Shown here: one piece after another, positions 1-64,000 of the stretch
Layout of the letters: each line of letters begins with the position of its first letter
How positions within the stretch are numbered: the first letter of the stretch is position 1
Origin: Oceanispirochaeta crateris
Lineage (GTDB): Bacteria > Spirochaetota > Spirochaetia > DSM-2461
Assembly: GCF_008329965.1 (NCBI RefSeq)
Contig: NZ_CP036150.1
Coordinates: 310,001 to 374,000, forward strand
Reading direction: 5' to 3'
DNA: 64,000 nt
Notes under the pieces: model-generated
What the model was told of the DNA's origin: nothing
Databases searched by the model: none
What the model saw: the letters and a program-made list of their open reading frames with translations, nothing else
Translations under genes and position numbers: made by a program

Positions 1-712
1 GAGTCTGTATGCATCCAATAAAAAAAGTGACTGTTGTGAGTTTAATGACTATTTGCATTACTTCGGGGGTCTCTATGAGACTCTTCCACCCGTTTCTCAT
101 TTCATTGAAAAAGTGAAATCCTTTACGGTTCTGACTCATTATTTCTACGGCTGGCACAAACACTACTGCCATAATAGCAAAGGCAAAGGTCAATATATCC
201 AGAAGCAATACACATTCAATTCCTGCATAAGCAAGCAGAAATCCCCCACAGATTGGGGCTAGAAGATGCTTAGCTGAAGAAGCCAGCTGCATTAATCCAC
301 CAGCCTTTGAATATTGGGATTTTATGAGCATGTCAGAAAGTAAAGCCTTATATGCAGGTCCCTGTAGTGCTGTGAATGCTGAGCTCATAGCGATTCCAAG
401 GTAAATATTCCAAAGGAAAAGCCGGCCAGAGAGGGTGAAGAATAAGAGAAACATAACCGCAACTGCCGATCCGGTATCCCCTATAATAATCATCACTCTC
501 CGGTCAAACCGGTCGGCAAATACACCACCTATGGGTCCAATGAGAATTGCAGGAACAAAGAGTGTTAACATGACCATGGCAAAGCTTATGGTGCTGTTGG
601 TCTGATTAAAAACATAAATTCCAAAGGTAAATGCTGTTATCCCTGTTCCTAGGCCCGACAACAACTGACCTGTCCACACAATGAGAAAGGGGGTAAACGA
701 TTTTTCTTTCAC
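1..712 (-). CDS. MFS transporter, C-terminal part cut by window edge
   Basis: Reading the minus strand from a GTG at 712, the frame stays open to base 1, giving about 237 residues with no stop, so the gene continues outside the window. The N-terminus has a first helix beginning FLIVWTGQLLSGLG, a glycine-rich second helix and the MFS loop signature DRFDRR. This matches MFS exporters of the macrolide-efflux/EntS type (MFS_3). The GTG start is supported by an AAGG eight bases upstream and by the absence of any in-frame ATG before it. It starts 10 bases after the stop of the outer-membrane gene at 723 and is probably co-transcribed with it. The substrate cannot be told; export of a small hydrophobic compound is the family's usual role. 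Confidence 0.8.
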   Translation of the reverse strand, partial: MKEKSFTPFLIVWTGQLLSGLGTGITAFTFGIYVFNQTNSTISFAMVMLTLFVPAILIGPIGGVFADRFDRRVMIIIGDTGSAVAVMFLLFFTLSGRLFLWNIYLGIAMSSAFTALQGPAYKALLSDMLIKSQYSKAGGLMQLASSAKHLLAPICGGFLLAYAGIECVLLLDILTFAFAIMAVVFVPAVEIMSQNRKGFHFFNEMRNGWKSLIETPEVMQIVIKLTTVTFFIGCIQT

Positions 713-722
713 TCTGTTAACC

Positions 723-1655
723 TTAGAATTGGTATAAAACCTGGAGATTCATAAAATATCCATCTCCACATTCTGATAGAGATTCCTCTCCTAATCTCTC
801 TTGGCCCTTAAACGAATATCCACCGGAGATTTTGATGAGGGTCAAGTCAAGTTCGGTAAAGGCTGAGTAATACTGAATTTCATAAGGCTTATCAGACCCG
901 CCGGGGGTAAAACCGAAATTACTATTCTTGATTCCTACAGATACTCCAGCCATTTCATCTGTTCCATCTGCGCTGGTAAGGAAGCGATATTGGAGAGCTG
1001 TTGTAAAAATAAGATCTTGCATATCCCGGTAATCGCTGATCTCAGCCTCTCCATGGAGTTGAATCTTTCTTTCCGGGAAGATTGTTACACTTAGGACTGG
1101 GCCAACGATAAAGCTGAAGTCAGCCTTCATGGCACGGGAGTTATACTCAACACTCAGAAATGGTATAGGAACAAGGGGCCAGTTTTCTCCATTTTTAAGG
1201 TCGATTCCAAAATCACCAAGAGCGGCTCCCAAGCCGAGTTTTAAGTTGATTTTTTCACTGTTTATGAATTGAAAATTATAGATGCCTGCCAACTGGAGGG
1301 TTGCCCAACCACCTGTTATAGGTTGGTCAGATTCAGTTTTAAAACAGGAAATAAATTGGTGATTTCCCTTATGCGTTTCAAATATCGTATCAATAGAATG
1401 GTAATGATCCGGGAATCCTTGAGGAGACTCTTTTGAAAATGAATCATATTTATAAATTCCTGAAATGAAAAAATCATCTCCTATGACAATGGCTCCCACT
1501 CTTGGAGAATGAATAGCCCGTGTGTGGAGATTTATATATTCATATCCAGCTAAGGGAATATAAAAACTCTTTTCTTTTGCCATAATTGGGAAGGCTGTAA
1601 GGCAGAGTAGACCCGATAACATTAATACAGTCCAGTTTTTGAATAGGATGTTCAA
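723..1655 (-). CDS. Outer-membrane beta-barrel-like protein
   Basis: The protein (about 310 residues) has a signal peptide ending PIMA-KEK and then alternating hydrophobic and polar strands rich in Tyr, Phe and Gly, ending in the aromatic terminus LQVLYQF. That is the usual look of an outer-membrane barrel. I chose a TTG start at 1655 because a GGAGG lies five bases upstream and the resulting signal peptide begins MNILFKNW. An ATG at 1667 and a longer frame to 1706 are also open but have no good ribosome site. It is first in a likely two-gene unit with the MFS exporter, downstream of a pair of LuxR-type regulators. I do not recognise a specific family; DUF6268-like barrels are one possibility. 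The function is unknown. Confidence 0.6.
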   Translation of the reverse strand: MNILFKNWTVLMLSGLLCLTAFPIMAKEKSFYIPLAGYEYINLHTRAIHSPRVGAIVIGDDFFISGIYKYDSFSKESPQGFPDHYHSIDTIFETHKGNHQFISCFKTESDQPITGGWATLQLAGIYNFQFINSEKINLKLGLGAALGDFGIDLKNGENWPLVPIPFLSVEYNSRAMKADFSFIVGPVLSVTIFPERKIQLHGEAEISDYRDMQDLIFTTALQYRFLTSADGTDEMAGVSVGIKNSNFGFTPGGSDKPYEIQYYSAFTELDLTLIKISGGYSFKGQERLGEESLSECGDGYFMNLQVLYQF

Positions 1656-1855
1656 TTTATCCTCCATGTTTACTTCTATTGTTCTGAGAATAGAGGGCCA
1701 TGGCATGGATTTACATCGGATAAGAGTCGTAATTCTAATGAGAATGGACTAATACATTCGTCGTAGAACCACTCCAGGATTGAATTATTCCTTTCTGGAT
1801 TGTAAATATGATCTTTAAAATTTTATTGAATGATTTTCAAAGCTGTGAACTTGGA
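1656..1855. other. Intergenic region, promoter of outer-membrane gene
   Basis: The region lies between the LuxR-type gene and the outer-membrane gene, both read leftward. It holds a short perfect dyad ATTCT-AATG-AGAAT near 1733. I see no clear -35/-10 pair, terminator or RNA gene. Confidence 0.3.
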
Positions 1856-2797
1856 CTAGTTTTTCAACATATTAAGAAGTTCTATCCTACTACCTGCTCC
1901 AGTCTTTTGATAGAGGTTGTAAATATGAGTCCGTACTGTTGCCGGAGAAATGAAAAGTTGTGCGGCAATTTCCTTGTTGGTAAGACCTTGTCCAATCATC
2001 ACAGCCATCTCAACTTCTCTTGCCGATAATTTCAGGCTTCTTATCCGTTCTTCTGGGACTGTTTCAAGGAGGTGTTGACCCGTTTTAGATGGTTTGAGCA
2101 GTTTAATGGCTGCCGACATGGAGATCAAATTCCATGACAAATAAAACAGATGGTCCAGTGATAACATCGCTAGCCATTCTATTCCTGAAGATTGTAAGGC
2201 AGATTCTATGAGTCCTGCAGGCGCAAAGACGATTGAGCATAAACCATAAGCTTTCATTAAAGGACGTAAGGCAGTCGGCTCTCCTGGGTTGAGAGGACCC
2301 TGAGCTAGAATCCCGAAAGAAAACATTGCCAATCCTGTTAAAATATGACCTCCCAGATTCCACGCTTGTATACCTGTCAAGGCAGCAATTCCGGCAGTTC
2401 CACTCTGTACTGTTGAAACTAATATCATATTCGCAATACTTTTTGTAATCACAAGAATAGCAAACCAGGATGCTAGCGCAGGAAAGCCACTCTTGAGAGA
2501 TCCTGGAGGTGAAATCCGTTTGATAAGAATAATCACGATCGTCCAGATAGCTGTATTGGTTGCTGTTGCTAGAAAAAGAATGATTCGCGCTACGGGGTCA
2601 TGAAATCCTGAAGGTAGATTCTGAAGATAGTACATGATTATTATTAAGCCAGTTCCGAAAATAAAAAGGACTTGGAAGACTAAGAGAGGGGTCAGAAGAG
2701 TACTACGGATACGCATCTTCAACAACAAGATCGCCGTACTGCCCATAAATCCTGTAGCAAAAAAGAGGATGTAGAAAGCCATAAGAAAATGCTGCAT
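1856..2797 (-). CDS. Seven-helix membrane protein with LuxR-type DNA-binding domain
   Basis: The protein is about 313 residues. The first 230 form seven hydrophobic segments, beginning FLMAFYILFFATGFMGS and ending near NLISMSAAIKLL. The last 65 are a GerE/LuxR helix-turn-helix: LSAREVEMAVMIGQGLTN, KEIAAQLFISPATVRTHIYN, then LYQKTGA. This is a one-component design in which the membrane part senses and the cytoplasmic tail binds DNA. No response-regulator receiver domain is present. The ATG at 2797 is chosen because GGAAG lies five bases upstream; a TTG at 2809 is also open. The next gene upstream encodes a paralogue broken by an IS element. The flanking outer-membrane genes (723-1655 and 5296-5889) are plausible targets, by position only. 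Confidence 0.75.
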   Translation of the reverse strand: MQHFLMAFYILFFATGFMGSTAILLLKMRIRSTLLTPLLVFQVLFIFGTGLIIIMYYLQNLPSGFHDPVARIILFLATATNTAIWTIVIILIKRISPPGSLKSGFPALASWFAILVITKSIANMILVSTVQSGTAGIAALTGIQAWNLGGHILTGLAMFSFGILAQGPLNPGEPTALRPLMKAYGLCSIVFAPAGLIESALQSSGIEWLAMLSLDHLFYLSWNLISMSAAIKLLKPSKTGQHLLETVPEERIRSLKLSAREVEMAVMIGQGLTNKEIAAQLFISPATVRTHIYNLYQKTGAGSRIELLNMLKN

Positions 2798-2843
2798 ACA
2801 AACTTCCAAAGTTACTATGTATAGTAGTAAATATTATCCTCTT

Positions 2844-2853
2844 GAGTCGACTC
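2844..2853. promoter_or_regulatory. 10-bp perfect palindrome upstream of luxR-type gene
   Basis: GAGTCGACTC is a perfect palindrome in the short gap between the two LuxR-type genes, 47 bases before the ATG of the downstream one. It could be an operator. No other copy was found, so this is weak. Confidence 0.25.
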
Positions 2854-2923
2854 TGTCCAGATTGGAATAGAAGCAAACATGAGACTCTACTACTCACTAC
2901 CTTTCCATATTAGGACTTGGAAT

Positions 2924-3706
2924 CTATTCGGATAGAATTTTTGAAACCAGTTCCATCCTGCTTTTCACAAGTGTTTTTTCAAATATATGAGAAACATGAG
3001 TGCGGACAGTTGTGAATGATATGAAGAGTTTTTCTCCAATCTGCTTGTTAGAATATCCTTTCAATAAGAGTTCTAATACTTCTTTTTCACGTGGACTAAT
3101 ATGGTATTTTTCAAGGAATTCATCATCGGGTGATGTTTTTGATGGAATCGTTCCAAGGGTTGTCAGGTAATGAAGAACGACAGATACTGATACCATACTT
3201 AAGATAGCTAAATAGACAAAATCTAAAGAGATTGTCTCTTTTATTTTGAACAGGTTTAAAGAAATATAGATCACAGCAGAGAAAGGGGCAAAGATGAGAG
3301 TGAATATTCCCATTCTTTTTATCAAATCTTGAACTGCCTGGTTCCATTTGAGATTGATGCCTGTTATGAACTGATATCCTATATAGAATAGATAGAGGGA
3401 TATGATGAGTATGAAGAAGGGATAGGTATTTACTGCTGATAAGTTGGGTAAATAATAATAGATGAGTCCACGGGATAATTGAATCATAACGATAACAGTT
3501 GTGACAATTCTGAATATTCGTACTTTTGAGTGGGTTAGTTCTAAGAGTATTTTGTATATGAAGAAATATGTTGAAAGTACAATCATTATAGCCAAAATAA
3601 AGCTTATGAGAGGGGTAGAATATATGATTTTCAAGCTGTTGGCATAAGATTGTATTAATGATCTTGCAATGCTGAAGAGAAGTATGAGATACAGCAAAAA
3701 GAGGTA
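2924..3706 (-). pseudogene. 3' part of LuxR-type membrane regulator split by IS256-family element
   Basis: This part holds six hydrophobic segments and then an intact LuxR helix-turn-helix (ISPREKEVLELLLKGYSN, KQIGEKLFISFTTVRTHVSH) at its C-terminus. Its reading frame is open back to 3706, where the IS element ends, and no normal start with a ribosome site lies inside the fragment. The only nearby start is a TTG at 3697. Joined to the fragment at 5042-5149, after removing the element and one target repeat, it gives a continuous frame of 296 codons. The restored N-terminus aligns with the neighbouring intact paralogue (YILLFALGCVGS against YILFFATGFMGS). The gene is therefore probably inactive now, unless the DNA-binding part is still made from the TTG or by read-through from the transposase. 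Confidence 0.85.
3699..3706. repeat. Target-site duplication, left copy
   Basis: AAGAGGTA lies directly outside the left inverted repeat and recurs exactly at 5034-5041 outside the right inverted repeat. Eight-base duplications are typical of IS256-family insertion. Confidence 0.9.
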
Positions 3707-5033
3707 GAGCCTGTAAAGTTTCCTGTGTAAATGCCTAACTTATTCATCTGTAAATCGATCTCCATATTCCAACTGAAATCGATTCATGGCAGGTTTCCAT
3801 GCTCTTAGTGGCATAGTCCATTTTTTGGAGGCCTGCTGTATAGCCAAGTATACGATCTTAAATGCAGATTTGTCATTGGGAAAGATCTTCCGATTCTTGA
3901 TCGCTTTTCGAATGACACTGTTCAAAGATTCTATTGCATTAGTGGTATAGATGATTTTCCGGATTTCATCTGGGTAATCATAAATTGCTATCAGATTTTC
4001 CCAATGTCTTTTCCACATTTTACTAATAGAGCCATACTGGCTATCCCACTTTTCAGCAAAATTATTAAGCTCTCTTTCTGCTTCATCCAGAGTGATTGAT
4101 GAGTAGATTGCCTTCAAATCTCTAGCAGCTTCCTTTCGATCCTTGTATGAAACATATTTCAAGGAGTTCCTGACCATATGTACAATACAGAGCTGAATCT
4201 TTGTTTTAGGATAGACGGTATTGATAGCTTCAGGAAATCCAGTTAGTCCATCGACACACGCTATAAAGATATCCTGAACACCCCGGTTCTGGAGCTCTGT
4301 CAGCACAGAAAGCCAGAATTTGGCTCCTTCGTTCTCAGAGATCCAGAGCCCCAATAATTCCTTTATACCTTCAGTAGTGATCCCTAGAGCCAGGTAAACA
4401 GCCTTTTTGATGACCCGTTTGTCCTGATGTACTTTGACTACGATGCAATCCAGATAAATGATGGGATATAAGCTGTCCAAGGGGCGGTTCTGCCACTGTT
4501 CCACTTCTTCAAGAACAGAATCTGTTACCTGAGAAATAAGGGTATGAGAGACATCTACACCATATAAATCTTTAAGTGTCTCAGCGATATCTCTGGTTGT
4601 CTGGCCTTTGGCGTAAAGGGTGAGAATCTTCTGATCAAAACCTAGAAGTCTTCTTTGACCTTTCTTAACCATTTGAGGTTCAAACTCTGAGTCTCTATCC
4701 CGAGGTGTTTCTATTTCAAGTTCCCCTGAATCAGTTTTTACTTTCTTTGAATTGTAGCCGTTACGGCTATTTTTTTTGTTGTGCCCTTTCCGAGAATGCT
4801 TTTCATAACCAAGATGATTATCCATTTCAGCATTTAGAGCTTTTTCAATTGTCAGCTTCATCAGCTGGCCAAGAGGATCAGCCAAGTCTGCCTCGGTCTT
4901 AACCCCTTTAGCCAATTCTGTGGCTAACTCATCCAAACGATCTTTGTCTATCATGATACTATTCATCCTAACTCCTATTGCCCTTTTTGGGCTATTCAGA
5001 ATTAGGCAGTTACACAGTTTTATTTACAGGGTC
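3707..5033 (-). mobile_element. Complete IS256-family insertion sequence, 1327 bp
   Basis: The ends are imperfect inverted repeats at 3707-3738 and 5002-5033, with 25 of 32 positions matching. The outer parts read GAGCCTGTAAA and GACCCTGTAAA, and both contain CTGTGTAA and TGCCTAA blocks. An exact 8-bp duplication AAGAGGTA flanks the element. It carries a single full-length transposase. Everything needed for activity looks intact. The perfect duplication and the undecayed flanking gene halves suggest a recent insertion. The target was a LuxR-type membrane regulator read in the same direction as the transposase. Confidence 0.93.
3740..4966 (-). CDS. IS256-family (Mutator-like) transposase
   Basis: At 408 residues this is the usual length for IS256 transposases. 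The DDE catalytic pattern is visible: the first Asp in PIIYLDCIVVKV, the second Asp in IACVDGLTGFPEAI followed by the CIVHMVRNSLKYV block, and the Glu in IIYTTNAIESLNSVIRKA, which is the family signature. The N-terminal part (HSRKGHNKKNSRNGYNSKK) is the basic DNA-binding region. The ATG at 4966 follows an AGGAG with a five-base gap. The stop overlaps the inner edge of the left terminal repeat. No frameshift or premature stop is present, so the enzyme is predicted to be active. It cuts and pastes or copies its own element using the terminal repeats at 3707-3738 and 5002-5033. Confidence 0.95.
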   Translation of the reverse strand: MNSIMIDKDRLDELATELAKGVKTEADLADPLGQLMKLTIEKALNAEMDNHLGYEKHSRKGHNKKNSRNGYNSKKVKTDSGELEIETPRDRDSEFEPQMVKKGQRRLLGFDQKILTLYAKGQTTRDIAETLKDLYGVDVSHTLISQVTDSVLEEVEQWQNRPLDSLYPIIYLDCIVVKVHQDKRVIKKAVYLALGITTEGIKELLGLWISENEGAKFWLSVLTELQNRGVQDIFIACVDGLTGFPEAINTVYPKTKIQLCIVHMVRNSLKYVSYKDRKEAARDLKAIYSSITLDEAERELNNFAEKWDSQYGSISKMWKRHWENLIAIYDYPDEIRKIIYTTNAIESLNSVIRKAIKNRKIFPNDKSAFKIVYLAIQQASKKWTMPLRAWKPAMNRFQLEYGDRFTDE

Positions 5034-5041
5034 AAGAGGTA
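5034..5041. repeat. Target-site duplication, right copy
   Basis: AAGAGGTA is identical to 3699-3706 and sits immediately outside the right terminal repeat of the IS element. Confidence 0.9.
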
Positions 5042-5149
5042 CTTTGTTAATTTCCTTTTCAAACATTTATGAAGGAAGCCAACACTGGCAGAACCAACAC
5101 ATCCTAAAGCAAACAATAGAATATAGATTATAATAATAATCGGTTCCAT
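5034..5149 (-). pseudogene. 5' fragment of the IS-split LuxR-type regulator
   Basis: From an ATG at 5149 the minus strand encodes MEPIIIIIIYILLFALGCVG, the rest of a first membrane helix, a basic loop (HKCLKRKLTK), and then runs into the IS. There the frame stops after five more codons. It matches the first helix of the intact paralogue at 1856-2797. Removal of 3707-5033 plus one AAGAGGTA copy joins codon 36 here directly, in frame, to the fragment ending at 2924. I see no strong ribosome site before the ATG, so the native start is somewhat uncertain. Confidence 0.8.
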
Positions 5150-5198
5150 AATCAGCCATGCTAGTTGATCATGAAACCCATGTCAAGTTGATATTCTG

Positions 5199-5261
5199 GT
5201 GGTGCTATTAGTATGCAACAGCTCTCTGGCTCATGGAGGAAATAAAAGATAATAGCACCAC
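5199..5261. repeat. 12-bp perfect inverted repeat with 39-base spacer
   Basis: GTGGTGCTATTA at 5199-5210 and TAATAGCACCAC at 5250-5261 are exact reverse complements. The pair sits in the gap after the stop of the outer-membrane gene read leftward (5296) and before the broken LuxR gene. There is no T-run, so it is not a textbook terminator. It could fold as a long-loop stem, mark an operator pair, or be a remnant of a small element. Confidence 0.4.
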
Positions 5262-5295
5262 ATAACGATTATGTCAGTCTATTGAGATATCCGCA

Positions 5296-5889
5296 TCAAA
5301 GTCGCATACCGTACTGTAGTGTGCCATAAAACTCAGCTCCTATCGACTCATTTGATGTAAACATCGATTTTGTATCAGGCATACTTCTATAGCCAATATC
5401 GAGCATAAGACTGTGAAGAGGACAGAGCTTATACTCTGCAGTCAAGCCTAGAGTGAAGGTTTCAATGAGGAGCTTATCCAGAATTTCCTCTGTCCACACA
5501 AGATCATCTCTTTGTTTTCCTGAATATCGAAACTGTACAAACTGAGACCCTGTTCCTACTTTAAGACCCAAATTCCATTTATTAGCTAATTGCCAGTGAG
5601 GTTGAATAAAAATTCCGCTGGTTGCAGCCTCAGCTTGATATTTTCGGTCCAGACTGTCTTTATAGGACCGTTCCAATGTATGGAAAACATTTGCCTCAAA
5701 GCCAAAGTTTAGAAAATTGCTGATGGAATATATGATTTTTCCATCAATTGTCATGACCGGTTCACTGTCCAGAATTGTGGCTCCAGTTCCGATATACACC
5801 GTCCAGGGAGACCTTTGGGATTCCTGATTTTCACTGTAAAGAAATACTGTACAGAGAATAAGGAATATTGTAAAAAGATTCTTTTTCAT
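5296..5889 (-). CDS. Small outer-membrane beta-barrel-like protein
   Basis: The protein has 197 residues, beginning with a clear signal peptide (MKKNLFTIFLILCTVFLYS, cleavage before ENQ). Repeated amphipathic strands with GY, GF and aromatic residues follow, ending YGTLQYGMRL. This fits an eight-strand barrel of the OmpA-N/OmpW size class, but I do not recognise the family. The start is firm: AGGAG six bases before the ATG. It lies next to two LuxR-type membrane regulators. A perfect 15-bp inverted repeat sits 60-105 bases upstream of its start and is a good candidate control site. Confidence 0.65.
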   Translation of the reverse strand: MKKNLFTIFLILCTVFLYSENQESQRSPWTVYIGTGATILDSEPVMTIDGKIIYSISNFLNFGFEANVFHTLERSYKDSLDRKYQAEAATSGIFIQPHWQLANKWNLGLKVGTGSQFVQFRYSGKQRDDLVWTEEILDKLLIETFTLGLTAEYKLCPLHSLMLDIGYRSMPDTKSMFTSNESIGAEFYGTLQYGMRL

Positions 5890-5948
5890 AGATAACTCCT
5901 GTTTGTTTTTGCTGTGAAGTTATCTGATTGAGTTTTGGACGAATATTG

Positions 5949-5994
5949 TACATTTGTATGATTTGTAATATCTATGGTGAATCATACAAATGTA
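5949..5994. promoter_or_regulatory. 15-bp perfect inverted repeat between divergent genes
   Basis: Arms TACATTTGTATGATT (5949-5963) and AATCATACAAATGTA (5980-5994) are exact reverse complements separated by 16 bases. Each arm also contains a small dyad, TACA-TT-TGTA. The arms are centred 31 bases apart, about three helical turns, so two dimers could bind on one face of the helix. It lies 60 bases upstream of the outer-membrane gene (minus) and about 250 bases upstream of the HD-GYP gene (plus). Neither side has a T-run, which argues for an operator rather than a terminator. The nearby LuxR-type proteins are possible binders. Confidence 0.55.
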
Positions 5995-6240
5995 GGATGT
6001 TGAAATGAACAAGGATTCCTTTACGACAAAGGTTTGTTCTCTTATAAAGAGTATTTTATGTCATTAGAATTGAAGGACGGTTGTAATACAAATTCTGTAA
6101 AAAATATGTAACAATTATATGGATATATTTTGACAGAATTCATTAACTAAGAATCATTTTCCTCAGGAACAGGTATAGTGTAATATTTTTTTCTTGATAA
6201 TCTAGTACAAGCTCTAATGAGAATCTATACTGTTTCTATA
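5995..6240. other. A+T-rich intergenic region upstream of HD-GYP gene
   Basis: Apart from the inverted repeat just to the left, I see A+T-rich promoter-like DNA with no confident -35/-10 pair, no RNA gene and no small gene with a ribosome site. Confidence 0.3.
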
Positions 6241-8214
6241 ATGAAAAGAACTTCAGTATTCCTTTTACTTGCAATCATGATTGTTCTATCTTCATGTTCT
6301 CATGGGATGAACTCGGAAAAGCTGCCGGAAGCGGTCAATGGAGTCCTGGACCTCTCTCACTGGGACTTTGAAAATAAAGCCGTCTTAGAGTTGAAGGGTG
6401 AATGGGAATTTTACTGGAATAACTTCTATGACAATGAGGACTTCTACGACGGGAGCAAAATAGAAAAAACCGGAAATATTATTATTCCGGGAGTATGGAA
6501 TGGGTATGAAGTTGATGGTGAAAAATTATCAGGTCATGGTTATGGTACTTATCGGCTTCATGTTCTCTTAAACCCTTCCATAGAAACTATTTCACTGAAA
6601 GTCTTAACCATGCAAACCGCCGGTAATATTTTTCTGAATGGTGAAAAAGTTATTTCTGCAGGAACCCCCGGGGTTGATTCCCATACAGCCATTCCCGCTT
6701 ATAAACCTCAGATCATTGTTTATACTCCTGATCGAGACTATGTAGATATAGTCATTCATGTTTCAAATTATGATCACAGAATGGGGGGCATCTGGGGAAC
6801 TCTTTTACTCGGAACAGAACAAGGCATCAAGACTCTATGGATGTACAGCCGGGATCGGAATTTCATTTTTCTGGGAGCCATTTTCGTCATGGGGCTATAT
6901 CATCTCGGTCTTTTCTTTATTAGAAGGAGGAGCCGGGAAGCTCTCTATTTTTCTATTTTTTGTTTTGTTATTGCCTTGAGAGTCGGGGCAACAGCCGATA
7001 TTTTTCTTCTTGATATCTTTCCGGAGATACCCTGGAAACTCCTTGTTTTCCTGGAATATCTAACCTTTTTTATAGCCGTACCTATGTTTTTACTCTTTAT
7101 ACAATCCATCTTTAAGGATAAAATTTTAAGGTCTTTATCTAAAATTGTGATGGGATTCTCTATCCTTTTTTCTATCATAACCCTTGTAGCTCCGGTCAAT
7201 GTCAGCTCCAGACTGATTCCATTGTTTCAGGTTATGACTGTCATTGCTGGTTTCTACACCATCATTGTCCTGGTTCGGCATTGTTTGAAAAAGGATATTC
7301 AGGCGGGTCTTATTCTTGCAGGATTTCTCATTATGTTTTTGGGGTCTATTAATGATATTCTTTATGCCGCCAATATCATCAGCTCTTTTTATACCATCAG
7401 TTATGGTATTCTGATTTTCATATTTTTTCAGGCAGTGGTTATGACCATCAGATTCTCCAATTCATTCACCGAAGTTGATAGGCAGAGACGCCAGCTGTTG
7501 ATAACGAATCAGGAATACCTGAAGGAAATAGATGAAAGAACCCGTCTGGAAGCCGATCTGCTACTGTCCATGGAAAATAATGCAAAAATCAGATTGGCTA
7601 TTATCGTGGGGCTTGCAAAATTAGCAGAGTATAGAGATTCTGATACAGGAGAACATATTGAGCGGATTCAGGAGTTTATTACGCTTCTGGCAAGACAGTT
7701 AAAAGAGCATCCCAAGTACCGCGATTATATCAGTGATGAGTATATTGAGGATCTGCATGTTTCGTCTATTCTGCATGATATAGGTAAGGTGGGGATACCT
7801 GATAATATCCTCCTAAAGCCTGGAAAGCTGACAGCTGAAGAATTTGAGAAGATGAAAGAACACTCCAGAATCGGCGGTGATGCTATTAGAGCTGTTGAAA
7901 AGAAAACAGGAATCCGGTCTTTTCTGACTCTAGCCAAGGAAATAGCCTATATGCATCATGAAAAATGGGACGGCTCTGGCTATCCTTTTGGCTTGAAAGC
8001 TGAGGAGATTCCTTTGTCCGCGCGGCTGACTGCTCTTGTGGATGTTTACGATGCCCTCACATCTAAAAGGTGTTATAAAGACGCTATGAGCCATGAAAAA
8101 ACCGTTGATATTATTCTAAAGGGGAAAGGATCTCATTTTGATCCTGATGTAGTGGGTGCCTTTCTAGCGATTCATGAGAGTTTTGATGCAACCAGAGAGG
8201 CATTACAAGATTAA
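6241..8214 (+). CDS. 7TMR-DISM receptor with HD-GYP c-di-GMP phosphodiesterase domain
   Basis: Domains in order: a lipoprotein-type signal (IMIVLSSC, Cys about residue 19); a periplasmic all-beta sugar-binding-like domain (GVLDLSHWDFENKAVLELKG onward to about 200); seven membrane helices (about 210-400, 7TMR-DISM); a coiled-coil; and a C-terminal HD-GYP domain (about 450-650). The HD-GYP catalytic marks are complete: HDIGK and HHEKWDGSGYP. The protein should sense a periplasmic ligand and hydrolyse cyclic di-GMP in the cytoplasm. I start it at the ATG at 6241 because it puts the lipobox at the usual distance; an ATG at 6217 is also open and neither has a strong ribosome site. Its sensor half resembles that of the cyclase at 23690-25900, so the two may read the same signal with opposite outputs. 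Confidence 0.88.
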   Translation: MKRTSVFLLLAIMIVLSSCSHGMNSEKLPEAVNGVLDLSHWDFENKAVLELKGEWEFYWNNFYDNEDFYDGSKIEKTGNIIIPGVWNGYEVDGEKLSGHGYGTYRLHVLLNPSIETISLKVLTMQTAGNIFLNGEKVISAGTPGVDSHTAIPAYKPQIIVYTPDRDYVDIVIHVSNYDHRMGGIWGTLLLGTEQGIKTLWMYSRDRNFIFLGAIFVMGLYHLGLFFIRRRSREALYFSIFCFVIALRVGATADIFLLDIFPEIPWKLLVFLEYLTFFIAVPMFLLFIQSIFKDKILRSLSKIVMGFSILFSIITLVAPVNVSSRLIPLFQVMTVIAGFYTIIVLVRHCLKKDIQAGLILAGFLIMFLGSINDILYAANIISSFYTISYGILIFIFFQAVVMTIRFSNSFTEVDRQRRQLLITNQEYLKEIDERTRLEADLLLSMENNAKIRLAIIVGLAKLAEYRDSDTGEHIERIQEFITLLARQLKEHPKYRDYISDEYIEDLHVSSILHDIGKVGIPDNILLKPGKLTAEEFEKMKEHSRIGGDAIRAVEKKTGIRSFLTLAKEIAYMHHEKWDGSGYPFGLKAEEIPLSARLTALVDVYDALTSKRCYKDAMSHEKTVDIILKGKGSHFDPDVVGAFLAIHESFDATREALQD

Positions 8215-8224
8215 TGTATCCTTC

Positions 8225-9703
8225 TTATGGATAGTACTTTTCCAGAGTCAATGAGAGGGCTCGCTGGGGTCCATTGTCACATATCCGTTTTAATGATTCT
8301 TCAAAGCAGTCTATAAAAACCGGACTTTCGCGGAGTGTCTTTGTAAAGATCTCCGGAAGGGCCTGGATGAAAATCCGGCCCTCTGATCTTACGGCTTTTC
8401 CGGCGGCTTCCACCAGCGACTCCCGGAGTATGTCTGCAAACTCCAAGCCTTCAGACAGGGCATAACACCAACCGGCGACACCCAGAGTGAGAAGCGGAGG
8501 AGCCTTGTTTATACGGACTATAGAATCCTCGATAGTCGGGAGTATAAACTTGGTCGTACGGTTGGAAGTATCCGTAGCAAGACGGAGAGTCTGATCCTTT
8601 ATTTTGGGATTTTTGAATCGCTGGATTGTATTGTTGAGGAAACCAGTCACATCAAACCCCGGCACCTCTCCGACAAAGGGCAGTGCTTCTTCTCTCATCA
8701 TCTTTTCTACGGCTATATCAAAGGGATAGGCTCTCATAAAATCACTTGAATACTCCAAGCCTTCCAGGAGAGCCATATGGGAAAAGACGACATGCCCTGC
8801 ATTTAAGAGCCTCATTTTCATCTTTTCATGGGGAGAGACATCCTGAACAAAATAGACATTTTCGAGTTTATCCAGATCCGGTCTGGGGTTGTTGAAATGA
8901 TCCTCAATGACCCAGAGGATGAAGGGTTCACAAGGAACCGGACAGTTGTCTATGTAGGAGTATTTTTTTTGAATGTACTCTTTGTCCTCTTGACTGGTTA
9001 AGGGGGTTATTCGGTCTACCATGGAGCAGGGGAAGGCCACATTTTTATGAATCCATTCCTCCATTTCCTTTGAAATCTGAGAGGCAAAGCTTAGAAGACC
9101 TTTTTTCAGGATTTCCCCGTTTTTTTCCACATTATCGCAGGAGAGCAGATCAAACGGTGGTATTCCTTTTTCTCTTCTTGTCTTTAGAGATTCATAGAGG
9201 AGGCCGTAAAATGTTTTTGTCTCGGATTTTTGGGCAATATCGTGTTGTATATCCGGATTTTCAGTCTGAAACTCCCCGGTTGAATCATTAAAGTTGTATC
9301 CTCCCTCGGTGACTGTTAAGCTGACCAGAGTCGTTGTTGGATCACAAAGCTTTTCCATTATCTGTTTGTAATTTTCCGATAAAACTGCATAGCTGAGGAG
9401 GGATGAGACCAAATAATCCCGGGCATCCTCTTTATCGCTCTGTTCCAAGACCGTATACAGGCAGTCCTGGGCATTCAGCATCTGTGCCAGAGCTTTATCA
9501 TTGTCTCTTACACTGATGCCATACACCGCGAGATCAGTTCGTCCTGTTTCTTCCATATACCGCTGCAAAAATGTTTCCTGATGTGATCTGTGAAAATTTC
9601 CAACACCAATGTGAACGATGGAGCTGCTTATCTTACTTCTGTCCAGCCTGGGAAGGACTGGTGATTCTTCTTTGAATTGAAGGTTGTTATTCAGTGTATC
9701 CAT
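8225..9703 (-). CDS. Mannitol/fructuronate-type polyol dehydrogenase
   Basis: The protein (492 residues) belongs to the long-chain polyol dehydrogenase family (mannitol 2-dehydrogenase, fructuronate and tagaturonate reductases). The N-terminal nucleotide-binding stretch IVHIGVGNFHRSHQ matches the family GxGxFHRAHQ motif. The catalytic Lys-Asn-His pattern is present in KMRLLNAGHVVFSH. Such enzymes interconvert a keto sugar or keto sugar acid and the polyol using NAD(H). Which substrate cannot be decided from sequence alone. The start at 9703 has GGAGA five bases upstream; an ATG at 9715 has none. It is the last gene of a leftward unit that begins with the arginase-like gene at 12308, with intergenic gaps of 29-46 bases. 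It converges on the HD-GYP gene with a 10-base gap. Confidence 0.85.
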   Translation of the reverse strand: MDTLNNNLQFKEESPVLPRLDRSKISSSIVHIGVGNFHRSHQETFLQRYMEETGRTDLAVYGISVRDNDKALAQMLNAQDCLYTVLEQSDKEDARDYLVSSLLSYAVLSENYKQIMEKLCDPTTTLVSLTVTEGGYNFNDSTGEFQTENPDIQHDIAQKSETKTFYGLLYESLKTRREKGIPPFDLLSCDNVEKNGEILKKGLLSFASQISKEMEEWIHKNVAFPCSMVDRITPLTSQEDKEYIQKKYSYIDNCPVPCEPFILWVIEDHFNNPRPDLDKLENVYFVQDVSPHEKMKMRLLNAGHVVFSHMALLEGLEYSSDFMRAYPFDIAVEKMMREEALPFVGEVPGFDVTGFLNNTIQRFKNPKIKDQTLRLATDTSNRTTKFILPTIEDSIVRINKAPPLLTLGVAGWCYALSEGLEFADILRESLVEAAGKAVRSEGRIFIQALPEIFTKTLRESPVFIDCFEESLKRICDNGPQRALSLTLEKYYP

Positions 9704-9749
9704 AGATCTCTCCATAAGTTAAAAATAAACAGGCTTCTCTCTGAACAGC

Positions 9750-10649
9750 TTAGATGTTTGCCTTCCATTTGTTATACAAATCTCTTAGTCTCTGTCTTTT
9801 ATTATGGTCCTGAATGAATAATGAATCAATTAAATCCTGAAACTCATCTTCATCTAGGGAATCTATGAGATATTCAAAAAAATAGGAATAGAAATAAATA
9901 AAACTGTTTTCAAAAGCAAGTGTTTCACTTGATGTGTTTTTATATTTTAAAACATCTATATCATAGATATCCTCAATGTACTGGATGTCATTCTTGATCA
10001 GTTTCAAATACAGATCTTTGGATTGCTTTCTGTCGGGGTATTTTGTAAAGTATCGCGAATAGAGACTGCTCAGGCCGGTTGTTATATATCCAAGGATGAT
10101 CCGGTCTGTTCTGTCTTGCTCTGTTTGCAGGGGATTTAGGTAATAAGCAGGGTTGTGTTCTAAGAGAAGCAGTGTCAAATAGCCATAGAGGAAGAGGTCT
10201 TTATCATATCCGGAGTTGTTCTTGAGGAGGATTATATTGGCGATGGGCAATAGGAGAAAGGTCTCTGTTTTTCGGAAGTTTCTGTTACTGATAATTTTCT
10301 GAATATCATTGTGAACGAGAAGCTTCGCTCCTGTTCTTTCATCCTCAGTATAGAGGGAATTTTCTTCAATCCTGTTAAAAATATGGTTGCTGAATATTTC
10401 ATCCGATAGAAGATTTCCAAAGTCATCTTCGACGATGAAAACCTCATATTCATTGCTTTGGCCGGGTATTTTATCCTTCAGAAAGTGAGAAAGGTTCCAT
10501 ATATTATTTTTGATGAATTTGGGATTGGTACCGCGCTCATTAAATATCTGGATATTCTTCCTTTTCGAGGAAACATATTGTCTTCCCCCATATTCAGTAC
10601 AGCCAAAGAGTAGTAGGGAGACAAGCAGAGTCCATAAAATTTTTTTCAA
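9750..10649 (-). CDS. Lipoprotein of unknown function
   Basis: The protein has 299 residues with a classic lipobox (SLLLFGC, Cys17), so it is probably anchored to a membrane facing the periplasm. After the anchor it is charged and rich in Asp, Asn, Tyr and Lys, largely helical in appearance. It has a hydrophobic patch FLLLPIANIILL and a C-terminal run of acidic residues (DSLDEDEFQDLIDSLF). I do not recognise a domain. The start is TTG, supported by AAGGAG seven bases upstream; the out-of-frame ATG four bases earlier is not usable. It lies between an EFR1-type ferredoxin and a polyol dehydrogenase in the same transcription unit, but no functional link is evident. Confidence 0.75.
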   Translation of the reverse strand: MKKILWTLLVSLLLFGCTEYGGRQYVSSKRKNIQIFNERGTNPKFIKNNIWNLSHFLKDKIPGQSNEYEVFIVEDDFGNLLSDEIFSNHIFNRIEENSLYTEDERTGAKLLVHNDIQKIISNRNFRKTETFLLLPIANIILLKNNSGYDKDLFLYGYLTLLLLEHNPAYYLNPLQTEQDRTDRIILGYITTGLSSLYSRYFTKYPDRKQSKDLYLKLIKNDIQYIEDIYDIDVLKYKNTSSETLAFENSFIYFYSYFFEYLIDSLDEDEFQDLIDSLFIQDHNKRQRLRDLYNKWKANI

Positions 10650-10683
10650 ACATGTTCTCCTTACGATTTTCAGGTTCCCCTTT

Positions 10684-11463
10684 TCAAGGAAGGAACAGCT
10701 CGGGTTCCTTCCTTTCCTGACAGTTTAAATAGAGACTTTCTGTGATGTTTAATATCTTCTCATCTATGAATCCTCTTGCATCATTGGGACAGATTTTTAT
10801 ACAGGCTGAGCATAAAATACACTTTTCTGAATCGGTTTCCAATGTTTTACCCTGCCGGATCGCTTTGCTTGGGCAAGCCTCCATACAGCTTAGACACATG
10901 GTACATCGATCATTGGTAACCGGGCTGATAGACCGGGGTACACTTTCTGGTTTGTATGGATACCTTCCGGGAATATCCAGATTGTATTGAGGAGAAGTCT
11001 TCTGATTCAAAATAGACAACAAAGATGATCCATAGTCGGATGCCTTTCGGATATCTTTTTCATCCGGTCTATTGAGGGCAATGGGATATGTCTTATTTGA
11101 ATAAGAGTGTTCTCCCACAAAGGCCGCCGCGGAAATCACAAGGAAACCCTTTTGAGTCATGACATTGTAAAGTTCCAGTAGGGCATCATCATAGTCTCTG
11201 TTGCCATATACAACGATGATAATTGCCCGGGTCTCTGTCCCGGAAAGACCTTCCAGCCTTTCTTCCATGATAGCCGGCAGCCGCCCGGCATAGACCGGAC
11301 AAGCAATTATAACCAGATCTGAAGATGTAAAGCTTGCCTGGATGGGTTTATGGGTAATGTCACTTTTAATTTCCTGGTCACACAACAGGCTCCGGGCAAT
11401 GGTGTTCACAATTTTTCTGGTCGTTCCTGTGGGGGAAAAATATATCTGATTTATCAGCTTCAT
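10684..11463 (-). CDS. EFR1-type flavodoxin-ferredoxin fusion
   Basis: The protein has 259 residues. The first 150 resemble a flavodoxin fold, with the FMN phosphate loop FSPTGTTRKIV at the start and IIIVVYGNRDYDDA in the middle. The rest carries two 4Fe-4S clusters with the CxxCxxCxxxCP pattern: CTMCLSCMEACP and CILCSACIKICP. This is the layout of the EFR1 family ferrodoxins found in anaerobes, which are cytoplasmic electron carriers. The partner enzyme is not clear from the neighbours. The ATG at 11463 follows AAGG with a seven-base gap; a TTG two codons earlier is open but worse placed. It is second in the leftward unit after the arginase-like gene. Confidence 0.88.
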   Translation of the reverse strand: MKLINQIYFSPTGTTRKIVNTIARSLLCDQEIKSDITHKPIQASFTSSDLVIIACPVYAGRLPAIMEERLEGLSGTETRAIIIVVYGNRDYDDALLELYNVMTQKGFLVISAAAFVGEHSYSNKTYPIALNRPDEKDIRKASDYGSSLLSILNQKTSPQYNLDIPGRYPYKPESVPRSISPVTNDRCTMCLSCMEACPSKAIRQGKTLETDSEKCILCSACIKICPNDARGFIDEKILNITESLYLNCQERKEPELFLP

Positions 11464-11492
11464 ACTCAATCCTTATTTTAAAATCCTGGACA

Positions 11493-12308
11493 TTATAGAG
11501 CGATCATCTCTTCCATGATTTGCTTTAATTTAGCGATGGAATCCATATTTGTCTCTGTGTTTTCTAAAATACTGATGCCCACAATATTCATATTCTCTTT
11601 AATTGTTTTAATTAATTCTAAGAGCTGACTGATTTTTAAACCGTTCTTTACAGGGCATTTCACATTTTGATATTCTGAGGGATCTAAGACATCCAGATCG
11701 ATATGAATATAGGCCGTTTTTTCTGCTTGAAGAGAGGCATGTAAACTCTTTAAGATCATATGGTCAATAGGTATGAAATCCATTTTATGTTTCGTCATAT
11801 ATTCCCCTTCAGGCGCATCCAGATCTCGTACTCCGACGAGATGCACATTTTGGGTAGGGACAGTGTTATAACGTTGTCCAATGGTATTCTTCTGCCTCTC
11901 CGTAATGAAGCGCAGGGGCATTCCATGAAAATATTTACTGGGAGATGTTTGGGGAGAATTCAGGTCGCCATGGGCATCAAACCAGAAGAGCTGAAGATCT
12001 TCATACCGCTCAGATAGATAGGATACGATAGGGACTTCAATGCCGCATCCTCCTCCTATGGCCATGACTTTTTTACTCTGATGCGAGCGAAGAAGAGAAT
12101 CTATTTCTAAAAGCTGATCTTCTATGATGGAATATCCAAGAACATTGTTTTCAGTCTTTTCAGACTGGTGATCTTTGATTTGAATCTCCTGGATCTCCTC
12201 ATTTGAAAGAGTTTGAAAGTATTGCTTTAGTGCAAGAGCCCCATCGTATAATTCATTTGTGTGGCCCGAATCCTGCCATTGGGGAGCGAATATATACTGT
12301 TTATCCAT
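11493..12308 (-). CDS. Arginase/agmatinase-fold protein with altered metal site
   Basis: The protein has 271 residues of ureohydrolase fold. Metal-binding blocks WFDAHGD and HIDLDVLDPSE are intact and give five of the six usual manganese ligands. The first block, normally GGDHS, reads GGGCGIE, so the usual His ligand is Cys and the preceding Asp is Gly. A GGDCG-type variant occurs in some bacterial arginase-family proteins from what I recall, so this may be a subfamily rather than a dead enzyme. Loss of that His normally affects the first manganese site. The start has AGAGG six bases upstream. It is the first gene of a leftward four-gene unit, divergent from the nucleoside hydrolase. The substrate, probably a guanidino compound, is unknown. 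Confidence 0.8.
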   Translation of the reverse strand: MDKQYIFAPQWQDSGHTNELYDGALALKQYFQTLSNEEIQEIQIKDHQSEKTENNVLGYSIIEDQLLEIDSLLRSHQSKKVMAIGGGCGIEVPIVSYLSERYEDLQLFWFDAHGDLNSPQTSPSKYFHGMPLRFITERQKNTIGQRYNTVPTQNVHLVGVRDLDAPEGEYMTKHKMDFIPIDHMILKSLHASLQAEKTAYIHIDLDVLDPSEYQNVKCPVKNGLKISQLLELIKTIKENMNIVGISILENTETNMDSIAKLKQIMEEMIAL

Positions 12309-12458
12309 TTCGTACCTCTGTTTTATACCTCTGTCTTGATAATGCCACTCTCTACACTATATCATCTAGATCCGTATTATTGTTTTTTAGTAATCGTTTT
12401 TTTGCTTGCTAGATAAAAGCGAAGAAGGCAAAGCAGACAGCCATAGGAGGGTTCATTT
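12309..12458. other. Divergent promoter region
   Basis: A 150-base gap separates the arginase-like gene (minus) and the nucleoside hydrolase gene (plus). It must hold both promoters. I see no convincing dyad or consensus promoter pair. Confidence 0.3.
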
Positions 12459-13394
12459 TTGGATGTGAAAGAGCTTATTATAGATTGCGATCCCGGTATT
12501 GATGATGCTCTGGCATTGTTCATGGCCTTTGCTTCAGACAAGTTGCTTGTTCGGGGCATCACAACCGTAGCTGGAAATGTCTCCTCTGCTCTTACGGCCC
12601 GCAACGCCCTGTCTCTTTGCACACTGGCAGGTCAGGATATTGAAGTCGCTTCGGGAGCTTCCGGCCCTTTGGTCGGGACCACTCATACCGCCGCAAATGT
12701 ACATGGAGAAAATGGCCTGGGAAATGTGAATCTACCGGTTGCTGGAGGTATCAGTGAGCGCGGGGCGGAAGAGCTTTTGTACCAGGAACTTCTCAGAGCC
12801 GGTGGAGACCTTGAGATTATTGCCCTGGGACCCTTGACGAACATAGCCCTTCTGATTGAAAAACATCCCGATGTCCTACCCTATATCAAAAAACTGACCA
12901 TAATGGGTGGTTCTCTGGGAAGAGGGAATGTGACACCCCATGGGGAGTTTAATTTTTATTCAGACCCTCTGGCGGCAGATAGGGTTCTCCGCTCGGGTAT
13001 TCCCATCCATTTGGTAGGTCTGGATGTTACCAATCAGGCTCTGCTCCATGGAGAAGACATTGATAAGATGGAGGCTTGGGGCGGACCAGTGATCTCTGAT
13101 GTTGTTAAAATGATCCGCTATTATCAAAGGTTTTACAGAAGCATGGGGCTGGACGGCTTGAAGATGCATGATCCACTGGCTGTGGCTGCTGTCATTGATC
13201 CAACCTTGACTGAGACCACGGCCTATGCCCTGAGAGTTGAACACAATGACCAGGAAACCATGGGGAAAGTCTGTATCATTGATGAGAGCCAATGGGGAAA
13301 TGCTCAACTATTTAAGAATGTGAGTGTCTCCATGAGAGTCAATCAGGACCGGTTTCTTTCTCTTTTTATGAGGCTGATGAGATCTTTTAGCTGA
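12459..13394 (+). CDS. Inosine-uridine-type nucleoside hydrolase
   Basis: The protein has 311 residues, the family length. The calcium- and ribose-binding motif DCDPGIDDA is at the N-terminus, and the matching C-terminal HDPLAVA motif is present. The segment NVHGENGLG is also typical. It cleaves ribonucleosides to base and ribose in the cytoplasm; base preference is not readable here. The start is TTG at 12459, fixed by a perfect AGGAGG eight bases upstream; a GTG two codons later would be too far from it. The 3' end overlaps the DUF2339 gene by 8 bases in convergent orientation. Confidence 0.92.
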   Translation: MDVKELIIDCDPGIDDALALFMAFASDKLLVRGITTVAGNVSSALTARNALSLCTLAGQDIEVASGASGPLVGTTHTAANVHGENGLGNVNLPVAGGISERGAEELLYQELLRAGGDLEIIALGPLTNIALLIEKHPDVLPYIKKLTIMGGSLGRGNVTPHGEFNFYSDPLAADRVLRSGIPIHLVGLDVTNQALLHGEDIDKMEAWGGPVISDVVKMIRYYQRFYRSMGLDGLKMHDPLAVAAVIDPTLTETTAYALRVEHNDQETMGKVCIIDESQWGNAQLFKNVSVSMRVNQDRFLSLFMRLMRSFS

Positions 13395-16263
13395 ACCTCT
13401 CTTTGTATTTGTTGTAGAGGCTGTTTGTACCCAGCATCAGAAGACCAACGGCTAAAAATATGAACCCTCTCATAAGGGGAGTACTCTCGGAGAGATCAAA
13501 GAAGACCAAGCGGATAACACAGAGGAAGAGTCCCGCCTGAGAAATTGCTCTGAAATGGGATTCACCCAAAAAGAGACTGGCCGAGAAGATTAAAAAGCAC
13601 TCAAGGGCCCACAAAAGTGTGAGGTATTGGCTATCAAAGCTTTTGTAAAGGAAGAGGGCTGCCGCTGCGGCCAGGGAGTACAGGAGCAGGGAGTGTTTCT
13701 TTCTTTCAATATTCAGAATTATCTTCTTATAGCCTTCCGAAGTCTGTTCCCCCAAAAGTGATGTGAAATTCTCTTTCCAGAAGAACAGAACAAGGCTGGC
13801 CAGTTGGAGAATCAGAGTCACGAGGCCGGGAAGTACGGCCAGATTCTCATGCTGATCTGCGAAGAGTGAGACGGTCAGCATAACAAGACTCAAACCGTAG
13901 TAAGCCAGACTGTAGGACAACATCCGGGGAGACTGTCTTGAAAATCTTCTATAGACCAGTATGGATAAGCCTGTCAAACTCAGAAACAAGGGCGTCGACG
14001 GGAAGGGTATCTCAATAAAAATCAGCACTGCCGCCAGCAAAACGCCTCCATCCATGGAATATTTCATGACATTCGCCAGAAAGGAGTTGTTCATCCTGGA
14101 TTGATGGCGTCGCCAGACAAAGAGGGTGCCCAGGAGAGCCAGGTCCATAAGGTACCGTAATTCCAGAATTCCCCAAGACTCTGCCAGGTGGATATGAATG
14201 ATAAAATGTCTGAAAAGGAAAACAGTTAAAAATAGTAATGCCATGGTTCTAAATCTCTCGGGGAGGCCTGGAGATTCCATGATGAAAATAACCATAAGGA
14301 GCCAAAACAGTCCGGGTAGCAGGGGAGAAACAGGATTCAGAATCAGAAAGGACAGGACCATCAGAGTTACACTGCTGATGATCAGTCCTGTGTAGCTGAT
14401 CAGAGAGTGAACAGCGGGTTTCCAGAAATATGTCATTCCTGCGGAGACAAAAAGAATCAGAGTATTATAGAGCTGCTCTTTTGGGGAGAAATCATTAGAA
14501 AGTAATGCAGACCAGCCAATGGAACTGAGAATCACAAGGTAGACAAGCGCTCCGGTTCTGAGCCCCCTTGAGGGTGCCGAATGATAGGCTATTAAGAGGC
14601 TCAGGGTTAAGACGGCAGCAATCGGATAAGGGAGGGTCTTTCCTATACCGTTATTGAGGTCTATCAGGAGAAGGAGGGCCGTGCTACCGCTGATGCCACA
14701 TAAAAAACCGGAAATCGAAAATTCTTTTTTTGAAGGAAGGAGAACATCCATCCTAAGAAACCGGGTATCTTTAGAGTGGTAGAGTATATGGTGGTGCAGG
14801 AGTCCCAAGATCATGACAGCACAGCTGTAAATCAGACTGTTTCGCCCAGGGTTTTCAAAACACAATGACAAAAGGGCCAGGGTCGCCAGAATATAAAGGT
14901 AGACCGCAAACCGGTACAGCCCATATCGCCTTTGACGAACCATAATATGCAGAAACAGAAGGACTTCGATGTAAATGAAACCACCGATCATCAGGGATGA
15001 AACATCCCAACCCTTCAAACTGATTAAGGTGGCACACAACAGGGTCTCCCCCATGACAATGCTGGTCGTCCGCAGCCAGGGAATCCTTTTTTTCTCCGCT
15101 CTTTGAGACAGGGTAAAGGCCAATAGGCTTCCGGCAAAGATGGCAATGCTCCTTTCCGGTTTTTCCCCTACATAGAGGTACATTCCTACTGAAAAATAGA
15201 GCCAATTCAAAAGATGTGTCAAAAAGGGACGCAGCTGAAAATGGACCGTGGCATAGCTTTTTCTGTAATGTACAAAGGTCGATACCAGAAAAATCAGTAT
15301 GAGAGCGGCTGCTCCCTGAAGCCGGAGAGCCTCAAACTGAATCTCCGACAAACTCTGCATCCAATACAGATGGTAGGCAAAAAAGCCTGTAAGCACGAGG
15401 AGCAAATGCACATCCCAACGGTTCCTGAAACAATGGATCAGGGCGTAGAGGGTAATGATGACGGCCATGACCAGTGAGGCAAATCCGGGAGTCATCACCG
15501 AGAGAGCCAGAAGGCTCAGGAGACTGTGAAAGGAAGCAAACTCCTGTTTTTTACCCAGGGAGGACAATCCCAGGTTTACGGCGATTCCCAGACCCAGAAG
15601 CCCTAGAGACTGGATGGGGTTGTGTACCCACTGCAAACCGGGTATTCCAGCAGAACCGAGGCAGGCAAAAAGAAAAATAGCTCCACTGATACTTCTCATC
15701 CACAGGGCCTGACGCTCCCATTTCTCCCTGTCTTTTAAGATGAAAAAGAGGCTCCCGGGGAGGGCCGAGAGCAGAAGGAGTAGTAGAAAGCGGGTGAACT
15801 CATTGAATTTCAGTGCCGCATAGAGGCTTAGAAAGCCGGCACCCAGAACCATGATCACAGATCCCAGAATCCCTGTCCAGTTTTCTAGGAACTGGCGTTC
15901 CAGTTTTTTCATAATCTCCCTGTGCTTAGACGGACCTTTGAATTCAGAGCGTCGGGATTTTGTTTTTATAAAAGGGACCACTTCCTGAGAGACTTCTGCA
16001 GGAGTCTCCACCCAAGACTCTTTCTCAAGGAGGGTATTTATCTCTTCTGGGGCATTTTCAGAAGCTGGTTGAAATACTCCTTCTGGAATATCTGATGTTT
16101 CAAAATCTGTGTTTGTTTCGAACTTGGATTCCAACTTGCTCATACGGTAGTTCAGCTCAGCATTGAGGTCTTCCAGTCTCTTGATCCTGTGCCTCAAGAT
16201 GATTACCCCGGCGAGGGGAGAAAAGAATATCATTATTGCCAGTAAGCCGATTAGTACTTCCAT
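13387..16263 (-). CDS. Giant DUF2339 polytopic membrane protein
   Basis: The protein has 958 residues. One N-terminal helix is followed by a short coiled-coil (RHRIKRLEDLNAELNYRMSK), a hydrophilic linker to about residue 130, and then a continuous array of more than 20 hydrophobic segments to the C-terminus. This matches DUF2339 family proteins in length and layout. They are large integral inner-membrane proteins whose function is not established. The start ATG has AAGGA seven bases upstream. It is transcribed away from the AIM24-like cluster; the 185-base gap between them holds the promoters for both. No enzymatic motif is visible. Confidence 0.82.
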   Translation of the reverse strand: MEVLIGLLAIMIFFSPLAGVIILRHRIKRLEDLNAELNYRMSKLESKFETNTDFETSDIPEGVFQPASENAPEEINTLLEKESWVETPAEVSQEVVPFIKTKSRRSEFKGPSKHREIMKKLERQFLENWTGILGSVIMVLGAGFLSLYAALKFNEFTRFLLLLLLSALPGSLFFILKDREKWERQALWMRSISGAIFLFACLGSAGIPGLQWVHNPIQSLGLLGLGIAVNLGLSSLGKKQEFASFHSLLSLLALSVMTPGFASLVMAVIITLYALIHCFRNRWDVHLLLVLTGFFAYHLYWMQSLSEIQFEALRLQGAAALILIFLVSTFVHYRKSYATVHFQLRPFLTHLLNWLYFSVGMYLYVGEKPERSIAIFAGSLLAFTLSQRAEKKRIPWLRTTSIVMGETLLCATLISLKGWDVSSLMIGGFIYIEVLLFLHIMVRQRRYGLYRFAVYLYILATLALLSLCFENPGRNSLIYSCAVMILGLLHHHILYHSKDTRFLRMDVLLPSKKEFSISGFLCGISGSTALLLLIDLNNGIGKTLPYPIAAVLTLSLLIAYHSAPSRGLRTGALVYLVILSSIGWSALLSNDFSPKEQLYNTLILFVSAGMTYFWKPAVHSLISYTGLIISSVTLMVLSFLILNPVSPLLPGLFWLLMVIFIMESPGLPERFRTMALLFLTVFLFRHFIIHIHLAESWGILELRYLMDLALLGTLFVWRRHQSRMNNSFLANVMKYSMDGGVLLAAVLIFIEIPFPSTPLFLSLTGLSILVYRRFSRQSPRMLSYSLAYYGLSLVMLTVSLFADQHENLAVLPGLVTLILQLASLVLFFWKENFTSLLGEQTSEGYKKIILNIERKKHSLLLYSLAAAAALFLYKSFDSQYLTLLWALECFLIFSASLFLGESHFRAISQAGLFLCVIRLVFFDLSESTPLMRGFIFLAVGLLMLGTNSLYNKYKERFS

Positions 16264-16387
16264 ATTTCTATCCTTGTTCTGCCTTTTTTGTATGATCCTG
16301 ATTCAGGGGAGTCTCATTTTAGCAGGAATAAAGGAAGTGATGATAGTTTAATTGGAAATGGTTGATCCAGTTTTCCTATCAATGAAC

Positions 16388-16422
16388 AGGAAATTTCATT
16401 TCCTATACCTTATATTAGGTAT
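16388..16422. promoter_or_regulatory. Two adjacent dyads upstream of AIM24 cluster
   Basis: AGGAAAT-TTC-ATTTCCT (16388-16404) is followed immediately by ATACCT-TATATT-AGGTAT (16405-16422). Both are perfect. They end about 26 bases before the first AIM24 gene start at 16449 and could be operators or a structured leader. Confidence 0.4.
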
Positions 16423-16448
16423 ATACATCTTAAACAAGGAGACAGCTT

Positions 16449-17114
16449 ATGAAAGCAGTCATAGAGGGAAATCCATCCTTCAGTCATGTTCATATAGACT
16501 TAGAACCGGGTGAACAGCTTATTGCCGAAAGTGGGGCAATGCAGTCCATGTCGGCCAGTCTGGATATGAAAGCCAGGAGTAACGGAGGCTTCCTGTCGGG
16601 GCTTATGAAGAAATGGTTCGGAGGGGAAACTTTTTTTGTAAATGAGTTTTCAAACAAAGGCAGTGTTCCCATGCGGGTCACCATCGCCCAGAATGTTCCA
16701 GGTGAGATCCGGGAATTAAATCTTAAAAATGATCATGATATCTGTTTGCAAAGAGGGTCCTGGCTGGCATCGGAGGGAGATGTGAGATTCAAGGCTGTTT
16801 GGGCCGGATTTGTCTCCTGGTTTAGCGGAGAAGGCCTTGTAAAACTCAAGGCATCGGGTGATGGACGCATCTGGTTCGGCGCCTACGGAGGAATCATCGA
16901 ACGGAAAGTCGAGGGAGAACTGAAGATTGATGACGGACATCTCGTGGCCTATGATCCCTCTCTCAAACTAAAGATTGCCCTTGCGGGAGACCTTCTGTCC
17001 AGTGTTCTGGGAGGAGAGGGTTTTGTCACTAAAGTGATAGGGACCGGTACGGTTTATATACAGACAAGAAGCATCAAGGGTTTGGCATCCTGGTTGAATC
17101 CAAAATTCCGATAG
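16449..17114 (+). CDS. AIM24/TIGR00266 family protein, first of three
   Basis: The protein has 221 residues of the AIM24 (TIGR00266) beta-barrel type. Markers are the N-terminal VHIDLEPGEQLIAESGAM, the central GGFLSGLMKKWFGGETFFV, and the C-terminal DLLSSVLGGEGFVTKVIGTG. It has no signal peptide or membrane helix. The bacterial family has no firmly known role; eukaryotic AIM24 is a mitochondrial protein. The start has GGAG seven bases upstream. It is followed 42 bases later by a second and then a third paralogue in the same direction. Confidence 0.88.
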   Translation: MKAVIEGNPSFSHVHIDLEPGEQLIAESGAMQSMSASLDMKARSNGGFLSGLMKKWFGGETFFVNEFSNKGSVPMRVTIAQNVPGEIRELNLKNDHDICLQRGSWLASEGDVRFKAVWAGFVSWFSGEGLVKLKASGDGRIWFGAYGGIIERKVEGELKIDDGHLVAYDPSLKLKIALAGDLLSSVLGGEGFVTKVIGTGTVYIQTRSIKGLASWLNPKFR

Positions 17115-17156
17115 GAAAGTGTTTTAAATTGAGAGATGGAACTAGAGGAGACGAGA

Positions 17157-17852
17157 ATGAAAGTTGAAATTCAAAAAGCACCCTCCAATTCGGCTGCCAA
17201 GGTGGTACTGGAAGCTGGACAGAGCTTTACAGCCGAGGGTGGAGCTATGATCGCCATGTCAGGCGACATGCAAATAGAGACGAGTATTAGCAGGAATGAG
17301 GGCGGAGCCAAAGGATTCCTCAAGGGCTTGGCCCGTGGCTTGGCCGGTGAAGGCCTTTTCATGAATCATTATACGGCGGGTTCCGGGGGAGGAGAGGTCT
17401 ATTTGTCAACGACTCTTCCTGGAGATATGAAAGTGTTGGAGTTAGATGGAACCAAGAGTATTAAGGTTCAAAACTCCTCCTTTGTTGCCCATAGTCCGGA
17501 CGTGAATATGACAATTAGCTGGGGGGGCTTGAAAAATGCTTTTTCCGGCGAGAATATGATCTGGTTGGAACTGTCGGGAAAAGGACAGGTCGTCATCAAT
17601 GCCTTCGGGATGCTCTATCCGGTGCAGATAGATGGAGAGTATATCGTCGACACGGGCAATATAGCCGCCTATGATGATTCCCTGGATTTTAAAATCAGTA
17701 AAGCCGGCGGCAGTTGGGTGTCATCTATATTGGGAGGCGAAGGCCTCGTATGCAGGTTTAAAGGGACAGGAACTGTCTGGTGTCAGACTCATGCGGATAA
17801 GACCTTTGGTGCTTCTCTGACTCCCTTTCTGACACCAAAAAAGGAGAAATAA
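17157..17852 (+). CDS. AIM24/TIGR00266 family protein, second of three
   Basis: This paralogue has about 231 residues and the same landmarks: VVLEAGQSFTAEGGAMIAMS, GFLKGLARGLAGEGLFMNHY and GGSWVSSILGGEGLVCRFKG. The ATG at 17157 is preferred because GAGGAG lies six bases upstream; an ATG at 17136 would have its ribosome site too close. The three copies are clearly diverged from each other, so they are an old duplication and probably not interchangeable. They may form a heteromeric assembly, which is an inference from tandem layout. Confidence 0.88.
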   Translation: MKVEIQKAPSNSAAKVVLEAGQSFTAEGGAMIAMSGDMQIETSISRNEGGAKGFLKGLARGLAGEGLFMNHYTAGSGGGEVYLSTTLPGDMKVLELDGTKSIKVQNSSFVAHSPDVNMTISWGGLKNAFSGENMIWLELSGKGQVVINAFGMLYPVQIDGEYIVDTGNIAAYDDSLDFKISKAGGSWVSSILGGEGLVCRFKGTGTVWCQTHADKTFGASLTPFLTPKKEK

Positions 17853-17856
17853 AACA

Positions 17857-18549
17857 ATGGGTTATGATATGGAAAAAACGGATTATCCTTTTACTCTGGT
17901 ATCCCAGCCGGATTATGGAATGCTCAATGTGAAAATACCCGGGGGTAAGACTCTGAAGGTAGAAGCTTCAGCCATGGCATGGATGGACTCGTCCCTGACT
18001 ATGAAAGCCAAGATGAAGGGTGGTCTGAAACGCATGCTCTCTGGGGAAAATCTTTTTATCAGTGAGTTTACTGCCGGTACTGAAGATGCAGAAATGGGCA
18101 TTGCCCCCGGTTCTCCCGGAGAAATCGGTCATGTGTATTTGGAAGATACCACAGTGTATATACAAAACTCAGCTTTTCTGGCCAGCTCTCCCAACCTGGA
18201 GGTCGCCATTGAGTTTCAGGGTTTCAAAGGATTCTTTTCGGGGGAGAAGCTCTTCATGATTAAGTGTTCCGGGACCGGAGACCTCTGGTTCAACACCTTT
18301 GGCGGTCTCATCGAAATCGATGTGCAAAAAGACTACGTTGTCGACACAGGGTATATCGTTGGGTTTACAGAAGGACTCCAATATGATGTAACCCCCGTAG
18401 CAGGAATGAAGAGCCTCTTCTTTTCTGGTGAAGGTCTCGTGTGCCGTTTCAGTGGAGAGGGCAAGGTCTGGATTCAGACACGTTTGGCGCCGGCTTTTGT
18501 ACGATGGGCTGATCCATTTAGACGGGTTCAGAAAAAGAATAAGGATTGA
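17857..18549 (+). CDS. AIM24/TIGR00266 family protein, third of three
   Basis: This third paralogue has 230 residues: MLNVKIPGGKTLKVEASAMA, GGLKRMLSGENLFISEF and GMKSLFFSGEGLVCRFSGEG. It starts 4 bases after the stop of the second copy, with AAGGAG about ten bases before the ATG, so translation is probably coupled. Its 3' end converges on the TPR gene with a 6-base gap. A short AATAAG/CTTATT dyad spans the two stops and could be a weak two-way terminator. Confidence 0.86.
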   Translation: MGYDMEKTDYPFTLVSQPDYGMLNVKIPGGKTLKVEASAMAWMDSSLTMKAKMKGGLKRMLSGENLFISEFTAGTEDAEMGIAPGSPGEIGHVYLEDTTVYIQNSAFLASSPNLEVAIEFQGFKGFFSGEKLFMIKCSGTGDLWFNTFGGLIEIDVQKDYVVDTGYIVGFTEGLQYDVTPVAGMKSLFFSGEGLVCRFSGEGKVWIQTRLAPAFVRWADPFRRVQKKNKD

Positions 18550-18555
18550 TTCTTA

Positions 18556-19311
18556 TTACTCCGGTATCTCAGATGAACCTTTGACTTGTTCAATCTGATT
18601 TTCAACCTGCGTCTTACTGAGCGTGCTCAGGTAGGAAAACTTTTTTTCAAGGGCGGAATTCAATAAGGATTCCGCCTTCTTTTTATCACCCTTATGGACT
18701 GCTATCAGAGCCGCATTGTACCAGGCATCCGGAAAACGGGGATGACTCTCAATCAGCTTGTCATAGATTTCTTCGGCCATGGCCCATTGCTCTGTTTTAA
18801 TATAGCAAAGTCCAAGGTTATCCTGGATGACCGGAGACTGATTATTGTACTCATAAGCTTCAAGGTTGATTTTTAAGGCCTTGTCCATATCGCCTTTTTC
18901 AATCAGAAAAAATCCTAGGTTAGAGTAGAGGGCCGTTGTTCTGTAATGGCTTTCCAAAAGGGTTTCCAGCTCTGCTATGGCTTCATCTAGATGTCCTTTC
19001 TTCCAATGGATCAAAGCTGAATACGCCCTGGCATGGTTGCTGTTAAATTTACCCTGTGGTGTTGTCATTAAAAAGGTGAAGATCCGCTCGGCATCTTCGG
19101 GGTATCCTTCTTTTAACAGCAGATAACCAACTGTCAGCTGATGTTTGGCAGACAGACCGGCTTCTACGGAATCTTTAAGCATGGCTAGAGCCTTGCTGGT
19201 ATCGCCAGTGTTGTATGTTTTCATGGCTCTGAGGAAGAGAGGAAAGCTGCGGAAACGGAAAAACAGATACATAACCAGCAAAAGAGGTACTATGATCAGG
19301 GTTATATTCAT
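18556..19311 (-). CDS. Membrane-anchored TPR-repeat protein
   Basis: The protein (about 251 residues) has one N-terminal membrane helix (MNITLIIVPLLLVMYLFF) and then tetratricopeptide-type helical repeats. Recognisable repeat units include AYSALIHWKKGHLDEAIAEL, LYSNLGFFLIEKGDMDKALK, IQDNLGLCYIKTEQWAMAEE and AWYNAALIAVHKGDKKKAES. Such proteins are scaffolds for other proteins; the partner is unknown. The start at 19311 is set by GGAAGG eight bases upstream; a longer frame to 19377 has no ribosome site. Confidence 0.82.
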   Translation of the reverse strand: MNITLIIVPLLLVMYLFFRFRSFPLFLRAMKTYNTGDTSKALAMLKDSVEAGLSAKHQLTVGYLLLKEGYPEDAERIFTFLMTTPQGKFNSNHARAYSALIHWKKGHLDEAIAELETLLESHYRTTALYSNLGFFLIEKGDMDKALKINLEAYEYNNQSPVIQDNLGLCYIKTEQWAMAEEIYDKLIESHPRFPDAWYNAALIAVHKGDKKKAESLLNSALEKKFSYLSTLSKTQVENQIEQVKGSSEIPE

Positions 19312-19440
19312 GATGGAATCCTTCCAGTAAGATAAAAATATACAATAAAATGACCCGGGCCCTATTGCAAGGGGCATCAGGATATATTCTGCATCAAATT
19401 TTATCCTAAGTTGAGAAGATTGGGAATGAATGATAGGTCT

Positions 19441-19486
19441 CTAAGTAGAAAGGACAGTCTTTAGAAAATATGTCCTTTCTACTTAG
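19441..19486. terminator. 16-bp perfect stem-loop after sugar ABC operon
   Basis: CTAAGTAGAAAGGACA (19441-19456) and its exact complement (19471-19486) flank a 14-base loop. It lies 42 bases past the stop of the last permease gene (19528, read leftward) and upstream of the TPR gene. There is no T-run on either side, so it may be an mRNA-stabilising or Rho-assisted 3' end rather than an intrinsic terminator. Confidence 0.55.
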
Positions 19487-19527
19487 AAGCTGATGACCAG
19501 GATAGGGGATTTTTTAATAGAATCCTG

Positions 19528-20361
19528 TCAGCCCTTCACGGCTCCTGCGGACAATCCCTTTACAAAGTAATTGGATAAGAGCAGGTAGATGATGATAACC
19601 GGAATGGATGCTAAGGACAGTACGGCAAAAACAAGATCGAGTTTAGTATCGAACTGCCCAAACAGCTGCCCTGTGGCCAGGGGGATGGTATAGTTTTCTC
19701 TGGACTTGATGAGTACGAGGGGAAACCAGAACTCATTCCAGTTAGGGATGAAGCTGATAATACCAGCTGCTGCTAGACCGGGTTTTATCAGCGGGACAAT
19801 GATTCTGGCAAAGATACCAGGTTCACTGCATCCGTCTATGCGGCCTGCTGAACTCAGTTCTTCTGGAACCATCCTGATGTAGTCGTACAGTACAAAGACG
19901 CTCAAAGGGATTGCCATGGCTATGTAGACGATGATCAGCGCCCAGAGGGTGTCGAAAATACTCAGCCGCAGCATGGTAATCATGATATCGATTGTACCCA
20001 GCTTGATGGGAACCACCAGACCGACTACAAAATAGACATAAATGGCTCTGTTGTATTTAAACTTGTACTTGCTAATGGCATAGGCCGCTAGGGCAGACAT
20101 GGTGACCGCCAGAGCCAGTGAAAGGACGGTTACTCCAATACTGTTTAGAAAGTATTTGCCGTAATTAGATATGACAAAGAGGTTTATATACGCATCCAGA
20201 TTGAAGCTGCTTGGAAGACCAAAGGGATTTTTGAAAATCTCTGCATTTGTCTTGAAGGAGGTCATCATCATGACAAACAGCGGGATCAGGATGGAGAGGG
20301 AATAAATCGTCATGGCAATATAGAGGAACGTTTTACTGATGCTTCTTTTTATATTGATCAT
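19528..20361 (-). CDS. Sugar ABC transporter permease (MalG/UgpE type)
   Basis: The protein has 277 residues with six membrane helices and the permease EAA loop (EELSSAGRIDGCSEPGIFAR then IIVPLIKPGL) that docks to the ATPase. It belongs to the carbohydrate-uptake CUT1 group. The start is the ATG at 20361, overlapping the stop of the upstream permease by four bases (ATGA), so the two are translationally coupled. An open frame upstream to 20472 is only the shadow of that gene. No ATPase gene is nearby, so a shared MsmK/UgpC-type ATPase elsewhere is probably used. Confidence 0.9.
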   Translation of the reverse strand: MINIKRSISKTFLYIAMTIYSLSILIPLFVMMMTSFKTNAEIFKNPFGLPSSFNLDAYINLFVISNYGKYFLNSIGVTVLSLALAVTMSALAAYAISKYKFKYNRAIYVYFVVGLVVPIKLGTIDIMITMLRLSIFDTLWALIIVYIAMAIPLSVFVLYDYIRMVPEELSSAGRIDGCSEPGIFARIIVPLIKPGLAAAGIISFIPNWNEFWFPLVLIKSRENYTIPLATGQLFGQFDTKLDLVFAVLSLASIPVIIIYLLLSNYFVKGLSAGAVKG

Positions 20362-21281
20362 TTTTCCAATGCCTCCCTTTTCTTTGTAAAGAAGGTTAGA
20401 AAGGCACCAACACCTATGGTGACTACAATGAACATCATGGTTGCTACGGCGGCTCCCATACCAGTTCCCCATCCACCTCTCTCTGATGATGAGAAGGCCG
20501 TTCTATAAAAGAGGGAACCAAAAAGATCCGTGCTGTAGCCGGGGTCTCCCCTTGTTCCTGTCATGGCAAAGACGATATCGAACTGGGTAAAGTCTCCTAT
20601 GAAGATAAGTATGGTGACAATTCCTACAATGGGCAGGACTGAAGGAAGGATGATATGGTAAATCTCCTGCCAGATGCTGGCTCCGTCTATCCTGGCTGCT
20701 TCCATAATGGATTTACTGATGCCGTCAATTCCGGATGTGTAGAACAGGACTGATTCTCCAAAAAACTGCCAGCTTACAGCGATAGCCACTACGAAAAGGG
20801 CAGAACGGGAATCTCCCAACCAGGGAATGATCAGTTTTTCCAGACCGATGAGATCCAGAAATTTATCAAACACACCATAGTAGGGATTGAGTATTAGTTT
20901 AAAAATATAACCAACTACCAGTACAGACAGGGTCGTGGGGAGAAAACTCAGTTTTCTGATAAACGCCGAACCTTTGAATGAGCGGGTCACCAGTACGGCC
21001 ATAAAAAACCCAAGAACATTCTGTACCAGAGTTACTACGATAAAGAATTTTATATTGTTCCGGAAAGCATTCCAGAATTTTGTATAATACCGCTCTTCTG
21101 TAAACAAGCGGATGTAATTGTCGAGTCCAACAAATTGATCAGGGATCAGACCTTCCCCTGTGTAAAGGCTGTATTTCATAGAGTTTAATATAGGCAGCAG
21201 CATAAAAACCGTATAGACGATGAATGCCGGGAAAATAAAGAGAAACAAAAATTTCGCATGTTTCTTTCTTGCCTCGAGCAT
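20358..21281 (-). CDS. Sugar ABC transporter permease (MalF/UgpA type)
   Basis: The protein has 307 residues, six helices, and an EAA loop reading EAARIDGASIWQEIYHI then ILPSVLPIVG. It pairs with the overlapping permease at 19528-20361 to form the membrane channel of a CUT1 importer. GGAGGG lies six bases before the ATG. The binding-protein gene is 171 bases upstream, and a strong stem-loop lies in between, so permease expression is probably lower than that of the binding protein. Confidence 0.9.
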   Translation of the reverse strand: MLEARKKHAKFLFLFIFPAFIVYTVFMLLPILNSMKYSLYTGEGLIPDQFVGLDNYIRLFTEERYYTKFWNAFRNNIKFFIVVTLVQNVLGFFMAVLVTRSFKGSAFIRKLSFLPTTLSVLVVGYIFKLILNPYYGVFDKFLDLIGLEKLIIPWLGDSRSALFVVAIAVSWQFFGESVLFYTSGIDGISKSIMEAARIDGASIWQEIYHIILPSVLPIVGIVTILIFIGDFTQFDIVFAMTGTRGDPGYSTDLFGSLFYRTAFSSSERGGWGTGMGAAVATMMFIVVTIGVGAFLTFFTKKREALEK

Positions 21282-21346
21282 AAAACTCCCTCCTTCTTAT
21301 CTTATAGATCTATCTCATTTTTAAATGAAGAATCTCAAATAAAACA

Positions 21347-21379
21347 GTTAAAAAGAGCTCTCTGCGTTCAGAGAGCTCT
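21347..21379 (-). terminator. Intrinsic terminator/attenuator between binding protein and permeases
   Basis: On the minus strand an 11-bp perfect stem (AGAGCTCTCTG and complement, 21354-21379) with a four-base loop is followed by TTTTTAACTG. It lies 74 bases past the binding-protein stop and 73 bases before the permease start. Partial termination here would give more binding protein than permease. Confidence 0.8.
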
Positions 21380-21452
21380 ATTGCTAACAATAAGACTCAT
21401 TTTAGTTCCGGGACTGTTCTCCTTCCCGGTTATGGAAATCTTTTTGAGAGAA

Positions 21453-22718
21453 TCAGTAGTACCAGGCCAATCCGTCATCGACATATTTTGCAGCTTCTGC
21501 AGCTGTCAATTCATTGGCATACATTTTCTGAATGGCTTCACCAACCAGCTCGTTTCCACTGGGAGACTGAGCTGAGAGTTTTTCCCATACTGTTCTTACT
21601 GTAGGAACAGAATCGGCAACATAGCTCTGCATTTCTTTAGCAAGGCTGTTGCTCAAGGTGTAATTTCCGGGTGTGTAGGAGAAAAAACCGGGAAGTTCGT
21701 TCATCAGAAGTTGGGCATAGGCCGGAGAAGCGAGCCATTCCATATATTTCTTGGCTTCTTCGGGATATTTTGTGTTCTTGTTCATGGCTATACCACCATC
21801 AACATGGAAACAGTACTGCAGAGTATCGCCTGCTTTGGCAAGGGGAGGTGCAAAATAGCCTACATCTTCCAAACCGCCGAGGTCTTCGAAAATTCCAATT
21901 TCCCAGCTTCCGCCCATGAACATGGCTGCATTTCCAGTTCCGAATATCTGCTGCATTGTAACGTAGTCAATGCCTTCAAATCTTTCGGGGAAGAAGGGCT
22001 GCAGTTCTTTCATCTTTTCCATTGCCAATACAAAATTAGCATCTGTGAATCTGGCTTCTTTGTTCATAAGAGCCTGTCTGGCTTCTTCTCCACCGTAGAA
22101 GTTGGCACCTAAACCGGCGTACATGACTTCATAAAGCATCCAGTTGTCTTTGGTACCTTGAGCAAAGACTGTTTCGCCAGCGTCTTTGAGTTTTGTTGCG
22201 GCAGCAATAAATTCGTCCCAAGTTGTGGGGACAGAAATGCCATATTTTTGAAAAATACTCTTTCTGTAATAAATCCCATGAACAACACCTACGGAAGGTA
22301 TAGCATAGCTTTTTGCCTCAGGTGTGGCCCACGCCGCTACGGCTGCAGAGGGAAAATCCTTGAGGACAGGAAGGACAGAATCCAGTTCCTGGAGCGAGTC
22401 TGTTTTGTAAATCTGATAACCTGAGTCATAAGATCTGAGGAATATGATGTCCGCACCAACGCCGGCTGCCAGAGACTGTTTGAGCTGAGCATCATACTCA
22501 GTATCTTTCACTGGTTGGAAGTCTATTTCAATATTGGGGTTAGCCTTGGTGAATTCCATATTGATGCGGTTCATTCTTTCGATATCTTCCGTTCTCCAGC
22601 TGGTAAAAACAAGTTTAACCTTGTCGCTGCTGCCTGCCATGGCATCCTGGTCACCATTGGCAAAAGTGAAGTTTACTGCTGTAACGATAAGTAAAGCAGT
22701 AATAAGCATTTTTTTCAT
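21453..22718 (-). CDS. Sugar ABC transporter substrate-binding protein
   Basis: The protein has 421 residues. A signal peptide ending NFTFA precedes a mature N-terminus NGDQDAMAGSS; there is no lipobox Cys. The body is a cluster-D (MalE/UgpB-like) family 1 extracellular solute-binding protein: FTSWRTEDIERMNRI, then AAGVGADIIFLRSYDSGY, then AAMFMGGSWEIGIFE. It delivers a sugar or oligosaccharide to the two permeases downstream. AGGAG lies five bases before the ATG. The ligand is not readable. GTAC repeats lie in its upstream region. Confidence 0.9.
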   Translation of the reverse strand: MKKMLITALLIVTAVNFTFANGDQDAMAGSSDKVKLVFTSWRTEDIERMNRINMEFTKANPNIEIDFQPVKDTEYDAQLKQSLAAGVGADIIFLRSYDSGYQIYKTDSLQELDSVLPVLKDFPSAAVAAWATPEAKSYAIPSVGVVHGIYYRKSIFQKYGISVPTTWDEFIAAATKLKDAGETVFAQGTKDNWMLYEVMYAGLGANFYGGEEARQALMNKEARFTDANFVLAMEKMKELQPFFPERFEGIDYVTMQQIFGTGNAAMFMGGSWEIGIFEDLGGLEDVGYFAPPLAKAGDTLQYCFHVDGGIAMNKNTKYPEEAKKYMEWLASPAYAQLLMNELPGFFSYTPGNYTLSNSLAKEMQSYVADSVPTVRTVWEKLSAQSPSGNELVGEAIQKMYANELTAAEAAKYVDDGLAWYY

Positions 22719-22789
22719 AACATCTCCTATTAAGTAGACTGTATATTTCGTCTTAGTTTATTTTCAATCCTATTTAGTTGGGAAGCAAG

Positions 22790-22827
22790 GTACTCAAGTA
22801 CTGAAAAGGGTACTGTTTAGGCCGTAC
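22790..22827. promoter_or_regulatory. Cluster of GTAC half-sites upstream of ABC operon
   Basis: GTACT-CA-AGTAC (22790-22801) is a perfect dyad, followed by GTAC at 22810 and again at 22824. They lie between the binding-protein gene and the response-regulator gene, upstream of the former. They are candidate regulator sites; nothing proves binding. Confidence 0.35.
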
Positions 22828-22846
22828 AAAAACTTACTAGAATGTA

Positions 22847-23491
22847 TTAAATGTGATTTTTAGAGATTCTGATGACTTTTAGCCGGTCATGAGTCCCCAA
22901 TTTTGCATAAATCAGACTCACATGGTTTTTGACTGTCTGTTCGGCAATGAACAGTTCTTCGGCAATTTCCAAGTTGTTCAGACCATTGGATAGGAGTTTT
23001 AAAACCTGTTTTTCACGCTTGCTCAATTCATCAAACCATGCCGGTTTTTCATGAATTACCGTTTGCTTGACAGAGTCTTCTGCCAGGTGTTTTATGATGT
23101 TGGGTGAGATGAGAACCAGCCCATTCCGGGCAGCTTCTATGGAGGAAATCAGCTTCTCCGGGGGAGTGTTTTTCAAGAGATATCCATCGGCTCCATTGTT
23201 TAAAGCATTGTAGATGTACTGGTCGTCATCGAAGGTTGTGAGCATTATAATTTTAATATCAGGAGTCTTCTCTTTGATGATTTTCACAGCTTCCACACCG
23301 TTCATTTCGGGCATTCTTATATCCATCAAGATCAAATCTGGTGCATGAATGCCGGCCATCTTTACAGCCTCTTTTCCATTGATGGCAATATCAATGACCT
23401 CGATGTTTCGGCTCCTGGTTTCAAGCACTGTTTTTAGGCTTTCGGCAAAGAGAAGCTGGTCGTCTACAATTATAATTCTGGTTTTATCCAA
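22847..23491 (-). CDS. NarL/FixJ-type response regulator, no adjacent kinase
   Basis: The protein has 214 residues. The receiver domain (1-120) has the acidic pair IVDDQ, the phosphorylated Asp in LILMDIRMPEMNG, the Thr in IIMLTTFDD and the Lys in YLLKNTPP. The C-terminal LuxR-type helix-turn-helix (about 148-205) reads LSKREKQVLKLLSNGLNN then LEIAEELFIAEQTVKNHVSL. It should bind DNA when phosphorylated. The start is a TTG with no strong ribosome site, but an in-frame stop just upstream leaves no alternative. The usual partner histidine kinase is not next to it. The ABC operon is transcribed in the same direction from just downstream, so it is a possible target. Confidence 0.9.
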   Translation of the reverse strand: MDKTRIIIVDDQLLFAESLKTVLETRSRNIEVIDIAINGKEAVKMAGIHAPDLILMDIRMPEMNGVEAVKIIKEKTPDIKIIMLTTFDDDQYIYNALNNGADGYLLKNTPPEKLISSIEAARNGLVLISPNIIKHLAEDSVKQTVIHEKPAWFDELSKREKQVLKLLSNGLNNLEIAEELFIAEQTVKNHVSLIYAKLGTHDRLKVIRISKNHI

Positions 23492-23689
23492 AGCTGTGAT
23501 CCGTCATTTTACTTAATATATCCTTACACATCATAAGATAGAAATGCCGATCTCTCAATACTTTCCGGTTTCCTAGTCTCCTGAGGGAGCCCGGACTGAT
23601 GTAAAAAAAATCATTCCTAAGGATTTCTCCACACAATGTATCTATGGTATTATTATGGAGTGATTTATTTCATTAAATTTAAAAACTAT

Positions 23690-25900
23690 ATGACATATGT
23701 AAAATACAAATCATCATCACTATTTTTTCTGCTTCTATTCTTTTGTCTCAGTTTTACTGGGTGCGGGAATGTTGAAAATTCAGAAGATAAAATTCCTCAG
23801 GCCGCCTTGGGTGTCTTGGATCTCAGAGATTGGAATTTTCAGGGAAAAGGGCTAATCCCTCTGGAGGGGGAGTGGGCTTTTGTATGGGAACAGTTGCTTT
23901 CTCCTCAAAAGATGAGAGCATCTGATGCGGCCCATTATGCCTTTGTTCCTGATAAATGGTATAACTATTTCATTGATGGTGAAAATCCAGACTCACAGGG
24001 TTTCGCAACCTTTTCCCTTACCCTGATCCTTCCCGGAAAAGAACAGTATTACGGGTTTTCCTTTGATGGGGTTGGCAGTGCCTATACACTCTGGATGAAT
24101 GGACAATTGCTGCTTAAAAGCGGAACCGTTGGAACGAGTAAAGAACAGATGGTTCCGAATAAGATTCCTCAATCAGCTTTTTTTAAATCATCTGGCGAGC
24201 CTTTGGAACTCGTGTTGCATATTTCTAATTTTCATCATAAAAAAGGTGGTTTTCGCAACAGCCTATATGTTGGTCTCCCTAATCAGATTCAAAGCTTCCA
24301 ACGGAATGCCTGGACCCTAGAGGCTTTTACATTGGGTATTTTGTTCATCATGGGGTTATATCACCTATCTGTGTTCGTCTTTAGGAAGAAATTTAGATCT
24401 GCACTTTATTTTGCCCTCCTATGTTTTGCCTTTTTTATGAGGCTGGGAATCACCAATCAGGATCTATTATTATTAGCCTTCCCGTTTGTATCCTGGACGC
24501 TTGCTTTTTATCTGGATTATATTACTCTGTTTTTCATCCCTCCACTGGTGGCTCTTTTTTACCGTAGTCTTTATCCGGAGGATATTCCCCGGGTATTTCT
24601 CCATATATTCTGTGCCCTCAGCGGCCTCTTTTCTCTGTATATAATTCTTGCTGGAACTTATCTTGCCAGTTTTTCCATTCAGTATTATCAGGTACTAATA
24701 TTGTTAGAGATTGGCTATTATCTGTATTTTTTGATCAGGATCAATTACAAAAAGAGGGAAGGTGCTATGGTGATAACCATAGCGTCTATTATTTTATTTA
24801 TTACCTCATCAATTGAAATCTTGTCTCTTTGGGATTGGCTTGGGGCAGACAAGATTGGTGTTTATGGGTTTCTATCTTTCATATTGGTTCAGTCTATCTT
24901 ACTCTCTCTTCGTTATTCTCAATCCTTTGCAAGAGTGGAGAGTCTGACAAAGGCCTTGAAGTCAACCAACCGGTATTTGCAGGAAAGTGAAATCCGTTAT
25001 CGTAATTTCTTTGAGAATTCAATTGATATACTGTTTCTCACCGATGAAGAGAGCAGAATCATCGATGTGAGTCCATCCAGTGAGAAGATGCTCGGGTTTT
25101 CACGGGCGGATGTGCTCCATCGGAAAGTGACGGATCTTTTCAGTTCCGTTGTTTACGATACGCTATATGAGGAACTCTGCCAATCAGGAGAACCTGTAAG
25201 AAACAGCGAAGTCGTCCTGAGGCACCGGGACGGGCATAAAATTGAAGCTCTTGTTACTCTTGCACTCCGCTTTGATGATCAAGGTAATCCCGCCGGACTG
25301 CAGGGAAGTGTCCATGATAATACCGATAAGAAAAGGGCTGATAGGGAAAAGATGAGAATCCTGGAGCTTGAACAGATCGCCCTGACGGACCCGCTGACAA
25401 AGGCATATAACCGCCGGTTCTTCTCTGAAGTTGCCAAGAAAGAGTTAACACGAGCTCAGCGGAAAGGAAGCTCTTTTTCACTTGTAATACTGGATATTGA
25501 TTTTTTCAAAAATGTAAATGATCAATATGGTCACTTGATTGGAGATGAAGTATTAATCAATCTGACTCATCTTTGCCATGAATATATTCGTTCAACTGAT
25601 ATTCTCGCCCGGTTTGGAGGTGAAGAATTTGTCATTCTTTTCCCCGATTCACCAGGAATTGAGACCTTGAAACGGGTTGAACTACTGCGCGAAAATGTTT
25701 CACGTTCCGTTATTGCTCATAAAGATGGCGAAGAAATCCGTATCTCCATCAGTTTGGGGATTTCCAGCTGGAATCCTGGACAGGAATCCAATTTGAAGGA
25801 GCTTCTGGATCAGGCTGATCAGGCTTTATATCAGGCAAAAGAATCGGGAAGAAACAAAGCCCTACTCTTTGGAGAAGATCTTTTATCCGATTTGTCATAG
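23690..25900 (+). CDS. 7TMR-DISM receptor with PAS and GGDEF diguanylate cyclase domains
   Basis: Order of parts: a lipoprotein-like signal (LFFCLSFTGC), a periplasmic beta domain beginning GVLDLRDWNFQGKGLIPLEG, seven membrane helices (about 205-410), a short coiled-coil, a PAS domain (ESEIRYRNFFENSIDILFL onward) and a C-terminal GGDEF domain. The cyclase motif is GGEEF, an active form. A product-inhibition site RSTD sits exactly five residues before it. The protein should make cyclic di-GMP in response to a periplasmic ligand. I use the ATG at 23690, which puts the lipobox at a normal distance; an ATG at 23636 is open, and neither has a clear ribosome site. Its sensor half is like that of the phosphodiesterase at 6241-8214. 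Confidence 0.88.
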   Translation: MTYVKYKSSSLFFLLLFFCLSFTGCGNVENSEDKIPQAALGVLDLRDWNFQGKGLIPLEGEWAFVWEQLLSPQKMRASDAAHYAFVPDKWYNYFIDGENPDSQGFATFSLTLILPGKEQYYGFSFDGVGSAYTLWMNGQLLLKSGTVGTSKEQMVPNKIPQSAFFKSSGEPLELVLHISNFHHKKGGFRNSLYVGLPNQIQSFQRNAWTLEAFTLGILFIMGLYHLSVFVFRKKFRSALYFALLCFAFFMRLGITNQDLLLLAFPFVSWTLAFYLDYITLFFIPPLVALFYRSLYPEDIPRVFLHIFCALSGLFSLYIILAGTYLASFSIQYYQVLILLEIGYYLYFLIRINYKKREGAMVITIASIILFITSSIEILSLWDWLGADKIGVYGFLSFILVQSILLSLRYSQSFARVESLTKALKSTNRYLQESEIRYRNFFENSIDILFLTDEESRIIDVSPSSEKMLGFSRADVLHRKVTDLFSSVVYDTLYEELCQSGEPVRNSEVVLRHRDGHKIEALVTLALRFDDQGNPAGLQGSVHDNTDKKRADREKMRILELEQIALTDPLTKAYNRRFFSEVAKKELTRAQRKGSSFSLVILDIDFFKNVNDQYGHLIGDEVLINLTHLCHEYIRSTDILARFGGEEFVILFPDSPGIETLKRVELLRENVSRSVIAHKDGEEIRISISLGISSWNPGQESNLKELLDQADQALYQAKESGRNKALLFGEDLLSDLS

Positions 25901-26023
25901 CATTCGTCTCTTATTTCTTCTTTTAAAATCACCCAGACTTCATTGATCTTGATTTACGGGACCTTTTAAAATTATAACATGGCTTATTTTGTATTTATAT
26001 ATTACCTTTGTACTAGTGATTAG

Positions 26024-26051
26024 GGTCTTTCTTGATCCTAAAGGAAAGACC
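26024..26051. repeat. Short stem-loop upstream of peroxiredoxin-like gene
   Basis: GGTCTTTC (26024-26031) and GAAAGACC (26044-26051) are exact complements with a 12-base spacer. It lies just before the peroxiredoxin-like gene and after the cyclase gene. It could be a control site or part of the 5' leader; no T-run follows. Confidence 0.35.
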
Positions 26052-26086
26052 TATGACATTTTACCTAACTAGGAGTCTTGTTAAAA

Positions 26087-26749
26087 ATGGAAAAGAATAC
26101 AGAAAATAGATTAGTTGACGATTTAAATAAACAGAAATCAGAGTTTGCCAGTAAAGCACCGGCTGATAAAAAGAAAATCTATGGGGATGGTTTGCAATCG
26201 CTTGTAGATCAGCATATTGCCGAAAATGCACTGCAGCTGGGTGATACCGCTGTCGATTTTACTTTGAAAAATGCGACGGGTTCAGAAGTCACATTATATG
26301 AAGAGTTGAAAAAGGGGCCTGTTGTACTCATCTGGTATCGTGGAGGATGGTGTCCCTATTGTAATTTGACTTTACGTCATATGCAGGCATCTCTTTCTGA
26401 GATCAAAAAGTATGGAGCTACCTTAATGGCCTTGACTCCAGAGCTTCCGGATAAAACCATGTCTACTCAGGAAAAACACAATTTGGAGTTTGAAGTATTA
26501 AGCGATAATGATAACAGTATTGCCAGAAAATATAAGATCTTCTTTAAACTGACTGATGCTGTGGCTAAAGTATATGAAGAGAGTTTCGGCCTGAGTCAGT
26601 ACAACGGTAATTCAAAAGGTGAACTACCATTGGCAGTTACTTATATTATTGATAGTGATAAAACAATCAAATATGCTTTTTTGGATGCTGACTACAGAAA
26701 TAGGGCAGAACCCTCTGATATTGTAGATTTTCTGAAGAAAAATTATTAG
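26087..26749 (+). CDS. Peroxiredoxin-like (AhpC/TSA) family protein
   Basis: The protein has about 220 residues. A thioredoxin-fold domain from about residue 50 holds the redox centre YRGGWCPYCNLTLRHMQA. The CxxC form and the long N-terminal extension match the peroxiredoxin-like group rather than classic AhpC, which has a single peroxidatic Cys in this place. It probably reduces peroxides or disulfides in the cytoplasm. The ATG at 26087 is preferred since AGGAG lies eleven bases before it and only two bases before an alternative TTG at 26078. It stands alone, between the cyclase gene and the glycan locus. Confidence 0.85.
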   Translation: MEKNTENRLVDDLNKQKSEFASKAPADKKKIYGDGLQSLVDQHIAENALQLGDTAVDFTLKNATGSEVTLYEELKKGPVVLIWYRGGWCPYCNLTLRHMQASLSEIKKYGATLMALTPELPDKTMSTQEKHNLEFEVLSDNDNSIARKYKIFFKLTDAVAKVYEESFGLSQYNGNSKGELPLAVTYIIDSDKTIKYAFLDADYRNRAEPSDIVDFLKKNY

Positions 26750-26793
26750 AAAGCATATTTAAGATATTATACTACTTGTTTATATGAATGACT

Positions 26794-26829
26794 TATATTG
26801 TCAATTTGGATATCTAAATTGACAATATA
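26794..26829. terminator. 14-bp perfect stem-loop after peroxiredoxin-like gene
   Basis: TATATTGTCAATTT (26794-26807) pairs exactly with 26816-26829 around an eight-base loop, 45 bases past the stop codon. No T-run follows, so it may be a transcript-stabilising 3' stem or an operator. Confidence 0.5.
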
Positions 26830-27203
26830 AACGATATTATCAAGTAGAATTAATATAAAATCGCAGCAGAAAAATTATTTTGAAGTTCATATATACATCA
26901 TCTCAAAATACACTATTTTTGGAAATATATGTATAAAAATGAGTTTTTCTCCATATCAAATATGGGTAAAGAATTAAAAAAAAATAGTAAAAACAATCAA
27001 TTTTACATAGATCCTACCTAAGAATTTAGCCCAAAAAAATATTCAATTTATAATTATTAAAACAACTTAAAAATACCCTAATAATTGTCGAACAAAACGT
27101 TGTAATCCAGTATAATTAAATTCATAACAGCAGTAGGTATTGCTGATGAATTTTTTAAAAAATATTTTGATAGCTTTTATTTTTTGAGCTGAAAAGGTTG
27201 GAT
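26830..27203. other. Very A+T-rich upstream region of first GH38 gene
   Basis: This stretch is strikingly A+T rich. It contains a TATAAT at 27111-27116, about 90 bases before the start codon, and just upstream a small dyad TTGT-CGA-ACAA (27085-27095). The -35 is poor, so activator control is possible. No gene or RNA is visible. Confidence 0.4.
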
Positions 27204-30200
27204 ATGAAATTTAAAATTGAATTTGTAAAAAAACAGCTGGATACGTTAGAAACATTCATCAAAGAAGATGAATCTGACCTTTCCGGTGTTCAAACAAAGA
27301 AAGGCTTTTTTAAGTCAATTCAGGCAGTAGATGAGGATGATCATTCATGGGAACCTATCTCTAATAAAGAATTTTGGGGTGGACGTGATCTTTTTCAATG
27401 GTTCCGTATTGTTCTTACCCATTTGGATATTAATAAAGAAATCATCATTGAACTTAAAACAGACACTAAAAAATGGAATGCGGTGAATCCTCAATTCCTC
27501 GTTTATTTAAATGGAGAAATCAAACAAGCTCTTGATACGAATCATACCTCTATCATTCTCAAAAAAAATGAAATCAGCTCCAGGGGAGGAGAATGTCAAC
27601 TTGATTTCTCGGGGTGGAGTGGTATGGAAGATGGTCAATCGATTTTCTCACTCAGCAGTTATACTCGAAATACACAGGCATTTTCCTGTTATCAAACCCT
27701 TTATATGATTTATGACTATCTTATGGGACTCGATCCAAATGATCCAAACCGAGTTCTCATAGGTGATAAAGCCATTCAGGCCTGTAAATTGTTAGATTTT
27801 AGAACCGATCGTGAATTAAATTGTTCATCTTTTGAAAAATGTGATTCTTTTCTGAGGCGGGAAATACTCGATGCCTATAAAAATGAGCTGGGATATGTTG
27901 CTGGATGTGTTGGTCATACACATATTGATATTGCCTGGTTGTGGGAAATCCATCATACAAGAGAAAAGGCTGCTCGTAGTTTTGCAACTGTGTTAGAGCT
28001 GATGGATCAATACCCTGATTATAAATTCATGTCCAGTCAGCCTCTGCTTTATGAGTTTGTAAAACAGGATTACCCAAAGTTATATTCAAGAATAAAAGAG
28101 AAGGTAAAGGAAGGACGTTGGGAAGTTGAAGGAGGAATGTGGGTTGAAGCGGATTGTAATCTCATTTCCGGAGAAAGCTTTGTCAGGCAATTCCTATACG
28201 GTAAAAAATTTATAAGAGATGAATTTGGAATCGAAAGTGAAATATTATGGCTTCCTGATGTTTTTGGTTATAACGCCTCTATGCCTCAAATCCTTAGAAA
28301 ATCAGGGATTAAATATTTTATGACTTCTAAGATCAGTTGGAATCAGTATAACCACATTCCTGTTGATACATTCAATTGGAAGGGCATTGACGGGACCGAA
28401 ATCCTGACTCATTTCATTACTATGGGTAACCGAGGAGAAGGGGAGAAGTGGACTCTCAATCCATTTCTCTCTACTTATAATGGAATCTTGGAACCAACAC
28501 CGGTTATGCTTGGTCTTTCTATGTATCAGCAGAAAGATATTAATAAGGAAATCTTAGTCTCCTTTGGCTACGGTGATGGCGGTGGCGGACCAACTGAGCA
28601 AATGCTTGAACAGGCTGAGAGAATGAAAAATGGTCTACCCGGATTGCCATCGGTTGTTCAAACTCATTCTAGAGAATATTTTGACCGGCTTGAAAAGACA
28701 TTGAATGAATCAAAAGCTATACCAAGGTGGGATGGTGAATTATATTTGGAATATCATAGAGGGACTTATACTTCAATGGCCAGGAATAAATCCTTCAATA
28801 GAAAAATGGAATTTTTATTGCAGGATCTGGAAAAACTTTATTGTTTGCTGGGGGAGTTTGAAAATTATCCAAAAGATCTTATTGATAAACACTGGAAAAC
28901 AGTTCTTACAAATCAGTTCCATGATATTTTACCAGGTTCATCCATAAAAGAGGTTTATGACAGAACTGACAGGGAGTATTTAGAAGTTCAAAAGTTTGCT
29001 ACAAATCAAATTTCTGAAGTAACGGATAAAATCATTTCTCAAATGACTTTAGACAATGAATCCTTAGTTGTTTTTAACACTACGGGATTCAAACGTGATG
29101 ATATTGTCAAATTTAAATCGGAACAGCCTCTGGACCATGTAATTGATAGCAATGGTGAAACCAGTAAGGCACAATATTTAGGTTCAAATACTTATTTAGC
29201 ATTTGTTCGTAATATTCCAGCAAATGGTTTTTCTGTCTTTCGCCTGAATCATTTGGAAGGGAATACCGACGATGTTGCTGTCTGTTCAATCAATGAATAT
29301 GCCTATGAAAATGAATATTATTCGTTAAGGTTTGATTATAACGGTAATATGAATTCCCTGTTTTACAAAAATGCGAATCGAGAAGTAGTACAGGAAGGCA
29401 GTTTTTTTAATCAATTGATAGCATTTGAGGATAAACCTTTAGCACATGATAATTGGGACATTGAAGAATATTATGAATACAAAAGCTGGGATCTCACAGA
29501 TTGCGAAAGTTTTGAACTTATCAATTCAGGAAAAGTCTTTGATAAGATAAAGATTAAACGAAAGTATATGAATTCAGAAATCGTTCAGGAAATAACTTTC
29601 TATCATGATTCTCCAAGGATCGATGTGTTTAGTACAATTGATTGGAAAGAGAAGGATATTCTACTAAAAGTGGCATTCCCAGTTGATATCCTTGCAGACA
29701 AGGCTACTTTTGATATTCCATTTGGGAATTTGGAAAGAACGACTCATAGGAATACTTCCTGGCAACAAGCGATGTTTGAAGTTCCCTTTCAAAAATGGGT
29801 CGATATATCAGAGCATGATTTTGGCTTTGCTGTACTAAACGATAGTAAATATGGTTGTGATGTACAAAACGGTTGTATTCGGCAAACTTTAATTAAAAGC
29901 GGTACATACCCAAATACTGAAGCAGATAAAGAAGTACATACCTTTTCTTACTCCATGTTGCCCCATGTCGGTTCATGGAGAGAATCAGGCGTTGAAACGC
30001 AAGCCTGGTTTGTGAATAAGGCGCTCTACTCCAAAGGGGCTTCATCTAAAAAATCAAATGTTTTTAAAGCAAATTACTTATTAAATGCTAATTCTGATAA
30101 TGTCACAATTGATACAATTAAAGTCTCAGAAGATGGAAATTATATTGTGATAAGAGTCTTTGAAACATGGAAATCAAGAAGAGTTGTTAGTTTTACATAT

Positions 30201-30332
30201 AATAAAGTGATTACAGAACTTTATGAGTCAAATTTGATGGAAGAAACGATTGGATCTTTAGAATTTGACGGACATAATTTTTCTGTTGAGTTTAAACCTC
30301 TTGAAATTAAAACTTTTAAGATTAAGATTTAA
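27204..30332 (+). CDS. GH38 alpha-mannosidase, long (MAN2C1-like) form
   Basis: The protein has about 1042 residues. The N-terminal beta domain (about 1-225) is followed by the catalytic GH38 barrel beginning GCVGHTHIDIAWLWEIHHT, where His-x-Asp supplies zinc ligands. The nucleophile Asp is in LWLPDVFGYNASMP, and the zinc His is in NQFHDILPGSSI. The rest is the middle and C-terminal beta-sandwich domains. Length and layout match cytosolic MAN2C1-type alpha-mannosidases. There is no signal peptide, so it should act inside the cell on imported mannosides. The start at 27204 has AAGG six bases upstream. It is a single-gene unit, convergent with the GH38 gene at 30532-33042, from which it is quite different. 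Confidence 0.92.
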   Translation: MKFKIEFVKKQLDTLETFIKEDESDLSGVQTKKGFFKSIQAVDEDDHSWEPISNKEFWGGRDLFQWFRIVLTHLDINKEIIIELKTDTKKWNAVNPQFLVYLNGEIKQALDTNHTSIILKKNEISSRGGECQLDFSGWSGMEDGQSIFSLSSYTRNTQAFSCYQTLYMIYDYLMGLDPNDPNRVLIGDKAIQACKLLDFRTDRELNCSSFEKCDSFLRREILDAYKNELGYVAGCVGHTHIDIAWLWEIHHTREKAARSFATVLELMDQYPDYKFMSSQPLLYEFVKQDYPKLYSRIKEKVKEGRWEVEGGMWVEADCNLISGESFVRQFLYGKKFIRDEFGIESEILWLPDVFGYNASMPQILRKSGIKYFMTSKISWNQYNHIPVDTFNWKGIDGTEILTHFITMGNRGEGEKWTLNPFLSTYNGILEPTPVMLGLSMYQQKDINKEILVSFGYGDGGGGPTEQMLEQAERMKNGLPGLPSVVQTHSREYFDRLEKTLNESKAIPRWDGELYLEYHRGTYTSMARNKSFNRKMEFLLQDLEKLYCLLGEFENYPKDLIDKHWKTVLTNQFHDILPGSSIKEVYDRTDREYLEVQKFATNQISEVTDKIISQMTLDNESLVVFNTTGFKRDDIVKFKSEQPLDHVIDSNGETSKAQYLGSNTYLAFVRNIPANGFSVFRLNHLEGNTDDVAVCSINEYAYENEYYSLRFDYNGNMNSLFYKNANREVVQEGSFFNQLIAFEDKPLAHDNWDIEEYYEYKSWDLTDCESFELINSGKVFDKIKIKRKYMNSEIVQEITFYHDSPRIDVFSTIDWKEKDILLKVAFPVDILADKATFDIPFGNLERTTHRNTSWQQAMFEVPFQKWVDISEHDFGFAVLNDSKYGCDVQNGCIRQTLIKSGTYPNTEADKEVHTFSYSMLPHVGSWRESGVETQAWFVNKALYSKGASSKKSNVFKANYLLNANSDNVTIDTIKVSEDGNYIVIRVFETWKSRRVVSFTYNKVITELYESNLMEETIGSLEFDGHNFSVEFKPLEIKTFKIKI

Positions 30333-30458
30333 ATTGATGTCTATTTTTAGAGTTCATATTCAATATGAATGTATTTGTATTAATGAATAATTTCTTTTAA
30401 GATTGCTGAGTTTTGAGATTTTAAAATTTGATATTGGAATCTATTTTTAATAAAATAT

Positions 30459-30489
30459 ACCCTCCAAACTATGTTTAGGTTTGGAGGGT
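30459..30489. terminator. Bidirectional terminator between convergent GH38 genes
   Basis: ACCCTCCAAAC (30459-30469) and GTTTGGAGGGT (30479-30489) form an 11-bp perfect stem with a nine-base loop. T-rich DNA lies on both sides, so it can end transcripts from the left and from the right. Confidence 0.85.
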
Positions 30490-30531
30490 TTATATTAATT
30501 AAAAATTGTAATGATAATTGATTAATTAAAG

Positions 30532-33042
30532 TCAGAGTGTATCAAGATTCATTTCTAAGAAACTAACTTCACTAATTTCATCGCTCTGTTTATCTGGTAT
30601 AAGAAAGGTTTTAATCTGATTATGATTAAAGTCAGATTCAATTTTTCTCTGTTTGCAACCTGGAAGTAAAATGGTTACTCCTGTTGTTGAAATCCCGGCC
30701 GCTTCATAGCATCGCAGAATGGTCCCCGTATTATCTTCATTTCTTTTATATACGCTAAGGATAATATTTTCATGGGAAATCTCAATTCCAGAATAGACAG
30801 AAGGAAGTTTCCCTTTGTGGTAAGTTTCTATTATGTGGAGTAATTCCTGGTTTAATTCTTGGGCTCTTCGTGAGAGGAACGCATAGTCCGCCCCTTGGTC
30901 CGGGCAGATAACATATTTGAATTCTTGCACACCCTGGTCCATATATTCGCTAAAATCATCTCTTTCTCCAAAATGATCAGCGTAAGCTGGTGTTCGTGCA
31001 ATTGTCATTCTTAAGTCATTTTCCCTTATGTCATAGCTATATTTTCCACTATTCACAATCGCAAAACCCAGATTCACACCTTTTTGGGTTTTACCTATAA
31101 CAGAGACCCATCGTTGTGCAGCTTCTTCTTGCCCATTTGCCGGTTTGTGTATATGCCCATAAGGAATCTCATATACAGCAGATGTTTCTGTCAAATCAAT
31201 GGGAAAGGAAAGTTTGACCATTTTATGCTTCATTCTTAAGTCTATTCGAGACTTTACTTCCAATTCACATTTGTTTTCATAGAGGGTAAAGTCCTGCTGT
31301 AATATAGAATTTTCATAGTAGCTGGTGACCCTTACAATTGACCTTAAAGGACCGTTTTCCAGTAACTTCGTATTGGCTTTTCCAAACTTCCCCGTGACAT
31401 TTCTAAATTCATATACACCATGACCCCAAGTATCACATTCTGTCTCATCAATAATTAAGGGTACACAAGCCGGAGTTTTCAAAATCTGAGTCTTTGATTT
31501 TTTAATGAATATTCCTGTAATCCACCCATTCTTAGGGTCTATATCTACACGGATATGAGAGTTTTCGAGATGCGATTCTGATGCAGAAAGAGAAGACGTT
31601 GTCGAAATATTAAATTCTTTCTTTTTGAATATCCAGAATACTGAATATCCCAGTGGAGGAATGTTGCCAGTGAAAAGAGTATTGTATTTATCTTCTCTGT
31701 TAACAAACGGACCCCTAACCTTCTGGATTGCAACAGCATTTCCTTTATTGTCGGTAACACCCTTTATATCCACGTTTACTTGTATACAAGAGCAAATTGG
31801 AAATGAATGAGGATTAAAAACGACAACTGGTGTACCTTTATTCTCGGATTCCCACAAAATCCAGTCATCTTCTTTGGATAACGAAATGTTCTCTTCACCT
31901 AGAGTATCCACAGCCCAGGAAACTTTTTGTAATGCTGAATTCCTCAGTCTTGAAGCGATACTGAGTGCTTCATTATAGGATTCTACAGCATCATCACAAG
32001 CCTTTTTAATACTTGTCCCGGCAAGGATGTCATGAAATTGGTTAAACATAACTTCTTCCCATGCTCTTTTAAGCGAACTGTTGTCATAATCATAAGAAAT
32101 TAGAGATGCGGCGGTGGTCATCATTTTTTCTGCACTCATAAGTCTATTTTCCGCCTGACAATTGAGCATTTTCAATTGACTATGAGCAGAATAACAACCA
32201 CTTCCATGGTGCTGTAGGTCTCCTATATGCACAGGTATAGGTTTCGCTATATTTTTAAATTCTTCAAAATAGCTTTTAGGTGAAGAGTAGGAGAGAGTCT
32301 CATCTTCATTTTTTAATTTCTCAATGTCGTTTAAGGTTCGTATCGTTGGTCCTCCGCCATGATTTCCAACACCGTAAAAGACCATCATTGCCGTGTCTTG
32401 GTTCTGTCCGATTTCTTTTACATCATCAATTCTACTTTTCATCGAGACTGTTTGAAGTACTTCTTTGTTTGTGCCGTTTTCTCCAACCCATTCTCCATAA
32501 CTAAATGGAATTTTATAGGTTGTAACACGGCTTCCATCGATACCTTCCCATTGAAAAAGATGATTTAGTCCTTCTAATTCATGATCCATTGGTCTCATGA
32601 AAACATAAGAATTCATTCCTCCAAGTTTCAATAATTGAGGTAGCATGCCATTATGACCAAAACTGTCAACATTATAGCCTGTGTGGCAAATCAGACCAAA
32701 CTTTTCATAAAAATACCGTTGGCTGTAGAGCATTTGACGCACAAAAGATTCTCCAGATGGAATATTACAATCTGGTTGAATCCACATTCCTCCAGTCGGA
32801 ATCCATCGGCCCTTTTCAATATATTTCTTGATTTCTGTGAACATTTCAGGTGCATTGTCTTCAACCCACTTATAATAATATGCACTAGAGCAAGTAAAAA
32901 TAAAGTCTGGGAACTCAGCCATTCTATCAAGAGCTGATTGAAAAGTGGCTTTTATCTCTGCTAGGCCGGCAGTAGACCTCCATAACCAAACAGGATCAAG
33001 ATGAGCATTCCCAATCAGATGAGTCCTATGTTTTTTATTCAA
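30532..33042 (-). CDS. GH38 alpha-mannosidase, short form (operon A)
   Basis: The protein has 836 residues. The catalytic domain starts almost at the N-terminus (HLIGNAHLDPVWLWR, zinc His-x-Asp). The nucleophile Asp is in GYNVDSFGHNGMLPQ and the zinc His in FNQFHDILAGTSI. It lacks the N-terminal beta domain of the longer enzyme at 27204-30332 and is a close paralogue of the GH38 at 39561-42044. There is no signal peptide, so a cytoplasmic exo-mannosidase role on imported sugars is expected. The start is TTG with GGAG six bases upstream. It is the last gene of the leftward operon TRAP-aldolase-GH38. Confidence 0.92.
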   Translation of the reverse strand: MNKKHRTHLIGNAHLDPVWLWRSTAGLAEIKATFQSALDRMAEFPDFIFTCSSAYYYKWVEDNAPEMFTEIKKYIEKGRWIPTGGMWIQPDCNIPSGESFVRQMLYSQRYFYEKFGLICHTGYNVDSFGHNGMLPQLLKLGGMNSYVFMRPMDHELEGLNHLFQWEGIDGSRVTTYKIPFSYGEWVGENGTNKEVLQTVSMKSRIDDVKEIGQNQDTAMMVFYGVGNHGGGPTIRTLNDIEKLKNEDETLSYSSPKSYFEEFKNIAKPIPVHIGDLQHHGSGCYSAHSQLKMLNCQAENRLMSAEKMMTTAASLISYDYDNSSLKRAWEEVMFNQFHDILAGTSIKKACDDAVESYNEALSIASRLRNSALQKVSWAVDTLGEENISLSKEDDWILWESENKGTPVVVFNPHSFPICSCIQVNVDIKGVTDNKGNAVAIQKVRGPFVNREDKYNTLFTGNIPPLGYSVFWIFKKKEFNISTTSSLSASESHLENSHIRVDIDPKNGWITGIFIKKSKTQILKTPACVPLIIDETECDTWGHGVYEFRNVTGKFGKANTKLLENGPLRSIVRVTSYYENSILQQDFTLYENKCELEVKSRIDLRMKHKMVKLSFPIDLTETSAVYEIPYGHIHKPANGQEEAAQRWVSVIGKTQKGVNLGFAIVNSGKYSYDIRENDLRMTIARTPAYADHFGERDDFSEYMDQGVQEFKYVICPDQGADYAFLSRRAQELNQELLHIIETYHKGKLPSVYSGIEISHENIILSVYKRNEDNTGTILRCYEAAGISTTGVTILLPGCKQRKIESDFNHNQIKTFLIPDKQSDEISEVSFLEMNLDTL

Positions 33043-33108
33043 TTATTACTCCGTTTCAAGTTAAAAAAGCTATTAATGGTACTGCTTATAATAGTAGGAA
33101 AAATAATT

Positions 33109-34035
33109 CTAATTAAAAAAGTATTCATGATTCATCTTTGAAAGAGAGTAGAAATGGTCTAATTCTAATTTTTCAATATCAGATAATTCTCGAGAAGGTT
33201 CACTCCTTCTACAAATTGTATTGCTTAATACACCTTCTTTTTTTAATATATATTTAGCATTAGCAGGATAATATTGTCTTTCTATGTCAGACGCAATGGT
33301 AAGATAGTTTTGTATCTTTTCAGCTTTATTTGGGTCACTTTTCCAATTTTTACACATCCAGTAATAATAATGTGAATGAAAGTTTGCCATGACTCCGCTA
33401 TACCCATTATACCCTTCTTGCAGACTCATTAATAATGAAGCTGCATTTGCATTATAGAGTTTAATCTTAGTCTCTTTGCAGAGTTTTGCCCTGTCTTTTA
33501 TCATTAGAGGATCACAGCATGTATCTTTAATAAACTCAAAACGATCTACATCTATGAGATGTTTTATTACTTTTTCCGACAGTATTCTTTTATATGGATA
33601 GGGGCACTCATAGAATCCAAGAGGAATATCGCTGGGTAATTTTGTTAATAGTCTGTCTAGATTTTCAATCCATATATCATCATTTTCAAAGGGAGTTGCA
33701 AATCGATTACTGATGAGGACAAGGGCATCTACACCTGCATCCGCCATATCATTCAGATCTACGGCCTGCTCCTCGAGGGTGTCTGATGTGTGGCCTGAGG
33801 CAATAACAGGTAAGGATTCTGGAACTGTTTTGCATATCATGCCAGCCAGGTCTTTCTTTTCTTTTCTGGAAAGATTAAACATAGAACTTGATTGGCATAT
33901 GGCAAAAAGACCGTCTATACCCTCGTTCAAATACCATTCTATCAGTTTTTCAACTGCGTTATAGTCGATACTGAGATCTTCTTTGAATGGAGTTATCATA
34001 GTAGGGTAAACACCGGGTCCAATTTCTTTATTCAC
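33109..34035 (-). CDS. DHDPS/N-acetylneuraminate lyase-family aldolase
   Basis: The protein has 308 residues, a TIM-barrel aldolase of the dihydrodipicolinate synthase family. The Schiff-base Lys is visible in FEFIKDTCCDPL, and the partner Tyr in GFYECPYPYKR. The substrate-carboxylate loop, usually GTTGE or GSTGE, reads CQSSSMF here, which marks it as neither classic DapA nor NanA. It probably cleaves or forms a keto acid, in keeping with the TRAP carboxylate transporter just upstream. The start is GTG with AAGGAG seven bases before it. It lies 32 bases after the DctM stop and 66 bases before the GH38 gene. Confidence 0.85.
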   Translation of the reverse strand: MNKEIGPGVYPTMITPFKEDLSIDYNAVEKLIEWYLNEGIDGLFAICQSSSMFNLSRKEKKDLAGMICKTVPESLPVIASGHTSDTLEEQAVDLNDMADAGVDALVLISNRFATPFENDDIWIENLDRLLTKLPSDIPLGFYECPYPYKRILSEKVIKHLIDVDRFEFIKDTCCDPLMIKDRAKLCKETKIKLYNANAASLLMSLQEGYNGYSGVMANFHSHYYYWMCKNWKSDPNKAEKIQNYLTIASDIERQYYPANAKYILKKEGVLSNTICRRSEPSRELSDIEKLELDHFYSLSKMNHEYFFN

Positions 34036-34067
34036 TCAATTACTCCTTAAATATTATTTTTAGATAG

Positions 34068-35348
34068 TTACATTAATAGTCTTGGAAGAATTAAAACTAT
34101 TTCCGGTATGAATGTTACTAGAAATAAGACAATTATCATGACAAAAACCATAGGAATTACCTCTTTAATAATCCCTTCTAAAGGTGTCTTTGATACTCCC
34201 GAAACTATGAACAAAAGCATCCCGAATGGTGGTGTCGAAAGGCCAATCATCATGTTGAGTGTTATCATAACGCCGAAATGGACCAGATCTATTCCAAGTT
34301 CTGTGACTAGAGGGAGGATCATAGGGATAAAAACAAGGGTAATTATGGAAGTATCAATGAACATACCAAGTAACAGAAATATTCCATTGATTATCAATAA
34401 AAGAATATATTTATTTGTTGTCACACCCAGTAGGATATTTCCAAATATTTCAGGAATATGTTCAATTGCTACAATATAGCTGAATGTTGCTGCTGATCCA
34501 ACAATTATACCCACAATACCTGTTGATTTAGCTGTATCAAGAATAACTTGCTTTAATTCATTAAACCCCAGAACCTTATAGACAAACACTGATATTATGA
34601 TCGCATATGCTGATGCTAGAGCACCTGCCTCTGTTGGAGTTATGACTCCCGTATATATTCCGCCAAGCAAAATAACCGGGGTTAATAGAGCAGGGGTTGC
34701 CATAACTGAAAATTTGCAGAATTCACGGAGTGATTTTTTTACTCCATAAGGATAATTCCTTTTGGTAGCGATGAAGGCAATATAAATCATAAGAGCAACA
34801 CCAATCATCAATCCTGGAATCATCCCTCCAAGAAATAATGCTCCTATGGATGCACCAGAAAGCATAGAATATACAATCATTGGGATGCTTGGAGGAAATA
34901 CTGGACCGATAGTTGCTGATGCTGCTGTTACTGCACAGCTAAAATCAGCATCATATCCCTCATCTTTCATGCTTTCAATTTCCATTAGGCCCAAGCCTGA
35001 GGCATCTGCAATTGCACTACCTGTCATTCCTGAGAATATAATGGAAGCGATGACATTTACATGACCTGTTCCACCTCTAAATCGACCAACTAAGCCATTG
35101 GCAAACTCAAAGATAATATTTGTTACTTTTCCGGAATTCATGATTCTAGCCGTAAAGATAAATAGAGGAACTGCCATAATTGTGTATTGAGAATAAAAAA
35201 CATCCAATACTTTACTCGTAACCATCGAGAGATCCTGGCCTACATAAAGGAAATATGAAACAGAGGCACTGACCATCCCAATGGCAATTGGGATTCGAAG
35301 TACGAAGACAATAATAAGTACAAAGATCGGAATTAAAATGGGACTCAT
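34068..35348 (-). CDS. TRAP transporter large permease, DctM
   Basis: The protein has 426 residues with about 12 hydrophobic segments. It carries typical DctM stretches such as FIFTARIMNSGKVTN, GGTGHVNVIASIIFSGMTGS, and ATIGPVFPPSIPMIVYSM. It is the transport channel of a sodium-driven TRAP importer. Its ATG overlaps the DctQ stop by four bases, so the two are coupled. Operon order is DctP, DctQ, DctM, aldolase, GH38. The substrate is a carboxylate or sugar acid by family; the exact one is unknown. Confidence 0.93.
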   Translation of the reverse strand: MSPILIPIFVLIIVFVLRIPIAIGMVSASVSYFLYVGQDLSMVTSKVLDVFYSQYTIMAVPLFIFTARIMNSGKVTNIIFEFANGLVGRFRGGTGHVNVIASIIFSGMTGSAIADASGLGLMEIESMKDEGYDADFSCAVTAASATIGPVFPPSIPMIVYSMLSGASIGALFLGGMIPGLMIGVALMIYIAFIATKRNYPYGVKKSLREFCKFSVMATPALLTPVILLGGIYTGVITPTEAGALASAYAIIISVFVYKVLGFNELKQVILDTAKSTGIVGIIVGSAATFSYIVAIEHIPEIFGNILLGVTTNKYILLLIINGIFLLLGMFIDTSIITLVFIPMILPLVTELGIDLVHFGVMITLNMMIGLSTPPFGMLLFIVSGVSKTPLEGIIKEVIPMVFVMIIVLFLVTFIPEIVLILPRLLM

Positions 35349-35860
35349 ATGCTACCCTTACCTAATTTGGATTGAGACATATTTTTTAAAGATTTGTAAT
35401 CTTTAACAATATCAATGATTGAATAGATGATGATTAGTATCAGGAATATTAGAAATGGAAAGAAGACGTAACTCAAGGGAATCCTAAGAACTGCAGACTT
35501 TTTTATCTTAATAAAAGATATATATTTCCAGCTGGGAGGAAGGAGAATTATGTATGTCAGTGTAACAATAACATTGCCAATTATTCTAAACCAGCATTTA
35601 CCCTTTTCTTTCAATTTATCATATACAACTGTGAACGCCACATTTTCATTGTATTTGCGTGCATAACCGGCAGAGAGAATTGCTACCCAGATATATGAAA
35701 TCACTGTTACTTCATAGGGCCAGGTCAACGGACTGTTTAAGGCATACCTAAAGATGATCTGTACGACAAATACCAGAAAGAGAATAGTAAAAAAAATAGC
35801 AGGTACTATTTCTTCGACGAAAATTTCTGTAAAGTGGAGAAATCTTAAAAATTTTTTCAT
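35345..35860 (-). CDS. TRAP transporter small permease, DctQ
   Basis: The protein has 171 residues with four hydrophobic segments, the DctQ pattern. The segment NSPLTWPYEVTVISYIWVA in the second helix region is characteristic. It bridges DctM and the periplasmic DctP. It is separated from the dctP gene by a stem-loop and coupled to dctM by a four-base overlap. Confidence 0.9.
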   Translation of the reverse strand: MKKFLRFLHFTEIFVEEIVPAIFFTILFLVFVVQIIFRYALNSPLTWPYEVTVISYIWVAILSAGYARKYNENVAFTVVYDKLKEKGKCWFRIIGNVIVTLTYIILLPPSWKYISFIKIKKSAVLRIPLSYVFFPFLIFLILIIIYSIIDIVKDYKSLKNMSQSKLGKGSI

Positions 35861-35877
35861 TGTTTTTCCAATTTAAA

Positions 35878-35916
35878 CATGAGCTATTTTGCTGTGATCA
35901 GCTAAAATAGCTCATG
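35878..35916 (-). terminator. Stem-loop between dctP and dctQ
   Basis: CATGAGCTATTTT (35878-35890) and AAAATAGCTCATG (35904-35916) form a 13-bp perfect stem, with three more pairs possible inside. It lies 13 bases past the dctP stop and 17 bases before the dctQ start. The tail on the minus strand is only weakly T-rich (TTTAAATT), so partial termination or 3'-end protection of the dctP message is likely. Confidence 0.7.
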
Positions 35917-35929
35917 AGAGTTAGACTTA

Positions 35930-36949
35930 TTATTTACCTATATTTTGAATCTGTTCATAAAGGTCGAGATCCCAAGTGGATGTCATCTTCTTATCATTCA
36001 GATAAACACCTTGAACATGAGAGCTAAACGCTTCTTTATCAGCTTCAACAACTGTGAGCCCTTCGGATCTGAAGAATTCTACCAAAGATTTTTCAGCTTC
36101 AATGTTTTGTGAATCGCACAGCTGCTTCGCTTCTTCAATGGCGGAAATAACTTCATCATGATAGGGAGTCAGTTCTTTCCATTTTTTTTCAGAAATCGTT
36201 GGCCATACTGTATCGATTACATGATTTGTAAGGCTGATACTCTTGGTTACTTCATAAAATTTAGCATTCTTTACAGTGGGGAGTGGATTGTCTTGACCAT
36301 CAACTGTCCCAGTTTTTAAAGCAAGGTATAATTCGGAAAAACTGAGAGGGGTAGCGCTCGCTCCCATCGCTTTACCGAGAAAAAGCCAAGCTGCGGAATT
36401 GGGCATTCTCAACTTAACACCTTTGAGGTCTGCAGGAGTTTTCACTACTCTGCCAATGTCTCTCAGGTTGATCTGTCTAGCTCCCAGATAGAATACATCG
36501 ATAGGAACAATGCCTAGTTCATCCTGAACAGATGATAATATTTTGTCACCGATTTCTCCATCATATACTTTGCGCATATGGTCATAGTCTTTGAAAATAT
36601 AACCAGATGTTAGCATTGAGAATGAAGGAATATAATCTGCTAGTGTGTTGGCAGATACATAGGCCATATCCAGATTACCCTGAAGCAATGAGGCAAATTC
36701 TTCTTCACTTGAAAAAAGTGAAGCAGAATGAAAAACTTCCACTTGAACTTTTCCCTCTGTCAATTCTTCAAGGACTTCTTCAAATTTGTATAAAGCATTT
36801 GTATGGGCATCATTGGGTACAGAAATAGTATTCACTTTAATCGTTACCACTTTATCCTCTGAGCCAGTTCCTTCTGACTGGCCATTTGCAAAAGCCATTC
36901 CAGATAGTGCTACAAAAAACATTAGAATAGAAATCAATCGTTTAGTCAT
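35930..36949 (-). CDS. TRAP transporter substrate-binding protein, DctP
   Basis: The protein has 339 residues. A signal peptide ends GMAFA before a mature N-terminus NGQSEGTG, without a lipobox Cys. The DctP family core is clear: ADLKGVKLRMPNSAAWL includes the Arg that binds the ligand carboxylate, and ELYLALKTGTVDGQDNPL is the family signature loop. It captures a carboxylate or sugar acid in the periplasm and hands it to DctQM. AAAGGAG lies five bases before the ATG. A good promoter lies upstream, and a GntR-LacI regulator is transcribed divergently. Confidence 0.93.
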   Translation of the reverse strand: MTKRLISILMFFVALSGMAFANGQSEGTGSEDKVVTIKVNTISVPNDAHTNALYKFEEVLEELTEGKVQVEVFHSASLFSSEEEFASLLQGNLDMAYVSANTLADYIPSFSMLTSGYIFKDYDHMRKVYDGEIGDKILSSVQDELGIVPIDVFYLGARQINLRDIGRVVKTPADLKGVKLRMPNSAAWLFLGKAMGASATPLSFSELYLALKTGTVDGQDNPLPTVKNAKFYEVTKSISLTNHVIDTVWPTISEKKWKELTPYHDEVISAIEEAKQLCDSQNIEAEKSLVEFFRSEGLTVVEADKEAFSSHVQGVYLNDKKMTSTWDLDLYEQIQNIGK

Positions 36950-36986
36950 TTTGTCTCCTTTGTTATGTTCTAATAATATTTGAAAT

Positions 36987-37015
36987 ATATTATTGTATAT
37001 TTAACTACCTGTCAA
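36987..37015 (-). promoter_or_regulatory. Sigma-70-type promoter of TRAP operon
   Basis: On the minus strand a perfect TTGACA (37015-37010) is followed by a 17-base spacer and TAATAT (36992-36987). The start codon of dctP is about 37 bases further on, with its ribosome site between. Confidence 0.65.
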
Positions 37016-37112
37016 ACTATATTTAATAATAAAAATACACTAAAATTAACAGTAAAATATATTTTATAGCGTATATTCTTGAATTTAAATCCTATTTGTG
37101 ATAATTAAAATC

Positions 37113-38216
37113 ATGGCCCATTTCAAATATCAGATAGTTTATGAATCTATATTGGATGAAATTCGTTCGGGAAAGATAAAGCCTGGAGAAAAGCTATCGG
37201 ATATAGATGACTTAAAAGAAATGCACAAAACCAGCTCCATCACCATTAATCGTGCTCTAAATGAGCTTCAGATCAATGGATATATAGAACGAATAAAAGG
37301 AACTGGCAGCTTTGTTAGTCATAAAAATGATAAAAATGAAGTACATGTAGAGACGGCTTCACAATTTTCAGGGCAGTTTATTTCTTGTATCATACCCTTT
37401 GATTCAAATCATAATAGTTTTCTGCAAGGTGTAGAGCAGGTATCGAGGCAAAGGAATTTGATGTTTACAATACATAATTCCCAGTTCTCAGCCAAACTTG
37501 AGCGGGATATCCTCTGTGATGTTCGGAGGAAAGGAGCCGCAGGTATAATCATTTACCCCGTTTCAGATACGGAGAACCTCGATCTTTATACCAAAATGCT
37601 GCAGGACGACTATCCCTTTGTCGTGATTGATAGGAAGTTAAAGTCTTTAGAGCACTCTTTTGTAAGTAGCTCAAATACGAAATCATTTTACGATATAACT
37701 GAATATCTTATAAATAAGAATCATAGGAAAATAGGCTTTATTGCTGGAAAAATGACTCTCAGTTCTACGTCAGAACGTTTTCAAGGGTACTGCCGGGCAC
37801 TCTCTGATGCAGGGATTGAAGTCGATAAGCGCTTGGTTAAGGAGAATTTTTTTGTTCAGACATCTCAACCTAATGGTGCTGAAATCCAGAAATTAATTAA
37901 ACAATTAATCTCTTCACCTCTCAATATTACGGCTTTGGCCTGTGCAAATGATTTTATAGCATCAATGATTATACAACAATCAACGGCTTTGGGGATTAAG
38001 ATACCTCAAGATCTTTCCATAACGGGTTTTGATAATTTGGATTTCACACCCTACCTTAACCCTCCACTGACTACTATCTCACATCCTTTTATAGATATTG
38101 GAAAAGAAGCGGCTGATCTACTAGCTGATATGATACAAAATCAAAGAATCGTTATAAAGACAGCCCGTTTCCCAGCACTCATTATAGAACGAGAATCTGT
38201 TTCTTGTTTAAAATAA
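37113..38216 (+). CDS. GntR-LacI hybrid transcriptional regulator (R1)
   Basis: The protein has about 367 residues. The N-terminal winged helix-turn-helix is of GntR type (KISHKTS-like region: ILDEIRSGKIKPGEKLSD then TSSITINRALNELQINGYIE, RIKGTGSFV). From about residue 80 on there is a LacI-type periplasmic-binding-fold sensor (IIIYPVSDTENLD, KIGFIAGKMTLSSTSERFQG, ISITGFDNLDFTPYL-like end). This is the AraR-like design. It is divergent from the TRAP-aldolase-GH38 operon and probably controls it in response to a sugar. The ATG at 37113 is used; a GTG at 37098 is also open, and neither has a clear ribosome site. Confidence 0.85.
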   Translation: MAHFKYQIVYESILDEIRSGKIKPGEKLSDIDDLKEMHKTSSITINRALNELQINGYIERIKGTGSFVSHKNDKNEVHVETASQFSGQFISCIIPFDSNHNSFLQGVEQVSRQRNLMFTIHNSQFSAKLERDILCDVRRKGAAGIIIYPVSDTENLDLYTKMLQDDYPFVVIDRKLKSLEHSFVSSSNTKSFYDITEYLINKNHRKIGFIAGKMTLSSTSERFQGYCRALSDAGIEVDKRLVKENFFVQTSQPNGAEIQKLIKQLISSPLNITALACANDFIASMIIQQSTALGIKIPQDLSITGFDNLDFTPYLNPPLTTISHPFIDIGKEAADLLADMIQNQRIVIKTARFPALIIERESVSCLK

Positions 38217-38251
38217 TCAGTGGGAGGCTCTAATAAATGGATATTCTGTCT

Positions 38252-39379
38252 TTATATACTCCGAACTGAGGTTCCCTCTATGAAGGTACAGGGTACCAAA
38301 ATCTTTTCACTTTTTTCAACTCCCTTCATGGCTTTCATAAGGAGTGAAAAAACTTCTTGTGCAATCTTTGCTTCATCCTGCATTACATAGGTCAGGGCGG
38401 GAGTGTTTTCAACAGAGTATCCAGGTCCATCGAATCCTACCAAAGAAATGTCATCAGGAATGGAAAGGCCCATTTCTGAAATTGCAGATATCAGATATTG
38501 GGTGAACAAATATTCCATGGTCACAACAGCCGTGATTTCTCTGTTTTGTGTCAAAAACTCTTTTATTAGCTCAATATTGTGAACAAACAGATTTTTTGAA
38601 TAGTACTCAACCTTTTTAAAAGACGTATACCAGTAGTTTTTATTCACTGGCAGACCTCTTTCTGCGTAGGCATTGATGACACCGTTATAGCGTTCGGTAA
38701 GGGTGCTCGTACTATTAATCTTCCTGGAAAAGACGGCTATATTTTTATGGTTGTGCTCGAAGAGATAATTGACGGCAGTAAAAGTCGCTTTTTCATTATC
38801 AGAAACAACATTAGAACAATTACCAAGATCTCTTAGGTATCTATCTACTAGGACAATTGGAAATTTCTTCATAACAAGACTCAGAATCTCTGTTGAGAAG
38901 TTTTCGTCATCTACGGGAGATATGATTATTCCATCAACTTTTTGTTCTATAAAACTCTTTAGTAAGCGAGATTCTTTTTCGGCATTCTGATCCGATATTC
39001 CAAGTAGGAGAGAGAACCACTTGGCGTAGAGAAGGTCTTCCAGGGTAGATAATAGAGTATGTCCAAAGCTATCCTGTATACCGGATATAATAAAACCAAT
39101 TCGCTTTGTCTTGCTGTGCTGGTCAATTTTCTGATTTATGGTTTTTTCGACACCATCCTCTGAAATGAAAGAGCCAAGACCGGGCACTCTATTCACAATT
39201 CCCTGCTCACTTAGCATATTCAGGGCCTTGCGGGTTGTGATACGACTGACATTATATGATTCAGAAAGTTCAACCTCAGTAGGAATCTTATCGTTATTCT
39301 TGAAATCTCCACGATCAATTCTGTCCAGAAAGTCTTTGTAGATTTTTAGATACAAGGGTTCTCTAATATTTTGATTCAT
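38252..39379 (-). CDS. GntR-LacI hybrid transcriptional regulator (R2)
   Basis: The protein has 375 residues and the same two-part design as the neighbour. The GntR winged helix is EVELSESYNVSRITTRKALN then MLSEQGIVNRVPGLGSFI, followed by a LacI-type ligand domain (RIGFIISGIQDSFGHTLLS, ISLVGFDGPGYSVENTPAL). The HTH sequences of the two regulators differ, so they should bind different operators. It is divergent from the GH38-ABC-sulfatase operon, its likely target. It converges on R1 with a 35-base gap. The ATG at 39379 has no strong ribosome site. Confidence 0.88.
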   Translation of the reverse strand: MNQNIREPLYLKIYKDFLDRIDRGDFKNNDKIPTEVELSESYNVSRITTRKALNMLSEQGIVNRVPGLGSFISEDGVEKTINQKIDQHSKTKRIGFIISGIQDSFGHTLLSTLEDLLYAKWFSLLLGISDQNAEKESRLLKSFIEQKVDGIIISPVDDENFSTEILSLVMKKFPIVLVDRYLRDLGNCSNVVSDNEKATFTAVNYLFEHNHKNIAVFSRKINSTSTLTERYNGVINAYAERGLPVNKNYWYTSFKKVEYYSKNLFVHNIELIKEFLTQNREITAVVTMEYLFTQYLISAISEMGLSIPDDISLVGFDGPGYSVENTPALTYVMQDEAKIAQEVFSLLMKAMKGVEKSEKILVPCTFIEGTSVRSI

Positions 39380-39398
39380 TATTTAACTATATATCGCT

Positions 39399-39479
39399 TA
39401 TGACAAATTAACAATATTAATCAATGTATAAATGATATGCTATAATATGACAAATATAATGTGTTGTATTGTAACAATA
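39399..39479. promoter_or_regulatory. Candidate operators: direct repeat and dyad
   Basis: TATGACAAAT occurs at 39399-39408 and 39446-39455. A perfect odd-centred dyad TATTGT-A-ACAATA lies at 39467-39479, just upstream of the -35 of the GH38 operon. All lie in the gap between R2 and that operon and are good candidates for R2 binding. Confidence 0.45.
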
Positions 39480-39499
39480 TAGATGGTAAAAGAAATTTA

Positions 39500-39529
39500 T
39501 TGACATATAATGACTATTGAATACATAAT
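39500..39529 (+). promoter_or_regulatory. Sigma-70-type promoter of GH38-ABC-sulfatase operon
   Basis: A perfect TTGACA (39500-39505), an 18-base spacer and CATAAT (39524-39529). The predicted start of transcription is about 25 bases before the GTG start codon. Confidence 0.7.
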
Positions 39530-39560
39530 ATATATAACCTATAAAAATCTTGGAGATATT

Positions 39561-42044
39561 GTGAATAAAATCCATTTGGTAGGTAATGCCCATCTAGATC
39601 CTGTCTGGTTGTGGCGATGGCAGGAAGGTTATGCTGAGGTTAAGGCTACTTTTCGATCTGCCCTGGATCGTATGAAGGAATTTCCAGATTTCATTTTTAC
39701 ATGCGCCGGCGGAGCCTATTACAAATGGGTTGAAGAAAATGATCCTGCCATGTTTGAAGAGATTGTCATACGGGTCAATGAGAAGCGGTGGGTTCCTGTT
39801 GGAGGTTGGTGGATTCAGCCGGACTGCAATATTCCCTGTGGTGAGTCATTTATTCGTCAGGGGCTTATAGGGCAGCGGTACTTGCTTGAAAAATTCGGAT
39901 TCATTTCTGATGTTGGTTATAATGTCGATTCTTTTGGACATGATGGCATGCTGCCTCAAATTCTTGCGAAGTCAGGATTGGTAAATTATGTGTTTATGCG
40001 TCCTGATGTCAAAGAAAACGATGAGATTCCCTCTGTTCTCTTCCAATGGGAGAGTCCGGATGGATCCCAGGTCTGTTCTTTCAGAATCCCTGTTAGTTAT
40101 TCAGATTACATCGGGAGCACCAGGAACTGTTATGAAGAAAAACTTAGAATGGCCGCCGAGGAAGTCTCCCGCTTAGATATGGATCTCATGGAATTTTATG
40201 GTGTTGGGAATCATGGGGGAGGACCCACAGTCCGAACGATTAAGACCCTGCAAAAGGTGGGCGAGGAAATCGGAGATAAGGCTCAAATACTTTTCAGTAC
40301 ACCCTCAACATATTTTCATCAAATGAAGAAATCTAAACCGTCTTTAGAGGTCTATTCTTCGAGTCTCCGTCAGCATGCTCCCGGTTGTTATTCCAATCTT
40401 CTGTCTATTAAGAGGGGTAATCGTCAGGGTGAAAATGCCCTCTTGGCGGCGGAACGATTTTCTGTCTTATCCGGATGGCTCAGCGATCATGTGTTTCCGT
40501 CTGAGAGTTTACAAAGAGGGTGGGAAGGACTTCTGTTTAACCAATTTCATGACTTGTTGGGTGGCTGCAGCATTGAGAGAGCCTATCAGGATGCTGCTGC
40601 TTTGCATGGAGAAGTTTCGACAATTGCTTCAAGGGAAGAGAATATGGCTCTGCAGAAAATATCCTGGAAGATTGATACCTGGTGGATTAAAAAAGCAATG
40701 GGTAAAGACAAGCACTGGCAATCCTGGGAGCAGGATGATTTTGGTATTCCCGTGGTTGTATTTAATCCTCATTCATGGGAGTACAATGGCTACGTCACTA
40801 ATAAGATTTGCTGTTCCCGTGTCGAGGATGAGTCCGGACAGTTTGATCCGCATCAGATTATCCGGGGGGCATATAACAATAACAAGGATGAAAAGTGGGC
40901 CACTCTTTTTCCTGTTTCAATCCCCCCTCTGGGATACCGTGTTTACAGGCTTTATTTGACAAAGGAAAATCCGGAAATTAAGTCCTATGTCAATTCCATG
41001 AACATCACACAGCATTCTATTGAGAATCAGTACCTTGTGTTGAAATTTAATCCTGAAACAGGTTCTGTTTCCTCTCTGATCCGTAAAGAAACAGGGTTTG
41101 AATATATTTCGGGTGAAGCGTCTCTGGGTCTGGTTATTGATGATTCTCATTGTGATACCTGGGGCCATGGAGAGGACCGTTTTGATCTTGTAGAAGGCCG
41201 TTTTGGTCAGCCCGAATTTTCCATTATTGAAGAAGGTCCTCTGAGGTGCTGTCTCAGGGTTGTCACCAAGTATGGTCAATCTAAGATGGTTCTGGACTAT
41301 TATTTAACAGAGGATGGCCATGATATAACGGTGCGGGGCAGAGTCCTCTGGCTTGAAAAATACAGAATGCTGAAGATAGCATTTCCGGTGAAAATGATAA
41401 ATTCTGAATGCCTTCAGTCTCTCACTTTCGGATATGACAGAACGAATGCAGATGGCAAGGAAAAGGTTGGACAAAAATGGGTTGCACTTCGGGGGGAAGA
41501 TCCTCTAGGACGTATGGGAATCCTCGCCATAGCAAATGATGGTTTTCCTGCCCATTCATTTCAAGATGATGAGGTTAGGTTAACCATTTTACGCAGCCCG
41601 GAATATGCAGATCATATGGGAGAGAAGGATGGCTTTATTCCCAATATCGATATGGGCACTCATAGTTTTTCTTATGCTCTGATTCCATCTGACGCCGCAG
41701 AGGTTGAGAGTGAGTTCGTTTCCATATTCAGAGGGGCAGAGGAACTGAATCTTGATCCGACGGTCATTACGGAAACCTACCATAAAGGAACTTTACCCCT
41801 CATTCAGGATGGAATAGCGATTAGCAATGAAAATGTTTTTTCTTCGGCATTAAAAGAATCCTGGGACAAGTCGGGATACATCCTTCGTTGCAGTGAAATA
41901 TCTGGCCTTGTGTCTGATACAACCATAGAGTTGCCACTGTTGGGGGTACGGTTTGATGCCTCTTTTACTCCATTTGAGTTGAAGACATTCAAAATCTCCA
42001 AGAAGGATAAAAGAGTTCAGGAAGTGAACCTCATAGAATTATGA
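39561..42044 (+). CDS. GH38 alpha-mannosidase, short form (operon B)
   Basis: The protein has 827 residues. Catalytic marks: HLVGNAHLDPVWLWRW (zinc His-x-Asp), GYNVDSFGHDGMLPQI (nucleophile Asp) and FNQFHDLLGGCSI (zinc His). It is clearly paralogous to the GH38 at 30532-33042 over its whole length, sharing runs such as GYNVDSFGH and FYGVGNHGGGPT. It has no signal peptide, so it is cytoplasmic. The start is GTG at 39561, with GGAG about five bases upstream; the longer frame from 39510 overlaps the promoter and is rejected. It is the first gene of an operon with a sugar ABC importer and two sulfatases. Confidence 0.93.
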   Translation: MNKIHLVGNAHLDPVWLWRWQEGYAEVKATFRSALDRMKEFPDFIFTCAGGAYYKWVEENDPAMFEEIVIRVNEKRWVPVGGWWIQPDCNIPCGESFIRQGLIGQRYLLEKFGFISDVGYNVDSFGHDGMLPQILAKSGLVNYVFMRPDVKENDEIPSVLFQWESPDGSQVCSFRIPVSYSDYIGSTRNCYEEKLRMAAEEVSRLDMDLMEFYGVGNHGGGPTVRTIKTLQKVGEEIGDKAQILFSTPSTYFHQMKKSKPSLEVYSSSLRQHAPGCYSNLLSIKRGNRQGENALLAAERFSVLSGWLSDHVFPSESLQRGWEGLLFNQFHDLLGGCSIERAYQDAAALHGEVSTIASREENMALQKISWKIDTWWIKKAMGKDKHWQSWEQDDFGIPVVVFNPHSWEYNGYVTNKICCSRVEDESGQFDPHQIIRGAYNNNKDEKWATLFPVSIPPLGYRVYRLYLTKENPEIKSYVNSMNITQHSIENQYLVLKFNPETGSVSSLIRKETGFEYISGEASLGLVIDDSHCDTWGHGEDRFDLVEGRFGQPEFSIIEEGPLRCCLRVVTKYGQSKMVLDYYLTEDGHDITVRGRVLWLEKYRMLKIAFPVKMINSECLQSLTFGYDRTNADGKEKVGQKWVALRGEDPLGRMGILAIANDGFPAHSFQDDEVRLTILRSPEYADHMGEKDGFIPNIDMGTHSFSYALIPSDAAEVESEFVSIFRGAEELNLDPTVITETYHKGTLPLIQDGIAISNENVFSSALKESWDKSGYILRCSEISGLVSDTTIELPLLGVRFDASFTPFELKTFKISKKDKRVQEVNLIEL

Positions 42045-42083
42045 AGACTGGGGGATTCCCCCATAAAAAAACAGGAGGATTAT

Positions 42084-43433
42084 ATGAGAAAGATTTGTTT
42101 AGCGGTCATCTTGAGTATTTTGGTTATGCCGTTAATGGCCAATGGAACCAGTGAAGTTTCGACTGAGCCTCAGGCTACAGCACAGTTTGTCGGGAATGCC
42201 GCAGCTGACGAGGCTAAGACTGTGAATGGAACCATTGGATTTTGGAGTTCCATGGCAGCAACATCCGATGCTGAAAGAGCATTGGTTGAAGAGTTGTCCC
42301 TGGAGTGGGCGAACAAGCATCCTGACCAGAAGGTCGAGATTCAGGTCATTCCCGGAGATGCAATCAATCAGACTATGAGTAAATTGCTCACTGCAGCCGC
42401 AGCCGGCAATGCTCCCGATTTTGCTCAGGTGGACTCCTTCTGGATCGGGAATTTCATGGACGCCGGTGCTATCAAACCCATTGATCAATTTATTCCCGAA
42501 GGAGAGAGTGACCAGTTCTTCGATTTTACAAAGAAGGTCACACAGAGAAATGGAAAACAGTATGCTCTTTGGGCAGAGACAGACGCACGTCTGCTGTATT
42601 ACCGGAAAGATTTAATCAGTGAAGCTCCCCGTACATGGGGCGATGTGATTGAGACAGCCCTCATGGTTAAGGAAAAGAATGGTATTCATGGATATCTTAC
42701 TCCAGGAAAAGCAGAGGGTCTGACGAACGATTCATTCTTACCGTATTTCTGGGCTCAAGGTGGACAGTTGTTCGATCCTGATCAGGATTGGAAACCCGTG
42801 ATGGGAGAGGGGCAGAACCGGGATGCTATGATCAAGGCTTTCTCTTTCCTTGAAGAACTCATCGATACAGAAGCCATGCCCCGCGATATTGCCGGTATGA
42901 GTCATCCTCAATTGCTGGCAGAAGCAAGGGCTGATAATGTGGGTATGATGATCACCGGTTCCTGGGTTTTGCCACAGATGATGAGTCTCATCCCTGATGC
43001 TGAGAGCAAATGGGGCTACACCTCTTATCCTCAGGAAAAGGCAGATCAATATTCTAACACCAATGGTGGTTGGGCTTGGGTCTTCTTTTCTGAAGATGAT
43101 GCCAAAAGAAAAATAGCCTTCGACTTTGTTTGGGATACGGCGATTTCCAAATCTGCTATGTCCCGTCGATGTGCGGCCTATGGCTACCTTCCAACCAGAG
43201 CCGATGTATATGAGGATGACTTTTACAAAAATAACGTGTTCTTTGATTTTTTGAAAGAAGAACTCAATAATGGAAACAGCCGTCCTCCAACATCTTTGTA
43301 TCCAACAATTTCCACCTATATTCAGGAAATCGGAAGTGAAATCATTATTGGAGATATGGATCCGGAAACCGCTGTAGATGAAATCTACAAAAAGTCTATG
43401 GCGGCCTGGAAAGAAGCCCAAAGTCGAAAATAG
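42084..43433 (+). CDS. Sugar ABC transporter substrate-binding protein (operon B)
   Basis: The protein has 449 residues. A signal peptide ends VMPLMA before NGTSEVST, with no lipobox. It is a family 1 extracellular sugar-binding protein (GFWSSMAATSDAERALVEEL near the start of the body, TNGGWAWVFFSEDD near the C-terminal third). A perfect AGGAGG lies five bases before the ATG. Given the mannosidase before it and the sulfatases after it, the ligand is probably a sulfated mannose-containing oligosaccharide. That is an inference from context only. Confidence 0.9.
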   Translation: MRKICLAVILSILVMPLMANGTSEVSTEPQATAQFVGNAAADEAKTVNGTIGFWSSMAATSDAERALVEELSLEWANKHPDQKVEIQVIPGDAINQTMSKLLTAAAAGNAPDFAQVDSFWIGNFMDAGAIKPIDQFIPEGESDQFFDFTKKVTQRNGKQYALWAETDARLLYYRKDLISEAPRTWGDVIETALMVKEKNGIHGYLTPGKAEGLTNDSFLPYFWAQGGQLFDPDQDWKPVMGEGQNRDAMIKAFSFLEELIDTEAMPRDIAGMSHPQLLAEARADNVGMMITGSWVLPQMMSLIPDAESKWGYTSYPQEKADQYSNTNGGWAWVFFSEDDAKRKIAFDFVWDTAISKSAMSRRCAAYGYLPTRADVYEDDFYKNNVFFDFLKEELNNGNSRPPTSLYPTISTYIQEIGSEIIIGDMDPETAVDEIYKKSMAAWKEAQSRK

Positions 43434-43447
43434 TCTAGTATAAAGAG

Positions 43448-43475
43448 GGTCTGCAGCCTAGCTGCAGGCCTTTTT
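43448..43475 (+). terminator. Intrinsic terminator/attenuator behind binding-protein gene
   Basis: A 9-bp stem (GGTCTGCAG with CTGCAGGCC, one G-U pair), a five-base loop and a TTTTT tail, 14 bases past the stop of the binding protein. The permease ribosome site follows at once, so partial read-through is required. Confidence 0.8.
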
Positions 43476-43485
43476 GGGAGTTTTA

Positions 43486-44349
43486 ATGAGTAATCATCGT
43501 CACATAGGACTCGTATGGCTTGGTCCTATGGTAGTTTTTCTTTTTTGTTTCTATTTGTTTCCACTCGTAGATGTGATTCGTTTGAGTCTGACGAATACCA
43601 CTATCGGTCAGAACAATTTTAGCTATACCCTGAACTCCTTTATCAGTGTATTGACAGACAAGAATTTACCTCATATTTTGATGAGAACATTAACTTTTGT
43701 ATTCTTTTCTGTTTTCTTTCAATTGCTTCTTGGTCTTCTGATCGGTTTGCTATTGGAAATGGACCTTCATGGAGCTATTTTATTAAAAATGTCCATGATC
43801 TTTGCATGGGTTGTTCCCGGTATTATTACAGGAATCATATGGGAAATTTTATACAGCACCAGTGACTGGGGTCTGGTAAACAACATCATCCAATCAGTAA
43901 CAGGAAAAAAAATCCCCTTTCTCTTCAACGCTAGATGGGCCATTATCGGGGCGATCATTGCCAATGTCTGGCGGGGAACCGGTTTCAGCGGTCTGATGCA
44001 ATATGCCGCCCTCAAGGGTATCAATCCTCAACTGTATGAAGCAGCCCGCATTGATGGGGCAGGGCAGTGGAAAATCTTTTCCATGGTGACCCTTCCGCTT
44101 TTAAAACCCATGATGCTCATCAATATTGTACTGATCACCATTGGTACAATGAACACCTATGATTCCATCTGGGCTCTAACTCGGGGTGGCCCAGGGAGCG
44201 CTACGACTGTTCTGGCTCTACAAACTTACAGAGCAACATTCGAATATTTGAGTCTGGGACAAGGAGCCGTTTATGCCCTCCTGATGGTGCTCAGTTCCTC
44301 CCTTTTGACTCTTATGTATATGAAGCTTCTCGGCAGCAAGGAGTCTTGA
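43486..44349 (+). CDS. Sugar ABC transporter permease (MalF/UgpA type)
   Basis: The protein has 287 residues, six helices, and an EAA loop EAARIDGAGQWKIFSM then VTLPLLKPMM. It is a CUT1-group permease. The ATG at 43486 has GGGAG five bases upstream; a TTG at 43474 is also open but overlaps the terminator tail. Its stop is two bases before the ATG of the second permease. Confidence 0.9.
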   Translation: MSNHRHIGLVWLGPMVVFLFCFYLFPLVDVIRLSLTNTTIGQNNFSYTLNSFISVLTDKNLPHILMRTLTFVFFSVFFQLLLGLLIGLLLEMDLHGAILLKMSMIFAWVVPGIITGIIWEILYSTSDWGLVNNIIQSVTGKKIPFLFNARWAIIGAIIANVWRGTGFSGLMQYAALKGINPQLYEAARIDGAGQWKIFSMVTLPLLKPMMLINIVLITIGTMNTYDSIWALTRGGPGSATTVLALQTYRATFEYLSLGQGAVYALLMVLSSSLLTLMYMKLLGSKES

Positions 44350-44351
44350 TC

Positions 44352-45197
44352 ATGATTAAACAACGTCCTTTAGGACTCACTATCGTAGCCTACGCGGGGT
44401 ATGTTTTACTCTTTTTATTCTTTATTCTACCGATCTTAACGATCCTGTCTTTGTCTTTAAAGACTCCTGCAGAGATCTTTTCTCCAGCCACAATCAGGAA
44501 TCTGATACCAGAAAACCCGACACTGGATAATTATAAGACAGTGATGGTGAATGTGAGAATGAATGTCTACATCTTGAATTCCGCTAAGTTGGTCATCTCT
44601 ACTGTTCTTGGTGTTCTCATCATCAGTTCCCTTTCTTCCTATGCTCTATCGCGTTTTCATTTCCGTAAAAAGAATCTGATGATTCTGATCATTCTGATGT
44701 TTCAGATGATTTCACCCATAGTCATCGGGATACCTCTCTACTGGTACTATTCCAGGCTTCATCTGTTGGATACTTATTTTGGATTGGCTATTGCTTATAT
44801 TGCCATTCAGTTGCCTTTTGCAACCTTCCTTTTGAAAGGAGTCTTTGATGGAATCCCTGTGGAAATGGATGAAGCGGCTAAAATTGACGGTTGCAGCCGT
44901 CTGATGACTCTTATAAAGGTCATTCTTCCTGTTTCTCTGCCAGGGATCGCCAGTGCTATTATTTTTCTGAGCATCAACGCTTGGTCTCAGTTTGTTCTTC
45001 CTTTTTTCCTACTGAATAAGGATCAAATGTACCCAGTCTCGGTAGGTATTCTACTCAGCCAGGGGACATTTAAAGACATCAGCACTCACTATGTGGCCGC
45101 CGCGAGTATGATTGGTTTACTGCCTGCTGTTATCCTTGTTCTCTTTTTGCAAAAATTTATCTTAAAGGCTCTACTGTCGGGTGCGGTTAAGGGTTGA
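44352..45197 (+). CDS. Sugar ABC transporter permease (MalG/UgpE type)
   Basis: The protein has 281 residues, six helices, and an EAA loop DEAAKIDGCSRLMTLIK then VILPVSLPGIA. AAGGAG lies eight bases before the ATG at 44352. It pairs with the preceding permease. No ATPase follows; the next gene is a sulfatase that starts 13 bases after this stop. A shared ATPase elsewhere in the genome must energise the system. Confidence 0.9.
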   Translation: MIKQRPLGLTIVAYAGYVLLFLFFILPILTILSLSLKTPAEIFSPATIRNLIPENPTLDNYKTVMVNVRMNVYILNSAKLVISTVLGVLIISSLSSYALSRFHFRKKNLMILIILMFQMISPIVIGIPLYWYYSRLHLLDTYFGLAIAYIAIQLPFATFLLKGVFDGIPVEMDEAAKIDGCSRLMTLIKVILPVSLPGIASAIIFLSINAWSQFVLPFFLLNKDQMYPVSVGILLSQGTFKDISTHYVAAASMIGLLPAVILVLFLQKFILKALLSGAVKG

Positions 45198-45210
45198 AGG
45201 GGCCGTATAC

Positions 45211-46644
45211 ATGAATCAGCCGAATATTCTATTTATTTTAACGGATCAGCATAATGCTTCGATCAGTGGGTTCGAAGGGAACCGCATCATTGATACTCCC
45301 TCCCTGGATGGCCTGGCCTCCCAGGGAATGCAGTTTGGAAAGGCATATTGTCAGTCACCTCTCTGCGTTCCCAGCCGCAGCTCTCTGCTTACAGGGCGTT
45401 ATTGCCGGAATATTAATGTCTATGATAATCAGGACATACTGGATACGGCTTATGACACCATCCCGGGTACCTTTGCTGCGGCGGGATATTCTACGGCTCT
45501 GGTGGGTAAGGCTCATTTCAATGGAGAGCAGTATCATGGATATCAATATCGCCCTTATGGAGATATTTTTGGTCAGGGGCATCAACCGGATCCCCGGCGT
45601 GTACCAGAAAAAGGAGATGCCGGTCTGGGAGATATTCTATACCAGGCCGGCCCCTCCCAGATTCCTCTCCCTCTGACACAAACTGAAATTTGCACTCATG
45701 AATCTGTAAAATGGCTTCAATCACATGTATCACTACACCCGGATCAGCCTTTTTTTCTCAGTGTTCACTATGATAAACCCCATTTTCCTATCAACCCGCC
45801 ACCTTCTCTTTATGAGAAGTATCGCGATCTAGTTCAATTGCCTCCGCACTGGCGCCATGGCCTTCATGGCGATTCACATTTAAAGAAGCTCTCTCCCTTT
45901 GTCCGAGAAAATTTTATCTGTGAGGGGTCCTATCAAGTGCCAGAGGAGACTCACCTCAATTGTTTGGCTGCCTATTACGGCTGTATTGAATGGGTGGATA
46001 CCAATATTGGCCGGCTTTTAGAATCGCTCGACTATTTAGGGCTGTCGGACAATACAATTGTTGTCTACAGTTCCGACCATGGGGACATGGCGTCCTATCA
46101 TGGAAGCTGGCAGAAGATGGTCTTTTATGATCACTCCTCCAGGGTTCCCCTTATTATGAAATATCCTGGAATCATACCAGAGGCAGAAGTCTGTCTTGAT
46201 CCTGTTGGTTTGATTGACCTCTTTCCGACGTTCTGTGGTATGGCCAATCTGACGATTCCCGAAGGCTTAGACGGTATTAATCTTGCTCCCCACTTCTCGG
46301 GAGAACTCATTGGGAGAGATCGAATCTATGGTGAGTCAGTTTTGATTCATAAGCCTCAATTTGCCGGTGCCATGGTCAGAACCAATGACTGGAAGTGTTG
46401 TTACTATCTGGATGGTTCGGTGGAATTGTATGATATGGAAAACGATCCGGAAGAAGAAAACAATTTAGCAATTGAAGAGAGCAGCACAGCGGAAGAACTC
46501 GTGGAGGACATAAAACAATTCTGGAATCCCGAAGAACAAATATTCCGATATAACAAGAATCCTAAGTCTCCCCGGGAGAAACACTTTTATCCCTATTCTA
46601 ATCAGTATTTTGCAAATGGAGGTTGGTTTGATGCCCGTCCCTAA
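45211..46644 (+). CDS. Formylglycine-dependent sulfatase, first
   Basis: The protein has 477 residues of the S1 sulfatase family. It begins NILFILTDQHN (metal-binding Asp), with the modification motif CVPSRSSLLTGR, whose Cys is converted to formylglycine, and YSSDHGDM (second metal site). It has no signal peptide, so it should cleave sulfate esters in the cytoplasm. The start at 45211 has AAGGGG eight bases upstream; an in-frame frame from 45181 overlaps the permease end. It follows the ABC permease by 13 bases and overlaps the second sulfatase gene by 14 bases. The maturase (anSME or FGE) is not in this window. Confidence 0.92.
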   Translation: MNQPNILFILTDQHNASISGFEGNRIIDTPSLDGLASQGMQFGKAYCQSPLCVPSRSSLLTGRYCRNINVYDNQDILDTAYDTIPGTFAAAGYSTALVGKAHFNGEQYHGYQYRPYGDIFGQGHQPDPRRVPEKGDAGLGDILYQAGPSQIPLPLTQTEICTHESVKWLQSHVSLHPDQPFFLSVHYDKPHFPINPPPSLYEKYRDLVQLPPHWRHGLHGDSHLKKLSPFVRENFICEGSYQVPEETHLNCLAAYYGCIEWVDTNIGRLLESLDYLGLSDNTIVVYSSDHGDMASYHGSWQKMVFYDHSSRVPLIMKYPGIIPEAEVCLDPVGLIDLFPTFCGMANLTIPEGLDGINLAPHFSGELIGRDRIYGESVLIHKPQFAGAMVRTNDWKCCYYLDGSVELYDMENDPEEENNLAIEESSTAEELVEDIKQFWNPEEQIFRYNKNPKSPREKHFYPYSNQYFANGGWFDARP

Positions 46645-48169
46645 TGAAAAACCAAATATACTGCTTATAATGGCCGATCAGCTAACGCCTTTTATGACAG
46701 GCTGCTATGGAAACTCTGAAGTTCTCACTCCCAACCTGGATCGGCTGACTGCCAAAGGTGTTCGATTTGATGCGGCCTACACTCCCTGTCCTTTATGCTC
46801 TCCAGCCAGAGCCAGTATGATGACCGGGCGTTATGCTTCGGATATAGGCTGTTATGATAACGGCAGTGTTTTTTCAAGTGAAGAGCCCACATTTGCTCAT
46901 TGTCTCTCGGCGTCCGGCTATGACACGGTATTGTCTGGGAAAATGCACTTTATCGGTTCCGATCAGCTCCATGGTTTTGGAAAGCGGCTTACAACAGATA
47001 TCTATCCTGCAGAATACCAATTGATGCCCCGGTTTGTAGATGAATCACGGCACATCACCCAAAGTGATGCCTGGGGAAATGCTGCCAATTACAATGCCCA
47101 GACCGCCGGAGCACGCCCCTGGAGCGTCGGTATAAACTACGATGAAGAGACTCATTTCAGAGCCAGGGAATATCTTTATGGACAAGCAGGAATGAACTGG
47201 AATGATCAGGCAGTGAAAGATCCTTTCTTCTTGTGTGTTTCCTACCATCATCCACACGATCCTTTTCATCCCTCCAGTGAAGACTGGGAACTCTACGAGG
47301 GAAAAAATATCACCCTTCCGGAAATTACCAGGGAAATGGAAGAGAACTACTCCACTCTGGACAAGTGGCTGAATAACGGTTTTCACCGTAGTGATGTCTT
47401 CCCTATTAAAGGTCAGAAAAACCTGTATGCCCTTCGGAGGGCTTACAGCGCTTTGGTAAGCTACATAGACCGGAAGGTAGGAGAACTCCTGGCAGATCTG
47501 GAGGCTACAGGACTGGACAAAAATACGGTTGTTCTATTTACAAGTGATCATGGGGACATGCTGGGTGAAAAGGGTATGGTGCAAAAACGATGTTTCTATG
47601 AATGGTCTTCACGTATTCCATTGATACTGAAGCGTCCGGATGAACCCGTACCGGGAAGTACTGTTTCTACGCCTGTTTCGCTCCTCGATTTAGGACCTAC
47701 CATCCTGGACTTGGCTGGAGTTGCCATTGATGAGGGATATTGTCCTGACGGGCATAGTATCCTCCCGGTGATCCAGGATGAAGAAACCTATTTAGAACGG
47801 GAGGTCATCAGTGAATCCCATGGAGAAGGGGTTATGTGTCCTACATTTATGATCAGGAGAGGGGATTATAAACTGACCTATATTCATAATCACGAAAGGC
47901 AGCTCTTCCATTTACCCTCAGACCCCAGTGAATTACATAACCTTGCCGGGTCTGTAGAGTACTCCGAAATAGAGTCTTCTTTGTTGTCTCGGCTCATGGA
48001 GAGGTTTGATTCTGACAAGATAGAAAAAGACTTTTTTGAGAGTCTTAAAAAGAGACGACTCATTCAAAAAGCCCTCGGTATAAATAAAACACATTGGGAC
48101 TTTCAGCCAACTTTTAATGCGTCCAAGCGCTATCATCGAGTCAATACGGCTGTATCTGATGAGTCTTGA
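46631..48169 (+). CDS. Formylglycine-dependent sulfatase, second
   Basis: The protein has 512 residues of the S1 family, with NILLIMADQLTPFMTG at the start, the modification motif CSPARASMMTGRY and FTSDHGDMLGEKGM. The C-S-P-A-R form and the following segments resemble choline-sulfatase-like members, but the substrate is likely a sulfated sugar given the operon. It has no signal peptide. GGAGG lies eight bases before the ATG at 46631, inside the end of the first sulfatase gene, so translation is coupled. It is the last gene of operon B. Confidence 0.92.
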   Translation: MPVPNEKPNILLIMADQLTPFMTGCYGNSEVLTPNLDRLTAKGVRFDAAYTPCPLCSPARASMMTGRYASDIGCYDNGSVFSSEEPTFAHCLSASGYDTVLSGKMHFIGSDQLHGFGKRLTTDIYPAEYQLMPRFVDESRHITQSDAWGNAANYNAQTAGARPWSVGINYDEETHFRAREYLYGQAGMNWNDQAVKDPFFLCVSYHHPHDPFHPSSEDWELYEGKNITLPEITREMEENYSTLDKWLNNGFHRSDVFPIKGQKNLYALRRAYSALVSYIDRKVGELLADLEATGLDKNTVVLFTSDHGDMLGEKGMVQKRCFYEWSSRIPLILKRPDEPVPGSTVSTPVSLLDLGPTILDLAGVAIDEGYCPDGHSILPVIQDEETYLEREVISESHGEGVMCPTFMIRRGDYKLTYIHNHERQLFHLPSDPSELHNLAGSVEYSEIESSLLSRLMERFDSDKIEKDFFESLKKRRLIQKALGINKTHWDFQPTFNASKRYHRVNTAVSDES

Positions 48170-48206
48170 AATTAAGGCCGACTGAGCCATGCCTGAAGGG
48201 TAGACA

Positions 48207-49865
48207 TTATGAACTGCAGACTCTGTTCCGGCCTAGATTTTTCGCTCTGTAAAGAGCCTGATCAGCTCTTTCTGTGAGGGTCAGGATATCGTCTATATCT
48301 ATATAAACGGCGATCCCCAGGCTTATGGTCAAATGTTCTATTTCATCACTGCAGCTTATGGGGAATTCTGTCTCCTCCATTTTTTTTCTGATTCTTTCGG
48401 CGGTCTCCATGGCTTTTTGTTTATTCGTTCCCGGCAGAATCAGGGCAAATTCCTCGCCTCCATAGCGACAGGCAAAGTCCTGATCCCGTATTCCCTGGCT
48501 GAGGAGAGGTCCCATCGCCATTAACACCTTGTCTCCTTCAAGATGTCCCCATGTATCATTGAACCTCTTAAAAAGATCTACATCTATCATTATCAAAGCC
48601 AGGGGATGGCCGATCTGTCTGGCCCTGGATATCTCTCGTTTCAAGTTTTCATTGAAGGATGCCCTGTTATGAAGCCGGGTGAGGTTGTCTGTAAGACTTA
48701 TCTTTTTGAGTGACCTGGATTTACAGTTCAAGTAGGAGTTTTCCGACTGTAATATCCTCACCTCATCCGCCAGGGCATAACTCAGGAGGAGTGAACTAAG
48801 AGCGGCTCCGGAAGCAAATAGATTAAGAGTTAATGAGTTTCTGGGGATTAATCCCCCCGCCAGGGCATAGATTACTGTTCCAACTAGAAAGAGAAGCCAT
48901 CCTGAGAGAAACCAGAAGGAGGATTGAAATCCTTTTTTAAGGCACAAAATACTGATGTAGATTGCAAAAGGCGGAAGTATGTAACTGAGAGCTGTATCCA
49001 GGAGATGCCCGGCATTTGTGAACCCGAGTATTCCCAGAAAACAGAGTATGACCGCCATGATTTTCGTGGTGATAATAATGTTATGAAGTTTAGGGGTCAT
49101 GATCCTGGTCTTTAGGAAACTACCCATGAATGATGCAAAATTGAACCAAATGAGGCTCACCACAGGAAGAGATACCCGGTTTTGATAGACTCCTGGAATA
49201 GTGACAAATAATTCTATATGCCCGTAGGTGATCATGCACCATAAGATCGTCCCCAATCCAAAGAGCAAAAAATACAGATAAGATGACTTTTTGAGAATAA
49301 CAAAGAGAATCATGTTGTAGATAACGATGCTTAATAGTATGCCGTAAATGATTCCAAAGAAGATGTAATCCTTCAAAATATAGGTCATAAAGGGTTTGAC
49401 ATCCCAAAACCGGAGTTCAAAATTAAATGCCAATGGGGTTTGAAGGCGAATATAGGCCGGTTTGTTAAAACTGATATTTTCCGGGATCAGTGTGCTTTGC
49501 GTCCTAAAACTCAATTTTTCGGACTTGTTTATATGGGAGATCGTGCCATCATTCAATGGAAAATAAAAATCTGTGAGGGCAAAGGCAGGTTTATTGATCT
49601 CCAATACCCTGCCGGTAGTGTCTTGAGGGATGTCGAGACGGATCCAGAGGTCTTCTGAAAAATATCCCAGGCTATATTGATTTTCCTGCATCTCTTGGAA
49701 CATTCCATTTCGTTTCACTAACTCTTCCAGGTTCAGTCCTGCTTCGGTTTTCAGGTAGGAGGAGCCATAAGAAGAATTTGTATAGTCTGTTTCAATTAAT
49801 AAAGCCAGTATGAGACAAAGAGAAACATACAGAAGTAGAACCAAAATGATAGATCTCAATTTCAT
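48207..49865 (-). CDS. 7TMR-DISM receptor with GGDEF diguanylate cyclase domain
   Basis: The protein has 552 residues. An N-terminal signal or anchor helix is followed by a 7TMR-DISMED2-type periplasmic domain (SEDLWIRLDIPQD onward), seven membrane helices (about 175-375) and a GGDEF domain. The cyclase motif is YGGEEF, with an inhibition site RDQD exactly five residues before it, so it is predicted to be active and product-inhibited. Unlike the two other 7TMR-DISM proteins in the window, it has no lipobox and a different periplasmic domain, so it should sense another ligand. It converges on the second sulfatase gene with a 37-base gap. Confidence 0.88.
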   Translation of the reverse strand: MKLRSIILVLLLYVSLCLILALLIETDYTNSSYGSSYLKTEAGLNLEELVKRNGMFQEMQENQYSLGYFSEDLWIRLDIPQDTTGRVLEINKPAFALTDFYFPLNDGTISHINKSEKLSFRTQSTLIPENISFNKPAYIRLQTPLAFNFELRFWDVKPFMTYILKDYIFFGIIYGILLSIVIYNMILFVILKKSSYLYFLLFGLGTILWCMITYGHIELFVTIPGVYQNRVSLPVVSLIWFNFASFMGSFLKTRIMTPKLHNIIITTKIMAVILCFLGILGFTNAGHLLDTALSYILPPFAIYISILCLKKGFQSSFWFLSGWLLFLVGTVIYALAGGLIPRNSLTLNLFASGAALSSLLLSYALADEVRILQSENSYLNCKSRSLKKISLTDNLTRLHNRASFNENLKREISRARQIGHPLALIMIDVDLFKRFNDTWGHLEGDKVLMAMGPLLSQGIRDQDFACRYGGEEFALILPGTNKQKAMETAERIRKKMEETEFPISCSDEIEHLTISLGIAVYIDIDDILTLTERADQALYRAKNLGRNRVCSS

Positions 49866-50062
49866 ATGAAAGCATTATATAGGAAGGTTGTGATATGGGG
49901 TGTTAAAAATTAATAAAAAATGAATGAAAACCTATTTTCATGAGTCTTTTTATCCTCAATACCCATTGAATATCAATAGGGCATACATTGAGTCCGGGAG
50001 GGTATGGTATTTGGCCTAAAATGCCTTGAGCAAGAAAGTGATTATAATCATAATTGGTCAAT

Positions 50063-51238
50063 ATGACTGAACAGCATAAAACTAATCCGCTTTTGATGGT
50101 CAGCTTGCTGATCCTATCGGTATTTTTCTCCATGGCTTCCCGTACTGTCTTTTCTCCTCTCATGCCCACACTTCAGAAAGAAATGGGACTCAGTTTATCT
50201 GCGGCAGGGACACTGTTTCTATTGATAAATATTAGTTATGGAATTGCCATGCTGTTATCGGGATTTTTATCCTCACGGATCGGTCACGGACAAACTGTCA
50301 CATCATCATTAGGGATCATCTCCCTGGGATTGATCTTGGCAGCGAGCTCTCAGGGAATCCTGTTATTGGCATCAGCTCTGATTCTTATTGGAGTTGGTGC
50401 CGGCATTTATCCCCCATCCGGGCTGATGATGATCAATTCGAATATTGATATTCAATACCGTAGTACGGCTCTTTCTTTTCACGAAATAGGTCCCAATGCT
50501 GCATTGCTTCTGGTACCGTTGATTGTCATCCTCCTGGAGCCATGGTTTGGCTGGCGGGGTGTTCTTCTATGCCTTGCCTTCATCAGCATTCTTGCCGCTG
50601 TGATTTTTCAGAGGTGGGGTGCACCATCCGGGGGGTATGGAACGGCTCCTGATTTTAAAATTTTCGGTTCTTTGCTGCGACAAAAACATGCAATTCTTGG
50701 AATGGCGGTCCTTAGTGCCGCCCTTGCCGGCCTCCAGGGGGTTTATGTCATTCTCCCGGCCTACCTCGTGGCGGAACATCATATTTCATCCCCCGTCGTT
50801 AATATGGTTCTTTCCGGCTCCAGACTGGCGGGTATTCTGCTTTTAATGCGGGCAGGTGTGATCATCAATCACTTCGGCCGCAGGCGGACCATCAGCGGAG
50901 TGCTTCTCTTTTCTGCCTGTTTTACGGCACTTCTCGGAATTGTTCAGGGACCCATGATTCTGGTTGTCGTCATCATTCAGCCTGCTATTCTGGCCGTCCT
51001 TTTTCCGGCTCTACTCTCATCTATTGGGGATATTGGGGATCATCGCTATCAGAATATAACCTATTCCCTGATCCTTGCTGTAGGCGTTTGTGTCGGTTCC
51101 GGAGTGGCACCAGCCTTATTGGGTATTTTTAGTGATTTAGGTCTAAGCGGTGTTGGGTTTATACTGCTGGCGCTTCTTATTATTCTACCACTGGTATTTT
51201 TAATCCGAATGCCCGATTTTGGGGAAGAGCGGAAATAA
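50063..51238 (+). CDS. MFS transporter
   Basis: The protein has 391 residues and 12 predicted helices. The first half has the features of the family (PLMPTLQKEMGLSLSAAG, then LSGFLSSRIGHG, a degenerate loop 2-3 motif). The segment IGVGAGIYPPSGLMMIN lies in the fourth to fifth helix area. The substrate is unknown. The ATG at 50063 is used; a TTG three codons earlier is open. There is no strong ribosome site. Confidence 0.85.
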   Translation: MTEQHKTNPLLMVSLLILSVFFSMASRTVFSPLMPTLQKEMGLSLSAAGTLFLLINISYGIAMLLSGFLSSRIGHGQTVTSSLGIISLGLILAASSQGILLLASALILIGVGAGIYPPSGLMMINSNIDIQYRSTALSFHEIGPNAALLLVPLIVILLEPWFGWRGVLLCLAFISILAAVIFQRWGAPSGGYGTAPDFKIFGSLLRQKHAILGMAVLSAALAGLQGVYVILPAYLVAEHHISSPVVNMVLSGSRLAGILLLMRAGVIINHFGRRRTISGVLLFSACFTALLGIVQGPMILVVVIIQPAILAVLFPALLSSIGDIGDHRYQNITYSLILAVGVCVGSGVAPALLGIFSDLGLSGVGFILLALLIILPLVFLIRMPDFGEERK

Positions 51239-51348
51239 TCTCTTATCAGTTGAGCATCAGGATCTTTGGCCTGGATGGTGGAATTCTCACTTGAATAAAA
51301 AAGACTGCTATTCTGGTAATCTATCCTTAAAATACTTATATTCATAAT

Positions 51349-52239
51349 ATGTCTTTAAGATTGATTTCAGTTGTGGTGTTCTTCTGTTTCAGTACAGCTT
51401 TGTATTCCCAGAATCAGGCTACCAGGAGTTTTGGACAGCCAAGGTTTACTCCTCAGCAGATTGTAGAGTCTCTTCATAAGGCCTATCCTGAGGCCATTGA
51501 CCGTGTGGGAACCAGAAACGGCGATCAGGCTTTCAGAATCCGGGGACAGTGGTTTTCCTGGGCCGAAGGACGCCTCTTACCATCCCATTTGGCAAATAAA
51601 TTCCAGGATTTCTCCTCCTGGCCATTTTATCCTTATTCCACATTGTACAATCCTCCCTTGTCCGAGTTTTCTCCTGAAGAGAAGAAATCTCTTAATGAAA
51701 GGCTTGATAACAGGGAAAGTTCTCCCATTAGCAGGTCGGGGGATTTTTATAGCCTTTTATACAGAATTACAGACAGGGAATCAGCCTGGAATATGATGAA
51801 AACTACATATTTTCTGGGGTTTAAGGTTCTCATTCACCGAGACCTTCTTGAAGATCTTGCCAGGGTAGAAGAACGTATTCAGAATTCTATGGTTGACAAC
51901 CAGACTCTGAGGGAATATGTGGAATCCATTGAACTGCTCTCGGGGTTTAACTGGAGGGTAATTGCCGGCACGGAGACCTTGAGTAATCATTCTTACGGAA
52001 TCGCCATTGATGTTATCCCCAAAAATTACAATGGCAAACATGCCTACTGGCGTTGGTTTAAGGCGGAATACCCAGAATGGTACAGCCTCCCCTGGGAGTT
52101 GAGGTATATACCTCCTGAATCATTTGTTAAAGCATTTGAACAGGAGGGATTTATCTGGGGTGGAAAATGGTTCTTCTTTGACGGCATCCACTTTGAATAC
52201 CGACCGGAGATCCTCCTGCTCAATGGCATTCATAAATAA
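51349..52239 (+). CDS. M15-family (VanY-like) D-Ala-D-Ala carboxypeptidase-type protein
   Basis: The protein has 296 residues. A signal peptide (SVVVFFCFSTALYSQ) is followed by a long linker and a C-terminal zinc peptidase domain. Zinc marks are SNHSYGIAIDVIP (the SxHxxGxAxD motif) and DGIHFEYRPEI (the HxE pair). It probably trims peptidoglycan peptides in the periplasm. It stands alone between the MFS gene and a DUF493 gene. Confidence 0.82.
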   Translation: MSLRLISVVVFFCFSTALYSQNQATRSFGQPRFTPQQIVESLHKAYPEAIDRVGTRNGDQAFRIRGQWFSWAEGRLLPSHLANKFQDFSSWPFYPYSTLYNPPLSEFSPEEKKSLNERLDNRESSPISRSGDFYSLLYRITDRESAWNMMKTTYFLGFKVLIHRDLLEDLARVEERIQNSMVDNQTLREYVESIELLSGFNWRVIAGTETLSNHSYGIAIDVIPKNYNGKHAYWRWFKAEYPEWYSLPWELRYIPPESFVKAFEQEGFIWGGKWFFFDGIHFEYRPEILLLNGIHK

Positions 52240-52299
52240 TAACTAAGATCCTCTTTAAGGCTCTCGGACCAGGGTAGAAAACCTGCTATAATCTCTGGC

Positions 52300-52542
52300 A
52301 TGAAAAAAAATAAAATTGCCTACCCCTGCACCTGGTCTTTCCGAGCGATAGGTATTAATAAGGAAGACATGATCCGGGATATCAAGATTATCATGGCCTC
52401 ACGGAAGTATGAACTGAAAGATGCCAATAAGAAGGGGAAATACCTCTCTCTCAACCTTAGCCTTTGGGTTCACTCAGAAATAGAGCGAAATGGAATCTTT
52501 AATACCATTAAGAGCTGCGATAGTGTAACCGTGGTTTTGTAA
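52300..52542 (+). CDS. DUF493 (YbeD-like) small protein
   Basis: The protein has 80 residues. The N-terminal YPCTWSFRAIG and the middle KGKYLSLNLSLWVHSE match DUF493/YbeD-like proteins, small ferredoxin-like-fold cytoplasmic proteins suggested to have an allosteric regulatory role. The size is normal for the family. The ribosome site is weak. Confidence 0.78.
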   Translation: MKKNKIAYPCTWSFRAIGINKEDMIRDIKIIMASRKYELKDANKKGKYLSLNLSLWVHSEIERNGIFNTIKSCDSVTVVL

Positions 52543-52579
52543 TTAGAATTGTTAAAACGTTTGGAATGCAGAGGTTATG

Positions 52580-52975
52580 ATGAAATTAGAGGGATTTGGA
52601 ATCTTTGTTAAAGACATGGCTGTCATGATTCGCTTTTATCGAGATGTTTTAGGCTTTGATATAAAAGAGGAAGAAAATACTAAGAATGTATACCTGGAAA
52701 AAGACGGAACACTGTTCTTACTCTATGGAAGAAGCGATTTTGAGAAAATGGCCGATCAAAAATTTGATTATGTAAAGAAATTAAATGGGCATAGTGAAAT
52801 TGCCTTAGGAGTTGAGAATTATTCCGCTGTTGATAGAACGTATCATGATCTAGTTGAGAAGGGTGCTAGGTCTGTTATGAAACCAACAACAGAACCCTGG
52901 GGACAGCGAACTTGTTATATTGCTGACCCAGAGGGAAACCTAATTGAGATTGGATCATTTCAAAAAGATTCATGA
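52580..52975 (+). CDS. VOC-family (glyoxalase-like) protein
   Basis: The protein has 131 residues and a single VOC domain pair: GFGIFVKDMAVMIRFYRDVL at the start and TCYIADPEGNLIEIGSF at the end. Metal-site residues of the family (such as the final Glu) are present. The function, often metal-dependent isomerase, dioxygenase or drug binding, is not known. The second of two adjacent ATGs is chosen, since AGAGG is five bases before it. Confidence 0.82.
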   Translation: MKLEGFGIFVKDMAVMIRFYRDVLGFDIKEEENTKNVYLEKDGTLFLLYGRSDFEKMADQKFDYVKKLNGHSEIALGVENYSAVDRTYHDLVEKGARSVMKPTTEPWGQRTCYIADPEGNLIEIGSFQKDS

Positions 52976-53197
52976 TGTTTTAGGAGTTTCGGCTATAGGA
53001 TTCCCTTGGGACCTATGACTCTTTGTTCTGGTCTAAACAACTCTAACTGTCTGGAAACGCACTGTTAGCTCAAAAGTGGATGAACAAGCTGCTTTTCAGG
53101 ATGATGAATCGCTGATTTCATAAAAATTTGAGATAACACATTGCACTTCATTTGAAAGAGACGCATTATTGTCGGACATCTAAAAAACGGAGAATTC

Positions 53198-53869
53198 ATG
53201 ATCCTGTTAAAAATTGTTCAAAGGTTTTGTAAATTGATATTCGGACTCTTTCTATATGCTTTAGGAATTGTTCTGACAATAAAGGCAAATATCGGATATG
53301 GGCCCTGGGAAGTCTTTCATGTGGGGCTGGGTAACACGGTGGGGATCTCCATCGGAAATGCGAGTATTCTTGTTGGTCTTGCATTAGTTGTGATTACCCT
53401 GTTGATGGGCGAGAAAGTAGGATTCGGAACCATTCTCAATATGATTCTTATTGGTGTGTTTCTTGATTTGATCCTGATGAGCAATCTTATTGGAATTGTT
53501 GATCATTTTTATTGGGGTATCCTCGTATTGGTCCTAGGCCTTTACACAATTTCATTGGGCTCTTTTTTTTATATCGATTCCGGTTTCGGGGCAGGACCCC
53601 GTGATGGTTTGATGGTTGCTCTCAAACGAAAGTTCACATTACCCATCGGTGTTATTCGCAGCATTATTGAACTAACGGCGACAACCATAGGCTGGTTTCT
53701 GGGAGGGATGGTCGGAGTGGGAACTTTGATCTCCGTTGTTATGATAGGTTTCTGCGTTCAAAGCACATTTGGAATATTGAAATTTGATCCAACAAAAGTG
53801 ACTCATTCCACACTGAACGAAAGCTATCAAGAACTGAAACTGGCACTCAGATTGAGGAATAACACTTGA
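53198..53869 (+). CDS. YczE/YyaS/YitT-family membrane protein
   Basis: The protein has 223 residues with five to six helices. The repeated pattern GIVLTIKANIGYGPWEVFHV and SFFYIDSGFGAGPRDGLMVA is characteristic of the YczE/YitT group of integral membrane proteins of unknown function. GGAGA lies five bases before the ATG. There is no neighbour in an obvious operon. Confidence 0.8.
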   Translation: MILLKIVQRFCKLIFGLFLYALGIVLTIKANIGYGPWEVFHVGLGNTVGISIGNASILVGLALVVITLLMGEKVGFGTILNMILIGVFLDLILMSNLIGIVDHFYWGILVLVLGLYTISLGSFFYIDSGFGAGPRDGLMVALKRKFTLPIGVIRSIIELTATTIGWFLGGMVGVGTLISVVMIGFCVQSTFGILKFDPTKVTHSTLNESYQELKLALRLRNNT

Positions 53870-54155
53870 TATTGCTGCATTTGAAGTTGTTAGATTGTCT
53901 TTTGACAAGCTGAACTGGTCCGGAAACCAACAGTGAGACTCTAACACTTAAAAAATGATAGGGTTCCTTCTGGTTCTATCTATTTATTTTGAAGGCATTC
54001 TGTGACTGGTACAGGATAAGGCGGTGTGGGAATCTTTTCGGTTGAATCCAGACGCCCTAATCAATGAAATCCTTCTGAATTTTGCCTATTCCTTCGTTTT
54101 TAGTTTTATCGATTCTCTTAAAATTTTATAGAGAATTTATGGTGATGAAATAATT
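53870..54155. other. Intergenic region after YczE-type gene
   Basis: I see no gene. An imperfect inverted repeat GTTAGA...TCTAAC spans 53891-53946. The remaining DNA is plain A+T-rich sequence leading to the promoter at 54156. Confidence 0.3.
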
Positions 54156-54184
54156 TTGACAAATTAGTAATAAAAACGTACCAT
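54156..54184 (+). promoter_or_regulatory. Sigma-70-type promoter of AGCS symporter gene
   Basis: A perfect TTGACA (54156-54161), a 17-base spacer and TACCAT (54179-54184). The start codon is about 190 bases downstream, leaving a long 5' leader. Confidence 0.55.
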
Positions 54185-54313
54185 TTTCATATATTATATT
54201 TCTGATTAGAAAAATTTATCATATTTTGAAAATTATACAAAAAAAATTATTATTTCATCAATTTCAATTCAAAGAACCAGAAATCAGATCTATATGCTCC
54301 AGAAAACCCCCTT

Positions 54314-54336
54314 GCAAAAGCTCTACTTTTGCTTTT
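54314..54336 (+). terminator. Small hairpin with T-run in leader of AGCS gene
   Basis: GCAAAAG (54314-54320) pairs with CTTTTGC (54326-54332) around a five-base loop and is followed by TTTTATCT. It lies 46 bases before the start codon, so it could act as a leader attenuator. The stem is short and no riboswitch consensus precedes it. Confidence 0.4.
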
Positions 54337-54381
54337 ATCTAAGAAGAAATTTAATTAATCAACTCAAAAAAGGAGCATTTT

Positions 54382-55782
54382 GTGGAGTTATTTTCAAATA
54401 TTGTATCCGCGGTGAACAGCTTTGCCTGGGGACCCGTGATGATCATATTTTTAGTAGGAACTGGTATCTTTCTGTCTATCGGGACTGGTTTTGTGCAGTT
54501 CCGAAAACTGGGACAGGCTTTTCATCTTCTATTTTCAAAAGATCATAAGGGTTCAGGAGATATTACACCTTTTCAGGCCTTGATGACCTCCCTTTCAGCA
54601 ACCATCGGGACAGGTAATATTGCCGGTGTTGCTACTGCTATCGCTCTTGGTGGTCCTGGGGCTGTATTCTGGATGTGGATGACCGCTGCCGTGGGTGGGG
54701 CTACAAAATTCGGAGAAGCTGTTTTGGCTATCCGTTATCGTGAAACCAATGACCTGGGAGAGCAGTCAGGCGGTCCTATGTATTATATCAAAAATGGAAT
54801 GAAAGAGAAATTCGGTGGTAGTTGGGGCTGGCTGGGATGGCTTTTTGCCTTCTTCGGTATCTTTGCTTCCTTTGGTATCGGAAGTATGGTTCAGTCCAAC
54901 TCTGTTGCCGGGGCTTTGTCTACAGGTTTCAACGTTCCTCCCATAGCAACGGGTCTCGTCCTGACTTTACTAACGGCTCTTGTCATCTTAGGTGGCATTA
55001 AATCCATTGCCAATGTTACTTCAAAGGTTGTACCCTTTATGGCACTTTTCTTTATTGTAGGTTCCTTAGCAGTCCTCATAAGTAATGCTGCCGGAATCCC
55101 CGATGCCTTCTTAATGATATTTCGTAATGCATTCAGCTCTTCTGCTGTTTCTGGAGGTTTAATTGGGACTGTCATCAGGTTTGGTGTAGCGAGAGGTGTA
55201 TTTTCAAATGAAGCGGGTTTGGGAAGCGCACCCATCGCTCATGCAGCCTCTGCCAACAATAATTCCTATACTCAGGGTGTGATTGCCTCTCTGGGATCCT
55301 TTATAGACACATTGATTATCTGTACTATGACCGCTCTTGTTATTCTGGTCTCAGGACTGGTGACAATAGGTGCTGATGGCTTGATGGTCGTTTCAGGAGG
55401 ACTGAATGGTGCAGCTCTAACTTCCGAAGCTTTTGAGGCATCCCTTCCAGGATTAGGGAAATATCTTGTTTCTTTCGGACTGATTTTCTTTGCTTTCTCC
55501 ACCATATTAGGATGGTTTTATTATGGCTCCAAATGCCTAGAGTACATTGCTGGAACAAAATCAATTGTAATTTATAAAATTGCCTTTTTAATCACATCCC
55601 TTGCTGGGGCAGTCATGAAAATCAGCATCGTGTGGGATCTTTCAGATACATTCAATGGTCTAATGGCCATCCCTAATTTGATTGCTCTTATTGCTTTGAG
55701 CTCCATCATCTTCAAAACAGCCAGGGATTCGCAGGATACAAGAATCAAGGCTAACGGAAAGATTATTCTGAAAAACAGCTGA
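54382..55782 (+). CDS. Alanine/glycine:cation symporter (AGCS family)
   Basis: The protein has 466 residues with about 11 helices. The family signature ATIGTGNIAGVATAIALGGP is present, with GVARGVFSNEAGLGSAPIAH in the second half. It takes up alanine or glycine with sodium or protons across the inner membrane. The start is GTG at 54382, supported by AAGGAG six bases upstream. It is a single gene with its own promoter, long leader and terminator. Confidence 0.93.
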   Translation: MELFSNIVSAVNSFAWGPVMIIFLVGTGIFLSIGTGFVQFRKLGQAFHLLFSKDHKGSGDITPFQALMTSLSATIGTGNIAGVATAIALGGPGAVFWMWMTAAVGGATKFGEAVLAIRYRETNDLGEQSGGPMYYIKNGMKEKFGGSWGWLGWLFAFFGIFASFGIGSMVQSNSVAGALSTGFNVPPIATGLVLTLLTALVILGGIKSIANVTSKVVPFMALFFIVGSLAVLISNAAGIPDAFLMIFRNAFSSSAVSGGLIGTVIRFGVARGVFSNEAGLGSAPIAHAASANNNSYTQGVIASLGSFIDTLIICTMTALVILVSGLVTIGADGLMVVSGGLNGAALTSEAFEASLPGLGKYLVSFGLIFFAFSTILGWFYYGSKCLEYIAGTKSIVIYKIAFLITSLAGAVMKISIVWDLSDTFNGLMAIPNLIALIALSSIIFKTARDSQDTRIKANGKIILKNS

Positions 55783-55794
55783 TACCACTTTTTT

Positions 55795-55837
55795 AGACCA
55801 TTTATCTACTTCCTGGAATAAATGGTCTTTGTTTTTA
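55795..55837 (+). terminator. Intrinsic terminator after AGCS gene
   Basis: An 11-bp perfect stem, AGACCATTTAT (55795-55805) with ATAAATGGTCT (55818-55828), followed by TTGTTTTT. It lies 12 bases past the stop codon. Confidence 0.9.
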
Positions 55838-56402
55838 TCAGAATCGACAGGGGCAGAACTGCACATTCTTGGGTTGTTTCGTTGTTTTTAAAATCTTTCC
55901 CTTGCTTCAAGATATAGAAAGCTAAAATATTTAGATCTGGAGTATTATTCGCATAAAGATATGGTTACATATTGATAGGGCAATAGTATGGTTAGGAACG
56001 CTAATCAAAGTTTCTAAAATTGCCTTTTATCTACAGAGACCTTTATGGTCGGTGAATTTAAATAAACTGGTGTCAAGTATTTCACTCTGAATGAAAGTTG
56101 TTTCAAGGTGAAACTTCTACACAGAATGTGCTGACCATTTGAAGCTAATGCGGCTTGTTATCGCCAGATGGAAAACATTCCATTTGTTGATTATTAATTC
56201 TGGACATTCTTTTTAATAATAATTATATATTTTTCGATAATCTATTCTGTCCCAAATATTTTCTGCTCATTTTACACTATAAAAATAATGATAACGAGAT
56301 TGGTCAAATGAAGATATATGTACTATAAATTATGTCGGTATTATATATTTCTCGACTTTCTTCTCTAATATAAAAGGTAAATTAATATGGAGTAATATTT
56401 TC
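55838..56402. other. Gene-poor region upstream of TTT operon
   Basis: About 560 bases without a supportable gene or RNA. I see a small perfect dyad ATGGAA-AACA-TTCCAT near 56170 and A+T-rich DNA towards the operon promoter. Confidence 0.3.
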
Positions 56403-56432
56403 TTGACTACATAGGTATGACGTGTTAACCTA
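56403..56432 (+). promoter_or_regulatory. Candidate promoter with interrupted dyad
   Basis: TTGACT (56403-56408), 17 bases and TAACCT (56426-56431). An interrupted dyad TAGGT-N11-ACCTA (56412-56432) fills the spacer, where a repressor such as the FCD-type GntR at 61710 could block polymerase. The -10 match is poor. Confidence 0.4.
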
Positions 56433-56472
56433 AACATAGGACGACATACATTATAGAAGGGAGGACTCTATT

Positions 56473-57570
56473 TTGAAAGTTGATGAAATAAACCATAAAA
56501 TAAAACTAATTCGTACAATGATGAAAGATGAGGCAATGGAGGCCGTTTATATAAAAAAACAGGCTAACTATTCTTGGTTAACCGCAGGAGGTTTAAACCA
56601 GGTTGGAATCGGTTCCGAAATGGGAGCTTTCGGATTGCTCTTGACAATGACCTCACTATATTGTGTCGCAACTAATATTGAGGCTACTCGAGCTAAAGTA
56701 GAAGAAAGACTGGAAGAGAAGGGTTTCGAGTTTTTGATTTTCTCATGGGATGATGAAAAAGGTGAAAGTCGATCCATCTCATCCATTGTATCACCAAAAT
56801 CTATAGGCTCTGATTGTGGCATGGGGAAGGATCTTAACAGACAGATTCAAAAGCTCCGTTTCTCTTTGGTTGATTCTGAAATTGAGCGATATCGACTTTT
56901 AGGTGATCAGGTTTCTAGGTCTTTGGAAGAAGTGCTTTTTCGCGTTAAACCCGGTGATAAAGAATGTTCGGTCATAGGCAGACTTACAGAATCTCTTTGG
57001 GATCACCGAATTGATTATATCACGATATTTTGTGCTTCAGATCATAGAATTACAAATTTCCGTCATCCAATTGCAACAGAAAAGAAGATTGAAAAAAGAG
57101 TTATGTTGGGAGTCAATGCTCGAAAAGGAGGGTTGATAGTCTGTTTGACTCGCTTTCTTCAATTTGGGCCAGTTGATTCTCAGTTACATAAGCAGTATCG
57201 GGATAATGTGGAAATTGACTGTCGTATGATTGAGGCCACGGTTCCGGGAACACCTGTAAATGAGATTTTGAAGCTTGCTGTTAGAGAATACAGCCGTTTA
57301 GGGTATGAAAGTGAGTATAAAAATCATCATCAGGGGGGATCTATAGGATATCAGGGAAGGGATTATCGAGTGAATTTTGATTCTCCCTATCTTGTTCAGA
57401 ATAACCAGGGGTTCTGCTGGAATCCTTCCATCTCTGGAACTAAGAGTGAAGATACTATTTTAGCTACAAACGGGACACCTGAATTTATTACTCACCCCTG
57501 CAGTTTTCCGACAATCACAGTAGAAACAGAAACAGATAGATATATAAGACCGGATATCCTTTCGGTGTAA
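56473..57570 (+). CDS. M24-fold (creatinase/aminopeptidase P-like) protein with degenerate metal site
   Basis: The protein has 365 residues: an N-terminal creatinase-N-like domain, then the pita-bread M24 domain from about 130. Aligned by motif to aminopeptidase P, the two Asp ligands are Asn215 (GVNARKG) and Cys224 (IVCLTRF). The His is kept (NHHQGGSIGY, about 286). The first Glu is Asn317 (CWNPSI) and the last Glu is kept (KSEDTIL, 326). With three of five ligands lost it should not be a normal dinuclear metallopeptidase. It may act like creatinase, which uses the same fold without metal, or may only bind a substrate. The start is TTG with GGGAGG eight bases before it. It leads the operon with the TTT transporter, so it may act on the imported compound. 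Confidence 0.75.
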   Translation: MKVDEINHKIKLIRTMMKDEAMEAVYIKKQANYSWLTAGGLNQVGIGSEMGAFGLLLTMTSLYCVATNIEATRAKVEERLEEKGFEFLIFSWDDEKGESRSISSIVSPKSIGSDCGMGKDLNRQIQKLRFSLVDSEIERYRLLGDQVSRSLEEVLFRVKPGDKECSVIGRLTESLWDHRIDYITIFCASDHRITNFRHPIATEKKIEKRVMLGVNARKGGLIVCLTRFLQFGPVDSQLHKQYRDNVEIDCRMIEATVPGTPVNEILKLAVREYSRLGYESEYKNHHQGGSIGYQGRDYRVNFDSPYLVQNNQGFCWNPSISGTKSEDTILATNGTPEFITHPCSFPTITVETETDRYIRPDILSV

Positions 57571-57599
57571 CCGAAATTAAATATTAAGAGGAGTTGTAA

Positions 57600-58589
57600 A
57601 TGAAAAGGTTGACTTTAGGTATTGTGCTCACAATTATCGTAATGAGTATGTCGGTTCTCCCTGTTTATGCTAATGGCAGTGCAGAGAGCGATGTCTACCC
57701 GTCCCGAGAGATTGAGTTGATGGTACCGTGGGGAGTTGGTGGTGCTACCGATATTGCTTTCAGGACATTTATGTCTGTACTTCCAAAGTATTTGGGAACC
57801 TCCGTGGTTGTTGTGAATATACCTGGTGGAGGAGCTGTACCCGGTTACGCTGAAGCATTGGGCTACGATAATGATGGCTATTCTATGGTAGCATGGGCTA
57901 CTCCATCTATTACCAAAACGCACATGACAAAAACACCTTATGATTATAAGAGTTTTGAACCTGTTATTAATCTGGTTTCCGCACCTTGTTGGATACTTGT
58001 TCCTAGTAATTCTCCCTATATGACACTGAATGACCTTATAGATGCTGCAAAAGCTGCCCCTGGCCAGATAACACTTGGAAATGCAGGTGCAGGTGGTGGA
58101 ACACATATGATTGGGCTAGCTTTTCAACAGGAAGCCGGTGTTGAGTTTAATCATATTCCCCACAGTGGTGGTGGACCGGCTGTTATAGCTGGTGTAGGTG
58201 GACATGTCGATGCTATTATCGTTGGACCTCCTGAAGGTGTTCCTCAAATTGCCGGTGGTCAGTTAAGAGCTTTAGCCGTAACTCACCCCAAAAGGCTTGA
58301 CGCCTTTCCAGATGTACCCACAGCTTTGGAACAAGGTATAGATTTTACACTGGGGCAGTGGAGAGGTGTTGCTGTTCCTGTCGGAACAGATCCTGATATT
58401 AAAAAACATATCCACGATGCATTTAAAGCCACAATGGAAGATCCTGACTTTTTAGTACTTGCTGGAAAAGCTGGCTTGCTTCTTGACTATATTGGTCTGG
58501 ATGATTTTGATAAATGGGTCGAGAGTCAGAACGCACTGTATGAAAAAATTGTAAAGACTAATAAAATGGGTGATCGCTATCAGTACTGA
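57600..58589 (+). CDS. tctC: Tripartite tricarboxylate transporter binding protein, TctC
   Basis: The protein has 329 residues. A signal peptide ends VLPVYA before [10 protein letters not shown], without a lipobox. The Bug/TctC family core is visible: [14 protein letters not shown] near the start of the mature part, [16 protein letters not shown], and [20 protein letters not shown]. It binds a carboxylated solute in the periplasm. GAGGAG lies six bases before the ATG. It is followed by a terminator-like stem and then TctB and TctA. Confidence 0.93.
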
Positions 58590-58606
58590 TAATTAATAAT
58601 ACTGAT

Positions 58607-58643
58607 CCCTGAAATTTTGAAATAAAATTTCAGGGGTTTTTTT
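58607..58643 (+). terminator. Intrinsic terminator/attenuator between tctC and tctB
   Basis: A 12-bp perfect stem, CCCTGAAATTTT (58607-58618) with AAAATTTCAGGG (58624-58635), and a run of seven T (58637-58643). It lies 17 bases past the tctC stop and just before the tctB ribosome site. Confidence 0.9.
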
Positions 58644-58652
58644 GAGGATAAT

Positions 58653-59117
58653 ATGAATAAGAATAATGATGTAATCTCTGGAGCTACTTTTGTTACTCTA
58701 TCCATGCTGATATTTGCAGTTTCATTTCAAATTCCAGCTAGTCAACATGGGCTATCTCCTGCTGCATTTCCTCGCTTTATTGCTGCCTGTATCTTTATTC
58801 TGGGTATTATACAAGTTAAAGCTTCGATGAAAGGGGGAGGGGAGCAGCACAAAGCCCATGATGAGAGTAATGAGAGTATAAAGTCTTATGTATTGAGAGT
58901 CCTTGTTTTTCTGGTTTCCTGTTTCTTATACATTAATTCTTTAAAAATATTCGGATTTGTCATTGTAACACCCTTACTTGTTGCTGTCACAATGTATCTG
59001 TTTAATGAAAGGAAATGGCTTCGAATAGCCTCTGTGTCAATCTTGACAACAGTGCTACTCTATTCCATTTTTCGCATAATTTTTCGTGTACCATTACCAC
59101 GAAGTTTATTCTGGTAG
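58653..59117 (+). CDS. tctB: Tripartite tricarboxylate transporter small permease, TctB
   Basis: The protein has 154 residues with four helices, the TctB layout. The stretch GLSPAAFPRFIAACIFILG is typical of the first helices. GAGGA lies five bases upstream of the ATG. It is followed nine bases later by TctA, its channel partner. Confidence 0.88.
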   Translation: MNKNNDVISGATFVTLSMLIFAVSFQIPASQHGLSPAAFPRFIAACIFILGIIQVKASMKGGGEQHKAHDESNESIKSYVLRVLVFLVSCFLYINSLKIFGFVIVTPLLVAVTMYLFNERKWLRIASVSILTTVLLYSIFRIIFRVPLPRSLFW

Positions 59118-59125
59118 GTTTATAA

Positions 59126-60598
59126 ATGGAATATTTAATTCAAGGATTAATATACGTATTTACTCCCATTCATTTTCTTTCTTTGTTTCTGGGTGTCACT
59201 GGAGGAGTGATCGTTGGGGCTATTCCTGGTTTGACAGGCTCTGTCGGTATCATTCTAGCTCTTCCATTTATATATAAAATGGATCCGGGAGCTTCACTTA
59301 TTATGCTTTCGGGGATGTTTTGTGGTTCAATTTATGGTGGTTCAATATCAGCCATTCTAATCTCGACACCGGGAACTCCTTCTGCTGCTGCAACTGTGTT
59401 GGATGGATATCCTCTTGCTATGAAAGGGGAAGCTGGTAAAGCAATTAGTGTGGCTACCATAGCTTCCTGCAGTGGTGGGATTATATCTACTATCTGTCTG
59501 GTACTCATTGCACCCCAACTTGCTAAATTTGCTCTTCGTTTCGGTCCCGTGGAGTATTTTGCTCTTATGATTTTTGGGCTGACCATCATAGGAAGCGTTT
59601 CAGGATCCTCCCTTACAAAAGGGATACTCTCAGGCCTCCTGGGGCTTGCTATTTCTATAGTTGGTATAGATCCAACCTATGGGATTCAGAGATACACTTT
59701 CGGCAGCATCAAGTTATTATCCGGCTTTCCAATGTTACCTGTCTTGATCGGATTGTTTGCCATTTCACAGATTCTAACAGAGCTAGTAGATGTCAATAAG
59801 CCTAAGATTACTTTTGATCAAAAAATAAAAGGTTCTGTTCTCTCATTAAAAGAGTTAAAGAACCTTTTTAAGGTCATCATTCCATCCTCCTTTCTTGGAA
59901 CATTTATAGGAATCATTCCTGGAACAGGAGGGGCAATAGCTTCTTTTCTAGCTTACAATGAAGCTCGGCGTTTTTCTAAAACGCCTAATGAATTTGGTAA
60001 AGGGCATCTTCATGGAATTGCCGCTCCAGAAGCTGCAAATAATGGGACAACTGGAGGAGCTATGGTACCACTTCTCACCTTAGGAGTTCCTGGCGACGCA
60101 GTTACATCTGTCATGCTTGGAGCTATGATGCTCATTGGTGTTCAGCCAGGACCTCTTTTGTTTAAAGAGAGTCCTCAGATTGTCAATAATCTTTTCATTG
60201 GTCTTATGTTTGCTCAGATCCTACTGCTAATAATTGGATTAGCTGGTATCAGAGTTTTTCCTCGAATCTTGAAAATTAAGAAATCTATTCTTTTTCCCGT
60301 GATTCTGATACTCTGTTTCATTGGTTCATATACATTGGGAAACAGTTCATATAATCTTATTGTTGCTCTAGTGTTTGGGATCATCGGATTTTTTCTAAAA
60401 AAGAATGGCTATGCTACAGCACCGGTTATTCTTGGGGTTATTCTTGGGCCTATTGCTGAAAGAGAACTTTGCCGTGCGTTGACAATCAGTCATGGCAATT
60501 GGGGTACATTATTTCATTCTTATATTGCAATTTTCTTTTATATTGTTTCTATTTTATCCATTATTTATTCTATAAGAAGTAAAAAAAAGGAGATCTGA
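59126..60598 (+). CDS. tctA: Tripartite tricarboxylate transporter large permease, TctA
   Basis: The protein has 490 residues with about 11-12 helices. TctA landmarks are VIVGAIPGLTGSVGIILALP and IIPGTGGAIASFLAYNEARR, together with AAPEAANNGTTGGAMVPLLT. It forms the channel of the TTT importer in the inner membrane. The stop is one base before the ATG of the oxidoreductase gene, so the operon continues into it. Confidence 0.94.
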   Translation: MEYLIQGLIYVFTPIHFLSLFLGVTGGVIVGAIPGLTGSVGIILALPFIYKMDPGASLIMLSGMFCGSIYGGSISAILISTPGTPSAAATVLDGYPLAMKGEAGKAISVATIASCSGGIISTICLVLIAPQLAKFALRFGPVEYFALMIFGLTIIGSVSGSSLTKGILSGLLGLAISIVGIDPTYGIQRYTFGSIKLLSGFPMLPVLIGLFAISQILTELVDVNKPKITFDQKIKGSVLSLKELKNLFKVIIPSSFLGTFIGIIPGTGGAIASFLAYNEARRFSKTPNEFGKGHLHGIAAPEAANNGTTGGAMVPLLTLGVPGDAVTSVMLGAMMLIGVQPGPLLFKESPQIVNNLFIGLMFAQILLLIIGLAGIRVFPRILKIKKSILFPVILILCFIGSYTLGNSSYNLIVALVFGIIGFFLKKNGYATAPVILGVILGPIAERELCRALTISHGNWGTLFHSYIAIFFYIVSILSIIYSIRSKKKEI

Positions 60599-60599
60599 T

Positions 60600-61628
60600 A
60601 TGAAGGGTTTAGGAATTGTTGGGGCTGGATTGATTTCAGAAATACATGCACACGCCATTAAAGATACAAAGAACAGCCGTCTGGTTGCTGTATGTGATGT
60701 CAATTTGCAAAGAGCGCAGGAGTTTGCAAAACTCTTTAAGTGTAAGGCCTATAGCAGTGTGACTGAAATGCTGAAAGATTCACAGGTCGAGGTGGTTACA
60801 ATCTGTACACCCTCTGGTTTTCATCTTGATCCTGCTATGGAAGTCATTAACAGTGGCCGTCCTCTTTTGATAGAGAAACCAATTGAGATCAATCTGGAAA
60901 GATGTGATGCCATTCTTGAGTTGGCAGATAAGAAAAACGTCCTTGTTTCAGGGGTCTTCCAATCCAGATTCCATCCGGCATCTTTAGCGATCCGCCACGC
61001 CATGGAGCAGGAACGATTTGGAAGAGTGACTTTGGGAGACGCATATGTTAAGTGGTACCGTGCAAAAGAGTATTATACAGGATGGAAGGGAACTAAAAAA
61101 ATTGATGGTGGCGGAGCTTTAATAAATCAGTCCATTCACGCTATCGATCTATTGCAGTGGTTTATGGGACCCGTCAAGAGTGTACAGGCAAAAACATCCA
61201 CATTGCTCCATGATATCGAAGTAGAAGACACTGCTGTTGCCTTTCTGGAGTTTGAGTCTGGAGCTCTGGGTGTGATCGAAGGAACCACATCTGTTTATCC
61301 CGGTTATATGAAGCGGATTGAAATATCCGGGAGTAAGGGGACGGCTATCATGGAAGAGGAAGAAATTAAGGCATGGGATTTTCTCGAAAAAAGGGATGAA
61401 GATAAGGCCATTTTAGCCGAGTGCAGCGGTAGCAGTTCCAGCGGTGGTGCTGCCGATCCGGGTGCTATAAATTACATCGGTCATAAAAAACAGATTGAAA
61501 ATTTTATAGAATCTGTTGAAACAAATAAAGCTCCTTTTATCACCGGAGAAGATGCGAGGAAGTCCTTGGCCATTATCATGGCAATTTACCAAAGTAGTTC
61601 TACTGGAAAAGCGGTAGAGCTTGAGTGA
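60600..61628 (+). CDS. Gfo/Idh/MocA-family oxidoreductase
   Basis: The protein has 342 residues. The NAD(P)-binding Rossmann motif GIVGAGLISEIHAHAI is at the N-terminus. The catalytic Lys is in LLIEKPIEINL. The second conserved block GGGALINQSIHAIDLLQW holds the His and Asp of the family. It oxidises or reduces a sugar, polyol or sugar-acid-like compound, probably the solute brought in by the TTT system. AAGGAG lies seven bases before the ATG. The substrate is not known. Confidence 0.9.
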   Translation: MKGLGIVGAGLISEIHAHAIKDTKNSRLVAVCDVNLQRAQEFAKLFKCKAYSSVTEMLKDSQVEVVTICTPSGFHLDPAMEVINSGRPLLIEKPIEINLERCDAILELADKKNVLVSGVFQSRFHPASLAIRHAMEQERFGRVTLGDAYVKWYRAKEYYTGWKGTKKIDGGGALINQSIHAIDLLQWFMGPVKSVQAKTSTLLHDIEVEDTAVAFLEFESGALGVIEGTTSVYPGYMKRIEISGSKGTAIMEEEEIKAWDFLEKRDEDKAILAECSGSSSSGGAADPGAINYIGHKKQIENFIESVETNKAPFITGEDARKSLAIIMAIYQSSSTGKAVELE

Positions 61629-61709
61629 CTGTGATATACAAGGAATACGAAAAGACATTATTGCTCTTAGACTTAAATTTTGTATATTATTATCATATGG
61701 ATGTTTATG

Positions 61710-62414
61710 ATGAGTATTAATGGAAAATATAATAGGCTATCAGATGTCGTCGTAGACAAAATTAAGGTTCTTGTATGCAATGGTACTTTGTCTCCTGGCG
61801 ACCAATTGCCCAGTGAGCTTAAATTAATAGAAATGTTCGATGTTAGCCGAACAACAATAAGAGAGGCGATAAATCGCTTGGTTGAGCAGAATATTGTCGA
61901 GATTATTAGGGGGAAAGGGACTTATGTGGCAATCACTCCAGGTGTACAAAAGGATCCCTTTGGGTTTGAGTTTATCGATCCTGATCTTCTTTTTAGCTCA
62001 CTTATAGATGCTCGAGTCGGTCTAGAATCAGGTGTTGCTAAAATGGCTGCAGAAAATGCACTTGAAAGCGATATAATAAAGATCAGTCAAAATAATGTAG
62101 ATTTAAGATCTGAAATTCAGGATCATCATGTCCGCATAGGTTCGGAAATTGATTTTCATCTGGCCATAGCAACGGCCACCCACAATGATGTAATTATTCG
62201 GGTTGTACCTATAATTCTGAATTCTATATTTGTAATATACAGAGAACGGGTACCAACTGAGTCAGATCATTGGTCCGCATTAGAAGAACATGAAGAAATT
62301 TTAAATGCTATCAAAAAAAGAGATTCAGATAGAGCCTACACGGCGATGTATACACATCTGGTAAACAGTAAAATGAGGATTTTGAATCGAAATATTACTG
62401 AGAATCAGGAGTGA
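61710..62414 (+). CDS. GntR-family regulator with FCD sensor domain (FadR-like)
   Basis: The protein has about 234 residues. The winged helix-turn-helix is LPSELKLIEMFDVSRTTIRE then AINRLVEQNIVEIIRGKGTY. The FCD ligand domain follows, with the metal-ligand pattern EIDFHLAIATATHND and the later His in EEHEEILNAI. It should repress or activate the preceding TTT operon when a carboxylated ligand binds. Several starts are open (TTG 61680, ATG 61701, 61707, 61710). The ATG at 61710 is preferred since a GGATG lies about seven bases before it. It overlaps the convergent MFS-HEAT gene by 10 bases. Confidence 0.88.
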   Translation: MSINGKYNRLSDVVVDKIKVLVCNGTLSPGDQLPSELKLIEMFDVSRTTIREAINRLVEQNIVEIIRGKGTYVAITPGVQKDPFGFEFIDPDLLFSSLIDARVGLESGVAKMAAENALESDIIKISQNNVDLRSEIQDHHVRIGSEIDFHLAIATATHNDVIIRVVPIILNSIFVIYRERVPTESDHWSALEEHEEILNAIKKRDSDRAYTAMYTHLVNSKMRILNRNITENQE

Positions 62415-64000
62415 ACTATAATCTGGTACGTGAAGTACACAGCTGCCAGAGCATCATCATATTCGGTTCCGTTGTATGCAGCCTTGGAGCTCTTCTCCGA
62501 TCTCTCCACTAAAGCCTGTTGTAGGTTTTTCAAAGGATCAGATGAACTGGTATCTCCGGACTTGCAGTTTTCCAGTGACTGACGGCAGAACTCCCATATG
62601 GAAACCCAATTGCCTTTGCGAAACCACGTTTCCAGGGCCTTGTGGTTTTCATAGAAAAAATGCAGGTCTCTCGTCTGTTCCAGAAAATCGCTCAGTCCTT
62701 CACCTCTTTGAAGATTCTTTGAGCTGTAGATAGTTGAAAGAGGCGGTTTAAACTGGAGCAAGTCGGAGCTGAGGGAATAGTAGGTCTGTCTGAACTTCCC
62801 TTGGATAAAGTGGTCTGCATCTATAAATAGCTCCCTGTAGACCTGTCCTTCGGGGTCCATATTATTCAAGGCAATAAGATAATTGATTTTATCCCATACC
62901 TGATTCGCTTCTTTGGATAAGGTGCGAATCTTTTCGAGGGATTGGGTGTGTCCAATTCTGCTCAGCGATTTCGCGGCATTTGATTTTATAGAAGGTTCTG
63001 TATGATCAAGAAGATCCAACAGAAGATTCTCTACTTTCTTTCCAGAGTAGGCTCCGAGGGCAAAGATTGCATTAATCTGATGATATGAACCCGCATCAGA
63101 AGCCTCCTGTATCAATTCCGGCAAAAGTTCCCTACGAGGGTGATTAAAAAGTGACTTGATCACTTCTTCTTTTTCGGAGGAAAGGGGAGACGCAATGATG
63201 GCGCGCATTTCTTCTGTTGCTATGGATGCATCATTTTGACTGATAGATAAGAGAACAGTCCTTTTTTTGACAGGATCTTCAGTTGACTTTAATTTTCCTA
63301 TATCAATATAAGCCTTCATTCCATCTATGGAAAATAGTATGGCTGCTGTTTCTTTGGTCGAGAGGCTTCCCCTATCGATGAGTTTAAAACTGAGGAAAAT
63401 CAGGGTTAAGCTGAGCATGATAGCAAATATGAAGAGAAAACTGTATGAGTTGGATAGGATCATTTCTGTATTCTGGCCTGAATCAATTAAGACTCCACCA
63501 ATGATACCGCTGAAAAATGAAAAGAATGCTGTTACAAAGTTTGTCATGGCATTGTAGCCGAAAGATTCGTTTTCCGGCATGGTGTTGACCAGAACCCGGG
63601 TGCCGAGAACATGTGTTGAGAATAGAAAAAAGTTTGTAACAAAACCAAGAACATAATAAATGTAGGCAGGCAGTTCATTGCCTTGGGAGACGGGCAGGAG
63701 CATCCACAAAACGAAGGTTATTGCCAGTAAGACTGTGACCCCCATGAGCAGAGGTCTACTTCCCAAGCGATCTGAGAATGATCTTGCAAAGAACCCAGAA
63801 CAAATCTGGGCTAGGGTCATGAACATGGCATAGAGGAATACAAAATTGGATGTAAATCCTGCTTCCTTTCTCATGAAAACAATGATAAGACTGTTGATAA
63901 CTAAAATTGATACGGTAATCCACATTAAAATTAAGGGATATCGTCTATCCTTGTTGACCATGGACTCCTTGAGAATGATAAATATATTTCGTCCTTTTTC
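62405..64000 (-). CDS. MFS-like membrane half fused to HEAT-repeat domain, 5' end cut by window edge
   Basis: The frame is open from the stop at 62405 to base 64000 without interruption, giving 531 residues. An ATG at 63961 exists, but the frame continues before it (KGRNIFIILKES), and an AAGGAG lies only three bases from it. The first 215 residues hold six helices that look like the second half of an MFS protein (ARSFSDRLGSRPLLMG), so the first half is probably outside the window. The remaining 300 residues are helical repeats of HEAT type (DAGSYHQINAIFALGAYSG, LLDLLDHTEPSIKSNAAKSL). Fusions of MFS carriers to HEAT repeats occur in some bacteria but the role is unknown. Confidence 0.7.
   Translation of the reverse strand, partial: EKGRNIFIILKESMVNKDRRYPLILMWITVSILVINSLIIVFMRKEAGFTSNFVFLYAMFMTLAQICSGFFARSFSDRLGSRPLLMGVTVLLAITFVLWMLLPVSQGNELPAYIYYVLGFVTNFFLFSTHVLGTRVLVNTMPENESFGYNAMTNFVTAFFSFFSGIIGGVLIDSGQNTEMILSNSYSFLFIFAIMLSLTLIFLSFKLIDRGSLSTKETAAILFSIDGMKAYIDIGKLKSTEDPVKKRTVLLSISQNDASIATEEMRAIIASPLSSEKEEVIKSLFNHPRRELLPELIQEASDAGSYHQINAIFALGAYSGKKVENLLLDLLDHTEPSIKSNAAKSLSRIGHTQSLEKIRTLSKEANQVWDKINYLIALNNMDPEGQVYRELFIDADHFIQGKFRQTYYSLSSDLLQFKPPLSTIYSSKNLQRGEGLSDFLEQTRDLHFFYENHKALETWFRKGNWVSIWEFCRQSLENCKSGDTSSSDPLKNLQQALVERSEKSSKAAYNGTEYDDALAAVYFTYQIIVHS

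Follow-up and report, generated by a model that had tools for sequence, protein, structure and literature searches.

The gene run and the altered metal site

The window, that is the whole stretch of 64,000 nucleotides analysed (Oceanispirochaeta crateris contig NZ_CP036150.1, positions 310,001 to 374,000), contained a run of six genes on the forward strand, all of which were assigned a name by Pfam and which were separated by gaps of 29, 63, 8, 1 and 51 bases. The first gene (56473-57570), with a TTG start and a GGGAGG ribosome site upstream, encodes an M24-fold protein of 365 amino acids, which we propose to be a sugar (uronate) 1-epimerase. It is followed by the genes of a complete TTT importer: TctC (57600-58589; PF03401, 171 bits), the periplasmic solute-binding protein; TctB (58653-59117; PF07331), the small membrane subunit; and TctA (59126-60598; PF01970, 509 bits), the large membrane subunit. 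A stem-loop of 16 pairs with a T run after it lies on the same strand in the tctC-tctB interval (58604-58638), and it could be a partial terminator or an mRNA stabiliser. A Gfo/Idh/MocA dehydrogenase (60600-61628), nearest to the Gfo proteins of other spirochaete TTT cassettes, and a GntR/FadR-type regulator (61680-62414) complete the run. The open reading frames and the Pfam matches agreed with the gene order and coordinates that the initial annotation had given for the first five genes, but it had omitted the regulator, which is on the same strand, 51 bases after the Gfo/Idh gene, and belongs with the operon. Promoter-like sites occurred at chance level (20 versus 19.6).

The M24-fold protein matched Peptidase_M24 (PF00557) with 29.7 bits against a cut-off of 23. 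No close relative was found among solved structures, the nearest being the archaeal prolidases of Pyrococcus (1wy2 and 1pv9; profile E 9e-23). When the protein was aligned to these two structures, the prolidase ligands D, D, H, E and E corresponded to Gly213 (codon 57109-57111), Cys224 (57142-57144), His285 (57325-57327), Asn317 (57421-57423) and Glu326 (57448-57450), so that the set of five ligands of an M24 metallopeptidase is incomplete and the protein has lost its metal site. The first prolidase Asp was opposite Gly213 in one alignment and opposite a gap beside 213 in the other. The loss of three of five ligands had already been noticed, and Cys224 and Asn317 were borne out as two of the replaced positions; the third had been read two residues out of register, at Asn215, which in both alignments lies opposite a prolidase Gly two residues past the first Asp. 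Similarly, the catalytic-type His previously placed at about 286 is retained, but as His285, and the last Glu is indeed Glu326. Two additional conserved histidines of the prolidase second shell are also replaced, by Gly289 and by Arg296 (57358-57360), and the match to the PepQ equivalog NF040821 reached 21.5 bits, where 630 are needed.

Conservation and distribution of the family

Seventy-seven unique matches were collected; one failed the filter against short or identical stretches, which left an alignment of 76 members. None of these had Asp at 213 or 224, or Glu at 317, and neither acid occurred at any of the three positions, position 224 being occupied by S, A, N, T, C or P across the family; the possibility that the ligands were shifted but present, which had been named as a refutation of metal loss, therefore does not apply. 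His198 (57064-57066), equivalent to the PHG-type His of prolidase, Glu326, Gly289, Arg73, Trp35 and Trp92 were invariant in the 76 members, while Lys324 and Arg296 were each retained in 74, Asn317 in 71 and His285 in 67. This pattern of ligand loss is far beyond chance. Because the loss is universal and other residues are strongly conserved, the alignment indicates a conserved family with a new active site and not decay.

These results bear on two other explanations. That the protein is still a peptidase with shifted ligands is suggested by its Pfam and database names, members that carry an annotation mostly being called 'M24 family metallopeptidase' or 'aminopeptidase P family', but it is scarcely credible given the absence of Asp and Glu from the three lost positions and the replacement of the two further histidines. 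A non-catalytic sugar sensor or chaperone of sugar operons, i.e. a pseudoenzyme, would fit the disappearance of the ancestral metal site; this is very improbable, however, as the former active-site residues are among the best conserved and many of the operons already have ROK, GntR or other regulators.

Relatives with 45-50% identity were found in one Spirochaetota MAG, one Bacillota MAG and several further genomes of the window's class. Both MAGs share the gene set of the window, with a different gene order in the Bacillota one. More distant relatives (24-30% identity) are carried on plasmids of Thermus, Deinococcus, Pantoea, cyanobacteria and haloarchaea. In profile searches, 14 of 296 genomes from the window's phylum had the family; for a draw of 398 genomes from the phylum to which the Bacillota MAG belongs, the number was 54 at the threshold used. 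The gene was not found in 25 searched genomes of the window's own family (G001-G025); since it occurs in other families of the class and in Bacillota, this suggests horizontal transfer of the cassette. A scan of viral contigs revealed no relative of the protein.

Sugar pathways around the family and the anomer step

The neighbours of the M24 gene were read in 62 loci from Spirochaetota and Bacillota-group genomes, the Bacillota-group sample comprising 40 loci taken from a list of 56 matches (best first, with a few gaps), and in 13 annotated plasmid loci. Partners were labelled from the Pfam or NCBIfam matches of one or two members per cluster, and locus and genome counts are not phylogenetically independent. 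Same-strand partners at most six genes away in the 62 loci were Gfo/Idh (20), ROK (17), TctC (14), TctA (14), FucI/SftI-like isomerases (11), IolB-type isomerases (11), UxaB (9), UxaA (9), GalE (4) and GalK (4). The survey proposed earlier for the set formed by M24, TctCBA and Gfo recovered M24, TctA and Gfo/Idh together in 11 of the 62. Overall, the family adjoins galKTE, xylAB, FucI/SftI-type isomerases, hexuronate enzymes, GH31 and GH4 glycosidases and arabinofuranosidases. Of the 48 M24 loci with a length of 14 kb or more, 40 had sugar families, compared with 5 of 40 random 15-kb stretches from overlapping genomes; two or more such families were present in 24 of 48 versus none of 40. The comparison is somewhat tilted toward the M24 loci because the sugar profiles were derived from them, and in 8 of the 48 large loci the scored families were absent.

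The plasmid loci were similar. In Thermus the M24 gene follows xylA-xylB in an operon with a xylose-binding-protein ABC importer, its haloarchaeal neighbours are arabinofuranosidase or sugar-transport genes, in Deinococcus an L-fucose isomerase gene is near, and in Pantoea it adjoins a GMC oxidoreductase gene. Thermus thermophilus HB8 carries its member (WP_014677649.1) on plasmid pVV8. Against a role on sugars, no sugar operon was seen at the haloarchaeal locus of Natrinema, and three other loci (L115, L118 and L120) have the M24 gene inside a bacillithiol-type cluster.

A likely catabolic role, suggested from the start, is upheld, and since the family adjoins so many different sugar pathways, a general step acting on free sugars is indicated. 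The initial annotation had suggested that it could be a new carbon-nitrogen or carbon-sulfur bond enzyme. An enzyme that cleaves a C-N, C-S or C-O bond of an imported acid, whether as lyase or as hydrolase, in the style of creatinase or DddP, would agree with the shared fold family and with the adjoining carboxylate-type importer. It is nonetheless quite improbable: the neighbourhoods point to sugar catabolism, with no recurrent genes for amino, sulfonium or amidine catabolism near the family, and DddP needs its metal ligands, according to the excerpted text of PMC4108388. The genomic context led us to reject C-N or C-S chemistry.

Several of the pathways are complete but for one step, the interconversion of anomers. 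One locus (L057) has, in order, DctQ, a DctM-like protein, a TauE-type exporter, a reductase, an SftI-like isomerase, GH31, M24, a transaldolase-family protein and DctP. Its reductase is of the 3-hydroxyisobutyrate dehydrogenase type and scored 138 bits against the sulfolactaldehyde reductase model (cut-off 348), the isomerase scored 174 bits (cut-off 700), and GH31 scored 946 bits (cut-off 553) against NF007746, which we take to be the E. coli YihQ model. The locus looks like a sulfo-TAL pathway for sulfoquinovose, in which anomer interconversion is the step without an assigned gene. In two further loci (L113 and L136) GH31, a class II aldolase, a PfkB kinase and an SftI-like isomerase surround M24. 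Four loci (L114, L122, L128 and L137) have galK, together with galE and/or galT, beside M24, this galactose linkage appearing in two separate places on the tree. The galM gene is often found in gal clusters with galK, galE and galT. In the sulfoquinovose pathways the mutarotase slot is taken by YihR or by the putative mutarotase SqvB/SftX (excerpts of PMC9594981 and PMC5902678); SftX displayed no mutarotase activity in the assay reported in the excerpted text of PMC11968277.

Neither the 62 neighbourhoods nor the 13 plasmid loci contained a GalM-like open reading frame, and a search of 143 loci gave only two GalM matches, both in stretches chosen for holding a GalM. Against a mutarotase role, a gene for the mutarotase RhaM lies beside M24 in loci L054 and L055. 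The 398-genome draw contained 54 genomes with M24, 98 with GalM and 118 with galactokinase. Among the last, GalM was present in 6 of 19 genomes with M24 and in 75 of 99 without it, as expected if the M24 protein replaces GalM (Fisher p 3e-4, an optimistic value because the genomes are related and relatedness was left uncorrected). These counts include four weak or partial M24 matches (G515, G531, G694 and G727), whose omission gives 5 of 17 versus 75 of 99. A smaller first sample (50 plus 50 genomes) had given 5 of 17 versus 12 of 12 for galactokinase-bearing genomes; we relied on the full draw, in which the control ratio is softer. M24 was at most 5 kb from galK in 5 of the 19 genomes (G370, G506, G522, G538 and G542). 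Over all 398 genomes the association was weak (GalM in 7 of 54 with M24 and 91 of 344 without, p 0.04), and none was seen in genomes without galactokinase (1 of 35 versus 16 of 245). Against replacement, the two proteins coexist in 6 of the 19 galactokinase genomes with M24, in one of them (G497) about 9 kb apart, and 24 of the 99 galactokinase genomes without M24 also have no GalM, so a mutarotase is not obligatory.

Two rival sugar functions can be weighed against the same loci. A hydrolase could act on small sugar conjugates (glycosides, glycosylamines, sugar esters or lactones) and free the sugar after import by a metal-free, creatinase-like reaction. This would accord with the frequent glycosidase genes near M24; the M24 fold supports metal-free hydrolysis in creatinase, in which the metal site was lost within the pita-bread fold. 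This explanation is unlikely, though, as the Thermus operon needs no glycosidase because of its xylose-binding-protein ABC importer and xylA-xylB, loci L057 and L113 already hold GH31, and no lactone arises in the galKTE or xylAB pathways.

An aldose-ketose isomerase would take the place of the uronate isomerase UxaC in clusters with M24, IolB, UxaB, UxaA and UxaE, and UxaC was not found in any of 10 searched Bacillota-group genomes with M24-IolB clusters. Even so, it is rather unlikely, since other M24 operons have an isomerase of their own (XylA or FucI/SftI-like), galKTE needs none, and the window genome has UxaC. The neighbouring IolB-type protein is a better candidate, KduI having been proposed to isomerise hexuronates (excerpt of PMC3578941), and because UxaC is missing from all 10 genomes it may be their uronate isomerase.

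Proposed function and comparison with known systems

The explanation we favour, with a probability of roughly 0.55, is that the protein is an aldose 1-epimerase of M24 fold that needs no metal and works through His and Glu; its substrate in the window is probably an imported sugar acid, e.g. a hexuronate. The account that follows of its reaction, of its window substrate and of what individual residues do is inferred. An M24-fold ancestor would have lost its two-metal peptidase site and given rise to a widespread family of metal-independent aldose 1-epimerases (mutarotases). Each copy, specific to its pathway, would act on a free sugar or sugar acid by opening and reclosing its ring, so that whichever anomer arrives from an importer or glycosidase is converted into that required by the next isomerase, kinase or dehydrogenase. 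By homology to prolidase, His198 and Glu326 are predicted to face the old active site, where they could form an acid/base pair acting on the anomeric hydroxyl and the ring oxygen, with His198 as general acid/base and Glu326 as general base, while Arg296, Asn317, Lys324 and His285 would hold the sugar. GalM-type mutarotases have likewise been proposed to use a His for the acid and a Glu for the base (excerpt of PMC5902678). AlphaFold2 models made from three sequences (window, L001 and L002) were of low confidence, with mean pLDDT values of 49.9 and 47.7.

For the window we envisage that a sugar acid, probably a hexuronate, would enter through the TTT system. Its anomers would be brought to equilibrium by the M24 protein, and the acid would be oxidised or reduced by the Gfo/Idh enzyme, with the GntR/FadR protein exerting control. 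A hexuronate or similar sugar acid is our best guess for the substrate, and it is less sure than the general mutarotase role. It is based on a run of TctC, TctB, TctA, M24, Gfo and IolB in another locus (L105), on the identities of the window Gfo, and on a TTT importer described for unsaturated alginate oligosaccharides (excerpt of PMC13390454). The window Gfo shares 49-55% identity with those of spirochaete TTT cassettes, 37-38% with those of Bacillota TTT cassettes, 41-42% with those of two hexuronate clusters (L117 and L121) and 22-25% with those of SftI-type clusters; against a hexuronate, it shares only 22% with that of a third hexuronate cluster (L138).

There is, in our estimate, an even chance that the family constitutes a further, structurally unrelated class of aldose 1-epimerase, which arose when M24 aminopeptidases lost both metals, works in galactose, pentose, hexuronate and sulfoquinovose pathways and supplies a mutarotase step still lacking in some sulfoglycolysis gene clusters. 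No description of an M24-fold mutarotase was found among the listed results of searches of open-licence PMC papers. If the sugar function is true, a class of 'peptidase' annotations would be corrected, a large set of which are probably wrong; sulfoglycolysis clusters without YihR would gain a candidate mutarotase, and there would be a further example of a metallopeptidase fold turned to metal-free acid/base chemistry, here on sugars.

Compared with GalM/YihR (PF01263), the M24 protein takes the same slot in the gal and sulfoquinovose pathways, and a His and Glu acid/base pair is proposed in both; homology to GalM was not detected, PF00557 being the sole Pfam match of the window protein up to E 0.01. 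The GalM fold differs from the M24 fold. With prolidase/PepQ (MEROPS M24B; Pyrococcus 1pv9 and 1wy2) the family has by sequence a fold in common and keeps the PHG-type His and the last Glu, but it differs in that three of the five metal ligands and two further histidines are replaced throughout. The fold is also shared with creatinase (excerpt of PMC4108388), from which the family differs in that its neighbourhoods concern sugars and not creatine or nitrogen. DddP, like the window protein as proposed, is an M24-fold enzyme that is not a peptidase; from its description in the excerpted text of PMC4108388, it keeps six metal-binding residues, whereas ligand positions are lost in the M24 family studied here. 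Finally, SqvB/SftX (DUF4867), the putative sulfoquinovose mutarotase of sulfo-TAL, sulfo-TK and sulfo-EMP2 clusters (excerpt of PMC9594981), holds the same position in its pathways but belongs to a family unrelated to the M24 protein.

Spread of the M24 cassette and a stem-loop in its operon

A search of 25 further genomes from the same taxonomic family did not find the M24 gene of the window, yet it was present in distant Spirochaetota and Bacillota, suggesting that the 56473-62414 region was likely acquired by horizontal transfer. A strong stem-loop of 16 pairs with a T run was localised between the tctC and tctB genes of its TTT operon (58604-58638), and may raise the level of the binding protein above that of the membrane subunits. 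Elsewhere, the TTT-M24 cassettes of two neighbourhoods, L049 and L048, contained a 500-aa protein (L049:9297-10796) weakly similar to the lactate racemase N-domain.

M24 members in atypical settings

In L115, L118 and L120, the M24 member was flanked by bacillithiol-type genes (BshC, PIG-L deacetylase and glycosyltransferase) and phosphoglucomutase, a setting that does not obviously fit a sugar mutarotase. A divergent member located in an ABC locus (the gene at L061:8344-9486), in which Arg296 and Asn317 of the window protein are replaced by Ala and Phe, possibly has a different activity.

Other loci of the window

A single run of genes for a GH38 alpha-mannosidase, a sugar ABC importer and two sulfatases (39510-48169) is a probable sulfated glycan locus. 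One protein, encoded at 62405-63961, combined HEAT repeats with a membrane region of the MFS type.

IolB-type isomerase and uronate genes

The hexuronate genes UxaB/UxaA/UxaE adjoined the IolB-type isomerase in L117, L119, L121, L126, L131, L133, L134, L135 and L138, and in L105 this isomerase was localised within the TTT cassette. No match to UxaC, the uronate isomerase, was found in any of the searched genomes carrying these IolB-type loci (10/10). We propose the IolB-type protein of these loci as a candidate new uronate isomerase.
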